Shown here one piece after another: positions 1 through 64,000 of a stretch of DNA of 64,000 bases (positions are counted from its first letter, which is position 1; the number at the start of each line of letters is the position of its first letter). The position numbers were made by a program, and so were the translations under genes. This DNA comes from Branchiostoma floridae (Eukaryota > Chordata > Leptocardii > Amphioxiformes > Branchiostomatidae). The stretch covers positions 11,881,668-11,945,667 of the forward strand of contig NC_049990.1 in assembly GCF_000003815.2 (NCBI RefSeq), read 5' to 3'. The notes beneath the pieces are model-generated. The model was not told where the DNA came from, searched no databases, and was given only the letters and a program-made list of their open reading frames with translations.

Positions 1-123
1 CAAATGATTCTTTAGTTCCTCTAGGGCTTATATAACCAATACATCATCCCAAATATAATTTTCTATACTTAACTTTATACCTACCACACTAATACCGTCC
101 TTCCCCAAGCTTATGTTACTGTT

Positions 124-350
124 TTATGCCACTGGAGGAATCTGCTTGGAGATTAGGTTAATGTTATCAGCTGTGTCTTTGGCTCTGTTTGCACCACCTT
201 TTACCTTCCCAACTGAAGTCAGATAGTCATGCCCATTTTTACACCTAGATAGAGGGAGAAAAGTTAGGGTAAAGTGCACAAGATCTGTTAGTATGATGGT
301 ATTCAAACCCAGGACTTCTTGGTTGTGGGTCAAGCCGCATACAATTATGC
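124..350. repeat. Interspersed repeat fragment (SINE-like), photolyase intron
   Basis: This stretch, 5' of the first visible photolyase exon, contains a TTCAAACCCAGGACTTC-type motif and a GGTTGTGGGTCAAG tail that resemble the end of the repeat at 16925-17240 (TTCAAACCCAAGGACCTTCG). It also holds the GGAATCTGCTTGGAGATTAGG sequence found at the ends of the small inverted-repeat elements at 27074 and 39721. A C-homopolymer of about 13 bases follows at 349-362. No coding signal is visible. Confidence 0.4.
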
Positions 351-489
351 CCCCCCCCCCCCTCCAGAATGTGATAGATTCTAAACGTAATGGTGTAGCT
401 CTTCTCAAAGATGGAAAGACAGCCCAATGTCATGTCGTGTCCTGTGTACTGATAGGTTTCTTAATTGTGCCACATCTTACATTTTATAG

Positions 490-3400
490 GTTGATGCTCA
501 CAACATCGTACCGTGCTGGGAGACCTCCGACAAGCAGGAGCACAGAGCGTACATCATCCGCGGGAAAATCATGGACAAACTGCCGACCTACCTCACCGAG
601 TTTCCTCCTGTGTGCAAGCACCCCCATCCTTCTCCATCAAAACCTCAGGTATAAGATTATAAAGTTTAACATGAAGTTAACTAAGACTGAATGGATGAAT
701 GGATGTTGAAATGAATAGTGTGAAGAAATGGCAGTTTGCTTGGCCAAATTCTTGGAAACAATTCAGGTTCATGCCTTTTCTCCCAACTCTAAATGACCAA
801 TGACAATGACCCCCCCCCCCCCCCCCCCCTTTAAAATGACCAGGGACCAAATGAATAACCTTAATGCTACTTCACCTTTATCCTGGACAACATGTCAAAG
901 GGGGGGGGTATCAAATTGCAGTATTTTCAAAATGAGTTTGAAAGCACCCTCCATTGAATTGACATTCTTCGTTTCATGTTTTTATGACAAATATAGCTGT
1001 TTCAATTGTAATTCAAAAGGATGATATTAAGGACATGTGAGCACTCCTCCTTGTAATGTATTACAAAATTCAGCCTTAAAGATGAAAGCCTTTAGAATTC
1101 CCATTCCAAATACCCTGTTTTCAGAAATAACAGATATAGGTTACCCCACGGAAAAAGATGATCAAGCATCATAGCTTTGTGGGGTTTCAAAACTTAATTC
1201 ACTGAATGTTAGTTATGATTTGTTTTGTTTAAACGTGTGTCTAAAATGTGAACAAACTTCCCACAGCCAGTAGACTGGGTTTCCACCAAGGCCAGCCTGG
1301 AGGTGGACAGGACCGTTCCCGAGGTAACCTGGGCCATGCCCGGCTCCGTGGGGGGTCTGCGTCAGCTGGAGCTGTTCTGTAAGGAGAGACTGGAGGTGTA
1401 CTCTGCAGACAGGAACAAACCAGACCACAAGGCACAGAGCGACCTGTCTCCATGGTACCATTTTGGTAAGTGTTGATGTTGGGATGTCCCTGTAGCTAAA
1501 GTGGTAGCGACCACAAGGCATAAAGCGACCTGTCACCATGGTACCATTTTGGTAAGTTTTTAATTTGAGATGTCTCTGTAGCTAAAGTGGTGGTGACCAC
1601 AAGGCACAGAGTGACCTGTCACCATGGTACCATTTTGGTAAGTTTTTAATTTGAGATGTCTCTGTAGCTAAAGTGGTGGTGACCACAAGGCACAGAGCGA
1701 CCTGTCACCATGGTACCATTTTGGTAAGTTTTTAATTTGAGATGTCCCTGTAGCTAAAGTGGTGGTGACCACAAGGCACAGAGTGACCTGTCGCCATGGT
1801 ACCATTTTGGTAAGTTTTAATGGAGGGATGTCCCTGTACTAGTAGCTAAGCTGGTTAAATGACCACAAGGCACAGAGTGACCTGTCACCATGGTACCATT
1901 TTGGTAAGTTTTGATGTTAGGATGTCCCTGTAGCTAAACTGGTAGCGACCACAAGGCACAGAGCGACCTGTCACCATGGTAGCATTTTGGTAAGTTTTGA
2001 TGTTAGGATGTCCCTGTAGCTAAAGTGGTAGTGACCACAAGGCACAGAGCGACCTGTCACCATGGTACCATTTTGGTAAGTTTTGATGTTAGGATGTCCC
2101 TGTAGCTAAAGTGGTAGTGACCACAAGGCACAGAGCGACCTGTCACCATGGTACCATTTTGGTAAGTTTTGATGTTAGGATGTCCCTGTAGCTAAACTAG
2201 TAGCAACCACAAGGCACAGAGCGACCTGTCTCCATGGTACCATTTTGGTAAGTTTCAATGTTAGGATGTCCATATACATTAGGTCATGTTGACTTGATTA
2301 TATGGATGACATCCTTTGAAAACCCCCAAACTGATGGGATTTACATAGTGTCTGTCTTCTCTGTGTAGACCAGTGGAAGATTAGCAAAATTCCAATGTCA
2401 GCAAAACCGTAATTACAGTACACAAAGGGCCTTGAGTACAAAACAATTTTTTCTTGTTGGACTGGTCTAGAAAAAACAGACCTGAAAAAAATCAATGGAC
2501 ATGATTTTGAACAGATAAGAAAATAAATAGATTATACTGGCTGGCATTCACGCATTTTGAGGCTTACCAGTCCACATGTAACAAAAGTGATTTAGAGTAG
2601 AGTTGATAGGCATTGTTACCAAGTTTCTACTGTCAAACTTGGTCCAAGTTAACAGAGACAGTTAGTGTTGTTTACATGAAGATAGGATTTTTAAAATGCC
2701 AGTGGAAGTCCGATACTCCACCAAAGTAGACCATTGTTTTCAGTTCGCCATTCACAAGTTTTCACAGATAATCAGATACTGAACCCTGACTCACACTATT
2801 TCTCCCCTACAGGCCATGTATCAGTACAGAGATCTATCCTGACTGTACAACAGTTCCAGACTGAGCACAGTCAGTCAGTGGAGAAGTACATCGATGAAGC
2901 CGTCATCTGGAGAGAGATGGCAGAAAACTCTGCCTTCTACAACCCTGACAGATATGATTCACTTCTAGGTAAGAAATCCACCAAACTTTATCTTTTGAAA
3001 GAAGAAAGAATAATTAGTGTTTTAAGTAAAAATCTGATGTATTTTATGATTTTGTATCTTTTGTTTGTTGCATGTGTTTTGTGAAAAACTTATTTTGGTT
3101 ATTCTGTTTCCTATTTCAGAATTGATTGATAGTTGTAAGAGTTATCTGACAGGTGTTGAATTGAAATTGAAAGTAAAGTCTAAAGAACAGTCTAAACAAA
3201 CCCATTGTCAAACAAACTTGTTGCCTTTAGTACATGTTACTGCCATTATATGTAAGATGTAGTTTGTCAGTTTTGTAGTTAGGAACCACAAGTCATGAAA
3301 CAATTGATGGATTGTCTTGATTTATAATTCACAAAATAAATGTGACTAAGTAATTATTTCTCAACAAAAAAAAATGATTATTTGCATGAACCTTCCCAGG

Positions 3401-5052
3401 TGCACCTGACTGGGCCCAGAAGACCTTACGTGATCACGCAGGTGACAAGAGGCAGTACATCTACAGCCGCGAGCAGCTGGAACAGGCCAGGACACACGAC
3501 GACCTCTGGAACGCTGCTCAGGTATCAAAACAGTCTCCTCAACTTCATTTGCAGGATCGTTTTTTTCTTGTAATCACTTTTTGGAGAATTTTATATAGAA
3601 TAGACAGAAGGCAATCAAAGCCCAAATATTTGTACCAGAAAACTTAATACCCATTTGTAATGATTTCTTAGTTGAACATTTTTTGTTTATTGTCACATCA
3701 ATTGTTACATGCAAGTTTGCCATCACATTCCACCCTTTTTTGAAGGACAAAGTCATATTTGTTGTGCAATTATAAACTGAGGGCATTGTTGGTATTCTTA
3801 GTAGTGCATATGCTGTAGAAAATCCAGCTGTCTTAAGCTCCTTTTCAGTGGTTGGTTCTGTCCCAGTCATACTGTAATCATCATACAAGCACAATAGTTA
3901 CCCTGCATTTATTCCATCTTAATAATTTTCTACTGAAGATCCAGATGGTCCGAGAAGGAAAGATGCACGGGTTCCTGCGGATGTACTGGGCTAAGATGAT
4001 TCTGGAGTGGACACCCTCTCCTGAAGTTGCTCTAAAGGAAGCCATCTACCTCAATGACAAGTATAACCTGGATGGAAGGGACCCAAATGGATATGCCGGT
4101 AAATTTTGAAGAATTAGATTTAGTGCATGCTATTGCCTATTTTGATGCATTTTTGCTTTCATCATCATCATCAACGGTCAACGTGCTTGCACACGACGGG
4201 GTAACATACCCTTTTGCTAGTTGATTACAAGACAGTGATGCACCAAGTCTTGATTTTTGCTATTGTCATGAATAATTTGGACGAATTGTTGTTAATAGGA
4301 AAAACTATATCTTTCCATGTCTAAAAGAAATGTTTACTTAAAACATAAATAATGTTTCATATTCTAAGGCTTTATAAAGAATCAATTCATTACAAATTGT
4401 AATGTACAGTCAAACCTGTCTATAGCGGCCACTCAAGGGACCGGACAAATGTGGCCACTATAGACAGGTGGCCTCTGTATAGAGGTGGCAACTTGTAGAT
4501 AAAATACCCAAGGGACCGACAAAAAGTGGCCACTATGGGCAGGTGGCCCCTCTGTAGAGGTGGCCCCTAATACAGGTTTGACTGTACAGTCAAACCTGTC
4601 TATAGCGGCCACTCAAGGGACCGGACAAATGTGGCCACTATAGACAGGTGGCCTCTGTATAGAGGTGGCAACTTGTAGATAAAATACCCAAGGGACCGAC
4701 AAAAAGTGGCCACTATGGTCAGGTGGCCCCTCTGTAGAGGTGGCCCCTAATACAGGTTTGACTGTATGTGAATTGATAAAGATTTCTAATATATTGCTGT
4801 CTTTTGCATTTTGCTGTCTTACATTCAACATTCTTCATCATTGATCTCAAAAATTTGATATCTTCTTTTTATAGATTTGATGAATGGATTTTTTGTTTCG
4901 TAGGTTGCTTGTGGGCCATAGGCGGGCTCCATGATCGCGACTTTCAAGAGCGCCCCATCTATGGAAAAATCCGCTTCATGACGTACTACGCATCCAAGCG
5001 CAAGTTTGACGTACCTGGCTTTGTGAAGAGATATGGAGCTAAGGCTTACTAA
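490..5052 (+). CDS. phr: Class II CPD photolyase, 3' six exons (5' part outside window)
   Basis: Deoxyribodipyrimidine photolyase uses FADH- and light to split cyclobutane pyrimidine dimers in DNA. Six exons join in frame with GT-AG borders: 490-648, 1267-1465, 2813-2968, 3400-3521, 3939-4098 and 4904-5052, stop TAA at 5050-5052, giving about 315 residues. The first exon opens with [10 protein letters not shown], a class II hallmark of the FAD-binding half. Later exons carry [11 protein letters not shown], the [18 protein letters not shown] block, and GCLWAIGG followed by [15 protein letters not shown], all matching the C-terminal catalytic domain of class II enzymes rather than class I photolyases or cryptochromes. 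Family members are roughly 450-530 residues, so the antenna-side N-terminal half must lie upstream. The exon-2 donor is the first of ten tandem copies (see the 86-bp repeat). The gene is convergent with the nucleotidase gene. Gene symbol is generic. Confidence 0.95.
649..1266. other. Photolyase intron with homopolymer runs
   Basis: Intron between the first two visible exons. It holds a C-run of about 20 bases (810-830) and a G-run (900-908). Nothing else was recognised. Confidence 0.7.
1423..2265 (+). repeat. 86-bp minisatellite spanning the photolyase exon-2/intron junction
   Basis: Each unit contains the last 43 or so exon bases (beginning GACCACAAGGCACAGAG), the donor TTTTG|GTAAG and about 43 intron bases. 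GT dinucleotides of the donors fall at 1466, 1552, 1638, 1724, 1810, 1904, 1990, 2076, 2162 and 2248: period 86 except one 94-bp unit holding a small insertion. The first copy is the real exon end; the other nine lie in the intron. One copy has TAC changed to TAG in the exon-like part (near 1979). Each intron part also contains CCTGTAG or CTCTGTAG, a possible weak acceptor. Reading on past the genuine donor meets an in-frame TAG inside the first unit. Confidence 0.95.
4406..4585. mobile_element. 180-bp MITE, copy 1 of a head-to-tail pair
   Basis: The element begins ACAGTCAAACCTGTCTATAG and ends ACAGGTTTGACTGT, giving 14-bp terminal inverted repeats, with internal TGGCCACTAT motifs. It is non-coding and lies in the last photolyase intron. 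The left flank reads AATGT, and ATGT follows the second copy, so a 4-bp target duplication around the pair is possible. Confidence 0.8.
4586..4765. mobile_element. 180-bp MITE, copy 2 of a head-to-tail pair
   Basis: This copy directly abuts copy 1 with no spacer and has the same 14-bp terminal inverted repeats. I see a single difference from copy 1 (GGGCAGG versus GGTCAGG). The near identity shows a recent tandem duplication rather than two old insertions. Confidence 0.8.
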
Positions 5053-6538
5053 AAGTAATGTCAAGATTAATGAAATAACAGAAGGGACTTGTGGATCAAC
5101 TAAACTTTAACTAACAAGCATTGCAAATAAGTTGAGACTTACCCAAAGTTTCCAGCTGACACCGTCAGCCTTGTTCACAGAATGGTCTCATCTACTTAAG
5201 CTTCTGTAGATAGGTGACTGCAGCAGAGGGTTGTAAATGCCGGATAACCTATGTCGGCCCCCATCATGTTACTAGTATTGATTTTAACCATCCATAGTTA
5301 CTATAGGTGTTTACTTGTAGACAAAAACTATTAGAATTTTATGTTTTTTAAAAGGACACGCACAAAAGTTAAGTCATTCAAAAGGAAACACGCACAAAAC
5401 TTGGTAGTTGTCTTTAAGATACATTTGTTATGAAGTATGTATTGGATAAAAAATAACCTCTCGAGTAATATATTTTTTATTCAGCTAGAATGTTCAACAT
5501 TGTTTACTACTCACTGACAGGTACATTATGGTTATCCTTAAGTTTGTAATGTAACTTTGCAGCATCTTTAAGTTATTCATTTATTTATCTGTGAAGATTC
5601 ACAACATATTGTGGAAAGGTTTTGAAAACAGGTGAAGTCCTATCCTGAAACTTTATAGAGTGCAGTAAACATGTCTCGCAAAAAGTACATGTAGCATATC
5701 TACATGCTTCATAATGCCTGTGTAAAATGTATTGATTTGATCACTAACTAGGAACAAACTAGTTTACAATGCTCAGTTAGATGTTTCACATTGAATTTCA
5801 AGTTATCAGATAGTACTTCTTCATTACAAGTATTCCATACAATAGTACTTCCATAATGCCTCTTTGTCTTTTTTTCCCTCCAAACTAGTAGATATAAAAA
5901 GCATGAAAAATACAAAAGTTTTAAAAAAAACTACATGCATTGTGTGCCTTCATTGACTAGTATAGTTCTGTAAAACATCCAGTGTGGAACTAAAGATAAA
6001 ATAGAAAGTAACTTGAAGATAGACTCAGAGGTCTTCCTTACCCATCACATGGCATCTTTTTAAGAAGAAATTAACATACATCAGGGTATACATTAAAACA
6101 AGTATAAATTGTGTAAGTGCTAAAATAGTGCAGAAATATAACTAAATATATATTTTATATATATATATATATATATATGAATAAAAAAATACCAGAATAC
6201 ATTAAACATAAACATTACCAAGAAGAAACTTGACTTACTTATCTCTTTTTCTTCTTTCGAAAGGTATGTAGAAAAAATACATAATATGCTGGAATGCAAA
6301 AGTTTGACAAATATAAAATTGTATGAAAATGATTTGGTAATACTTATAAGTATTGGGTTAAAAATCAATAACATTCAGATATGTATCCAGTAATTGCCAA
6401 AATCATGTTAGGAAGGGAATGTAATATTGCAGCCATTTGAAAGAGCAAAGTCAGGTAAAATTTCCCATATCCCTACTTAATCACCAAGAACGGACAAATG
6501 TCGTATCTCCACATCCCTTAATTTCCCCATTGAAAAGA
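5053..6538. other. Convergent intergenic region with both 3' UTRs
   Basis: This lies between the photolyase stop and the nucleotidase stop. It is AT-rich with a (TA)n microsatellite at about 6155-6178. TTTATT at about 5470 and 5577 could serve as polyadenylation signals for the minus-strand nucleotidase. No gene or transposon was recognised. Confidence 0.6.
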
Positions 6539-9500
6539 CTAAGACTTGGTCTTCTTAACAGGAAAATGCTCCTTTAAAGTTCCCTTTGCTCCGTCGCTCT
6601 CAACCAACCTCTCCCTGCCCCGCTTCTTGCCCTTCTCGGCTGGCTTGGCTTCAACTTTTTCATCCTTGATGCCGTAGAGCACCCTCGCAGCAGGGATGTT
6701 CTCTTCTAAAGCTGCATCAATGTGCGACGGCGAGTCATCGAAGAACAGGTGTGGCTTGATCGCTTTCAACATTGCCGCCTTGCTGGCTCCAGCATTGAAC
6801 GTGCACTCGTCGATTTTCAGGCCCCATTCGCGGAGCGTGAGGATTGCACGTTTTCCCGCGCTGGCGCCCGACCTGGCCGTCAGGATGTACGTGCGGATCG
6901 GACACGGAACTTCTTTCGTGTGAAACTTCTCCTGTATGGCTGCAATTCTGCTGGCAAACTTTCTCAGTGGGCCCTGCGGGTTAAATTGAAAAGATGACAA
7001 TGAGTCTCAAACAATCTCAACAAGTAAAACATTATGTTAACAAATGACAATGTAAGTATAACTGTAGAATCTAACAAATAGAATTCAAATTCTGAAGGAT
7101 ACAATAAATGAGTACATTACTTACTGTATAACTTACATGTATAATATTAGTAGCCAACCATTACATGTACAAGCAATTTCAAGGGATGTTAACTTTGATG
7201 TGTATCTTGTCTTCTAATGTTGTGCTTCTTTTACTATCAACCCTTTAATACCTCGTCCAATGGCATCCCAGCCTTCTGCCTCTCGTTTTCCACGAAGGCC
7301 GGAAACCCTCGCTGCTGGTACACTCGCTCCGCCTCGTCCGAGAACAGAACTGCGTCTCCGTCAAACACGATCCGGAGTTGGTCGTTGGGCAGGTCCTCAC
7401 CGTTATACTTGTAAACCACTGCTGCTGGGAACCCTAAGAATAAGCATTTTTACATGAAATCAAAATGTATCCCTTACCCTATTCCTTAAGATTTTGTTGA
7501 TTGGTCTAAAGTGGAAAACATAGCACTCCAAACAAATGCAAAAAAGGTTGATTAAAGCCCCTTCCTTGACTTGAAAGGTGTTTACAGTTGCACCAGAAAT
7601 ACCATATGATAGTTTTTCCCAAGTCCTTACCTGCTTTAATGGCGCTCCTAACATCGTCTTCATCAGGTGACAGGAACAGGTCTGCCTTCCACGCACCCAG
7701 GTATGTGGTTGGGTCAGCCCCTCCCGCTAGGGTGATTCTCTCCAAACACAGACCTAGCGTTACAAGTAACAGAACATATTGGTAATGAATGGGACATTAT
7801 GTAGATGCACATGCAGGTGAAGATTTTCCCTCTTACCTCAGAGTACATATCAAACACTCACATTTTGTCAAGTCTAAGAAGACAGGACTCATGCCACTCA
7901 TACCAATGGTCATACTTATAATTTTATGATCCTTTGGTGCATGTTTGCAACAGATGTTTTTGTGTCTAGTGATGAATGCATTCACACAATCAAGCATAAA
8001 AACCATAGAGTCTGACATGCAACTTTGTTTCCATTTTCATATCAATTAGGTGATAAAACTAAGGCTCACCATAGTGGTTGATGGAGTTGATAAGTCTGAC
8101 CGCTGCCTGTGCGTGATTACGGCTGACGATCACGATGTCAAACAGTTCGTTGTCCTTCGGGTCAAGCTTCCGGATACGATCGTTGACAGCCAGAGCTGAC
8201 TGTGCAAAAACAGGTATTACTCAAAATGACAAGGCAATCAGAGATGGCAGACTTCACCCGCTATCCAAATCCTGTTCATTTGAGACCTAATACCTTAACA
8301 GGTAAATGACATCTACCGACATGTAAATCTGCCTGAGGGATAATGTCTTTTACCAGGAATAGAACAAAGAACAGGAAAGGGTCCATGTCATCGTTTAGAT
8401 CTTATGAGAAGAAGTGAAAGGGTGCGTCATCACGGTAGGCGATCTGTGATGTCACACAAATGTTGGTCGGCTCGGCATTGCAAGGCAGAACACAAATCTA
8501 TTACCAATATTTTGCCCCCACAAAAGAAATTTGCTGCTGCCGCCTCTGAAAACTTGAGTCAAAACCATATGCACATTAAACTGAATGCAACGACGAGTNN
8601 NNNNNNNNNNNNNNNNNNNNNNNNNNNNNNNNNNNNNNNNNNNNNNNNNNNNNNNNNNNNNNNNNNNNNNNNNNNNNNNNNNNNNNNNNNNNNNNNNNGC
8701 CCGGAACGCCCTCGCGCGTAGGTCAGCAATATTTCACCGCTAGACGGTAAATTTGTTGCCACCGCCTCTGTACAATGTTGTCAGCCTTCTAGAATTAAGT
8801 ATAAAGCGTTGCCAACCTTTCTTAATTTAGCGTAAATTGCTGCCGTCCTTCGTGAATTTAACGTAAAACGTTGTCGGCCAGCCCAATTCTAGCGTAAAGC
8901 TGTCAGGACCCCCATGCAGACCCTCACTCTACAGTGAAAACCCTTAATTACCTCCACAAACTCGAAAGCTGGTCCTTTTCCCAGGACTTCATTCTCCCTC
9001 TCCACCATATGCTGTATGTACGCCTCCAGTCCATTCTCCTTATAAAACTTGTTCTCTGTCTCCAGGTCAAACAACGCTCGAGCTGACAGAGCAACTGTGA
9101 TCGTGTTCCTTCTGTCCTTAGGCTTAAGAACAAGAAATGAAATAAGAAAAGAAATAAGTCAGCTCTTTTAAGTCTTAGGTCAGATAATGCAGTTTTATGG
9201 AGTCATTACATTTTTGATAGATTGTCAACGTTATATGTGTAGATGAAATTCAATTCATACCAATTGTGGTCCTTTTAGTCCCCTTCATAAATTTTTGGGG
9301 AAAAAATGGAATGCTAGTAACGTTAACTATAAGTTATATCTGTATTCGATATCGTTAACTACAGTCTGGCTTCCGGGTCGACATCTTGAAAAGGTAATAG
9401 TCACCTGTTATGTCAATCCTTCCACAAATGTGATAAAACTAACTAAATAAATAACACTCAGATGGAATAATTCGTTATCCATTTTAATTGCAAGCACCCC

Positions 9501-9620
9501 ATTTTGCCCATATCAGACATAATGATTTAGTAATTGTAGCTGCTTTGGGGTCTAAGAATGATTGATATTATCATACCTACCGGTTGTACTATAATAATTT
9601 GTGCTTGATGAATCTGCCAT
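6539..9620 (-). CDS. NT5C1A: Cytosolic 5'-nucleotidase I (cN-I)
   Basis: A cytosolic HAD-type phosphatase that dephosphorylates AMP and other nucleoside monophosphates. Exons in transcript order: 9620-9577, 9111-8952, 8199-8070, 7753-7631, 7433-7252 and 6973-6539, about 357 residues (vertebrate cN-IA is similar). Family blocks in order: TITVALSARALF, FDIVIVSRNHAQ with RLINSINHY, the nucleophile motif RIVFDGDAVLFSDE (Asp near 177 and 179), ILTARSGAS, and HLFFDDS. Exons 2-6 are secure. The first exon, reading MADSSSTNYYSTTG, is inferred from an in-phase AG|GTATGA donor joined to the GGACAG acceptor and a good start context (GCAATGG). Assembly gap 8599-8698 lies in intron 2. The C terminus ends in a lysine/arginine-rich tail of about 40 residues absent from the vertebrate enzymes I know. 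It could equally be called NT5C1B-like. Confidence 0.94.
8599..8698. other. Assembly gap (100 N)
   Basis: Exactly 100 N in intron 2 of the nucleotidase gene. Reading frames shown across it are meaningless. Confidence 0.99.
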
Positions 9621-11190
9621 TGCCTTCTATAAGTTCACTCGAGTTAGTTTCCAAGGTTCTCTGTGGAGACCAGAATGTCTATTACAATTCGACAGCAGTA
9701 CAAAATACAATCAATATTCATTGGATATTACCACGATACCATATCAATTTCGGGACGGCACGTTTTACTAGTAACTCAATTGCGCAAACAACATACCATA
9801 GTGTTGTTGTAAATACCAACCGTCACTTTTCTGTGCTGTCGTTACACGAAATGTCAGCTGTCCTGAACCGTTTGGCAACGACTGAGACTACCTTTAAGTA
9901 GTACGCTGATAGTTAACAAGTGTTGATGGTCACCATTTATCTCCAGGAGGAGATATTTGCTGTAATTTGGCTGCCTGAGGCGTACCCACGCTTCCACCTA
10001 CCTTACTTCCGCAATCACCAATTCACCTTTGACCCGAAGACGGACCTGACGTGTCAGCCGCCCCGCCTGGCGATAGTTGTATGAAGTGCAACCAATTTAA
10101 CATATCACTGAATCTAATCATAAAACTTACAGACGATTCCTTCGTTTGTCCAAGGGTATTATGATCACATTGGTTTATCTAGGGGTAAGTTTAAATATAT
10201 ATCTCCGGTAGAATAGTAATGATATCGACTGAAACGTCTCATCCATTAATCGTGCTAAACCTCAAAACCTGAGTACGACAAAGCACAATACGCACGGTAC
10301 AGCAGAATGATTGTTCACCATTTAAATGAGAACGAGCCATGTATATCATTGTTGCAAATACCTATTGGGTATATAGAGTAGAATATGGGTTACTGTAATC
10401 ATAGGTTAATGTATTATTGCATATAAATGGTGGTTTATGCCTGTCGCCAAACATCTACATATACATAGGTAATAAATACTTCAGCATCATATATCTCCAC
10501 TTTCAAAACCATCTACACAGCAGAATACCACATGGTCTAATATGCAATCTGTCATGTCTTTTTCTGTTCACATTGGTATGCAAATTCCCATTACATATTT
10601 GATTTCATTTATGATTTCGGAGTTATTTTAGGATTAATGTTGTACAATTGACTTGCCTTATTTTGTCTTAGTTGAATTGCGTTATTATTTGCCAATTCTT
10701 GCTGTGTCACCATTTATTTGATTTTATATTGTTATCGTTTATTGTTATGTATGTACGGGGTTTCCCCCCAGGAATCTTTGAAAAACGCCAGCCAGGCGAC
10801 ATGTACCCCTGGATAAATAAAAATAAACAAACAAACAAACGCATTAATGGTAGAAACCAGACAAACATGAAAGGGGCATATGAATATTTAATGATGTGGT
10901 CCGCCTCATCCATTGAGCCGGCCGGTTCACCAACCATCAAGGCTAATGGTGAACAGTTGACAATGACTCTCCATTCTATTTCTCCATTCAACTGAACAAT
11001 GTGTTTCAACGCCCATTGTCATTGTACAATCCAGCAAATATGTTTCCAAGGTATTGTCCGAGTTAATTGCGAGCGTCGTCTTTGCAACAATTACTGTAGA
11101 AACGTGTACACGAAGAAGCCGAGCCGTATGTGTGAGTCAACCCATAGACGCACTGTTTGTACGTTTTCTCTCCGACTGTACGCATTTGTT
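9621..11190. other. Intergenic region upstream of the nucleotidase
   Basis: This should hold the nucleotidase promoter; no TATA box stands out. From about 10640 to 10850 the sequence looks like the 3' end of a retroposon: CCAGCCAGGCGACATGTACC, then CCTGGATAAATAAA and an (AAAC)n tail. The start of that segment near 10427 shares GGTGGTTTATGCCTGTCGCC with 13650, so both may belong to one repeat family. A short open stretch at about 9958-10083 is discussed under findings. Confidence 0.5.
10427..10850 (+). repeat. Retroposon 3'-end-like repeat with (AAAC)n tail
   Basis: The motif GGTGGTTTATGCCTGTCGCC near 10427 recurs at about 13646. The right end reads ATAAATAAAAATAAAC followed by repeated AAAC, typical of a LINE or SINE tail. 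No intact reading frame is present. Confidence 0.4.
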
Positions 11191-11287
11191 TCCACTGCTA
11201 AGATGAGGAGGTTTCTGCTCCTGGAGGAGACATTCCAGACATTGTGATCCACCCTGCCTCCCAGAACACCATCACGGACTTTAAAGG
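11186..11287 (+). other. Possible exon upstream of the protease pseudogene
   Basis: After CTGCTAAG an open frame reads EVSAPGGDIPDIVIHPASQ and ends at AAAG|GTATGT, a good donor. The residues look coding but I do not recognise the family. It could be a 5' exon of the C48/PHD gene or of an unrelated one. Confidence 0.25.
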
Positions 11288-11494
11288 TATGTATTGTATG
11301 ATTGGGGCGCCCAAACCACAAATGCTCTAGATCTGAATGTCAAAATCTTTATTCTGATTGACATTTCCATTTAATTCTTTTAACATATTCGCGTAACTTT
11401 TCTCATATTTCAAGCGTTGGTAAATTTGGGGGAAATTCGGACACAGCTAAGTCGGATTCATACGATATGAACATCTCTGTGTGATGATTTAGAT

Positions 11495-12351
11495 TTGCAA
11501 CAGAACTTACAATGTAGAAAAATGACCAAGGACGGTGACTTTTTATGTTTTGATCTCTCAGATACTACACTACACGTCTCTAACGCGGCAGATGTCGAAA
11601 CAACGCCTAGTAACATGAGCGTCGAAACTGAATTGGGAAAGAAGGCAGATGTTCAAGACAAGGTGGTTCCGAAAGTCGGCGAGATGCTGACATATAACCA
11701 GATCCAGGCTGCCCAGCGCCTGCTGCGCCGCCAGTACCCGGCACTCCAAGGCTTGGACGACCCTACCATCGGTCTCTATGAGGTAGGATTTGCCAAGATG
11801 ACGGGGAAGGGCCTACAAATCCACCACGGCGGTAACATGCACTGGGTTCTGTCGTCTTACACAGACGGCCAGGTGTGCCTGTATGACGTCTTGGCGTGTC
11901 CATGATGACCAAACCTCTGCTGATCCAGCTTTGCCAGTCTTACGCCGCGTTTGCTGACAAAGAAACAGACGTCCTGTCCGTCATGTTGCCAGAGGTACAG
12001 CGTTATTGGAATGAAAACGATTGCGGGCTGTTCGCCATCGCCTGGGCAATGGACATCGCAGAGGGGCAAGACGTGAGCAGGGTTGTGTATGACGAAAGGA
12101 AGATGAGGGGCCATTTGGAGAAGTGCTTCGAAAAGGGGAAACTCACACCGTTTCCACGTCTGACCAGCCGCAGAAGGAGGATCGGTCCAACCAAGGCACA
12201 CCAAATCTCTCTGGTCTGCCACTGCGAACAAGGAGGGCGTCTGGGAAGGCTGGAGAGGTGCAAGGCATGCCGGAGGATCTTTCACGTCAGCTGTCTCCCA
12301 GTCAGTCCTCCCCGTGATGGAACATGGGCATGTGACGGCTGCGTTATGTAA
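11495..12351 (+). pseudogene. Ulp1-like C48 cysteine protease plus PHD finger, frameshifted, probably transposon-derived
   Basis: Two overlapping frames carry one protein. The first (to about 11905) contains LTYNQIQAAQRLLRRQYPAL and IHHGGNMHWVLSS, with the His-Trp of Ulp1/SENP-type peptidases, then CLYDVL. The second (from about 11896) contains NENDCGLFAIAWAMDIA with the catalytic Cys, then a C4HC3 PHD finger: CHC, CKAC, H-x2-C, W-x-CDGC. A frame change near 11895-11900 separates His from Cys, so as written no single protein has a complete protease. An intronless Ulp1 domain with a zinc finger is typical of proteins carried by metazoan DNA transposons (KDZ/Zisupton-like elements come to mind); this placement is inference, and I found no flanking inverted repeats. 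Alternatives are a recent pseudogene or a sequencing error in a live gene. Confidence 0.7.
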
Positions 12352-14663
12352 AATAAAAGACAGTATCTATTGATGAAAAAATGCTGTATTTACAGCAGCG
12401 TAAAATCTGTTGCATTGCATGGCGTTTGAAGTAAAGGATGTTTGTTACAAAGTCACTCAAAAATGGAAACATTGCATGGCCATCTATGGAATGATGGCTA
12501 GATGTCGAAGTGGTCGTTACTGCTTGAGATTCGTGTGCAACTTTTTCGTGAGTAATATTTCCGAATTATTGCCTCATCTAGCCTTTAATGCTACCTAGTC
12601 AAATAACTTTGTTAAATGCATGTACTTTAAATTTCTGTCCAGAACATGTACAGCAAGTCAACCACAGGCGCTGAGGGGCTGTCCGGGCGATAAGCCTCAC
12701 TCGGAGGATTTTGGCAGGCAAATGTCATTCTTTGCCACAGGTTGTCGTCGGAAGTATTCTTGACAAGATGGTGGCTTCGATACGTCACTTTCATTGTTTA
12801 CCTCGCACACCTGAGAATGAACCATTCCACAGTAGGGGGGCGGAGCTTGTGATGTTTCATCATTTGTTCCCATTGTGATGCCGTTGAACAGTCCTCAACA
12901 GTGATCCCAATCTTTTATACGTTCTATTCCGATGGGCTTTAGTAAAGAACACTTACGCTCTCAAACGGTATAAGAACAAAACAAAACAAACGCTTATAAT
13001 CAGAGCCGAGTTTTAAACAAACCCGACGACCGCAGGTCACGGCCTGGGTGCAACTCGGGGTTTTAACTCGGTTTATTTCATCACACCAACAATGTAATAC
13101 AATTAACATAAAGTGAGTGAATAACATCTCGAAGCCATAGGTCCTGTAGCTTAGACGCCTAGGGTACGGCTAGATAAACATATACACTAGGGAAATAAAA
13201 TACATTACAAAAAAGTAATAAAATAGTTCGCTCCGACGTTCATTATACACTATATACCGTAGTACAGTCTCTTCAGTCGTGTTTTTTTTATTGGTAACGT
13301 TATTCATATAAGACAAGACACAGTGGTAAATGTACTCTAGCAAAGCTAATTTTAAAGGGAGTGAGTCTACCTTATTACACTGCACAGCAATATTTACAAC
13401 GTATGACTACGACTTTGTTGAGCCGTGAGGATGTCTTGAAATATGCGCACTTCCCTCCGCCGCTTGAGTTGTCCGCCATTTTATTCAACTCGCTGGCGAG
13501 CCAAAGTGCGCTTTAGAACGCGTTCGGTGGTTCGCTCGAATCGTTACTGAAGTTTGTTGAAAGCCTCTGTGTCCCTTTAAAACCAGCTAGGCCCTCTGCC
13601 CGATCACGTCAGATCGCTGACCTGTCACTGATCTTGGAGGCTGTGTGAGGTGGTTTATGCCTGTCGCCAGATTCTGTAACAAATAAGATTTGGCCCACTC
13701 ACATTGGGAAGGACACCTAGCCCTGCTCTTTTCGAAAAAGTATGAGTCCTTTTACTTGCTCAAAGTGTGGCTCTCCTCTAACACGGACCTTCAATGTATC
13801 GTCCTATCCTATGGTCGTCCCTCAACCGAATCTATAGCTAAATACTCCCTCAGTTTACCTGAGTGAAGTGGGGAAATTCGTTCAAAGACGGTGCCTTGCA
13901 TGATTGCATAGTACTACATCGGAGCACATATACATAGGTATACTATACCCCATAAAGGCTCATTATGCAATACGTACAGAAACTAACACCTCAGAATTTC
14001 CACATATCTTTCAGCTTAGTTTAGCTACACGTATAAAGAGATACAAAATAAAAACATATATAATACATGCAGCCATTCTCTTATTGGTCGATTTTCTAAT
14101 TTCCATGCTATTATCATTGGTTGAACTGCTAATTATGATGGACAGTCTTTTGTTTGCCTTATGGTACTATTCTAAATCTAATTTTGATTGACGATTCTGA
14201 TTGATGGTTGTGTATGTATTGTTACTTTGGTTTCTTGATTGTTTTGTTTCTCTTATTTCTTTGTTTATGCCTTTGTTATGTCTTAATCATACCTAATCCC
14301 CTAGGCATTTAGCACAGTGTCTGGTGCAGAAAAAGTGTTGTACATGTTACTATGAAAAAAAGTGCGACCCTGCATGCACATTATAGCATGATCCTGTCAA
14401 CAGCATAAAAAATGTATTTCTGACAGAACGAGCATGTCAACAGTGTTTCAACAGTGCGAAGTTTCACACTCTCTACAGGACCTTCCTGTCAATAGCCTCA
14501 CCCCTAGGAAAACGTCTCCACAACCACCTGTTGTTTCCCCCCAGCACGCTGTACGGCATGACGTAGAATCGAATGAAAAATGATATTTTACGACAGTTTC
14601 AAATCGTATTGCAGCATGCGCGATTTCGTCCCACGGGACTTACATTTCCCGCGAAAAAACAAA
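12352..14663. other. Intergenic region upstream of POLD3
   Basis: No intact gene was recognised. It holds an interspersed repeat at about 13646-13900. A motif TTCGCTCCGACGTTCATTAT at about 13226, continuing with ACACTATATAC, is shared with 46365-46435. GC-rich sequence around 13430-13560 includes a minus-strand ATGGCGG start-like context. GCATGCGC at about 14614, close to POLD3, resembles an NRF-1 site. Confidence 0.5.
13646..13900. repeat. Interspersed repeat, copy related to 16925-17240
   Basis: Shared blocks in the same order include TTTTACTTGCTCAAAGTGTGG here and TTTAACGTGCTCATGGTGTGG at 17014, followed by GGCTCTC, a conserved ATCCTA-like segment and CACCTGAGTRAAGTGRGGAAA. The spacing is comparable in both, so they are diverged copies of one element. 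Confidence 0.6.
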
Positions 14664-14671
14664 ATGGCGGC
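14645..14671 (+). promoter_or_regulatory. E2F site and YY1-like site at the POLD3 start
   Basis: TTTCCCGCGAAA at 14645-14656 is a perfect palindromic E2F consensus eight bases before the POLD3 ATG. The ATG itself sits in AAAATGGCGGC, which fits the YY1 motif common at metazoan housekeeping starts. E2F control suits an S-phase polymerase subunit. Occupancy is inferred. Confidence 0.65.
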
Positions 14672-17600
14672 ATCTGAGCTAGATGGAATGTATCTGGAGA
14701 ATTTGGACGAATTTGTCCACGACGAAGGAAAAGTGGTAAGCGAAATGTTGTTATAACAATTATTAGACATTGATGCAAACTTCTGAACCTACTTGCGTTG
14801 CTTATTTTTTGCTTGAAAAGCATTGTCACGCGATAGAAAATAGTTCAGTCGTAGCATGCCCCCCTCCCCACTGTCGAGGAAAAACACATGTTTACACCAT
14901 GGAGGTTATCTGATATAACCTCCTTGTTTACACTATGTACAGTACGTAAGAAAGGGTTTTCTTGTTGTCTATCAACTGTAAAAAAACATTCTGATATTAC
15001 GGACTCATTTTTCAGGTCACTTATAAGTCCCTGAGCCATACGTTGAATGTCCATGTGAACCAAGCCAAACAGTGAGTACAATTTTTTTTCTTCATTATCA
15101 TGTTTTCAGGATAACACGTTATACTATAGTCATATACAAAATAGTTATACAAAGTTGTTGAATACGTAAGTCGAGCAGCCATGATGTAGAATAATCTTTA
15201 CTTTCAAGCAGGCTTTTAGCTAGGATTCTATAATAGGGAGTCAAAACTTATTGGTGAGTTGTGGTAAGTGACTATTGTAGGTGGGTCCGGGGGCATCCAC
15301 CTTCCATGGTGCAGAGTTTTTGATGATTTTAAGTTAAAACAGTGCATTCTAAAGGTATCCCAAGAGGCAAAAATACTGTTACAGATGTCAAAGTAGAAGA
15401 CTGTGACCACAGATGACCTGGTAGCATCCCTGGTCAATCAGAATTTCATGCTTGTCAGAGGATTTTCTCCCCAGTATAGGGCGTCCAGGGGCATCAAATT
15501 GTTATTCTAAGAAAAGTGCGTCCAGATGACGCGTTTACCCATGCCTGCTTTCAAGTCTATCAAAGTAATTACATTTTTGTATACTGCTGCCTAGACCGGA
15601 TGTACACAAAGAGAAGTTTGCTGCATGAAAGTTTGTTTTTGCAGCAAGAGACACCTGCTCTGCCCCACAGAGTTATGAAGCAGCAACCTTTGTGACAGTG
15701 TCATGCAGACAAATCCGAAATCTGACAGCATATCATGTCATGATGTTTGTTATCATCCCTATATCCCCTTGTAGAATGTTGTTCAGCTTCGTGGAAAAAA
15801 GCAGGAAAGACAAGAAGCCTGTTCATGTCACTTATCTGGTAAATGGAAGACAGAAGACTGAAGATGGCATGGTAAGATACTTTCATCCTTATCTTTGTCT
15901 GTGTACCTTTCTTTGTATTTTATTGTGAGTTTATTGTATGCTATCTTGTGTGTCACGTTTATCAAGTGGGTTAGATGTGTCAGAAGAATAATTTAAAATA
16001 CTTTTGTTTGTATTTTTTTCCAAAGGTGTGCAAAGTCTGTGTAGCCAAGGATGGCAATCTTGAGGGTATGGATAAAAACTTTTATTTCTTACTAATAGGT
16101 GTATTCCATTTGTTCTCATGCCCTTGTCTCACAGCAAGACAATTGATTGGTTGACAAGTCTGCAAGCTGTAAATGACATTTTGGGCAGTGACACGACCAG
16201 TGTTTTCTCGATTGTTGTGTGATTTTAAGAGATCTACTCAGGACAGGTTTACAAGTCTTCCAACCTTGTCCAATATATTGGGGTAGATTTTTAGCTGAAA
16301 TATTTGCTCAAGTTTCTGGCAGTTTTTAGATTTGTTGACTTTCTGGCAATCAATGAATATAGCCAAAGCTTGTCTAGCGTGTGACCGGGGCTTCAAAGAA
16401 GACTTAAACAGTGATTTAGCTGGGCAATATCTTTGCTCAACCTACACCTGACGAATCATCTTTGTTATCAAAGGACTACCAAACTACTGTTAGCCTTGTT
16501 ACATTTTATCTTTACATGTGTGTGTACGTACTTTAACCAAAATGTCATTCTTAAAGTATGAGTACAACATGACATTGACAGAAGACACTCTTATAGCTAT
16601 GTGTCTTAAAGTATAAATCAGATATGGTATTTGATGTAATGTTTCCTGTTTCTAGCTGTCAAGTCGTCCCTTGACACAGTTTCCAGTGTCCATGTGTACA
16701 GTGTGCAGAAAGCTGACCTGAAGGACTCTAATCCACTATATATGTCAGACTATGACATCAACAAGAACATACAACTGTCTGCCAGGTACAGTAGTATATT
16801 CTTCAGTCTTTCCCTTGTTCTACTTGATTTTTAACCAAATTGTTTGTTTGTATTGCATTGCATACCCAGTTAACTGTTTAATGGCGTAACAGTACGGTAA
16901 CACACCAGGTTTGTACTGACGAGTATAAGCTGCATATCTGGACAGATTTATTTCCTACAATTATGCCAGAACGGTCCCCTACTTTCTTAATTACTAGTAG
17001 TGAGGAGGGTTCTTTAACGTGCTCATGGTGTGGCTCTCAAACAAGGGATCTCTATGTAACATCCTAATTGTTGGACATCCCTAATCAAAGTTAGGTACTC
17101 TTTTTCACCTGAGTAAAGTGAGGAAAGTCATGTAATCTACTAAAAAGCATTTGCCAAGGGCACAACGTCCAAGGTATGTAAGGAAATTCAAACCCAAGGA
17201 CCTTCGGTTCCTGGGCCTTAACCACTACGACAACACAATACCTTTGTGTATTTACTTTTAATTGTTTCTTCTTTTTATTGCAGTCCCTTAAAAATTGTTC
17301 TCATTTTTATACAAATAGTTTGAGTGCTGTTAAGTGCCCACAAGCCAAGCCTCGAGATTCCGATGAAATCAACCAGCTTGAAGAGGAGAAGAGGTTGCAA
17401 GTGCTGTCCAGCTCCCAAGCGTCCAGTAGCAAGCAGCCAGTAACAGGCAAAGTCCAACCTAAAAAGGAGAGTGAGCAGTTGAAGGCTTCCTCTTCTACCG
17501 GAAGTGTGCCTCAACCAAAGACAGGGAAAGCTAAGGTTTGTGGCTTCTTTTCTAAGGAAACTTTATTTATACCTTTTAAGACGTTTGAATGAGTACAAGG

Positions 17601-20600
17601 CTTTATGATGTAGGTACAGTGATCAAATGATTTTTTTGTTAGATCAATTTTTCCTTCAGATTACTAAAAATTGTCTTCCCCTTTTTGCATATTATTGATT
17701 CATAGTTAGGATAAACCTGTTCTCCAACTAGATATTTCTTTTGCAAATCAATTCATAGCTAGGATATAAAAACTTCTCTCTGGCAAGATTTCTCCTGTAT
17801 CACAGACGAAAGACATCAGATGGTGTCTGAAGAGTCTGACCGTTTCCAAAATCATATCCAGTTGATTCCAATGAGTACCTGCTTTTGACGTATCTTATTA
17901 CCTGGATGTCTAACCTTCATCCTGGGTGTCTAACCTTAGACACTAATACTGTAACTTTAATACTCAGAATGCATGTATTTTTCTGTGGAAATAACTTTTA
18001 TGTCTTTTAGGGTCAGGCAACAATGGCACAAATGTTTACAAAGAAGGCTACAAAGGAGCCAGAGACAAGTGAAACAGTGAAAACAGAGAATGGAGGAAAG
18101 GAAAACAAGGATAGCAAGGTAAGAAATTACTCATAATGGATGGACAATTTTGTACTAATAGTATGTATAAAAGTATCTAGAAATGCACAACATTATCCTA
18201 ATCTTCAGGTATCTTCAGGTTTTATGTTTAGTGGGACAAGCCTTAAAAAGAGGCAAAACGTATGTTTGGTTTGACTGAAAGACCTGTGGTCAATGTTGAA
18301 TAATTATCCAAAGACATTTCAATTCAAAGATTTTTGATTTTGTGAGGTAGAATCTTTAACATGTTTTTAAACTTGTCTTTAACTTGTTTTGAAATTCCTT
18401 ACACTGCAAATTTTTATTTTCAAAGTTTCGCTATTGTACTACAGAGTCAATGCAACTCCAAACTTAAAACTTTCTTCCACGTTCTACTGCAAAATTAAGT
18501 CCCAGGAAAATAACTTAATGCACAGTACATGTACTTAAATGCTGTCAAAAGGGCAATGGTTGGAACCAAAAAGTTTTTTTTTTTCACTACAAGAATAAGA
18601 AGATCAATAGAAATGTTACAGTTACAGTTCATTTTTCTGATATTTTGTGTCTTGTTTCTTCATTGGCTCTTCAGAATGTACCTGCCAGTGGAAAACCCAA
18701 ACCTAAAATGGGAGGAATGATGGCATTCATCAATAAGAACCCTACAGGTAAGGAAAACACTATATTTAAATCTTTTACAAACTTGTTCATAAAACATTCA
18801 TTTATTTCATGTTCTTTAGATATACTGTATATACATAATATGATTCTTAACTTGTTGTATTTTTCTAGAACTACATGTATCATAGAGTAGAATTTGTTAT
18901 CACCAAGCACAGTAGGGGTATCTTAGCAGGATAGTTTTAAAGAGCAGATGTGCAAATCAAACTTAGGTGTGACAGTTAGGTCGTTCAGTGTAATATAACC
19001 AGCTGCTACCATGCCGCGTGCCTGTGAAGCTGGTGTGTTACACCGAAGGGCAGTAAGTACTGGCTATATTAGTATATAGATACAGATATACTGTCCTAAG
19101 ATTTTGAAATGGCAAAGTTGCATTGTTTTCTTATATGAATTGGACAGTGTTGAAATACAATTTATGGAAGTAAGGAACACAATTAGTTATTGTTATAGTA
19201 AGCAAGACTATTTACCAGATTTTGGTAATCTTTGTCTTTCAGTTAAATCTAGTGACTCAAACAAAGAATTGAGTAAACCATCTGAACAGAAAAACGGAAA
19301 ACAAGACAAAAAGGTAAAGGAAGAAGAGAGCTCCAAGAAAGAAACAACCAAGAAAACCAACAAAGCATCAGCAACAGTGAAAGAAAAAGAGGATGCAAGG
19401 AAAAGGTACGAAACTCAATGTTTTAACATGTTTGTATGATGTGTTATAGGGGTGGGTACCGGTACAGAAAATTCAAGTTCAGATATGGTTCCAGAGGATC
19501 AGGTCCTGGTCGGGACCTATTAGTAATTGTTTGTGAAAACTTGTGAATGGGAGATACTCAAAACAATGGTCCATTTTTCAAGAAATGAATGTATTTTGGT
19601 GGAGTATCCGGTGTCTTAAAATTTTGCCTTCAAGTTAACTCTGTAACTTTGAGTTTGACTTAAAACACATTAAATTTTGTAGAAATTACTATAAACTCTA
19701 CTTCTCTTATTATGTGTAAGAGTACTAAGTAGCATTTAATGACTTAATAGTTCATTTGCTTAATGTTGAATAAACCAGAGTAAGCTTTGGGTCTTGCAAA
19801 CATGTTAACTATCTTGTTTACTTATCTTCTGTACAGTGGTGCCAAGTCAAAGAAAATCAAAGACATGTCATCATCAGATGAAGGTATAACGTCTGTCAAA
19901 TGTTCTTATCACTTTTACAACTAAGGAACTTAACGTACGTGTAGTCTTTATCTAATTTCTTTGTGGTCAAATGCTTTACAAATTTAGATTTTTCTAAGCT
20001 CTTTTTCTGTATTGAAGATGAAGATCTGGCCCCTAAGAAGAAAAAAAGGAGAAGAATACAGCAGCCAGAGTCTTCTAGTAGCAGTGAGGAAGGTATGTCA
20101 TCACTTGTTGTGTTTCTGCAAGTGACAGATTATAGGCTACAGTATATAGTCCAATCCTGACTGTCCAGCACAATTATAAGTTCAACCAATGATAGCATGG
20201 CAGTTATGAGTTCAACCAATGAGAGAGGTGCTGCATGTTTGTGAAATGTTATAACGTTTATATTTTTATTTTGCATTTCTGTATTTTGACAGGTGGATAG
20301 GACTATGGGCTTGGACAATTAATGTGATTTTGTTTGAATTGGTCACTTGATATTGGCCATTTCTCTGTTTGTTACATATTATTATATCTTCCCAGTATTT
20401 TCCATGCATTTGAGTATCTTGCTGTCTTAAGTCTTACCAGATTCTTTGTATTCCTACAGAAATGTCTGAAGATGAGATGGTGATCCCACCAACCCCACCC
20501 CCAGAGCCTCGTGCCCTCTCCCCCTCCCCTCCCCCGTCCCCTGAACCCTCCCCACCCCCCTCCCCACAACCGGACACCAAGTCCAGCAACAAGACCACAA

Positions 20601-21625
20601 AGACCACCAACGGTGGTGGTGGTGGAAAGAGGAGGAAACACAAGAGAATCCTCAAGTCAAAACAGTTTGTGAACGAAGATGGCTTCATGGGTAAGTACAT
20701 TGTGTTTTTAAGTTGAAAATGCTTTAAAAAAATACCACACAGGTAGTACATTGTTTTTAGTCTTTACATTGAAACTCCTCAGAAAGAAACACACACAGGA
20801 TCTAGGTAGTACATGGTTTTTAGTTTTTACGTTGAAAATCATTAGGAAAAGACCACAGGTTTTGAATGGAAATGTATTGAAGTCAAGCTTGTAAAAGTGA
20901 ACACCTCTTCATAATGACCACCTGGCCAATTGTGTACACTTTATTTCAGCGCCATAGATGACTTTTCCCAATGACATAAACATTAAGAACCCTGTCTATA
21001 TTGTTTCCACATAGTCCAGATTTTACTGGTCCTCTGAGTGGTCTTCATGAGCAGTTTTGGCTCTAGCTTATTAGTGCATATGTTCAACCCATGGTAGTGA
21101 AACATAACTACAAACTGAAAGTACAGAAGTTTGAAATAATCATAGTTTCGGTTCACACCTATTGTTTACATAATTATTGATGCAATATTTTGTTAAAATT
21201 ACAAAGTAAACTATTTCATCACAAGTCTACACAATGTGTGTGAAATACAATCATCATAAATGTTTGGGGTACTTTTAAAAGTTATACCATTTGAGACTTA
21301 ATATGTCATTCATAGCTACAGATGATAGCTTAACTTCAGTGCTCATTGAAAAAAAATAAGACCTTGCATTGTTAAAAGAGCTAAGGCATGTGGAAGGCCG
21401 TTCTGAAATTTAATCACTGTTTTCTCTGTTTCAGTAACGGAGAAAGTTTGGGAGAGTGAGTCGACAGATGCCTCAGATGTAGAGGCAGATACAGTCAAAC
21501 CAGCTGCAGTACCTGCCAAAACCAGTAGTCAGACCAAGCAAGCTTCTCCGGAGAAAAAGAAAGCCTCACCGAAATCCACCAAACAAGCTGGTATCATGAG
21601 CTTCTTCAAAAAGAAGGCTGCTTGA
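14664..21625 (+). CDS. POLD3: DNA polymerase delta subunit 3 (p66)
   Basis: Accessory subunit of replicative DNA polymerase delta in the nucleus; it bridges the B subunit and PCNA. Thirteen exons join in phase: 14664-14735, 15016-15071, 15775-15871, 16026-16065, 16656-16785, 17319-17535, 18011-18118, 18675-18747, 19243-19405, 19837-19883, 20018-20092, 20460-20690 and 21435-21625, 499 residues (human 466). The N-terminal winged-helix region shows YLENLDEFV, LNVHVNQAKQMLFSFVE, HVTYLVNG and VHVYSVQKADLKDS. The middle is low-complexity and Lys/Ser/Glu-rich. Near the C terminus come KKKRRRIQQPESSSSSEE, a Pro-rich stretch and KRRKHKRILKSKQFV, as in vertebrate POLD3. It ends with QAGIMSFF (about 487-494), a canonical PCNA-interacting box. 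Start context AAAATGG is good. It is convergent with the chordin-like gene. Confidence 0.96.
16925..17240. repeat. SINE-like interspersed repeat in POLD3 intron 5
   Basis: The segment contains TTTAACGTGCTCATGGTGTG, CACCTGAGTAAAGTGAGGAA, CCAAGGGCACAACGTCC, TTCAAACCCAAGGACCTTCG and finally CTTAACCACTACGACA. A diverged relative lies at 13646-13900 and a partial one at 124-350. Confidence 0.55.
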
Positions 21626-24495
21626 AGCTTGTCTTTGTCATACGATACAATGAAATTTATGTCAAAACAGTCATTAAATGTTCTATTTTGGGGAATATAG
21701 ATTAACAGTATAGAAGAGAAATAGATTACTGAAATCCATTGTGAAAGTCAGGTCGGTTCTTTTGACACAATGTGATCATGAAATCTGTGATTTCTAAAAA
21801 AAAGATTGGAAGATTTAGGGATGGATGCAGGGTTGTAGCCAGCCTGAAATCATTTTCAGTCCCCTTGATTTTGAATGGGAATCCTATCGAGCACCAAAGG
21901 CATGGTGTGACGTTGTGCGTCATTTCTAGGGGGTCTGGGTCCCAGAAAATTTTTAAATCAAGACCCTCTGAAACACTTTTTCCTGCATATTGAGGTGCAA
22001 AATTTGCTCGTAGACTAAGCTGTTCAATGGCATCTGTTTTGGTGAAGAAGAACACATGGGTTTCAGTTTTTTTAGTATCTTTACATATCAATTTGTCTGT
22101 CCCAGGGGACGGAATGGGGAAAACTTTTTTCAGTCCCCAGCTGCAAAATTCCTTCAAAGGACTGAAGGACAGGTGCTGGCTACAACCCTGGATGGATGAA
22201 TATTGAGCTGAAATTTCACCGCTCAGATAAATGTATTAAGTGTTCTTTTTTCATCACTAGAACATCATATTCAATGTTGTCTATTTATCTATAATTTCAG
22301 GGGGTTTTCTAACAATTTGTACTAACAAGGGCTGGTTGTGATTACAGAAAGAAAAGGTGTACATAACGAAAAACAGATTTGGTGAGGTATAAGTCAGGTA
22401 GTAAAGTCAAACAAAGTTATATAAATCATTTATCTATACATAGTTTTGTCAGAAAGCTAACAATTAGTCATATTACTCAAGAGGCTGTATTGAATTCAAA
22501 GAAAAGACACTTGTTTTGGGACTGTAGTAATGTTTTTGGTCCATCATTTCGTTCAAATTACCTAGATGGAATCGTGCCATGTTGTTTGTCCTTTTATAAA
22601 GTACCATCTACATGTAACAATTTAGATTTAATTAGTCTTTGGTATAATGATTATCTCTGCATATATCTATTGCTGTACATTAGAAACAGAGCCTCCTAAT
22701 ATCCTGTGTTGATTAAACCATGAAGCACTCATATCTCATGATCATATTCCTTTTGTCATAAGATTTCAATTCTAGAACCTGCACCATTAAATTACAATTC
22801 TATCATACTTGAATACCCCAGTTACATATTGACATGATTCATCCAACATTAGCATTGATTTTACAACTGCAAGTGGTAAATTCCACCTTTGCTTTCCAGC
22901 TTCTCTTGCTAACCTCCTTTATATATTCTTTACTTTAATTGCCATCAAGTCTCACACAACCATTCTTGGGAGTTTGTTGCTCTCTTCCCTATCTACACTT
23001 TACTCAAAGAAACAACCACTGATTGACAGGCATCAGAAACAGATAATGATACATGTACATGAAATTCTTTATTTCTGCAGATTATAACTTATTTGGGCAG
23101 GGATACCATAGAAAATGTTAAAGATTTTGTTGTACAAATAAAGGTTCAGAAAGCAGAGAACACTGAAAATAGCTACTCGATACTTAAAATTCAGTTTTCC
23201 TTTGTTATTCTGTGAAGATGTAAGTATTAATATAAAAAGATAAGTTGGAATATCACAATATGCATCCTTAGTCTGATTACGTAGTGTTACTTTACAAACT
23301 TATATTGTACATTGTGTGACTTGCAGTGGGCCCTTAGATTACCAGTACTAAATTTAAAATCACAGATATATGGTTTTAATGCTTTTGTACATCTTGATAA
23401 TCAAAACTTCTAGCATGCATTAATTTAGTTTCTACATGTATATTTTTAATATTGATGACAATTTAATAATTTACATTCCTTTAACACATTTAAGCAAATC
23501 AATATATACAGACATACATACATAACAACTGAATCTAAATACAATACATCACACCCTGTATTCTCCTGCTTTAAAAATGTTGACAAATAATATGTTGGAC
23601 ATACCCAATATCATATTTAGTAACATAAATAGTAAAAGGTACAATGTATATGAAGTATCAAGTCTTTTGGAAAGAAGTTTCTTCAAAATTGAATGTTTCA
23701 GAATTTTCATAGTTTCTACTTTTGCAACACTGCTTAAATTGGGTATATATTGTTTAGTTGTTTCTTTAAAAGCTGTGTCATGATATTGCAGGGCCATGTG
23801 CCATATACATGTACTGGTTTTCTACAAGTGTTTTTTACAAAGCTACAAGTTAGATGAATTATTTGCATAATTTATACTGTTAAAAGCATCAGAGCTTAAG
23901 CTGCCTGGTTAGTTTAAGTTAAAAAACATGTCAATGCTTTTTTTTTACAATGCCACTAAAACATACAAATGCAGAAATATCTACAGTCATCATATTTTGT
24001 AAATCACTAAGTGGTCAACAATGTTGGATCATTACTGTTGCTTAAGACAATTCTGTAAACTTGGACAATGGCAACTTTCATGGCTTTTGCCCCAAATACA
24101 GTATGTTTAATTCAATAGCCATGACAGACAGTGTTGGGGACATCTCCTATATGCCATCCTCCTATGCCCGGTCCCCAACAGCACTAGCTGACTGCCAGTT
24201 GGGGCCCTGCTGTCTGGAGGCCCACTAGCGGTTACTGTGAGCGTCGCCACAAACCAGCTGTCAGCTAATCAGAGAATAGGCCTTTCTTGGCCTTTTTGTT
24301 TTCAAAAGGGATCTCGCAAAGGCCTGATGGGGCACTGATTGGCTGAATCCCATATAAGGGTAAGCTCATTAATATTTATAAGCAGGGCGGTCAGTAACTG
24401 ATCTGAGTGCTCCAGACAGCAGAGGTGACCACAAGGAGTTTCGACATGACTGGTCCCTCTCCGTAGGAGAATGCTATATGCACACGTACATGTAT
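21626..24495. other. Convergent region between POLD3 and the chordin-like gene
   Basis: Both 3' UTRs should be here. ATTAAA at 21673-21678 is a candidate POLD3 polyadenylation signal. TTTATT at 23068-23073 reads AATAAA on the minus strand and could end the chordin-like transcript. A hAT MITE occupies 21828-22190. The 24120-24470 segment has promoter-like boxes (see findings). No gene was recognised. Confidence 0.5.
21828..22190. mobile_element. Non-autonomous hAT transposon (363 bp)
   Basis: The ends read CAGGGTTGTAGCCAGC and GCTGGCTACAACCCTG, a 16-bp terminal inverted repeat with the CAG...CTG ends usual in hAT elements. The 8-bp target duplication GATGGATG is perfect (21820-21827 and 22191-22198). 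There is no transposase. The insertion lies about 200 bp past the POLD3 stop codon. Confidence 0.88.
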
Positions 24496-27400
24496 TTAGT
24501 TCTTGCACTTGTTTCTCTTGGAAGTGTCTTTAAGTTTGAGGACTTTGAAGAGGTTGCCTATCCTCTCCTTACAGTTGTTAGTGCACATGTCCTGGAGGTT
24601 AGTCTCACGCCGCTTCAGTTTCCTCACTCGACCTAAATGTTGAAGAAAAACAACAAGATTATGTTTTAAAGAAAACTATACAATATGGCATGTCATAATG
24701 AAGATAACGAGTTATGTTCATTATGCACAATGCTTTACATTTATAGATTATATTTTCTTTGATAGACTCAAAAGTTACATTGGTATAAGCACAGAATAGT
24801 TATAAACAAAAGACAACATACTTAAATAAGAGCTATCCAGAAATATGATAAGATGAGGGGGAAATTCCTTAATATACACATATATATAAGTTAACTACAC
24901 TCAGTATGAGGCAAGAGAACACTAAAAAATCTAAGGATATATCACTTATTGAAGTGAAGTTTTTAACAAGTGTGGATGTCAACTTATCAAAAACATTGAT
25001 ATTCTGGTATATATAATTGTACATATATATCATTGTGTTGAATAGAAACAATTGAATAATACACACTTTCAGCTGTAGCACCAAGCAGTTTATACTGGCC
25101 CTGTTTGTCATTCTTCTGGATTTCTTCAAACTCCTTTGTTGTCAGCCTCACAATCTTAAAGATCCGGATGATTCCTTGAATTTTAAGTAAAAAATCAGAA
25201 GAACACAAATTTAGGCACAATGTTTTTGTACTTATGTATTAAGAGTTATTCAGTGGAGATGCTGCTGCTAAACTGCAACCTAGCATTTAACATATACAGT
25301 AATTCTACAAACAGGTACACATGTATGTCTTTTTCTACTTCATGTTAGCAATGTAAACATTTCTCTGCCTTGTTACCTCACAACCAATGCATATGTAGTG
25401 TCAGAAATGTACATCAGTATGCTAAAGGCTAAATTCCATACAGTTTATCCATGTTGTATAACCCACCTTGTATAACCTCCCACACATGTAGTTCCACCAT
25501 AACCCACCTTGTATAACCTCCCACACATGTAGTTTCACCATTACCCAACTTGTATAACCTCCCACACATGTAGTTCCACCATAACCCACCTTGTATAACC
25601 TCCCACACATGTAGTTCCACCATAACCCACCTTGTATAACCTCCCACACATGTAGTTCCACCATAACCCACCTTGTATAACCTCCCACACATGTAGTTCC
25701 ACCATAACCCACCTTGTATAACCTCCCACACATGTAGTTCCACCATAACCCACCTTGTATAATCTCCCACACATAGTTCCACCATAATCCACCGTGTATA
25801 ACCTCCCACACATGTAGTTCCACCATTACCCACCTTGTATAACCTCCCACACATGTAGTTCCACCATAACCCACCTTGTATAACCTCCCACACATGTAGT
25901 TCCACCATAACCCACCTTGTATAACCTCCCACACATGTAGTTCCACCATAACCCACCTTGTATAACCTCCCACACATGTAGTTCCACCATAACCCACCTT
26001 GTATAACCTCCCACACATGTAGTTCCACCATAACCCACCTTGTATAACCTCCCACACATGTAGTTCCACCATAACCCACCTTGTATAACCTCCCACACAT
26101 GTAGTTCCACCATAACCCACCTTGTATAACCTCCCACACATGTAGTTCCACCATAACCCACCTTGTATAACCTCCCACACATGAAGTTCCACCATCTCCT
26201 GTTTGACGTTCTCCAGTGCGTACTTGTGCGACTGTGTGGCGTGTTCAGGCTGAGGCTGGTACGAGTACACCAGATGCGTTTCTCTTCTCTTCAGGCATGG
26301 TTTCGTCCCTTGTCTCTTCGTGCCCTTCTTGTTGTCTTTTCCACCCGTTTTTGAAGGAATTTCCAAGATGGCTTGTTCCGATGCTTCTCCGTTGAGAATT
26401 ATTGGCCCTTCTGTCGTCATGAGTGTTTCATCGTCACCTTCCTCTATGGAGGTACAGAAAACATTCAGCTTATGATATAACTGTTCATAGCATCATAGCA
26501 TTGGTATAGCAATGTATGTCGTCTTGTAGTGCTAATCTTACTCAGTGACTAAGTCGCTAACAAAGTGTAAAAATTCATATATGCATGTTATAGTAAATGA
26601 TATACAAGTAACAGGGGAGTCATATTAATGATAGTCCATACATAATGTAATACATTGTGCTATGCTATTTCCAAAGAAAATAATTTCAGCACACTATATT
26701 GTGTACGTACATGTAGTTGAACTGTGATGGGAAATAATGAAATTATATGCAAAGGGCTTAATAAGGGAAGACAATAAGAAACCACGAAAAACATAAGGTG
26801 TGCATTTTTAGATTGCATTCTTTCACCCTATGTTGTGTCTGAAGCATATCAAAGGTGAATGGACAAAATATAGGTCTTATTTCAGTTTATAATTAATAAA
26901 AAGAGAAATATTGAAAAGTTGATCTCACCAACACAGGCACTGCAGCATTTGCCTGGTACTTTCCTGGGGTTTGGACAGGGTAAGTCTGAGTCAGGAGGGC
27001 AGGAGACTCTGTTACAGGTGGTCTTACTGTCCTGGAGAGGGGAGGGAGAAAACAAACATTACATGATTTGACCTAATCTCCAAGCAGATCCTACAATGGC
27101 ATAAGATAATATCAAACTGGCCAAGGAGTGTAGTCAGCCAAGAGGTGTCCATTTCCCCGGTAGTGAAACACACTCCTAAGCCAGCTTCGCTCCTCTGCCA
27201 GCTTTTGATACTATCTTATGCTACCATAGGATCTGCTTGGAAATTAGATTGGACCACCAGAAAGCTATTAGTATATGGTCTTCCCTCAGAACATATGCTT
27301 GAAGTAAGAAGGTCCTGGAAGAAGAAGAAGAAAAGACATCATCCTTATGATTAGGCCACTCTAATGTAGTGTCTTGGTTGTTCTCAGATTTACCCTCTTG

Positions 27401-30400
27401 ATTTTGATAAATGTGAGATCTATTCTGCAAACAGATGTTGATAGGGGCATTTTAGAATTTATTTACAATATATACAATCTTCCCAACTTTGTCAAGAGAG
27501 AAGAGCTCACTTCTGCAATCAGTTCACCATCGTCTCCAGAATCTCTCCATACTTCTATGTTTGATCTTCTCTCCAATATCTGCTTGGAGATAACGTTGTA
27601 TAAGAGGAACACTTACAGACGGGAGCACTATGAGAATCTGTGGTTCATATTGTTAGATTTCTTTCTTTAACTTTTCTATTTCAAGTTATTAAACTTTGCT
27701 GTTTTGACACTACACGAAAACTTGAATATTCGGTCGTTTTTGGGGTTGCATATGTCCCGTGAAACCTGGTGTATCCGGGGCATGTGCAGTCATATCCTGT
27801 TATGACAAGCGCGGGTCCTGCATATTACCGCTTATGCCTGCACATCCGGTAATTAGACATGTATGGGGATATGCGGCCCCTGCTCACATCTCGTGTCTTG
27901 AGTAATGCCAAACAAGAGACCATCTTGTGTGTGAATTGATAGACGTAATGATGCTTTGTCATAAGAATAGGTTTGAGTAAGATTGGTAAAGGACATCCGC
28001 TTTACATAAAAGTACTCTCCAAGCGGATGTTTATTGACTTGTCTGGCATTTTCGGTCAACAAAACTCACAAACGCCTGATATAAAGGAATACATTGTTTT
28101 ACAAGAACAAAGAAAGGCCTACGCACGAATGGCGCGTATCATCGTTTTCCAATGAATTGTTATCTAGAACGAACACTAAAAATAACTTTGAGGGCATCGT
28201 ATACCAGCGTTTGGTATTATTATATTCTCAAGCTTCGGTTTTACGTTTTTAGCTAATCAACTAATTTTACTTTTTTTTTAAACTTTTGACACAAAAGAAA
28301 ACATGGCTTACCCACGCTCAATTTTAATATTCGTTTTTTTTTTTTTTTGCTGCGGCAGTTTGTTGCCTAGATTGAACTACACGAAATGGACATTCTAAGT
28401 AAAATCTAACACGTTTGATGATAACATTCTCCACCATTCTATGGTGGGGTAGTCATTTTACGCCCTAAGCTTATCAATGAAACGGCCGCTTCAGTCTAAA
28501 GACCAATGTTGTGCTTTTGAAACAAAAGAAAACATGGCGTATATGATATACCCACGCTCGCATTGGAAGCCTTCATTCGTTTTTATCCTTGTGGATAATG
28601 CTTGTTGCAACAACAATATGTTTGTTACCAGACTGATGTATGAAATCATTGACAATTACAGTAACACATTTTCACCTAGTTCCTTGTGGGTATTGTTTGA
28701 CTGTGAACTGGCCATGTGACAAAAGCTGAATTTAGCTACAGTGGACCTCCCGACCTATTGTGTCTGTCTGTATGCAAATACTCATCAGAACTAGCCACTT
28801 GTATTTCACACGGCATGTAGGTGTTTGAAAATAAGGACCAATCAACACACATGTCAACATTTTCAAATTTTACAGTTGGCATTTCAGAGCTAGACTTCTT
28901 TCTGTGAGGTTGTGCTTTTACGCAACGGATCCCGATAGCTGGATATCTGCATGCACGGCAGACAACGTCAGTGAACACTGAGGGATTTAGAATGATACGA
29001 CCTCGAGACTAAACAACATCTTGCCGCGTGGAATTTGAACTGCCTACGCTGGAAGGATTGGATTCTGCTTGGAGTTTTAAACAACTGTAATTTTATAGCT
29101 AGTATCCAGCCTTACGCACGGGCAGGCGCTGTAGAGTACGGCGGGGTACGACTGACATGCCCGGTTGTGATTTTGCGGACGGTTTGAGACTACGTCACAC
29201 GTCGCCATGTAGGGCTGGCTTAAAAGTTGCTGCCGGAGGCCGTGGTTGGCTCGGGTGATTTCTGCTTCGGCCCCGTGTACAGTGGAGGCTGCCCACCCGT
29301 GTCGCGATGGATCAATGGTTACCACAAATCTTCAAGTTCACGTTTAGAAATTTTGCCGCAGCTGTGCTCCTGACTAACAAAAGTCTGTGCAGAAGACGGG
29401 TGGACAACAGAATGTATGATAGCGGGAATGCAGAACTTCACAAGACGTAAAAGGAGCATCATTCCTAGCACATAATATATGGAGGAAATCGTCAGGACAG
29501 TCTACTGTCCAGAAATACTTTGAAAAAATAAAGAAAATTCATTCACCATTCAGAAAGAATAAAAGCAAAATAAACACACTACAGGGAGGGGGGATCCTAG
29601 GTAGGGCAGGGTAGTAAAACAAAGCTGCTTTCAATGACAAAGGGTGCTCTAGTCGAGGCCTGGGTGAGATAATTAGGTGATAATTAGGTGCTAACAAGGG
29701 TGCATATCCCGAATAGGCAGGCATATGCAGGAAATTTGGGTCGGATGAGCGGACATGGGCGGGACATGCACCGGGATGGCCAGGCACATATGCAGGCATT
29801 ATCGGCCTCCATATGTCCCGCACACTAATAGTTGTGAATCTCCGGGTCATATGCAGGTCCGTCTATACCAAGTGTGCGGACGGCATATACCCGTTATCGG
29901 CCACATATTTTGAATATCTGGGTTTATATGCAGGAGTATTCGACCCAGATATTCGCTTTTTCGTGTAGTGTGAGTGATGGCTGGAAGATGCGTATAACAA
30001 TGCTTGGGCAGCATTACAAGCAAGAATATGATACTTACATTACAGTTACAGATGACGCATTTCATTTGACCAAAAGGGACCAAGTTTGGATGCCACTTCT
30101 CTCCATGGGAGTACGTCTGTCCACTTGATACACAAACTAGAACAACAAAATTACTAAAAGTTATTCATGTAATATATGTAATCTGCATAATATTCAACCC
30201 TCAAGTTTCTTATGTTTCAAATTCAATGTATGAAATGTATTCATGAATGTTCAAAATTTGCAAAGTTCCATTGCGATTTTCTCATTCTTTTCTAAGCAAA
30301 GAACGTCTTACTTCTTCCTATTCTGTTAGTGTTGTTGTTAGCCAAGATGATGTTGACTCGAGTCTGAGAGCCTGCAACGCCTTTCAGTTCCGGTAGAGGG

Positions 30401-33400
30401 TGCTCGAAAGTGGCCTCTGGATCGTTCTGGATCCTCTGCTCCTGCGTGTCGTCGTACTCTTCTACTTCGTACGCCTCTTCGTCTCTGATCGGAGTTTTGG
30501 ACTTTTCTGCAAGAGAGTTGGATGTGATATTTCCAACTAGACGTTGGAAGGAAATATCGTTCGTTACTGTAGAAAGAGGAAAAGAAAGGAGGCGAGGAAG
30601 AAAAGTACCAAAACAAAATTTTAAAATCTTCTGAGCTAAAGATTGTCAAAGATGTGAAAAGGATCGAAACTATGCCTGTGGTATATCAAAGACAAAGAAA
30701 ACATCTCACTTGGACATTGAAGACAGCAGGAGTCGGCTAGTTGAATCGGGTTGGGACATTGTGGCACAGTGCAAGTCTTCAGTGCACAGAAAACGTTCCC
30801 TTCCTGTATTAAAGCAAAGAAATCAGTGAATAAAAGAAACATAAAATCGGTTTAACATAGAATCAAGGAATGACAAGACGTTCACAGCAATAGTTAACAG
30901 TATGCAAGTGTAGACTGACGCATCTTTAGGATGTGAAATAACGCTGCAGTAGTACATTGGAAATTGCAGAAACGCACATACAGAGAAGCTCAAAGCACTA
31001 GTCTCTTCCAGGCTGACTACGCTGACTACTAGTATTATAGGGAGAATAATTTGCCATGGGAGTTTTGCTACCAGAGATGCGGAGAATCATGGACCTAAGC
31101 ACCGGGAAACATGGACCTAAGCACCGGGAAACATGGACCTAAGCACCGGGAAACATGGACCTAAGCACCGGGAAACATGGACCTAAACGTGGACCAATTT
31201 CCCGATTTTTTTTTGCAGACTTCTACGATCCTCGCAGCCCCATAGGAAGGCATGGTGAAGGCTACCAAAGCACCACTTCACTCACTACGATGCATTGTTC
31301 TTACCGAACAAGAACAGTGCACACACTGGCTCTCCGTCTGTAGCATGAAGACTCCGTCGCTACGGAAGCTCTCCCCGTGTTGGTACGTGCGACCCTTGAA
31401 CAAACACTGCTGGCCCTGATACGGTGGCGTGGTCGGAGCGGGCGTAGTTACTTCTGTAGGGGTTTAACATACATGCATATGTTTAGTACGGACATTTGAT
31501 TATCTAAGATATAATACTTTCAAAGTACTACCAACATTTACAGAACCAAAATTTAGTTTCCCCTATCAAAAAAAACCCGTTCTACAATCTATCATATTGT
31601 ACAGTAAAGTTTTGCTTTTACGAAGTACCAGGTAAAGGTGATAAAGCTCGTAATAAACTATGTAAAAATATTATTGAGGACTCTCTGTGTATACAGTATC
31701 TGCATTTTCAATGGCTAAAATGGCCAATAACTATAAGCTTCGAAATACATGATACGACTTAAGATATGCATGTAAGATATCATACTACTTCCATACCTGG
31801 ACACCGTCTGCAGCATTCCCCCGGCAGGTACACGGGGTTATCACAGGTCACTTTAGGACAGTCGTCTGACAGACAGCTGACGGTACCATCCTGGGGGGTG
31901 GGTGATAACAGATAATAACTACATAGTAACAGTACTTAATTTCAATTATCAGGTAGATTGAGACAAGATAGCTCAAGAAAACTAGATAAGATACAATGGA
32001 TGTGTCAGTTTCCTTTCTGGAGATTTGCCATACCCTCTTTACATTTCCGTCTGAATGACAATCTGAAAACAAGTTTAAACAGGTATCGCTATTCCCAACA
32101 TACTTAATTGTCATTAAGGGATTTGGACTGGGTACGTTTTGGATTGTCGACTAGCTTGAGAGTTTTCTTTTTCTTTTACATTAGAAAAAAGATTCCTAAT
32201 TACAACATATTTGATTTTACAACATTATATTTGAATGAATGAGTACAGGTCACGAGAAGACATGTTGAAGAAATACACTTTACAGAATAAAGATAAAACT
32301 AACGTTAGATAAATTCAACTTTTTCTTGCTTTTCAGATATGGTGGAGACAAAAGAATATATATATTTTTTATGATCAATGGTTTGTCTAGTTTCATTAGG
32401 AATATGAATTTTTCTACAGAACAATAGAGGGATGGATTTTGTATACATGCTTATACAATTAATTTTTCTCTTCTCTATACAAACTACATTCTAGTACAAA
32501 ATGACATTCGTTCTCTCTTTTATTTAACTTACATATATTATATATACCAATCGAAATTCCAGTTTTTGTTGGCAAATAAAGCACAAAACTGTACAGAAAC
32601 AACAACAAAAACTGTGATTTACCTCTTTGCAGATGCACGTGATGCAATAGACGTAGCCAATGGGAAGTAAGAACGGGTGCCACGTGTCCCCGGCTACGTA
32701 CTCCTTCCCATCAAACCGACACACCCTCCGGATGACGTCATCTGAGGGCAGACATTAGTGTCAGGGACATTTCGTAAAAACCGCCACATTTTCAAACACA
32801 AAATAATAATTAGTATTGTTTTGTAAACATACCTTTCCTGTGCATCTGTTTTTTGTCATCAACTGCCAACGTACCAAGACATTCTTAAGATTGTCTTGTG
32901 TTTGTCTTGCAATATTCGTCTTAAATAGAAAGGTTGTCGTATATGTAGACAGTCGGTTAGAAATGTCATAGCCTCAAGAATAATCGTGCGAGGATAGTTA
33001 TTGTACTACGTCATATGTAGCTTTGATCGCGTAGAACTTTGTACAATAATGCAATGTGAATAGCTCAAAGTGTTACTTTTGTCTCGTGTCTACACTATAT
33101 AAACTATGTATAAGCTACGAGCTCTTTTACACAGTGAAATACTTTTAACAAGGGCATGATGTTTCTTAAGTTGTGAAAACTAAATTTTCCAGGTGCGCTG
33201 TTTTACGCACGTGGTCATATACGGTAGTTTTAGTACTCAATTCCGTCTGTCTATATAGGATAATCGTAATCTTTCTATGTCTGGTAAATATTTTGCACTT
33301 GTGATGATTCCTACTATAATCGTCACTTATACTAGTTTATACTAGTTTGTATGTCGATACGTACACTAGTTCGTAGGACCTAATGTCACAGGACATAGCC

Positions 33401-35360
33401 CCGCTAAAAATTTCAACCAATACTAGTATAATCAACAATACATTGAATGTTTCCCCGAAAAAAAAGAGCTACATACCACAAATGAACAATTTTGACAACA
33501 CACACTTGCACAAATCGCATTCTGTCTTTATGGGATATAGCATATGTGATTTTAACGGTGTTTCTCACTCCGATATCATTTCCACATTTAACTCAATTTC
33601 AAAGCGGTTTTACAGCCGAATAACGCGTTAAAACGATGTTACGTACGTCGTTTGCCATTTGTGCCTTTCTGTAAACTCATTATACGTTGTCACGAGCACA
33701 TTTTACAAACAGAGTCACACGCAACAGAGAGGCAAACTCTAAGACTTTTCTGTTTCGACGTGTGAGGCCAATGATGTCTTCCGTCTTTTGAGGCGTCTTC
33801 GCCGTTAAATCGTTCCAATTTTCTCCGTGATTTGCCGCCTTTTCAGTCCCACAGATGGTGTTTTTTTACGACCAACTAAAGGCCACCTCCGTAACTGCTC
33901 GGTACATAGTCGTAAAATGTCCTCACCATAGAGCTTCCTTGGTGACCGCAAACCTTGAATAAAAAATCCGTTTTATGATCGTTTTCACATGTAATTCCGA
34001 CAGTTATCGAGATGGAAATCATTCCGAAAACTCTTTGTGTTTTACTGTGTTGGAACGTTTGCTTTTTAACGGAGGGTTTTATAGTTTGTGTACAGGAGCG
34101 AACACTGGTGATTTCGTATTTCACAAGAAGTAGGTTAAACTATTAGCAAGCGAGTAAACCGTATCTAGACCAGGGGACTTTACATTTGCGGACTTTCCAA
34201 ATAACGTTGTAATAGATAAACTCAATAGTGTAAAGGAAAATAACATTTTCCCGCCAAAAATTAATAAAAATAGCGTACGAAACAAAACCAATAAGGGAGC
34301 TAGAATACGTTTGAAATTCTTGTTTTTCCTTTCACATCATTACGCATATGAATATTGTTAATAACTGAGTGGTCTCCCATATAATCGAGAATTCGTTAGA
34401 TAAAACGAAGCAATAAACTTGCGATGAGATTAATTCATTATTATTCATGACTATTCCTTAAGCGTGTACAACTAATACTGCCAGCGATTTCCTGCGAGTT
34501 TCGTGGAAAACGCAGTGTTTGTATTAACGTACATTAACCGCGAGTTCACAGAGGTCTCTAATAGAAAATCGCAGCTTTTTATACTTGTGCAAAACATTGA
34601 ATAAAAGCCGCGCGCTCTCTTGCGTGAAAAACAGGATTTGCTCTCTTAATGAACGCATCAGTAGTTCACACTCCAGGCCTTGTACCGCATTAGATGTTTA
34701 GTGCCCACAGGGTGCCTTATCCACGCAAAATGCGCCGCGCTTTTTCCCTACCTTTTGTGCATTTCCGGGTCTTAATCAAGTTAACAGGGGGTTATACGAG
34801 CTTATTGGACCATAAAACGGGCGGGGCACAAATGGGATGGACTGGACAGCTGTCAATTAAATCGATCATCAAGTAAAGATGGGGAAATCCAATCTCACAT
34901 CTCACAAAAACACACCGCAAATTTGGACAACCCAGCCGAGCGTTTTCCTAGAGAAACAATGACTTTAAGTTTAACGACGCTATATACGACTTCCTTAAAA
35001 GTGCATGATTCTTTATTCTCACATGGTCCAAGCTTTAGATGGAAGCTTCTTTGTCTTTGAATAAAAGGCAAACGTATGCGTTTTATCTGCAGTTTGTTTT
35101 AAAATCATGTTACGGGATTGTACGGATCACACATTTTGAAGTCGAAAAATCTTGAAACAAATTATCCAGTATAATCTATTATCAGGATCATTATTGTCAG
35201 CGCTTTTATTTCCCCTTTGAAATAGAATGAAGAAGAAGTTATTGCGATACTAGGAAACACAGTAAAGAGATACTTAAAGGCACTAACCTTTTTCTACGTC
35301 GTCGGAAGCTTGCGTCGAACGCGCCAGGGCCGTCAGAGCCAAGAAGGCGAGCCATAACAT
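24496..35360 (-). CDS. CHRDL: Chordin-like protein (secreted BMP antagonist, three VWC domains)
   Basis: A secreted protein of the CHRDL1/CHRDL2 (neuralin/ventroptin) family, which binds BMPs extracellularly. Eleven exons in transcript order: 35360-35288, 32741-32623, 31890-31797, 31453-31305, 30803-30710, 30506-30312, 30136-30039, 27031-26929, 26443-26162, 25174-25067 and 24632-24496, all in phase, 483 residues. It has a signal peptide ([13 protein letters not shown]), VWC1 with [20 protein letters not shown]2 with TYQHGESF and [15 protein letters not shown], a linker with [11 protein letters not shown]3 with [16 protein letters not shown], then the CHRDL-specific C-terminal region with [20 protein letters not shown]. 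Each VWC is split over two exons at the same place. The MLWLAF start has A at -3; an upstream in-frame ATG exists. The exon 9 donor is the first of an 18-copy array. Orthology to CHRDL1 versus CHRDL2 is not decidable here. Confidence 0.96.
25455..26195 (-). repeat. 41-bp minisatellite spanning the chordin-like exon-9/intron junction
   Basis: On the coding strand each unit has 34 exon-derived bases (start ATGGTGGAACTACATGTG, end ATACAAG) plus GTGGGTT, the start of the intron. I count 18 donor-containing units, from the genuine exon end at 26162 down to about 25461. Most are identical. Exceptions are one unit with a changed donor (near 25543), one 39-bp unit (25748-25787) and a few substitutions. 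The unit has no stop codon in any of the three forward frames, so coding-strand frames stay open through the array: one runs from exon 9 to about 25422. Confidence 0.96.
27074..27248. mobile_element. Small inverted-repeat element (MITE) in chordin-like intron 8
   Basis: The left end reads TAATCTCCAAGCAGATCCTA and the right end is its inverted form, TAGGATCTGCTTGGAAATTA, with further pairing of ATAAGATA and CTATCTTAT. A relative lies at 39721-39922. Confidence 0.8.
27708..29970. mobile_element. Non-autonomous CACTA (EnSpm) transposon, 2.26 kb
   Basis: The left end is CACTACACGAAAA and the right end TTTTCGTGTAGTG, a perfect 13-bp terminal inverted repeat starting with the CACTA signature. Flanking bases TGA (27705-27707) and TGA (29971-29973) form the 3-bp target duplication typical of the superfamily. 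Within about 300 bp of each end are short repeated motifs such as GCATATGTCCCG, CATATGCAGG and ATATTCG, as expected of subterminal transposase-binding repeats. No transposase frame is present. Part of the interior is duplicated (28290-28330 and 28515-28580 share AAAAGAAAACATGG and CCCACGCTCG). It lies in intron 8 of the chordin-like gene. Confidence 0.88.
31087..31190. repeat. 22-bp tandem repeat in chordin-like intron 4
   Basis: Unit CATGGACCTAAGCACCGGGA plus AA, about 4.5 nearly identical copies. Non-coding. Confidence 0.9.
32742..35287. other. Chordin-like intron 1
   Basis: A 2.5-kb intron, the longest of the gene apart from the transposon-bearing one. AT-rich; no transposon or gene was recognised. 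As first intron of a patterning gene it could hold enhancers, but nothing specific is visible. Confidence 0.5.
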
Positions 35361-38300
35361 CGTCCTGGTCTTCAGTCTCTCAGATGTGCACAACAACAAC
35401 AGCAACGACGACAACATCCAATGACAATTAGTACGGCAGTAACCATTGGTTGGATGAATGTTCAGACAGACGGGTACTGGTGAACAGCCGCAGCTGGCTG
35501 GATGAATCACTGATGAGGTTCTATCTGGTGTCAAAGGAGCGCTTTCAGGAGGCGAGTGAGCAGAGTCTATAGGTGGTTCAGCACGCATGGATGGCCTGTC
35601 AGTTCAGGGCATCATGTTTTTCCCCGCTCTATGGTGAGTTCAGCCAATGCTTAATTCAAAGGGCATCCGATGAAGTCACAGCCGCAAAGCGCAGGTCTCC
35701 AGGAATACTAGCAGATTTGTTGTTCGCTTTCTTTCTTTTTACATCCGGTAGGAAAGATGATATCACATTTTTTTCTTAAAGTCTGTTTATAGTTCTTGAA
35801 AGTGGTGTTGCAGAATCCTGGATAAGCTACAAGGAATGGCAACAATTTCTTCTTCTTGGACACGGATGCTTGACTGGAAGTATAAGAACAGGAAAAACGT
35901 TAACGACGAAAATTTCCAGTGCGTTAGTGGGGGAATTGTCCGTACACTGGCTACTCCTAAAGGTGTGGTGATAGCCTTTTTCCCTCGCACACAGTCAATG
36001 CTGTCGGTCCGGGCGTACTTTCCACCAATTTTCCACGGTTTTCTCTCAATAATCCGTATCCTTGGGTATAGTCCAGAGAGGGAGGGTGTCATACAAGGTG
36101 GTCCGCTGTCGTGAACTGTGAACGCTTTCTCACAAAACCGTCCGCTTGGAAGGCCTGACAATCATCAGAGGCGACGTCTCGGCTAGGGCCACTGAAATGC
36201 GCGTCCGAAAAAGTTAATTCAATTAGCATAAACTCTCTGAGCCACGACAATATGATAGCCTTGGGAGTCCAGTCACCAAGCCGAGGTTACATAAAAACGC
36301 CGGACAAGAGACTAAAAGGCGACACGTCGTGTTTTTTTAGTCGAGGACTATCTTGATGTTCTACATGTAGAGACGCGCTCGCCTTGAAAAACGGAGATTT
36401 TGAGCACTGATGTCGGAGATAGATTTCAGGGCTAAGATTCCGTAGTCTATGATAAGTGGTTCATACAGACAACAGACTAACAGATAGCAAAACCCTTAAT
36501 TTATAAATCTCTCATTGAAAACTGTATCCTTATAAATCGTCATAAAAAACAGATACGCCAAATACGACTTATGGCTACATAATGCCGCCTGTACAATTTT
36601 TATTTGAATGTTTAGAAGTTCTCATTTTGAAAGTCCCTTTTTGTATAGACCGTAGCTGTAAACAAAGAGTTGACAAAAGGATCTCAAACAAAGACGAAAA
36701 TCCTTCCTATCGTCGGCTTTATCTGGGAAGGCATCGCTCCCGTATTGTACCGCCATCTTTACTCCCTCTAAGTTGTTTGCGTACACGTGAGTTAAGCCCA
36801 TTGACATGTTTCCCCGCCCAGTTGTTTATAGCGTCAACACTACAAGTGCTACCCGTCGCCAAAGCTCAATTTTGCCCTCCCCCATTTTGTCCACCCTGTA
36901 ATATCTAAACCAGCTGTTTTAAAACCTGTGGTTCAGAATTTTGGCATGGTTGTGTCACTCTTGAAACTGAAATTTCGCTCCCGTTCATTTTCTTATGACA
37001 TCTTCTTCTTAAATCTAATACTACGTTACTTCCGTCTCTATGTTAATTAATAGTTAATTTCGACAGCTCAAAAATGATCAACAAAAAAAGAAATTTTGCG
37101 CTCCTCTTATTACATTTTTTTCACACTCTCTTCTTCTATAACTCAGCAAATGGAAAGTTACAGAGTATTTTAGGTATATATCTATGTGAATTTATTTTAG
37201 GTCAGCATTCCATTGTAATTTGACCTCAACATTTTGGGTCATTCCAAAGTACCTGACAATCGTAACCGATCGTTCCACAACAAGAAAAATACAACCACTT
37301 TTAATTCAACACACATACTTAATTAAGAAATGAAAATATTGGGGATCCATACTTTTTTCTGGTTTCCTTGAAATTACGTGTGAGATACTGAGAGAATGGG
37401 GATGAAAAGAAAAACCCCGCCTCCCTATTTAGTCTCTCGCCAGTCGGCCTCGCCCACTTCTCGGCGCCCCCCGATTTAAACCGACGCCGCGGCCCTGTCG
37501 CCGTCTCTATTGGCGAGCGTCTCGACAGGTAACAGACTACAAGAAATGCCGTAATTAAAGAGTGTTGATACAAGTCAAAAGCTGGCGCCGAGGAATGCCG
37601 ACTGCTTCCGACGTTTCTGGTATTAATTTCTTCTCCCATTTGCGTCAACTCCCGTCCATGTAAGCTTTGATGAAATTCACATTTTCTCCAAAAATTACTG
37701 TTGGTGTATTTTTCATTTCTGACGTCTGTCATAAAGTGACGTTTTTCTTCCAATTTGAGTTTTCATTTCTCTCTCATTTGCGTAAACTTTGGTCCGTCTA
37801 AAATTTGAAAATTCACATTTTCTACAAAATTACTGTTCGTGTACTTTTCATTTCTCAAGAAAACACGACGTTTGTTTTTCCATTTTAGGTAAAGAAACTG
37901 ACCATAGTTATCAGCACCGTAGATATTTGTGAAAAACTGCTTTAAGTTTTTAGTAGTATTTAGACAAACATATTCTTTTGAAGGTAGTAATGAGTTTTCC
38001 AAGTTCTTATATAGAACGCTTGCTGTATTTTGACATGTTGGTTTTCATGCAGTACAGAAAAGACAAGTTCGTCGCACGTAACGCACCGGAAATATGATGT
38101 TTTTCGGATCAGTGCCGATTGTATCCCTGTAAGCTGGTAAAATCTTGGGCCAAGACTTTCCTCATTGTTATCCACGTAGCCAGTTATTATCTCAGCTTTA
38201 TAGATAATGTTTTGGAGACAGTCGGATCGTACAGAGCTTTTCGTAATGGTAACGTTTCAATCCACTTTACTTCCTTCGCCTGGTGCTAATTAAGAATACT

Positions 38301-39720
38301 ACAACAAGACTATGTTTAAAGGGTACCATTTCGTGTCAACAACTAAATGCATTCCGACGTGGATTTTTCTGTGCCATTATACATGCCATGACTATTGCGA
38401 AAATAGCTGGCGAATTCGATGTTTTAGCTAGCGGCCACGGTGAACCACCGTTCGCAATGGTTTGCATTCCGTTGTCGTTATAGTGATTAGAGCATAGCTT
38501 TTTTTTTCAGAAATAGAAAATACAAATGTATTGAATTTGATGATTGTTGTGCTATCTTATTTCTAATCTTACAAAGCGTTGGCTATGTTTTTTTCTGCTT
38601 GTTTATTGCCATGTGTACGGACAACATATCGAATTTAAGCCCATTGATGCAGACCTATGCTATGACAAAGAAAACGTATAAATGAGGTAATTGGCTTACC
38701 GTGCATTAAGGTAAACAGATTATATCTCGTCATGTACGTAGTTCATCTTCTCGACACCCAATCTTTAAAGATATAGGACGGAACTGTGGCGTAAACGCTT
38801 ACTTTGACGAATATACATATGACAGGTTTTCTTTTTGGGGGTAGGCACATGGACAATAAGATTGTACACGGATTGTAATTTAGTGGTAGCATAGCTTTAT
38901 GTGTTAAAATGTTTTGTGATCGATAGATTTAGAGTTTCTCCTATCATTCACTAGCAACACTTCAAGTAATGATATTTTATCATATTCATCCATGTAGCTA
39001 CTTTTTGTACTGCGTTTAGTCTATATGGGCAATATTGTACAGAATAAAGATCATCATTATAATAATTGCCTTTAGAATGTTAACAACTTTGACATTTTTA
39101 CTTTTGACTATCAACATTGTCACAACCAAAATGCAAACATAGTAACTAGTTAAACATTCACGTAAAGACCTAGAATTTGTCACATTCGGAAAACTTGCAG
39201 GACTGGTGCGTTCTTCACAGCGCCGTCTTCTATTAGTGTACACACAAATGTATATCTTGTTCAAGAAGGTAAAGGAAAAATCTTACCTGTTTTGTTGGAC
39301 GGTTCTTGCACTGTCCTCCGTCTATTTCCTGACCGGTTCAATGACGAATCGCCGATGTAATCACCTGATACGCGCGTAACCCAAAAATAGAAACCCTCCA
39401 CTTGCCCACGGGTAAGCGAACTCGTGGGAAACGACTTGTGCAGAAGCGGACCCCAAACACTAAAGTTTTGGGCCAATGCCACTTTTTCCCTTTGGGCAGT
39501 TTCACCATGGCAAACAATAGGACACAAAGCGTTTGCTTACCACCGGTGCACAGCGCCACTTCAAATGATCGCACGGGGGTTCTAGGGGGCACGAAAGTTA
39601 CAGTCTACTGTTTCACGTATCGGTTTACTCTATTTTTCCCACGCGACGAGTGACATTTTCGTACTGGTTCCTATAGGATTGTTCCATTTTCAAACGTCAA
39701 CAGGGGTGGGGGGAAACCTC

Positions 39721-39922
39721 TAATCTCCAAGCAGATACTACGGTGTCAAGAAGTTTTCTAATCTCCAAACAGATCCTACGGTAGCAAAAGATAGTATCAA
39801 AGCTTGTATAGCCGACCAATGGAAGCCAGACGGGCACCGGTAGCATACACACTCCTAGGCCGGCTTCACCCCTCTGCCAGGTTTTGACACTATCTTGTGC
39901 TACCGTAGGATCTGCTTGGGGA
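39721..39922. mobile_element. MITE related to 27074-27248, with a nested partial end
   Basis: The left end TAATCTCCAAGCAGATACTA and right end TACCGTAGGATCTGCTTGGG are inverted. A second copy of the left end (TCTAATCTCCAAACAGATCC) begins near 39757, so one end is duplicated. The centre shares CACACTCCTAGGCCGGCTTC-type sequence with the first copy. Confidence 0.75.
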
Positions 39923-40264
39923 TAAAAAAAAACTTGTTGAAATGAAAAGTTGAATTCAGAAGTCGGCAATCAAATCGGCAGAAGATAAGGTGTCTGATAG
40001 GTATCTCTACGCATGCGCATTAGCGGGACAGATCTTCCTATGTTAGTATAGCATATACATTCTGCATACATGTATACGTCGCATTTGAAAAAAAAGTATT
40101 ATCGTACATAATTAGTACCAATAGGCGATGAAATAAAAAGGTAAAAACACACTATACAAAATTCTACACCTTTGCTATCGACCAGGTTTTAACAGGAGAG
40201 AGGGGCATAATAGATTGACAGATCGGTGGATAACTAGATAGAAAAATATTAGATGTATATATAG

Positions 40265-40335
40265 ATATAGATTATATATATATATATATATATATGGATA
40301 GAGATAGATAGACATAGATAGATAGATAGATATAG
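40265..40335. repeat. (TA)n and (GATA)n microsatellites
   Basis: An alternating TA run is followed by imperfect GATA repeats in non-coding DNA. Confidence 0.9.
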
Positions 40336-41309
40336 GTAGATAAACAAATTGGTTGACAAAAGGATTTGTATACTGCAGCTAGTTTTATGAATGAGTGTCC
40401 ATAGGAATGATTGGATTGTATAATGTTGAGTTCGTAATTCAGAAGTCGTGAAAGGTTCTCATCCCTATAAAGTAGTCCACAAACTAGTCTATAAACCATT
40501 TAATGACGCGGATATCGTCTGTGTGTTCTTTATGGCTTTGACTGGTTTTCCGGTCAATTAAGTCTTTACGTCTATGAAATTTCCACTTTTGTTAGGAATG
40601 AAGATTGCTTCGTTAACTTACTTGTGTACAGCAGGAAAAGATGGGGTCTATTAAGTGCAATAGTAAGTTATATAGAGATCAGGAAATGTGTTTAAGTTTG
40701 AACAGATTGTGGTGTGAAATTGGGTGGGTTTGGGAAGTGTGAATAAAACATAGCTTCATGTTCGAAACGGTTTTGAGAGAGGATTGTCATAAAAACGTAC
40801 AAACACATCGAAAATATGGAACCTTATCAATTACCATAAATGGTGCCTTCAGTTTTTTTTTGTAAACAGTCAGTTCAGTCATATAACTGTGAAAAACTTC
40901 AGTCAAAGAAGAAGTCAAACCCTACAATAGTAAACGTAGTACGCTATAGTAGATTAGAAACCAATGTTATGTACTGAACGACTTTACTCTTATTTCGAGA
41001 CCGTACGAGCAATTAGCCCTCGGGCATGATTTTGCAAATATACTCTCTTATTTTAAAGGCAAGGTAAAATAAGGCGGCCTTCTTCAACAGTGAAGCCTTT
41101 TCTATGACTGGTAGCGCAACAGTTGTCACTACTCGCCACACTGTAGAGTCAGGAACATTATACTCTTTTCTACACGTGTTTGTTGTGCACGTTTAGCATA
41201 TGAGGTTTGCTCGCACACGGGGCAGGTATAACCCTTCCTCCAAACCTAGGACTACTGTTATACGTATGCTTCCCTAGTATTATACGAAGCATATACGATT
41301 GTGGCTTAA

Positions 41310-41599
41310 AGCTAAGGGCACAACCCGCCTTCGTGCCAAAACGTGGGCAATCTTTTGGGATCTGTAAGTGGTAAGTACCACCTCCCTACGAACTCGTAGG
41401 GAATCCGACGGATTTTGGAGCACGCAGACACGCCGTAGAATTTAACGTGCTGGCAAAACTTTGTGTGCCATCGGGCTGCGGATTCGCCCCGGTACGTGCC
41501 AGTAAGGGCGACGCGCCTGCCCGAGCCTGAACGCTTTCAGACGCGGCCTTCTAAAAAACGTATGCACAAATTGCACGTATGGCGGGTTGTGCCCTTAGC
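41310..41599. mobile_element. TTAA-flanked MITE (290 bp)
   Basis: The ends read AGCTAAGGGCACAACCCGCC and, inverted, GGCGGGTTGTGCCCTTAGC. TTAA flanks both sides (41306-41309 and 41600-41603), the target preference of piggyBac-type transposases. A truncated relative sits at 46438-46617. Non-coding. Confidence 0.8.
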
Positions 41600-42129
41600 T
41601 TAACATAAACATGCCGTGGCTCCAGTTTTTAAAAGTACAATTGAAAAGACTGCGCTGTAATCTTCTGTCAGACGACCATTTGATCCCTGTCATCAAGTCT
41701 GATATATGCCATCGTTTGGCGCTCCGGGGGTCAAAAGGTGGCCCCATACCTAGTCTTCAATTGTATCCGTGTCATACAGGTGGTGATTATCGCATTGAAG
41801 AGATGACTATCATTTGGAGTGATATATGTCAGACCTAGTCAGTGTTCTTTTCTTCGTGCTCGGCGCCATGTTGGCCCGGGAGTTAGCCCGGGATTTTTGT
41901 TGTTAAGAAAAGTGGGCGGAAGCGTACTTTTTTCTGGAAAGGCCAGTTGTGTGTCCTTCCGTTAAGGGGGGACAATATTGTTACTGGTGGATCATCGGGT
42001 AAGAGAATTTGTTTATTTGTTTGTTTATTTAGATCTCTAAGGTTTCCTAAAGTTTTGTCACCAAAGCTATTTCTCGTCTGATTCATTAAAATATGTTACC
42101 GGATTATGCAAATTGACAATACTATGCCA

Positions 42130-42400
42130 TATACGAGTGGAGTCGGTGCGGCGCAACTGTTAAAGTGTTAGGCACAGAACCAATAGGACCCGAGTTTGAT
42201 ACTCGACATGCCCCTTATTTGTGCCTTAGAGAATTCGGAAAGGCACCTAACAGTACATTTTGTACTCACCATAACAGTAGAGTGACGCCAACTCTTCGCT
42301 ATTTTGTCAGAAGTATGCCAAAAAGACAAACACGGAATTGGCGTGCCAGTGTGGATGTATATCTGTACATTTGCCACTAAGAGGCATAAATAAGACGCCA
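42130..42400 (+). repeat. tRNA-like SINE fragment
   Basis: A degenerate Pol III promoter is visible: a GGCGCAACTGTTAAAGTG box A-like part and a GAGTTTGATACTCG box B-like part about 50 bases later, followed by a tail segment GAATTCGGAAAGGCACCTAA. The boxes deviate from functional consensus, so this is a decayed SINE rather than a tRNA gene. Confidence 0.45.
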
Positions 42401-43762
42401 TAATAAATTTCATACATAATCCTTTTAATGGCAAAAAACGCGCATACGTGAGGCAACCATGCTGTTGTCCATATGAAATAATGTAATAAATAGTCACACT
42501 ATTACTTTTTTACAGGCAATCTTACCCTTTGATATAAAAAAGGCAAATAAGTCAACAATATGTACAACATTCTTTCATTCACTCTGTTGTATGAAGTATA
42601 GATAGAGGTGTATGTTGCTCAATGCACAAGCAAATCGCCGTTGCAGTAACACATGCTTTGCATAGATGTCGCTTCAGCACACAAAGACAAGAAACGCTGT
42701 GGCGAGACTCAACTCAACACATTACAATTGCGGCGGCTTGAACAACGATACAGAATCGTAAAGGACTAATTGTTACACTTTCAAATGATAGTTTTCATTA
42801 CAAGAACAACGTTCACTCGGAAGCATGCGTTAACATAGACGAGGGGGTATAGACCCAGTCACGTTCGGGACATCCTAGCTTGCCAAAGCGCCACCATACG
42901 GCCAGGAGCATTAGAGTCAGGCACTGAGAAGGTAGCTTAGGGGTAGCCAAAGGTCACCATAATAATATAAACATTAACCTCTAGGAAGCATGCACTTGAT
43001 ATTACACATCCATTGAAATTTTCTATACTTTACTTTCCTAAACATAATGACCTCTTTTGATATTGAAATTAATTTTACCCCTATACTTATACAAAATTTA
43101 ACCAATTCAGATTATATCAACTAACATACCATTTCAAACATGATAGACGTACATACATACATACATATTCATACTTGTTAACAAGACGTACATAGAAAAT
43201 GTAAAAGTGTGTACTACAAGTTTTCTCCATTTTAGCAATAACTTTGGCCTTTTTGCTTCATGGATAACTTTGGCCTTTTATGTTTTATAATATTAAATAT
43301 TTACACTTTTAATCATACTTTCTGCAACAGACGCTACGTAGGAAGTAGAACACTTATGTCACACTTATGACTATATTTGGTTCAGATAATGCAATTCGAT
43401 GGCAATGTATGTAAAAATGGTTCGAGGTATATTTTCAATGGGGAGAAACACCGTTTATAATATCAATCTGAACATGTATGAACGAAATTAAAGAGGATAC
43501 GTAATCGTAGAAGTATTACAACCATATAGTGGCAGTTTGAAGAGAAATGCGGCACAATATTTTCTAAGGCACCTCTTTATAAAGGTCGGTTTTAATTTTA
43601 CTCCAATTCTGTTGCAATACATCACCGATATTTCACATTGACACTTGGGTCGACTAATATTTGAATAGAATAGCCCATAATCCGATGACATTGTTCTGGC
43701 ACATTGACTGTACAGATACGAACATATGTGTAGGTATCTTAAACATAACTATAGCCTGGTGA

Positions 43763-46700
43763 CTAGGATAACGTAGCAGGCACACCGTCTAGTTTCCCAT
43801 TTTCGAGCTCTGCATTTTCTGGCGTCTTCCTGATATTAAAGACAGGAGAAAAGGCTAGTTAAGAAACTAGTAATCAATAGACTATTAATGGCAAAAAAAT
43901 CAATAAATGTTTTGTTACATTTAGCAAGTCATGTTTTTAATACATGCCAATTTTACATTATTTCTACCAATAAGAACAGATCAAATCAAGTGACGGTATT
44001 TGTCCACGTGTGTATGTGTTCGATATTTTCTTCTACTACTAAGTTCTAGTGGATAACAATTACGTATACCCCGACGTATTCAAAGTTTCTTCATTTTTCC
44101 AAAATTAAAGGTGGTATCTCACCGCACTTGGGACACCAGTGCGACACTGCGGGGTTCGTTCACTGCGGCACTGTTGTGTTATTTTCGCCGATTTTTTTAA
44201 TACTTTAGATATTGCGTAATACGTAAAAGTATGACTTTAATAGTATAAAAATACAAACACGTAAGAAAATTCGTTCTTTATCTCTGAAATTCAATTAGTA
44301 ATCTTTCGAAACCCGCAGTGCCGCACAGGTGTCCCAAGTGCAGTGAGATACCACCTTTAATGTTCTGTTGTGTAGACTGGGCCCCTGGAGAAACGGCGTC
44401 TTCCAAACTTATAGCCATGTAGATACATAACTTACTTTCCCAATTGCTCGGCCTCCTCGATGGTCTGCATGAGCGGTTTGCCCATGGTGTCCGGTAGTAA
44501 CAAGGCCAGTGCTCCGGCCACCAGGGACATGACGCCGAAGATGAGCAGAGGTAGCGGGCTCCACAGATCGCCGATCATGATGGCGAACGGAGCGATGATT
44601 CCTGCGACCCGGGCGCTCATGGACCCCACACCAACCGCAACGCTCCTGCAGAAACGAGTTGTAGAACGTTAATTGGGAGAATCACTTAGAAAATCTACCC
44701 CATTGATGGACCGGGACAAGGAGGTGTAGAAACTTAGCCGCGTTTGGGATTGTGTTCTCGCCACAAAAGCGCCACCTACACCGGCTACACGTAGCGGCGA
44801 GAAGCAGCACTTTTCGCGTTTTGTGGATTTCTCAGTAAATCTGTCAGTGCATTTTCCTGCACGCCCTCTTGTCCAACTTTGTACCCGGGTCAAGCCAACC
44901 TTCCCATACAGTCAGCCTGCGGGACCAAATTTGACTCGCCACCGGTCAACCTTCCCATCCTGCCAGTCTCCGGTTACTTATGACACCTTCTTCCACCTCA
45001 CTTCCTGTCATTCTACAGTATGCAAATAACACATACCAAGACAAACAAGCAACCTGACTGCTGTAGGTACAAACGAGTTCCACGATGACGCACAGGTGTA
45101 TGGAGTTCTTGTGGCCTTATCAAAAGCTCCACCTACCGGATCACTGTGGGGTACAGTTCAGCAGTGTAGTTGTAGATGACCGAAAATGAGATGGAGATTC
45201 CGAACTTGCCAAGCATCGCCAAGGTCGTGCGAACAGGGATCAAATCTGTATAAAAGAAGAGAAATGGTGCTATTAAAAGAGTGCTGACGTAAAAAAAGAA
45301 ATTGTTGTAAAAGTATTGCATGTTTGGAGGTTCATTTCCTTCTTGATTTCATTACTTCATTTCGTTGATATTTATAAATGTCGGCCATCTTGTCCTGACG
45401 TCATTAAGATCACATCTAAACGTTAACATCGAGAATATCTCTTACCTTTCCTAGAGAGTGGCACCGCAACGGTACAAAAGCAACCGATGCCACCAACCAC
45501 CATAGACCCGGACAGAGTCTTCTGTCTGCCGATCCTCTCCATCAGGATAACGGTCACTACGTAGGCCGGAAGTTCCACGGCACCGGAAATGAACGAGTTG
45601 ATGTAATCATCGCCTCCCAGGTTGGAGGTGTTGAGAGATAGTCCGTAGTACACCAAGCTATTCACGAACCTATTTAGGTAAAAAGAATGACACAAAATAA
45701 AGCTAAATAAGACGGAAGTATCGCGAAAAGAGGGGTGTACAAACTTAGCCACGTTCTCGCCGCAAAACATTAGGTGGTCAACATCCTCTCATAGAAGAAA
45801 CTTGCCAGCCAATCACGTTTCATGTTTACCGTAGACAGCGACGTGATTGGCCAGCAACTTTTCCTCCAACAATCAACACAATCTGATTGTCTGACGACTT
45901 GCCAGCGCTGCATTGATCTGATGGGAAGCACGGACCGTGCATGTATGCCGGGGTCCTTATAATTACTTGACATACTGTATACAAGCGACTGGCCTGGCAT
46001 GAGAGGATGGTGAAAAATAAAATGTTCAGCAAATACGTTAATAGCTTACCAGTTAAAGCAAACGTTTAGAGTCCTTTTCCGTAGATTAGGAGTTCGCACC
46101 AGGTCCAAAAGGCTATAACTTCGGTGACTGTGTTGGTCCTCGCTCTTCGTGGCCTGAATAGAGAAAATATAGCAATATTGTTCATACAACTCAATAAAGG
46201 GAATACTTCATCTGGTGCAATTGTAACGCAATGGTTTATCATGCACATATAGCTAGTAGCTGAATTGTACTCTACCGGTACCCACTAGTTAGGCTAATAC
46301 AATGTACCACATTTCCACAAAGGGACCCGACCGGGCTAGCCTGGGTACCATCCAGAAAGAAGTTCGCTCCGGCGTTCATTTTATACTATATACAGTCGCT
46401 TCTAGCTCTGACATTCATTATACACTATATACAGTCGCCATCGGGCTGCGGATTCGCCCCCCGTATCGACGCCACGTATTTCTGAAAACGCGTTCAGGCT
46501 GTACAGAGCAGGCGCCTGCTCTGTACATCCTGAACGCGTTTTCAGAAATACGTGGCGGACGTGGCCTCCCTAAAAAACGTACGGACAAATTGCACGTACG
46601 GCGGGTTGTGCCCTTTTTTAAATTTTTTTTTATTAATCTTTCAGGGTATTCCCTACAGTTTTGATAAAACTGATTTCCAAGGGAGCCTTAGCTTTAGGGA

Positions 46701-49700
46701 GTGTTAGGTATCATTACCTTTGGTCCATGTAGCTCAATTGATTCACTGATGAATCCCGGCTCCAGCTGTACGCCGTTCTTTTCCGCGTACTTGCTGACTA
46801 ACTCCGCTGCTTCCTCGTTTTGTCCCTGGGCTAGAAGCCACCTCGGGGATTCTGGTAAGAACCTAAATGATAAATGTAACTGTTATGAACCCACTGTGAA
46901 CCATGTGATCACACCTACTCAACCCCCCTATTTTAGAAGTAGACTAGTCCTGTTACCTCATTCTGGTGCTAAGAATCCTGGAGGAAACACAATAAACTAT
47001 GTAGCTCTTCAAAATGTCCAGTGTACTGCCAGTACTTTACAATTCATGAAGCAAGAACAACAGTTATTTCACCTTTAGCCGGGGGTACCCTATATCCGCT
47101 ATTTTTTTTAAACGGTAAAAATATTTCAAATTGCATTATTTACAAATATCGCAGTTTGAAACGACCATCCGTCGAAATGATATCCCTGGTTTTAAACACG
47201 ACGGATATAGGTTACCCCCGTGGATAAGGGTAAATTAGCGCCAAAGCCGTTTCTTCAACTCAAGCAAAAGGAATGTGCGATGATTGTTAACGCTTGAAAT
47301 GACAATCAGACAAAATAACGTCCAACTACCGATTATTATCATATTTGCTGCAATGAGAAACGCCCCGAAGGTGAATGGAAATACACCAGCGCATGTACTC
47401 TCCAAGCAGAGGTTAGGCTCCGACTGTTTTTTAGCGTTTTTTAGTCGTTTTTATCGGGCTTTCTATTTTGTCATTTTTCTTGAAGTACGCCAGCCAAACT
47501 TCAGGTTTTGACACAGCAAGATAAAATACAAAATAGAAAGCCCAATAAAAACGACTAAAAAACGTTAAAAAATAGCCGGAGCCTAACTCTGCTCGGAGAG
47601 TACAGTGCATGTACTATTCACTGTTTCCACATGACGTCACAACTCTTATAATACATTAGCTACCGCTACCAAGTTGGCAATATGTCATCATAGAATCCAC
47701 GGTGATTTAAACAGATAATCATGTTCAAATAGAGATGACTTTGAGCTGTTTGAAGCATGACCTGGCACACGGTCTATGTACATGTATAACGCAACAAAAT
47801 GGCGAATGATTTATTACGTCATAATCACATGACTTCAAACACCCAATCAGCTCTATGCATATCACCACGTCGCGACACTTACCACCAGTATCCAATGACA
47901 ATGACACTCGGTAGTGTCATAGCTAGCTGCAGCATTTGCCAGTCTCTTATGAAGTAGGCTAGAAGTGACAACAGCATGATGCCTCCAGCAAACCACATCT
48001 GAACAAAGATCCCGCAAATGGTTCGTCTCGTAGCTCCTACGATCTCCATAACTGTGGAATGAGCAGAACGAATGATGAAATGCGATATTGCTCTTCATTA
48101 TAAGAGTTATCTACCATACTCTTTATTGTAATACCTAACCTTTGNNNNNNNNNNNNNNNNNNNNNNNNNNNNNNNNNNNNNNNNNNNNNNNNNNNNNNNN
48201 NNNNNNNNNNNNNNNNNNNNNNNNNNNNNNNNNNNNNNNNNNNNCGCCACCACGTAACTCCCGTTGGAAGTGAAGCCGACCAAGAATCTGAAGAATAGCC
48301 AGGCTCCGTAGTTCGGTAGGAACGCGTTCACAATACCGGACAAGCACTCACCGACCATACACACGATGAAGATCTTTCTCCGGCCAAACCTCAAAACAAA
48401 ACAAAACAAAAGAAGAAATTACATCAATCGTAGCCATAGATTTAAAAACAGCCTAAGCAATATTAGAGCTTGAGTGGAAACAATTTGGATAAGGCAATCC
48501 TTATGAAATTGATATCTACTGTACTATATTCGCACATTTATATCATTATTTCATACATGTAAAAATGGTGCAGAAGCAAGTCGCGCTAGAACTCCCCAAA
48601 TAATGTAACCCACAAAAATTAGACTTCACGGCGTCCTCACACCACTACGACATCGAATATTTGCTCCTTGAATGTTGGTATTGAATGGAATAGAGTTGCT
48701 TCTTCTTATTACGTAGAAAAGTGCCCACAAAATTGGCTTTGATAATTGAAGTTCTACAACCCTGACTTGACTCGGGCTGATATTGCTTAGCTTGCCTTTA
48801 AAAAGACAAAGTAACGGTTGCTGTCACATTGTCAAGTTCTTCAATACAATACAATATAATACAATACAATACAATACAATACATGTCAAATTTTGGGTAA
48901 ATAGAATTTTTAATCAATCAGTGACTGGTTTTGACAGGTAAACACACATACCTCCAAATTTTCGATGGCTATCAGTCCATCATACATATATCACTATCAG
49001 TCCATCATGATCACAACTCTCGCGAGAACTAGGTCACTCCGTGATCATGATGGACTGATAGCCATCGAAAATTTGGAGGTATGTGTGTTTACCTGTCAAA
49101 ACTAGTCACTGACTGATGAAAAATTCTATTAATTGTTTACATACGTGACTAATGAATCTCTTCAACGATGTAAAATTTTGAATACGTAATTTGATGCATA
49201 CCTGTCAGCCAAGTTCCCGAACACCACTGCACCGGACATGACGCCCATCATGAAGATTGCCTGGTTCAAACGAGACATCCATTTCCGGTCACATACCAAG
49301 TCCCACTGAAACAAAAATGGCGGCTTTCAATTTTACAATGTATATATGCAACGTTCACTTCGACTGCTGAAATAAAGGATTCCAGACGAAATCTCAGAAG
49401 AACTGTCCAAATGTAAAATGATTAAGAATACGGTAAATGCAAAACGTGGTGAAATACGATATGATGATAGCTTAGAATTACATTTTTTTATCCACAATTT
49501 ACATCATATAACACCGAATGAGTAATTGTACAATGTTCATATTTAGCATTCACTTTGACTTCTGAAATAAAGGATTTTAGAACAACTTTTCGAATGTAAA
49601 ATGATTAAGAATACGGTAAATACAACATAGCATAAAAAAAGAATTTCCTGTCAGTGAATGTATTTTATCAAGTTTTGGAAAGCAATTTACAAATTTAAAG

Positions 49701-52700
49701 CAGCTGAAACATATATCATTTGATGACAAGTTGACCCATAAAAGTACGTTTATGCTATGGAAATTCCGTGTAACTGCGGATATGTCCGGCCACGTGGAGC
49801 CGCTCAACCGTGAAGCAATCGGCTGAAATTAGGCGGAACATACGTCATTACTCTCCCCGTAGCCCAGCCATGTTTCTCGTCAGGTCTTTGTCAAACATAT
49901 CTCACGAAAATGTTGCATCAAACTCAAAGACTACGAAACATTAAGCATATTTTCACCGCTTTCCCTTACGTAATGATCCTCATTTGACTTGTTTGGCTGA
50001 GTCAATTGTTATGTATGGTTTTTCATGTAATACGTTGCGTCCGTTGAATTAAATTTGTTTCTAGTTACCGTATATCTAGAGAAGGTATACATGGAATTTG
50101 TTTCCCGACGCTTTGTCTGTCTGCGTTTGGTTGTATTCGAGGTATGTTTCCCTTTTTAGTTTCCTCAAAAAAATAGATCGGTTCCTTTGATCTCAGTCCC
50201 CCTAGCGCACGCCGCATGCCAATGTCCATTATGAACCGAATTTTGGCTTATTTCTTATTGGAAGGTCTGATAGACGCTTCCGATTCCATCCGGTCATTAG
50301 TTATTATCAAGTACCTAGTGTCTACATCATTGTATTGGCTTGGCTAAAATATATATAGGGAAGATATGACCCCGCAGTTAACTAGATATCACATATCCGA
50401 TAACAGTTGTAATACTCGTAGTTTGTGTAACGATAAGTGATACATAAATCAAACATATCGCCACCTAAATATAAGAGTGGATGTAGTCTCTAGATCTAGC
50501 TAGCTCTTGTTATGAAGCCAAATTCAATACATGCCGTACAATCCTTTGTCTCTTGACAGTGCCCCCGGTCGTATATTTTGGTGAAATACAACCGGTGGCA
50601 CTGTGGATAGTACAACTCTCTCTTGAAACAATAAATTGTATGCCTAGTATTACATTGGCCAGACAAATTAATTCTTTGTGCTTTTTAGGTATTTGAAATC
50701 GTCATATTTTCCTCCTGTATCTTATATGATCGTCTTGAATGTGAGGCCCCTGTGTCTGTCTATCTTTGATATGCGTTCATACAATTACATGTATCTGATA
50801 TCTTTAAAAACTTATCTTTGGGTCTGTATGCTCTCTTAATGTACGGACGGAGTCGACCACTTTAATTGATATCCCACGTATTTCGTTCGCAGCTGCTCTT
50901 ATTCGACGTTAAGTGTAACCAATGTAATGAAATGTGCAAGGAAGAGTTTACATTCGGCGCAAATAATAGTTTACGTAGTGGGATTCACTGTAAAGCGTAT
51001 TAGCCTGCCCCAAAAACTTTTCCATATTATGCGTAAGGAATAACATACACTTCATACGCACATACGCTTCACAGTGATGTCCCCATTTCATCAAAGTAAT
51101 ATATGATATTAGGAAGCTCGGCGCGGGCCCAAGTTTGTTGACAAGGTTTTTGTCACGTCGTACCATTCTTCTGAGTCCGTCACGTCTTTCATTTGATATC
51201 AAATATTATGGGGTGCCCGAGAGGTCGTTCATTTGATACAGAGATCAAGTGAGTCCAGGACATTACATGCTTACCGTCATGACAACTGTTGACTCGTACT
51301 GGTCCTTGCTGTAGATCCATCCGTCATCACAGGGCTGTTTGGACGTATTATCTCCGGGAGAAGTGTACCTGTAAGAGTAAGATATACATTTGTATCAATG
51401 GTTTGTTTATTAAGCAAAGGTGCGGGAATGTAACACTAGTAACACCTTTCTCCGCGAGGTAACCTATGTCCGATGTATATAATTAAAAACAGGACATTTA
51501 AGGTATATAAAGTCGACGGAGTGTTTCTGCAATATGTCAAATACTCCAGTTTGAAACCACCGTCCGATTAAAACCACTTTACACAAGTTGTTTTTAAAAA
51601 CAACGTATAAATTAATATAAAGGTTATCCCCCGATAAAGGTGAACTAGTGCTACTGAAGTGGCAGCCAAAGCTGAATTGTTTCCTGGAGTTTGCACTATT
51701 TTAAATTAAAAGCAGAAGTAGGATGGCATTGCAAGTAAAAGCATGAATATATTGTAAGGCAACGTTAAGTTTATCAAAATCAACGTAAACATAAAACAGA
51801 ATAGAACAATCTTGAAGTAGCCGTGTTTTTTTAACAAACACACGTGTACGCGTATACGGCTAATTATTTCTTGCTGAATTGTCAGAATGATAACATCGCA
51901 AGGAAACCTGATATTACATAACTTTTGAACAATTCTGAAATTTGATTTCAATGCTTTATTTTTCTCAGTTGTTCAAAAATTTCTTGCTGTTTATCTTTGG
52001 AGGGATGAAGTTTATCAATGGGAATTCGAGTATTTTTCTAATAGGGTCACTAGAGACCAAGTTGTCGTCACGTACCGACCAAAACTGTTTATGGGAAATC
52101 GCGCACGTGGTTGGTCACATCAATCTTATCATTGATTGACACTTGCCACTGTATCACGCAATAGGAGTGATTCCCCATCAGGTTTTCGTGTCTGGTGGCA
52201 CATACCTAGGGCAGCAATGGTCAAGCGCCACAAGCGCTTTCGTAGTACTGTTTCTATAATATGGAAAGATTTGAAAACGGCTAAAAGTATCAAATGTACG
52301 AAAGTTTTTGCCAGCACATTCAAGGGCGTATGATGCCTCTGCTCAACATGTGGTAGGTTTTTCAAATAGCGAAGAGATCTTTCGTAGTACTGTTTCAATG
52401 AAAAGATTTGAATACCGCTAGAGGTAGCTAGCAACAACGTTGGTATCAAATATCCGAAAGTTTTGCCAGCACATTCCCGGGCGCATGCCTCTTATCAACA
52501 TGTGGTATATTCTGAAATAGCGAAGAGACGACCGACCGACTACACATCCTTTAAAAACTAGTACTACAGAGAGAAAAAAAGGTGTTCGGAAATTTCTAGC
52601 TGTCTAGTGTGTTAACCTAGCCTGACTATCATCCTAGTTAGTCTTTGAGGTTCAGGTAAATTCAGGTAAATTTATGTAGTTTACTGGCGGGCCTTGGTTG

Positions 52701-53358
52701 GCTGGTTAGTGAAGGGGAAGTACAGGAGCCCCGTAAACCAACTGAGGATGATACTCAGGCTAACGTTAAGCGACAGCACAAATGAAATTCCATATAGCCT
52801 GGAATATATATATCCATTTAGCCTAAATGTGCCTGAACACGAACAGGAGTCGTGCCTCAATTGCTTCAAAGTTCAAGCCTGGGTGCCAGATTGTTTCCCG
52901 GACATACAAGGGGCTATAGTCCTCGGCTCTAGGGACAACATGCCATCAAGGAATTTTCCAACAGCAGCCTCAAAATGTCTGGCAACCAGGCTATCCCCAG
53001 ATGAATAAGTCTAGGCCGGACTGGTTCGAGGCAAACTTCCATGCTGTTATGTAATGATATCTAATGTACTTTACCTTTCACATTGGCTGTATACCATATT
53101 CCCGTCGTCCGACTTCTCTCTGGGGATAGTCATGTTCATGACGTTGTTCCAGGTGTCCGTACCGTAAATCCTCTCCATGTTCTGCGGCTGCAAGTCACCG
53201 GGCACCCGACAGTAGTGCTCGGGCGTATCGCCGACGAAGACGACCGCCAAGAAATGCATCCCGTTCAACAAAATAGGAAAACATGCCATGAGATACAACA
53301 GGGCCTGGTAGCGACCGAAATGGCCGATCCGGTCCAACACCTTGTCGAAATCAACCAT
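43763..53358 (-). CDS. SLC22 family organic ion transporter
   Basis: A major-facilitator plasma-membrane carrier of the SLC22 (OCT/OCTN/OAT) family; the substrate cannot be told from sequence. Eleven exons in transcript order: 53358-53075, 51368-51275, 49305-49202, 48389 to the gap, 48051-47883, 46862-46718, 46153-46050, 45669-45446, 45245-45137, 44645-44436 and 43829-43763, about 555 residues. Family marks: LDRIGHFGRYQ at the N terminus, a large Cys-bearing first extracellular loop with N-glycosylation sequons (NMT, NTS), WDLVCDRKW, RFGRRK after TM2, LPESPRWLL after TM6, NYTAELYPTVIR in TM10 and VAVGVGSMSARV in TM11. Gap 48145-48244 hides the end of exon 4, only a few codons. Start context AAAAATGG is good. 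Reading past the exon 10 donor would stop at once (TAA), a possible shorter isoform. Confidence 0.95.
44109..44356. mobile_element. TTAA-flanked MITE (248 bp) in last SLC22 intron
   Basis: The ends read AGGTGGTATCTCACCGCACT and, inverted, AGTGCAGTGAGATACCACCT, with further pairing of GGGACACC and GGTGTCCC. TTAA sits on both sides (44105-44108 and 44357-44360). A diverged copy lies at 59699-59946. Confidence 0.87.
45795..46010. repeat. Possible short-TIR element in SLC22 intron 7
   Basis: CATCCTCTCAT near the left and ATGAGAGGATG near the right are inverted, with little further pairing. Non-coding. Only the 11-bp ends support it. Confidence 0.35.
46365..46435. repeat. Short tandem repeat of TTCGCTCCGGCGTTCATT-type unit
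   Basis: Two imperfect copies, each ending ACTATATACAGTCGC, in SLC22 intron 6. The same motif occurs once at about 13226, so it is an interspersed family. Confidence 0.55.
46438..46617. mobile_element. Truncated relative of the 41310 MITE carrying a long palindrome
   Basis: It shares CATCGGGCTGCGGATTCGCC at the left and GGCGGGTTGTGCCCTT at the right with the element at 41310-41599. The centre, 46471-46556, is an 86-bp palindrome with one mismatched pair around AGGCGCCT. The 5' end is missing. Confidence 0.7.
47062..47242. mobile_element. MITE with CGGGGGTAACCTATATCCG termini, copy 1
   Basis: CGGGGGTACCCTATATCCG (47080-47098) and its inverted form CGGATATAGGTTACCCCCG (47202-47220) frame a non-coding AT-rich core. 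It lies in SLC22 intron 5. Confidence 0.7.
47394..47613. mobile_element. Fold-back element in SLC22 intron 5
   Basis: The left arm starts CATGTACTCTCCAAGCAGAG and continues through GGTTAGGCTCCG and TTTTTTAGTCGTTTTTAT to GGGCTTTCTATTTTGT. The right arm repeats this in inverted order, giving arms of about 85 bp around a 50-bp loop. Confidence 0.8.
48145..48244. other. Assembly gap (100 N)
   Basis: Exactly 100 N. It removes the 3' end of SLC22 exon 4 and its donor site. Confidence 0.99.
48842..48890. repeat. (ACAAT)n microsatellite
   Basis: About eight pentanucleotide copies next to the left arm of the fold-back at 48901. Confidence 0.9.
48901..49128. repeat. Long inverted repeat (83-bp arms) in SLC22 intron 3
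   Basis: Left arm 48901-48983 and right arm 49046-49128 pair with only a few mismatches. The loop contains a second, partial copy of the inner arm (ATCAGTCCATCATGATCAC, 48996-49014) that pairs perfectly with 49041-49059, allowing two alternative hairpins. Confidence 0.9.
51433..51653. mobile_element. MITE, second member of the 47062 family
   Basis: The left end CACTAGTAACACCTTTCTCC plus GAGGTAACCTATGTCCG pairs with the right end AAGGTTATCCCCCGATAAAG plus GTGAACTAGTG. It lies in SLC22 intron 1 and is more diverged than the copy at 47062. Confidence 0.65.
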
Positions 53359-54610
53359 TTTTCTGCTCGTATGTCAGTCCTGCTGTGTCGAAACTCTTCG
53401 CCCTTCTTTCACAACTGTTGGAGCTATCGCTCGCGTGCTCCCCAAGGATCTGTGACCCAAATTTAAAACGGAGGAGGTCACAGCGATCAGCCCTGATAAT
53501 TTTGTACGGTGGGTGAAACCGGTCGGTGGTGCCGTTTGCTGGTTTGATGCAGTCTCACTCGGCTTTAGCTGTTGGAAAGAAAACAAGGAAATAGATAAAC
53601 AAACTGCGGTCCTCAAACATGGTGCTACTATTGTAAGTGTTGAACATTGTTCTCGCTATTGAGTTCTACGTATATATACTGTTTTACGAGTTTCAAAAGT
53701 CAGGACTAAGATTCTGTGACAGAACCTTTAAGCAGCTTAAAGTTTTGGATTACACCCAAACCGTTAATCCGACGAGTAGATACGTTATCATTCTGTGATT
53801 GATATAAACTGTCCATCTTGAAACCCTTTCCTAGATCCTCAGTCCTACGGGGCCCCATACGGCATTCCCGCTCACATGTGTGGCAGGAGGTGGGCTCTCC
53901 TGGGCATTTGGAACTGTTTGCTTTTCTAGTACAAACATGTTTGCACTCACGTCAAGGAATGGCACACATCGATCTTGTCCATTTCTGTTCTACCTGGTAA
54001 AGAACGCAAGCTAGAAGTTTCGAGAAATATTGAATTTGGACATCAGTTTGTTGAAGATATTTACATATAACCGGCCAACCTTGAAACTATCATTGACGTA
54101 CCTGAATACGCCCAGATTCAGATTACATAAATATTATACTGTATCCATCCTGATAAGAGTGGAAAGTATACATAAATCATATTTTGTGTCGACATTAGGA
54201 AACTCTGCAGACTCTATGTACAGTCTACACAAAGTTGTGAAACGATATTGATAACTATAACATTTTGTTTTGCTGTTGCTGAAAATCTCCTAAAGGACCC
54301 CCACCCTTGAAGCTACAACAAATGTGCGCCATACGAAAGTCATATTACAATACTTTCTCCCAGTTGAAAATAAAGATAACTTGATCGAGTAATACAAAGT
54401 GAAGAAAAGTTACAACAAGTTGAGACAATCTGAAAATTGAACACATACCGTGAATGTATACTATACTGCAGACGTGCTCTGCCCAAACGTTCCTCCCGGA
54501 TTGGCCTCTTCACTGTAATAACCAATTTCCACCAACAATTACTGGAGAGAAAATCACCGGAGGTCCGTTTTGCTCGCAGAACGTACTACTGAAACTTCCA
54601 CCGCCACGGA
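53359..54610 (-). other. SLC22 5' UTR with a probable untranslated first exon
   Basis: On the minus strand TTTCTTTCCAACAG at about 53572-53585 is a strong acceptor upstream of the start codon, and CATTCACG|GTATGT at about 54450 is a matching donor. This suggests a non-coding exon of roughly 150 bases starting near 54600, an 880-bp intron, then a 5' UTR part joined to coding exon 1. Confidence 0.5.
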
Positions 54611-54628
54611 AGTCAGTCCGGGACACGG

Positions 54629-54823
54629 TATTTATAAGTTTTTACCTGCACGTGACTTCAGCTCATGAATAAACATTAGTTTTTCTGATACGGCCGCTCA
54701 TTGGTGGAGAATACAGCTCATGAATAAACATGAGTTTTTCTAATTCGGCTGCTCATTGGTGGAGAATACAGCTCATGAATAAACATGAGTTTTTCTAATT
54801 CGGCTGCTCATTGGTGGAGAATA
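54629..54823 (-). promoter_or_regulatory. SLC22 promoter: TATA box, E-box and three tandem CCAAT units
   Basis: On the minus strand, moving downstream: three copies of a 55-bp unit (54823-54659), each with ACCAATGAGC; then CACGTG (54654-54649); then TATAAATA (54636-54629). The order and spacing fit a core promoter firing near 54600 toward the SLC22 start codon. The assignment is inferred from position. Confidence 0.6.
54659..54823. repeat. 55-bp tandem repeat, three copies
   Basis: Unit CAGCTCATGAATAAACATGA, then GTTTTTCTAATTCGGC and TGCTCATTGGTGGAGAATA. Copies start at 54659, 54714 and 54769. The last two are nearly identical; the first has a few changes. Confidence 0.93.
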
Positions 54824-54824
54824 T

Positions 54825-56435
54825 AAGAGTGAATAGATCGTCATTTTTGAGAGATTGTAATCAATTTCAATACGAGAACACTTTACGCTAATCAACACCA
54901 GGTCATGGGTCTTACGCTGGACTAATCAGCAGTGCACTACAGGAGAGGGAACAGAAGTTGCAAAAAATTCTAACACTTTTACAGCGCTTGCAATGTGTAA
55001 CTGTAAGAAAGTGTTTAGCGTTTGTCATCTAAGGTTCTGTAGATATAACCCTCCAAGCAGATATTCAACAGTTGGCAGTGAGATCGCAATATGTTCTCTT
55101 GAATAACTTTTCTAACGTGTGTACGTTACGAGTATAACAAGTCAGAAAATGTCACACAATGAAAACCTTACTGGTGTATTTTGTCGTGCTTCTGGACATC
55201 TAAATGAATCACCAGATAACCAAAGCCGATAAGCACCGCCTTGGTATTAAATACGTGGCGGTGCTTTGGCTCACTTGGGCGCTGACAGATCTAGGTCAAC
55301 TCGGTAACCTCAGGCAGTACAAGGTTACTAGAACTTGTAGTAAATAAATAATGTGCAGCAAATTAAAATCATAAGAAGTGGCATCATCACCCATCCCTCA
55401 ACCCTAGACCCTAACTAGTAACTTCTTTTATCATCTGTTTCAATACTGGCAATACGGGCCATTCCATTTGCTGGCATCCCAGGGGTTGACGTACCGCTTT
55501 CCTATCCTATTCATTTCTATGATATCGATACTAGCAATCTCACCAAGAATAGAGTGTAACCCTAGGCCCTATAATGTAATGGTCTCGCCCTGTAAAGTGT
55601 AACCCTAAAATGTAATGGTCTCGCCTGTGCGCAAACGTTGACAGCTATCTGTCTCAATCGGAAGTGACGGAAGCTATGATGCTGGTACTTGATATTCATA
55701 ATTCAGGTATTAATGAGCAATGTAAGCATTTTCCCTCTGTATGAATGTTTTCAGTCCCACTGAAACGATATTTCCTGGTAATGATAACAATCTTTGTCTC
55801 GTTTGCTTTTCCATTATTCATAAAAAAAAGAAATATTCTTTTTAGTTGTGCTTTTTGATTCAGCCAGGTAGCAGGAAAAGAAAGTGTTGAGGTTATAATA
55901 ATAATACTAATACTCCTAATAACAATGTGGCAATCTGAGCGTTTATGTGCAAACATATACAGATATGTTGCTGTAAGACGCATACTTTTCCGTTTGAAAA
56001 AGGCGTAGTAACCGGGATATGATGTAAAATACAAAGTGCCAGACTTGTTACTGAGAAGCAGAGTCTCCTACCATATTGCTTCTGAACTGCACTATCAAAG
56101 ACTGCTTCTACCGTAAGTTCCCCTTTTCTGACTTCTCTCTCTCTCTCTCTGTCTCTCTCCCTCTTTTTGCCTCTCTCTCTCCATTAGAAGTTCCTCCATA
56201 TTTTGTCTAAATAGCACATTGAGGGTGTTGTTTCAAAATACGCTTTAGTTGTTTGTATTCATTCTTCTAAAAGCCATGGGTATCCCTACCTTTGCAGAAG
56301 TGTGTGATCGTGTATCCCTTACAAAAAAGGTATACCTCAGATATTGATACATTCTTTTAATCACACGCACAGAAAATATGTACAGAAAAGTTTTAAGGCC
56401 TCTTCTTCCACCTCCATCGTTTTATCTACCATTAC
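54825..56435. other. Non-coding region upstream of the SLC22 promoter
   Basis: No gene was recognised. There is a short hairpin AGCACCGCC...GGCGGTGCT at about 55231-55264 and a (CT)n run at about 56137-56180. Confidence 0.5.
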
Positions 56436-56990
56436 ATGTTCTTGATTGTCCAGAATGAACCATGTATTGAACCAACTCTTGTTTTCTGTGGATTTGTAAG
56501 ACCGTTGCTAGAGTATGCTTGCCCTGTGTGGCATCCAGGCCTCACCGCTCTCCAGTCAAAGTGTATTGAAGCTGTACGAAAGAGAATAATTCTAGGTAGA
56601 CACTGTGTTGGCTACGACAGAGCCCTAGAACAGCTGTCACTTGCTTCTCTGTACGTGAGACGCCGTAGTCTTTGAAATTTGCACTGTCTGTGTCGAAGTC
56701 CCCACTTTTCTCTGGATGGTTACCCCCGAAACGGGGTAGTGTTCATGGGAGGGAACTACGTACAAAGGACAACTACTCACAGTTTAGATGCAGGTCATCT
56801 AGATTCCAAAATAGCACACTTCCTTTCATTGTGTCATTGTTAAATGAATCTTAATGAAGTTTTTAACAAATGTATTGTGTATCATACAACAATTCAGCCT
56901 TGTATGGCTGCAATGTTATGTGCATGTATGTGCGCACAGTTTTGGCGCTAATAAACCAGTCATTCATTCAGTCATTCATGTATGCATGCG
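56436..56990 (+). mobile_element. LINE 3' fragment (reverse transcriptase C-terminus)
   Basis: The frame contains FVRPLLEYACPVWHPGLT followed by QSKCIEAVRKRIILGR and LYVRRRSL, the signature after the polymerase domain of CR1/Jockey-type LINE reverse transcriptases. A stop near 56673 and frame changes afterwards show decay; remnants such as SSRFQNSTLPFIVSLLNES follow. The 3' end runs into CATTCATTCAGTCATTC repeats. The 5' part is missing, as is usual for dead-on-arrival LINE copies. Confidence 0.85.
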
Positions 56991-57339
56991 TATTAAGTCT
57001 GATTTACTGACACGCCCCTTGCTAGTAAATCAGACATAACTCGTAAGGTGGCGCTAATACACGTGCTAATACCTGCTTCGGTTTCCACTCTCCGTTTCTG
57101 TTAACATCATATATTGCCATTGAATGTTTTCACATGTTACTTTATTGTATACCACCTTTCATAAAAGCTTTCCATTTTCGACCACTCTGAACCCATTCAA
57201 GAATCCGTACATCAAACAAATGATGTATCCTTCCGAGCTGTAATGTTCCAACAAGCAAACGAGCAGCTTAGTTTTTCTGCCATCGAGTCCATCAAAACGT
57301 CGTGAGCGTTTTTCAGAAGAATCGGAAACATCGGAGATA

Positions 57340-58030
57340 ATGGCGAGTCCCCGTTACGGAGAGATCTTCCCGTCTCTGGTCTGTAATTATTACGGATGGC
57401 CTCTATTACCGGGGCAGACGGACCGTAACCTGGGCAGCTACGAAATGTGTAGCCTCCTTCGCAGCCTTTTTGCGGGCGTTTGCATCATTATATCTACGAA
57501 AATAAAGAGATATTGTTACGAGTGTGTGTGTGTGTCTGTTTGTCTGTCTGTGTGTATGCTCGTGTTTGTTTGTGTTTCCGGATTTTTGTAGTCAGCATAA
57601 CTCAAGAATCCCTTCATTGATTAGGATGATATTTTGTATGTAGGTAGGTGTTAGGAAGACTTGTAAAGGTCAAGATCGATTTGGGCCCCCTGGAATATAA
57701 TCTTGGTAAGCAGCAGAGCTTCCATTGTTTGTATCTTTTTACCTGGACATGCTATTATAGTCTTGATTTTTTGGTAGCTTGTAATGTAAGGAAGAAGCGA
57801 TGTAGTTTGTTGGAGGACGGGACATATTCTCGATTTTCAACATATCTTTAGGGCAGCAAGTGCAAGGAGCCCCGGTAGAAATAGGATGGTGCCCAGGCTA
57901 GGAACCTTCAGTTCCCGGCGTAAACGTCTCCCCCCACAAATTACGCAAACGCCCACGAAAAGGCCGAGAAGGAGGCTACAAAATGTGTAACTTCGCACTA
58001 AGGCTTGCAGTCTGGTCGTTATACTTATAG
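57340..58030. repeat. Element with inverted GTAGCCTCCTTC arms
   Basis: Near 57450, GTGTAGCCTCCTTCGCAGCC leads to GCGGGCGTTTGC. Near 57950-58000 the inverted relative GCAAACGCCC...GGAGGCTACAAAA occurs. A TG-rich microsatellite (57520-57570) lies between them. Probably a transposon or two opposed copies. Confidence 0.5.
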
Positions 58031-58559
58031 GGTGAATTGATAGCTCCAATATAGGTTCTCAGCTTTGCCGGCTTTAAACTGTACTGCATGATTTGTAACT
58101 CAAGTCAGCTAACATCTGTTGGTTCCTTCTTTGCGTGTGTCGGGTGGCTTTTAGCGAATGATTTACATCGTCCTGATCTATAAGGTAACACTCGGATGGT
58201 TTTGTAAGGCTAAAAAAGATTGTTATAAAAACTTTGCAATTCTGAGGAAAATACACACTCTGATATGGTCTATGATACTTAGATTACAAGTATCATACAT
58301 CAATGAAACATAAACAATGCGTAGTACACAGCTAGCAATTTGATAGACAGATTCCCTTGTATTCCCGAGATTAAAAAAAAAGGCTTAGTTCCCAAACAAT
58401 TTTAATCTGATAGCGTGCGGCTGCAATTGGGTCATGTCATAAGACTGCAGTGTCCACTATTTCATACGATGTATTTCGCATGCAGCATCTTTGAAACCAA
58501 ATATCCAAAATCTATTATTCGATGTCTGTCACCCTGGCAATCTAAAGTTGTGAAGAGTT

Positions 58560-59115
58560 GTACAATTTTTGAAAAGTACAAGTATGCAATACGATATCTG
58601 CTGAAGTCAAAGTTTGAAAGCATCAATTTTCAGATAAAAGATTATGATACAAAGAAAATGCCCTTACCTTGACCCTTTATTCCCAACGGTCAGGGTATCA
58701 AAAAAGATCTACAAACGATACGTCATCTGCTGAAATTTAAATTCTAAAAGTATAAATTTTCAGAGAAAGGATGAAAAATATGAAAATAAATGGCAAATGA
58801 TCCCTTCCTGTGATCCTTTGTTCCCAACGGCCAGGGCCTCAAAGGTGATCTGCAAACAATACGTCATCTGCTGAAATTAAAGTCTGAAACTATAACTTTT
58901 CAGAAGAAAAACCGTATCACAAAGATTAAAGTGAATCACCGAAATGTGCCCTTCCTCTGATTCTTTGTTCCCTACGGTCAGGACCTCAAAGAGGATCTGC
59001 AAACAATACGTCATCTACTGAAATTAAAGTCTGGAAATATGAATTTTCAGGGAAAAAGCATTAAAAAGATTAAAACAAATCGCAGTCCTGTGACACTTTG
59101 TTCCCTACGGCCAGG
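58560..59115. repeat. Tandem repeat of about 140 bp, four copies
   Basis: Each copy contains CTTTGTTCCCAACGG, a CAGGG segment, GATCTGCAAACAATACGTCA and CTGCTGAAATTAAAGTCTG, then TTTTCAG. Copies of the TTCCC(A/T)ACGG block start near 58680, 58821, 58968 and 59101. Diverged and non-coding. Confidence 0.85.
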
Positions 59116-61890
59116 GCCCCAGCTGTGAGTATACCGGAATGTGTGATAAATGACTGATAAGTCACAAATTACATATGCTGTTGGACAGCGTGTTACATTG
59201 ATCTTCCAACCACGGTGCATGTCGCTCTTTCCGCTTCGGTGTAAGTAATCAATAAGGAAATGTACGTACTAGCACTGAAACGTGTGTAACATGCATCAAA
59301 CAGCACGTAACGGTACCATCATAAGAAACAAAATCTAGACTTCCGTATTTTATGTGTGGGTTCATATCTTGTGCTCGTTGCTTTGGGTGAATCGCAGCAG
59401 TGGTAATGTGTTTTCAGGAAGATGTCAGAAAGTAATATTCTTTTTTACTCAGTCATGACTGAGTGACTGTCAGTTTAGATCAGTCCAAACATTTACAACT
59501 CTTGTAATCTATATCATATCACCTGATGCCATTCTAGTGAGTTGAATACCGAGCTGCAGCGCTGCAAACCTTGGAGAAAGTCGTCTTTCATTCTGAGGAA
59601 TCTTGTGCGTTGGCATCCGTTTGGATGATATTGTGTACCACAACAGGAGGCCATAACTGGTACGTTCTGAAAGCTTTTCTTACTTATCATTCCTAATAAG
59701 GTGGTATCTCACTGCACTTGGGGCACCGGTTCGGCACTGTGGGTTTCGTTCACTGCGGCATTGTTTTGTTATTTTTTTCCGATTTTTTTTTTTATAATTT
59801 AGGTATTGCGTAATACGTAAAAGTGGAACTTAGAAGACAACAAAATACACAAAACGTAAGAAAAGTCGTTCTTTATCTCTGAGATTCGTCGAAACCCTCA
59901 GTGCTGCGCCGGTACGCGGTGCCCAAAGTGCAGTGAGATTCCACCTTTAGGGGTTGTTCAATGACAAGGTGCTCTTCATATTCATTTTAGGTGGTATGAT
60001 AATTCTTATCAGGATGATTATCAACTCAAGTCTAGTGCGGATTAGTTTGTAATATTTCTAGGATTATGATTGTCGGTAATACAGCCTGTATTATGGGCAC
60101 AAACAATGGGCACACATAAAAAATTGAGAAGACTTGCAGACTTTTGTAACTTGAATATCCCAAATTTGTGCTTGCATGCAAGGCAACGTTGATGTCGTCA
60201 GCAGTTTTAATAATCGTATATTAGCAGCACCCAGTTAGCCCCCATGCCATGTCCTCTCAAGTCATCAGTAAGACGTGACATGTTACAATATTAGTAGCCT
60301 GGCAAAGTCGTTTCTAATTATTTTCCGAGTCATTCAAATGCATGGAATCTACTTACACATCATTTTCAAGCTCCGTGGTACAAAAACCCTGACATGTTTT
60401 ATAATTCAGCACGACCACCTAAAGCTTTCTACTCGCACATAGTCTTATATCAGTCAGCAATCCTGCTGGTTAATGCTCATGCTTTTTATGAAAAATATCA
60501 AGCAGAGAATGTTTCCAACGTGTGTCTACGTGCATGTAAATAGAGGTGTATGTTTAAGAGATATTACGTTTACTTCTAAAGCACCCGTGTTTTTTGTGTC
60601 ATCGCAAAGACTTCCTGTGTCTTTGTTGCTTCTTCGAGAACAAGAGTTCTGTTAGGAGAAGATATAATTTTCAATGGCTTCTATTATGGTAAGCTAAGAA
60701 CTAGTTCATGCTAAAAATCATCAACACCTATCAGCCATCAGTGTGTCTACTTGCATGTGAAATAGAGTTGTATGGTATATCGTTTAAGAGATATTGCGTT
60801 TACTTCTAAGGCACCTTATCTCCGGGAAACGTTAAAGGCATTTATTTTGATTCTCATGTCCGCCCTTCTATTCCTAACGTCTTTCAATGAGATTACCTAC
60901 GTTCTCTATTGTATAATAGATTAAAGAACAACCAACTTGAAGCTATCTCCACCGTTACATCTATTGGTAATATGTGTAATTTCCAGCGAGATTGCACTGC
61001 TCTAACTTCTGATGCAGGAAAAATTAACCTCTTTGCTTCGGGCCATTAGTGCATACGTCTGACGGTATTAGTGTGTAACTTGATTATGTGGAGTCACGAA
61101 GCACTTTATCCTCAGCCTGGATACATAATGCATGAGGGATCGGTGTACAGACGCCAGGAAGTCGTGTTCTTACTTAACTAGGAGACCAGCCGCATTCCAG
61201 ATAAACTCTGATACCTTTGATTGATCGTTTATACTATTATCTCAAAACTTTCAGTGTCAAGTTTTTACTTGTACATTTTCGTGCGCATCGTTCTCACCTT
61301 GGAAAGTTTTGAAGTATTTTTGACATATTTCAGAGTGTATAATATATTAATCATAATTGCAAAAAAAGCATATTGCATAACATAATGGATATGAGCGTTG
61401 ATGATGTATAAAAGAGTAAAAAAAAATTTATTGGCCACGATACTTCTCGACCCCCCCCCCCCCAATAATTATTAGATATTTATCTGAAAAAATAAACGTC
61501 TTGGACAAAAGTCTAAAAACTCAACTAACTGGATTTGCTGCTCAAGAAACTCAAGAATTGATAGTGAAAATGAAAATGGTAGTCTCTAGAGTGGTTACTT
61601 TCGTCCTCTTCTCCTTCAATGATAGATACAGTCATCACTTTGACCAATGGTAACTGACCTTAAAAATTCCAGGAATAAAATTTGACAATGATGTATGGAA
61701 TGCAATGGGTTCATTGGCCATCCAATTGGTTCATTGACCATCCTCTAAGATATATGCGTCATAATACATATTCTTTTGAGTCGGCTGTTAAAATTGATGA
61801 TACTTTTCAGTCATCCGTAGGGATCCTGCAAAGATGAAGCGTAAGATGCAACGCTGCTAATTAAGGGGAAAATCTGCGTAGGCGTGTAGT
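59116..61890. other. Non-coding region
   Basis: It contains the MITE at 59699-59946, a loose duplication (60510-60590 and 60740-60815 share AAGAGATATT and GTTTACTTCTAA), and a C-run at 61451-61463. No gene was recognised. Confidence 0.5.
59699..59946. mobile_element. MITE, diverged copy of 44109-44356
   Basis: The termini AGGTGGTATCTCACTGCACT and AGTGCAGTGAGATTCCACCT match the intronic copy, as do the core motifs GTTCACTGCGGCA, GCGTAATACGTAAAAG and CGTTCTTTATCTCTGA. The TTAA flanks have decayed. Confidence 0.85.
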
Positions 61891-61892
61891 AT

Positions 61893-62095
61893 TCACTATC
61901 TATCAATCAATCAATCAATCATACGCAGGCATCAGTTTGATGCACATGGGCTACAGACATCGAAAGTTCGCACCAAGTTGGTCTGTCCTGGGCACACTCC
62001 CTCCAGTTGGTTCTGGAGACCTCCAGACCTTTTGAGTGTGTTGAAGATCTGATCTTCGGATTTACATATTGGGCGACCTCTTGGGCTTTTCTAAA
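61893..62095 (-). mobile_element. LINE 3' end (RTE-like), minus strand
   Basis: On the minus strand a frame reads NWRECAQDRPTWCELSM and then HVHQTDA before a stop. This matches the W-x(n)-AQDR-x-x-W end of LINE open reading frames. It is followed by a (TGAT)n tail (plus-strand TCAA repeats at 61893-61921), typical of RTE-type elements. Severely 5'-truncated. Confidence 0.65.
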
Positions 62096-62099
62096 CATT

Positions 62100-64000
62100 G
62101 GTCACGTGAACTTATTTCCAGTATGACAGTTCTACCATGAAATATCCATCAGATTACAATGGATAATCTTACGTAATTGACTTTTCCGCTATTTCCGTAT
62201 CTCCCTTTCAAAAGATCAAGCAAGGAGCGGTCACTGACATTTTAACACCACTTTACATCTTTCATGCCAAAATTTGATACCTTACAACTATTATTGATAA
62301 AATTTGATAAATATTGACCTACATATAGTTTATTGCGTCACTTTGTCATCCTCACTCGTGATCTATTTTCATCACAGTTGCGTGTGTCCATCCTATGAGT
62401 CGGTAACTTAGCACGTAGCTCTTAGAGGCCCCGGCAAGATCCTAAACAGATAGGAGGCATCGATGTTTGGTAATGGAGAGAGATAAACACAGAGAACATA
62501 AAGTAAAGCCACGCTAACTATAGCTCTGTACGTATGCCCACATCACACAGTACACGTACACCATGGTTCCAGTATTCAGTCATCTGTAAGTATCTGGTAT
62601 GAATGAAGTGTACGATGCAACGCGTAAGATGCCTTTCTTTGGTATTGTAGGGGAGCAAAAGATGAGACGTTCACTCTTTGGTCGCCTGGTCAGAAATGAT
62701 GTGGACAGATCTGGGATCTGCCCCTTTACTGAACTCTTATCAGAGCCATATGTAGGGTGGCCCTGTCCTAGCTAGGACCACCTATGGCCAGTATTATAGA
62801 TCTTCCTGTTATCTTCCTGTTATCTCACATTGCGACATCCATATGTGCTTCTAAGACTATCATCTGTCCCTGGAAGATGCCTGCATTGGTAAGAAGAAAG
62901 TTTTCATTCCAATGGACATCTGAAAAAAGAAGTAAAACCAAGTTATCTCGAGTCAACAAACGATAGGTTGTTGGCGGTTCTTGTGACCCAATTGAAAGGT
63001 AATTATAAAATATAAATCACCTAGAGTACGGTGTTGTTTACAACTGGGTCAAACTAAGACCTTTATTGATTGGCTCTGTGACGTAATAGACATTCACCAG
63101 CACGAGTTGTTAGCGTGACTCCGGGTTCAGTATACTGTCACTGATAATGCCAAGTATTAATGATAAATCTGCACTCCATGCCACTCTCCTGGTTTACAGC
63201 CTTTGGCACTTTTGGGTCACGCATTTAACGATACTGCGTGCTATGTGCTATGTGAGGAAAACAGCAGCCTTACTTCTCTTGGCAGATCCTATGATCATTT
63301 AGCACTGGTCGATTTGAATTTGGTTAGACATCCAAAAGCTTTTTTGGAATCCATTGGACAAATTACATCTGAGATAATGTCTATGTCTATATAAATCATA
63401 TCATGAATGAATATAGAAGTGCTGTAGGCATATCGCAGTATCAAGGTAAGATTTCTTTTTCTGACGACACGTGAAACCTTATTTATTGTGATGACTCCAT
63501 GTTATTCTTCATGGCGACCAATGTTATATTGATTAGGAGAACATTTTAGTGGGTGATTAAACTTGACTCGAAACACATGAACCGACTGAGTGGGAGTTTC
63601 AATTACATTAGAATCTTTCCTATGCAGTACAAGGAATGGACTATCTGCAGTGATCTGAATCAGAATAACAACTAATTGATGGGGGTGCAGATTATGTCTA
63701 GAGTTACAATTTTGTTAAGGGAAACTTCAACTGCCATTATAATGGAATAAAACTTATATTATCCTTTTATATATGATTTATGATATACAAGGGTCGACGT
63801 CGACAGTGATTATGCCATAACAATGATTACACTGTTTTAGTACCAGCATATCCATATACGTGATGCCCACTTTCACGAAATCCATTCTGACGTCATGAAA
63901 GGTTCAATGAATGACACGTAAGTAGTTGGCGACTATAACAGCACGTAACTACCGCGTGTCATCAATACATGTACGTATGGTCCTTCTAACCAATCCCTGA
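62100..64000. other. Non-coding right end of the window
   Basis: No gene was recognised with confidence. An open stretch after a TTTACAG acceptor-like site (63200-63394) is listed under findings. Confidence 0.45.

Follow-up and report, generated by a model that had tools for sequence, protein, structure and literature searches.

An 18-Unit Minisatellite Across an Exon/Intron Boundary of a Probable Chordin-Like Gene in the Lancelet Branchiostoma floridae

Introduction

Minisatellites of an exon/intron boundary are known as mirages, and have been published for the lancelet genes Adh3, troponin C (TnC), globins and PGBD5 (PMC3087553, PMC3902484). Although many copies within these arrays keep the AG/GT splice signals, splicing is reported to be undisturbed for the Adh, TnC and globin mirages (PMC3087553, PMC3902484); for PGBD5, undisturbed splicing was inferred by the authors (PMC3902484). 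Length instability is also mentioned for lancelet mirages in these two papers.

The globin mirages BflGb6 and BflGb9 are likewise tandem duplications across an exon/intron boundary in a lancelet and, as described for them, AG/GT signals are kept in many units and both sides of an exon can be affected (PMC3087553). The BflGb6 mirage is reported to have units of 150–160 bp on the acceptor side, with 6 and 3 units in two haplotypes (PMC3087553), whereas the array described here has 18 units of 41 bp on the donor side. The mirage of Adh3, which is a different gene, likewise has short units (10–72 bp), and is cited for length instability, including somatic instability, with splicing undisturbed (Canestro et al. 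2002, as cited in PMC3087553 and PMC3902484). The repeats reported for PGBD5 (60 and 108 bp) likewise abut or overlap splice sites, and an annotated exon inside them was omitted by the authors; the copies are fewer (2 and 3 in the scaffold used) and were called imperfect (PMC3902484). Duplication of a boundary could also seed new splice sites, as in intron gain by duplication of AG/GT proto-splice sites (cited in PMC3087553); in contrast, the copies described here lie inside an existing intron, and no new intron is seen.

The array that is the subject of this study lies in a window of 64 kb (the whole stretch of DNA that was analysed) from B. floridae, and is a new and real case of the known lancelet phenomenon, both clean and long. 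In the literature searched, which covered few subscription papers, mirages in a chordin-like or photolyase gene were not met, but may have been reported elsewhere. The near-identical donors behind one exon constitute a natural test of how a 5′ splice site is chosen among equals.

The Host Gene and its Neighbourhood

The gene that holds the array is probably a Chordin-like gene, i.e., the assignment made in the original prediction, from which the numbering of the exons in Table 1 is also taken. When exons 9 and 10 are joined (26162 to 25174), their translation matches PF19548 (CHRDL_1_2_C) with 33 bits, the cut-off being 27, although only over positions 9–68 of the 120 in the profile. If exon 9 is instead read on into the array, the match is only 16.7 bits and falls below the cut-off. 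Joining the first donor to 25174 restores the domain, in agreement with the earlier view that the donor at 26162 is the genuine one. An in-frame isoform from donor 4 has PF19548 in two pieces and scores 37.8 bits, compared with 32.9 for donor 1; thus, the domain score alone cannot rank donor 1 over donor 4. A search of this genome and of the controls with the PF19548 profile gave no match, which we attribute to the distribution of the domain over several exons. Addition of the tentative terminal exon gave no longer match to PF19548.

Further upstream, open frames at 31278–31463, 30636–30851 and 29847–30164 hold partial von Willebrand C domains (PF00093; E 0.014, 0.014 and 0.0005, respectively), each below the curated cut-off. 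A 22-bp tandem repeat (31084–31186, 4.7 copies) adjoins a von Willebrand C open frame, and the best donor score in its unit is only 3.0.

The C-terminal part of POLD3 (DNA polymerase delta subunit 3, PF09507) is matched on the forward strand at 21407–21625 and 20414–20716, with 36 and 37.2 bits (cut-off 24.5), and these exons stand tail to tail with the Chordin-like gene. POLD3 is reported to be a neighbour of chordin-like2 in vertebrates and invertebrates, B. floridae being among the species named (2025; PMC12425909). Since POLD3 adjoins it, the gene is most likely lancelet chordin-like2. On the reverse strand, a match to the sugar transporter family (PF00083, 27.2 bits, cut-off 22.3) lies at 45423–45788.

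Table 1. Positions of the features described; positions are those of the window, except for locus L007, which has its own numbering.
Feature	Position	Strand	Basis
Photolyase exon, donor TTTTG/GTAAGT	1267..1465	(+)	PDB 3umv match reaching exon end
Second mirage, 10 units of ~86 bp over photolyase exon end and donor	1423..2271	(+)	tandem repeats, alignment
Tentative terminal exon (DSWFVATLTVTASGPPD...)	24110..24264	(-)	by eye, unsupported
Exon 10, 108 nt; 3′ end AAA/GTGTGT inferred	25067..25174	(-)	splice signals, domain match
Intron 9, 987 nt, holds the copies	25175..26161	(-)	splice signals
Mirage, 18 units of exon end, 5′ splice site and intron start	25460..26195	(-)	tandem repeats, alignment
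Copies 2–18, intronic if first donor used	25460..26154	(-)	unit alignment
Copy 16, last exon-like base, GT lost	25549..25549	(-)	unit alignment
Copy 10, last exon-like base, weakened donor ACG/GTGGAT	25793..25793	(-)	donor scoring
Exon 9, 282 nt, ends at first donor AAG/GTGGGT	26162..26443	(-)	splice signals, frame
Stretch with probable further exons upstream in this gene (pieces of von Willebrand C domains)	29847..31463	(-)	PF00093, below cut-off
Mirages of L007	1804-2630, 3004-3288, 3426-3586, about 3854-4068		both intron ends

Structure of the Array

The tandem repeat search returned 18 head-to-tail units (TRF score 1406), which is the number of copies originally counted. Seventeen of the units are 41 bp long, and copy 11 is 39 bp long. 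Alignment and splice signals bear out the proposed composition of the unit: 34 nt of the exon end, followed by 7 nt of the intron, which in most copies are GTGGGTT. There is no break between the coding exon and the first unit, and the other 17 units follow downstream, so that the genuine donor stands first with seventeen near-copies behind it, as predicted. However, the donors are not all alike: 16 of the 18 read AAG/GTGGGT, including 15 of the 17 extra ones, one is weakened (copy 10, 3.9 compared with 9.6 bits on a donor matrix) and one is lost (copy 16, AAG/TTGGGT). Thus, the array has the structure of a mirage, as its units span an exon/intron boundary and the splice signal is retained in most of them. 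A search of the 513-Mb genome, in which one candidate was scored, gave one matching place.

Compared with the consensus of copies 2–18, 12 of the 18 copies are identical, and copies 1, 9, 10, 11, 16 and 17 differ. Copy 1 is set apart from the others by a synonymous change (CTT/CTA), and the changes private to other copies include the weakened and broken donors and a 2-bp deletion. As the reported length of the PGBD5 array differed between lancelet assemblies (7 compared with 2 repeats, and 6 compared with 3; PMC3902484), the array, or its repeat number, might itself be a product of assembling a short unit. This is scarcely credible here, given that 6 of the 18 copies carry changes of their own; for PGBD5, the original sequence was reportedly confirmed by new sequence data (PMC3902484). 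A miscount of the identical copies 2–8 or 12–15 is possible.

Reading Frames and the Use of Distal Donors

The array was originally said to be open in all forward frames. Two frames are indeed open, whereas the third has three stops inside units; the frame of the exon does continue through the array, as stated at the time, and meets a stop at 25424–25422. The consensus unit is free of stops in all three forward frames, as are 2.2% of its dinucleotide shuffles, and one of these three frames is in any case coding in copy 1.

Each step to the next donor would add 41 nt to the exon (39 nt at copy 11). The rule of one frame-keeping donor in three applies to copies 1, 4, 7 and 10 but not beyond, because copy 11, which lacks 2 bp, shifts the register; the frame-keeping donors are therefore 1, 4, 7, 10, 11, 14 and 17. 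The 15 intact extra donors comprise 5 that are in frame (4, 7, 11, 14 and 17) and 10 that shift the frame and lead to a stop in exon 10, 84 or 92 nt before its end. The incomplete domain suggests that there is a further exon and, if so, the frameshifted transcripts would be targets of nonsense-mediated decay.

It had been proposed that the array might serve splice choice or variation in protein length. Distal donors would then be used at some rate and the number of repeats would tune the Chordin-like output, with the in-frame donors inserting residues coded by the repeat and the remaining donors leading to nonsense-mediated decay. The 15 extra donors that are identical to the real one, the open frame of the exon and the similar predicted accessibility of the first and the other donors would all suit such a role. 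Nevertheless, it is unlikely: the Adh, TnC and globin mirages, which have the same architecture, are reportedly spliced normally (PMC3087553, PMC3902484), two thirds of the intact extra donors (10/15) run into the stop in exon 10, and, of the 17 extra donors, one is weakened and one lost. Moreover, in two other arrays described below (that of the photolyase exon and the first in L007), the exon frame is closed by a stop codon in the first unit or directly behind it; thus, an open frame is not a feature of this class of array. The functions proposed originally, splice choice or a U1 array, found no support here. If the donors did compete, the array would be a heritable dial, in which the number of repeats sets the level of full-length Chordin-like protein. 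This is improbable; were it true, in-frame inserts of at least 41 residues would occur rarely, and other donor mirages of this genome could act alike.

The preferred reading is that the first donor is the one normally taken by the spliceosome. The copies would then leave with the intron, so that the number of repeats could vary while the protein remained unchanged, and the mirage is probably without effect on the protein.

What Could Distinguish the First Donor

The predicted fold of the array has a z of −3.06 against plain shuffles. RNA structure that masks the extra donors was rejected as a candidate, as an equally good fold was obtained for 27 of 200 tandem arrays built from shuffled units. 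Donor 1 is predicted to be unpaired with a mean probability of 0.35, compared with 0.24–0.51 for the other 17 donors; predicted structure does not set donor 1 apart, for or against. Purine-rich enhancers favouring the real exon were also rejected: the exon has 25 purine hexamers (248 nt counted) and the array 17 (695 nt), but a count of 25 is also reached by 28 of 300 exon shuffles, and the excess is largely due to base composition.

The likeliest reason why donor 1 would win is its position relative to the upstream acceptor. With distal donors, the exon would lengthen from 282 nt to as much as 977 nt. The shorter intron that distal donors leave (292 nt with the last donor compared with 987 nt with the first) argues the other way, as splicing by intron definition could favour the last donor. 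Since the sequence alone gives no reason for donor 1 to win, the case for its normal use comes from the conserved domain and from how other mirages are reported to behave.

Other Mirages in the Window and in the Genome

The window holds a second mirage, over the end of an exon that matches the deoxyribodipyrimidine photolyase of PDB 3umv (E 1.1e-5) and has no Pfam match up to E 1. The donors are intact in all 10 copies, and copy 2 has a TAA in the codon register of the exon.

Mirages were also found elsewhere in the genome. Systematic placement of 20 loci of 10 kb gave one with mirages (L007); it has four arrays in a single gene, at both the 5′ and the 3′ end of two introns in succession, an arrangement not met in the literature searched (subscription papers were mostly outside it). 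The exons of L007 were placed by eye from open frames, splice signals and matching phases; the gene matched neither Pfam (up to E 1) nor NCBIfam (up to E 0.1). Five of the other systematically placed loci (L002, L005, L013, L015 and L018) hold donor-bearing arrays that lack a tie to an exon and were not confirmed as exon boundaries, L005 and L015 being partly masked. The array in L005 (2143–4107), a candidate only, has ~58 copies of a 34-bp unit with a donor-like motif and lies beside a masked stretch.

At least 4 of 19 loci centred on exons (9 globin, 10 sugar transporter) hold such arrays, the remaining 15 having been judged from the table of tandem repeats alone. The globin locus L030 has a 158-bp acceptor array like that published for BflGb6. 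In L035, ~6 units of 103 bp (1614–2218) lie over the end and donor of a sugar-transporter exon. The overlapping loci L032 and L040 share an acceptor and exon start duplicated as a 136-bp unit in ~two copies (L032 1315–1571, i.e., L040 1642–1898). The family search matched both copies of this duplication. A further array in L035 (49–306) has a donor-like motif and no link to an exon. Mirages are therefore present in several genes beyond the published ones in the small sample examined, which, being partly chosen by family, only hints at their frequency and gives no estimate of it.

Donor Motifs in Minisatellites

The 20 systematically placed loci yielded 51 arrays, of which 47 have a period of at least 20. 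Scored with a donor matrix at a threshold of 9, 6 of the 47 contain a donor motif, compared with a mean of 3.1 in shuffles (24 of 300 rounds as high) and of 2.1 in genomic segments (4 of 300 as high). At thresholds of 8, 9.5, 10 and 11, the shuffle rounds that were as high numbered 73, 43, 137 and 48 of 300, respectively. A stricter set of 26 arrays gave 4 at threshold 9, compared with 1.9 in shuffles (35/300) and 1.45 in genomic segments (17/300). The enrichment is weak, too weak to stand alone.

The recurrence of donor arrays in the genome, together with the run of consensus-like donors within one intron, could be read as an array that binds U1 snRNP in the nascent intron and thereby helps exon definition, transcription or protection from premature polyadenylation. 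This is very unlikely: arrays on the acceptor side exist (L007, L030 and L032), which U1 binding leaves unexplained, and copies with weakened or lost donors persist.

Variability of the Exonic and Intronic Parts of the Units

In the eight arrays that were compared, 49 of 350 exonic columns are variable, as are 78 of 237 intronic columns (CMH z −4.95, common odds ratio 0.35; since columns are not independent, the p-value is only a guide). The variable share is lower in the exonic part in all eight arrays; taken singly, three have p < 0.05, and in the globin array there is hardly any difference (13/94 exonic compared with 10/62 intronic). Columns with more than half gaps were omitted, and positions +1 to +6 of the donor or the AG of the acceptor were kept separate; the Chordin-like array is the exception, its seven intronic bases containing the donor. 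The rows dropped were the last photolyase copy, the first unit of the second L007 array (leaving 3 of 4) and the first L030 unit (leaving 4 of 5); in the first L007 array, two units share one row and the last row is incomplete. Lower variability of the exonic halves was not met in the literature searched, from which subscription papers were mostly absent.

This minisatellite was probably born by tandem duplication of the boundary itself, here 34 nt of exon and 7 nt of intron. Its turnover may proceed by unequal exchange or by conversion in which the functional copy in the exon takes part. If exchange includes the exon copy, variants that spread would have passed coding selection, whereas single copies could gather disabling changes. 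The distribution of variants is consistent with, rather than proof of, such exchange under the filter of coding selection: variants shared by copies or present in the functional copy are found in 15 of 350 exonic and 35 of 237 intronic columns (odds ratio 0.26). The exonic parts are poorer in private variants as well (34/350 compared with 43/237, odds ratio 0.49, p 0.004), which counts against it, as exchange alone does not predict this depletion. Edge copies inflate the intronic count of private variants, 8 of the 43 coming from one array of four copies (the fourth in L007).

The rarity of private variants in exonic parts, together with the intact donors in 10/10 photolyase copies, would also follow if selection acted on the copies themselves, as alternative exon ends, and conserved their exonic halves without exchange. 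This reading is unlikely, since copy 2 of the photolyase array has a stop codon, two Chordin-like donors are damaged and the depletion is stronger for shared variants. Damage in single copies (the two donors, the 2-bp deletion and the photolyase TAA) argues that the copies are not individually needed. The Chordin-like array is very probably a mirage; its first donor is probably the one normally used, and its copies may exchange with the exon. The lesser divergence of the exonic halves makes exchange between the exon and its intronic copies directly testable. In the photolyase array, inclusion of the last copy brings the variable columns to 5 of 42 exonic and 23 of 38 intronic.
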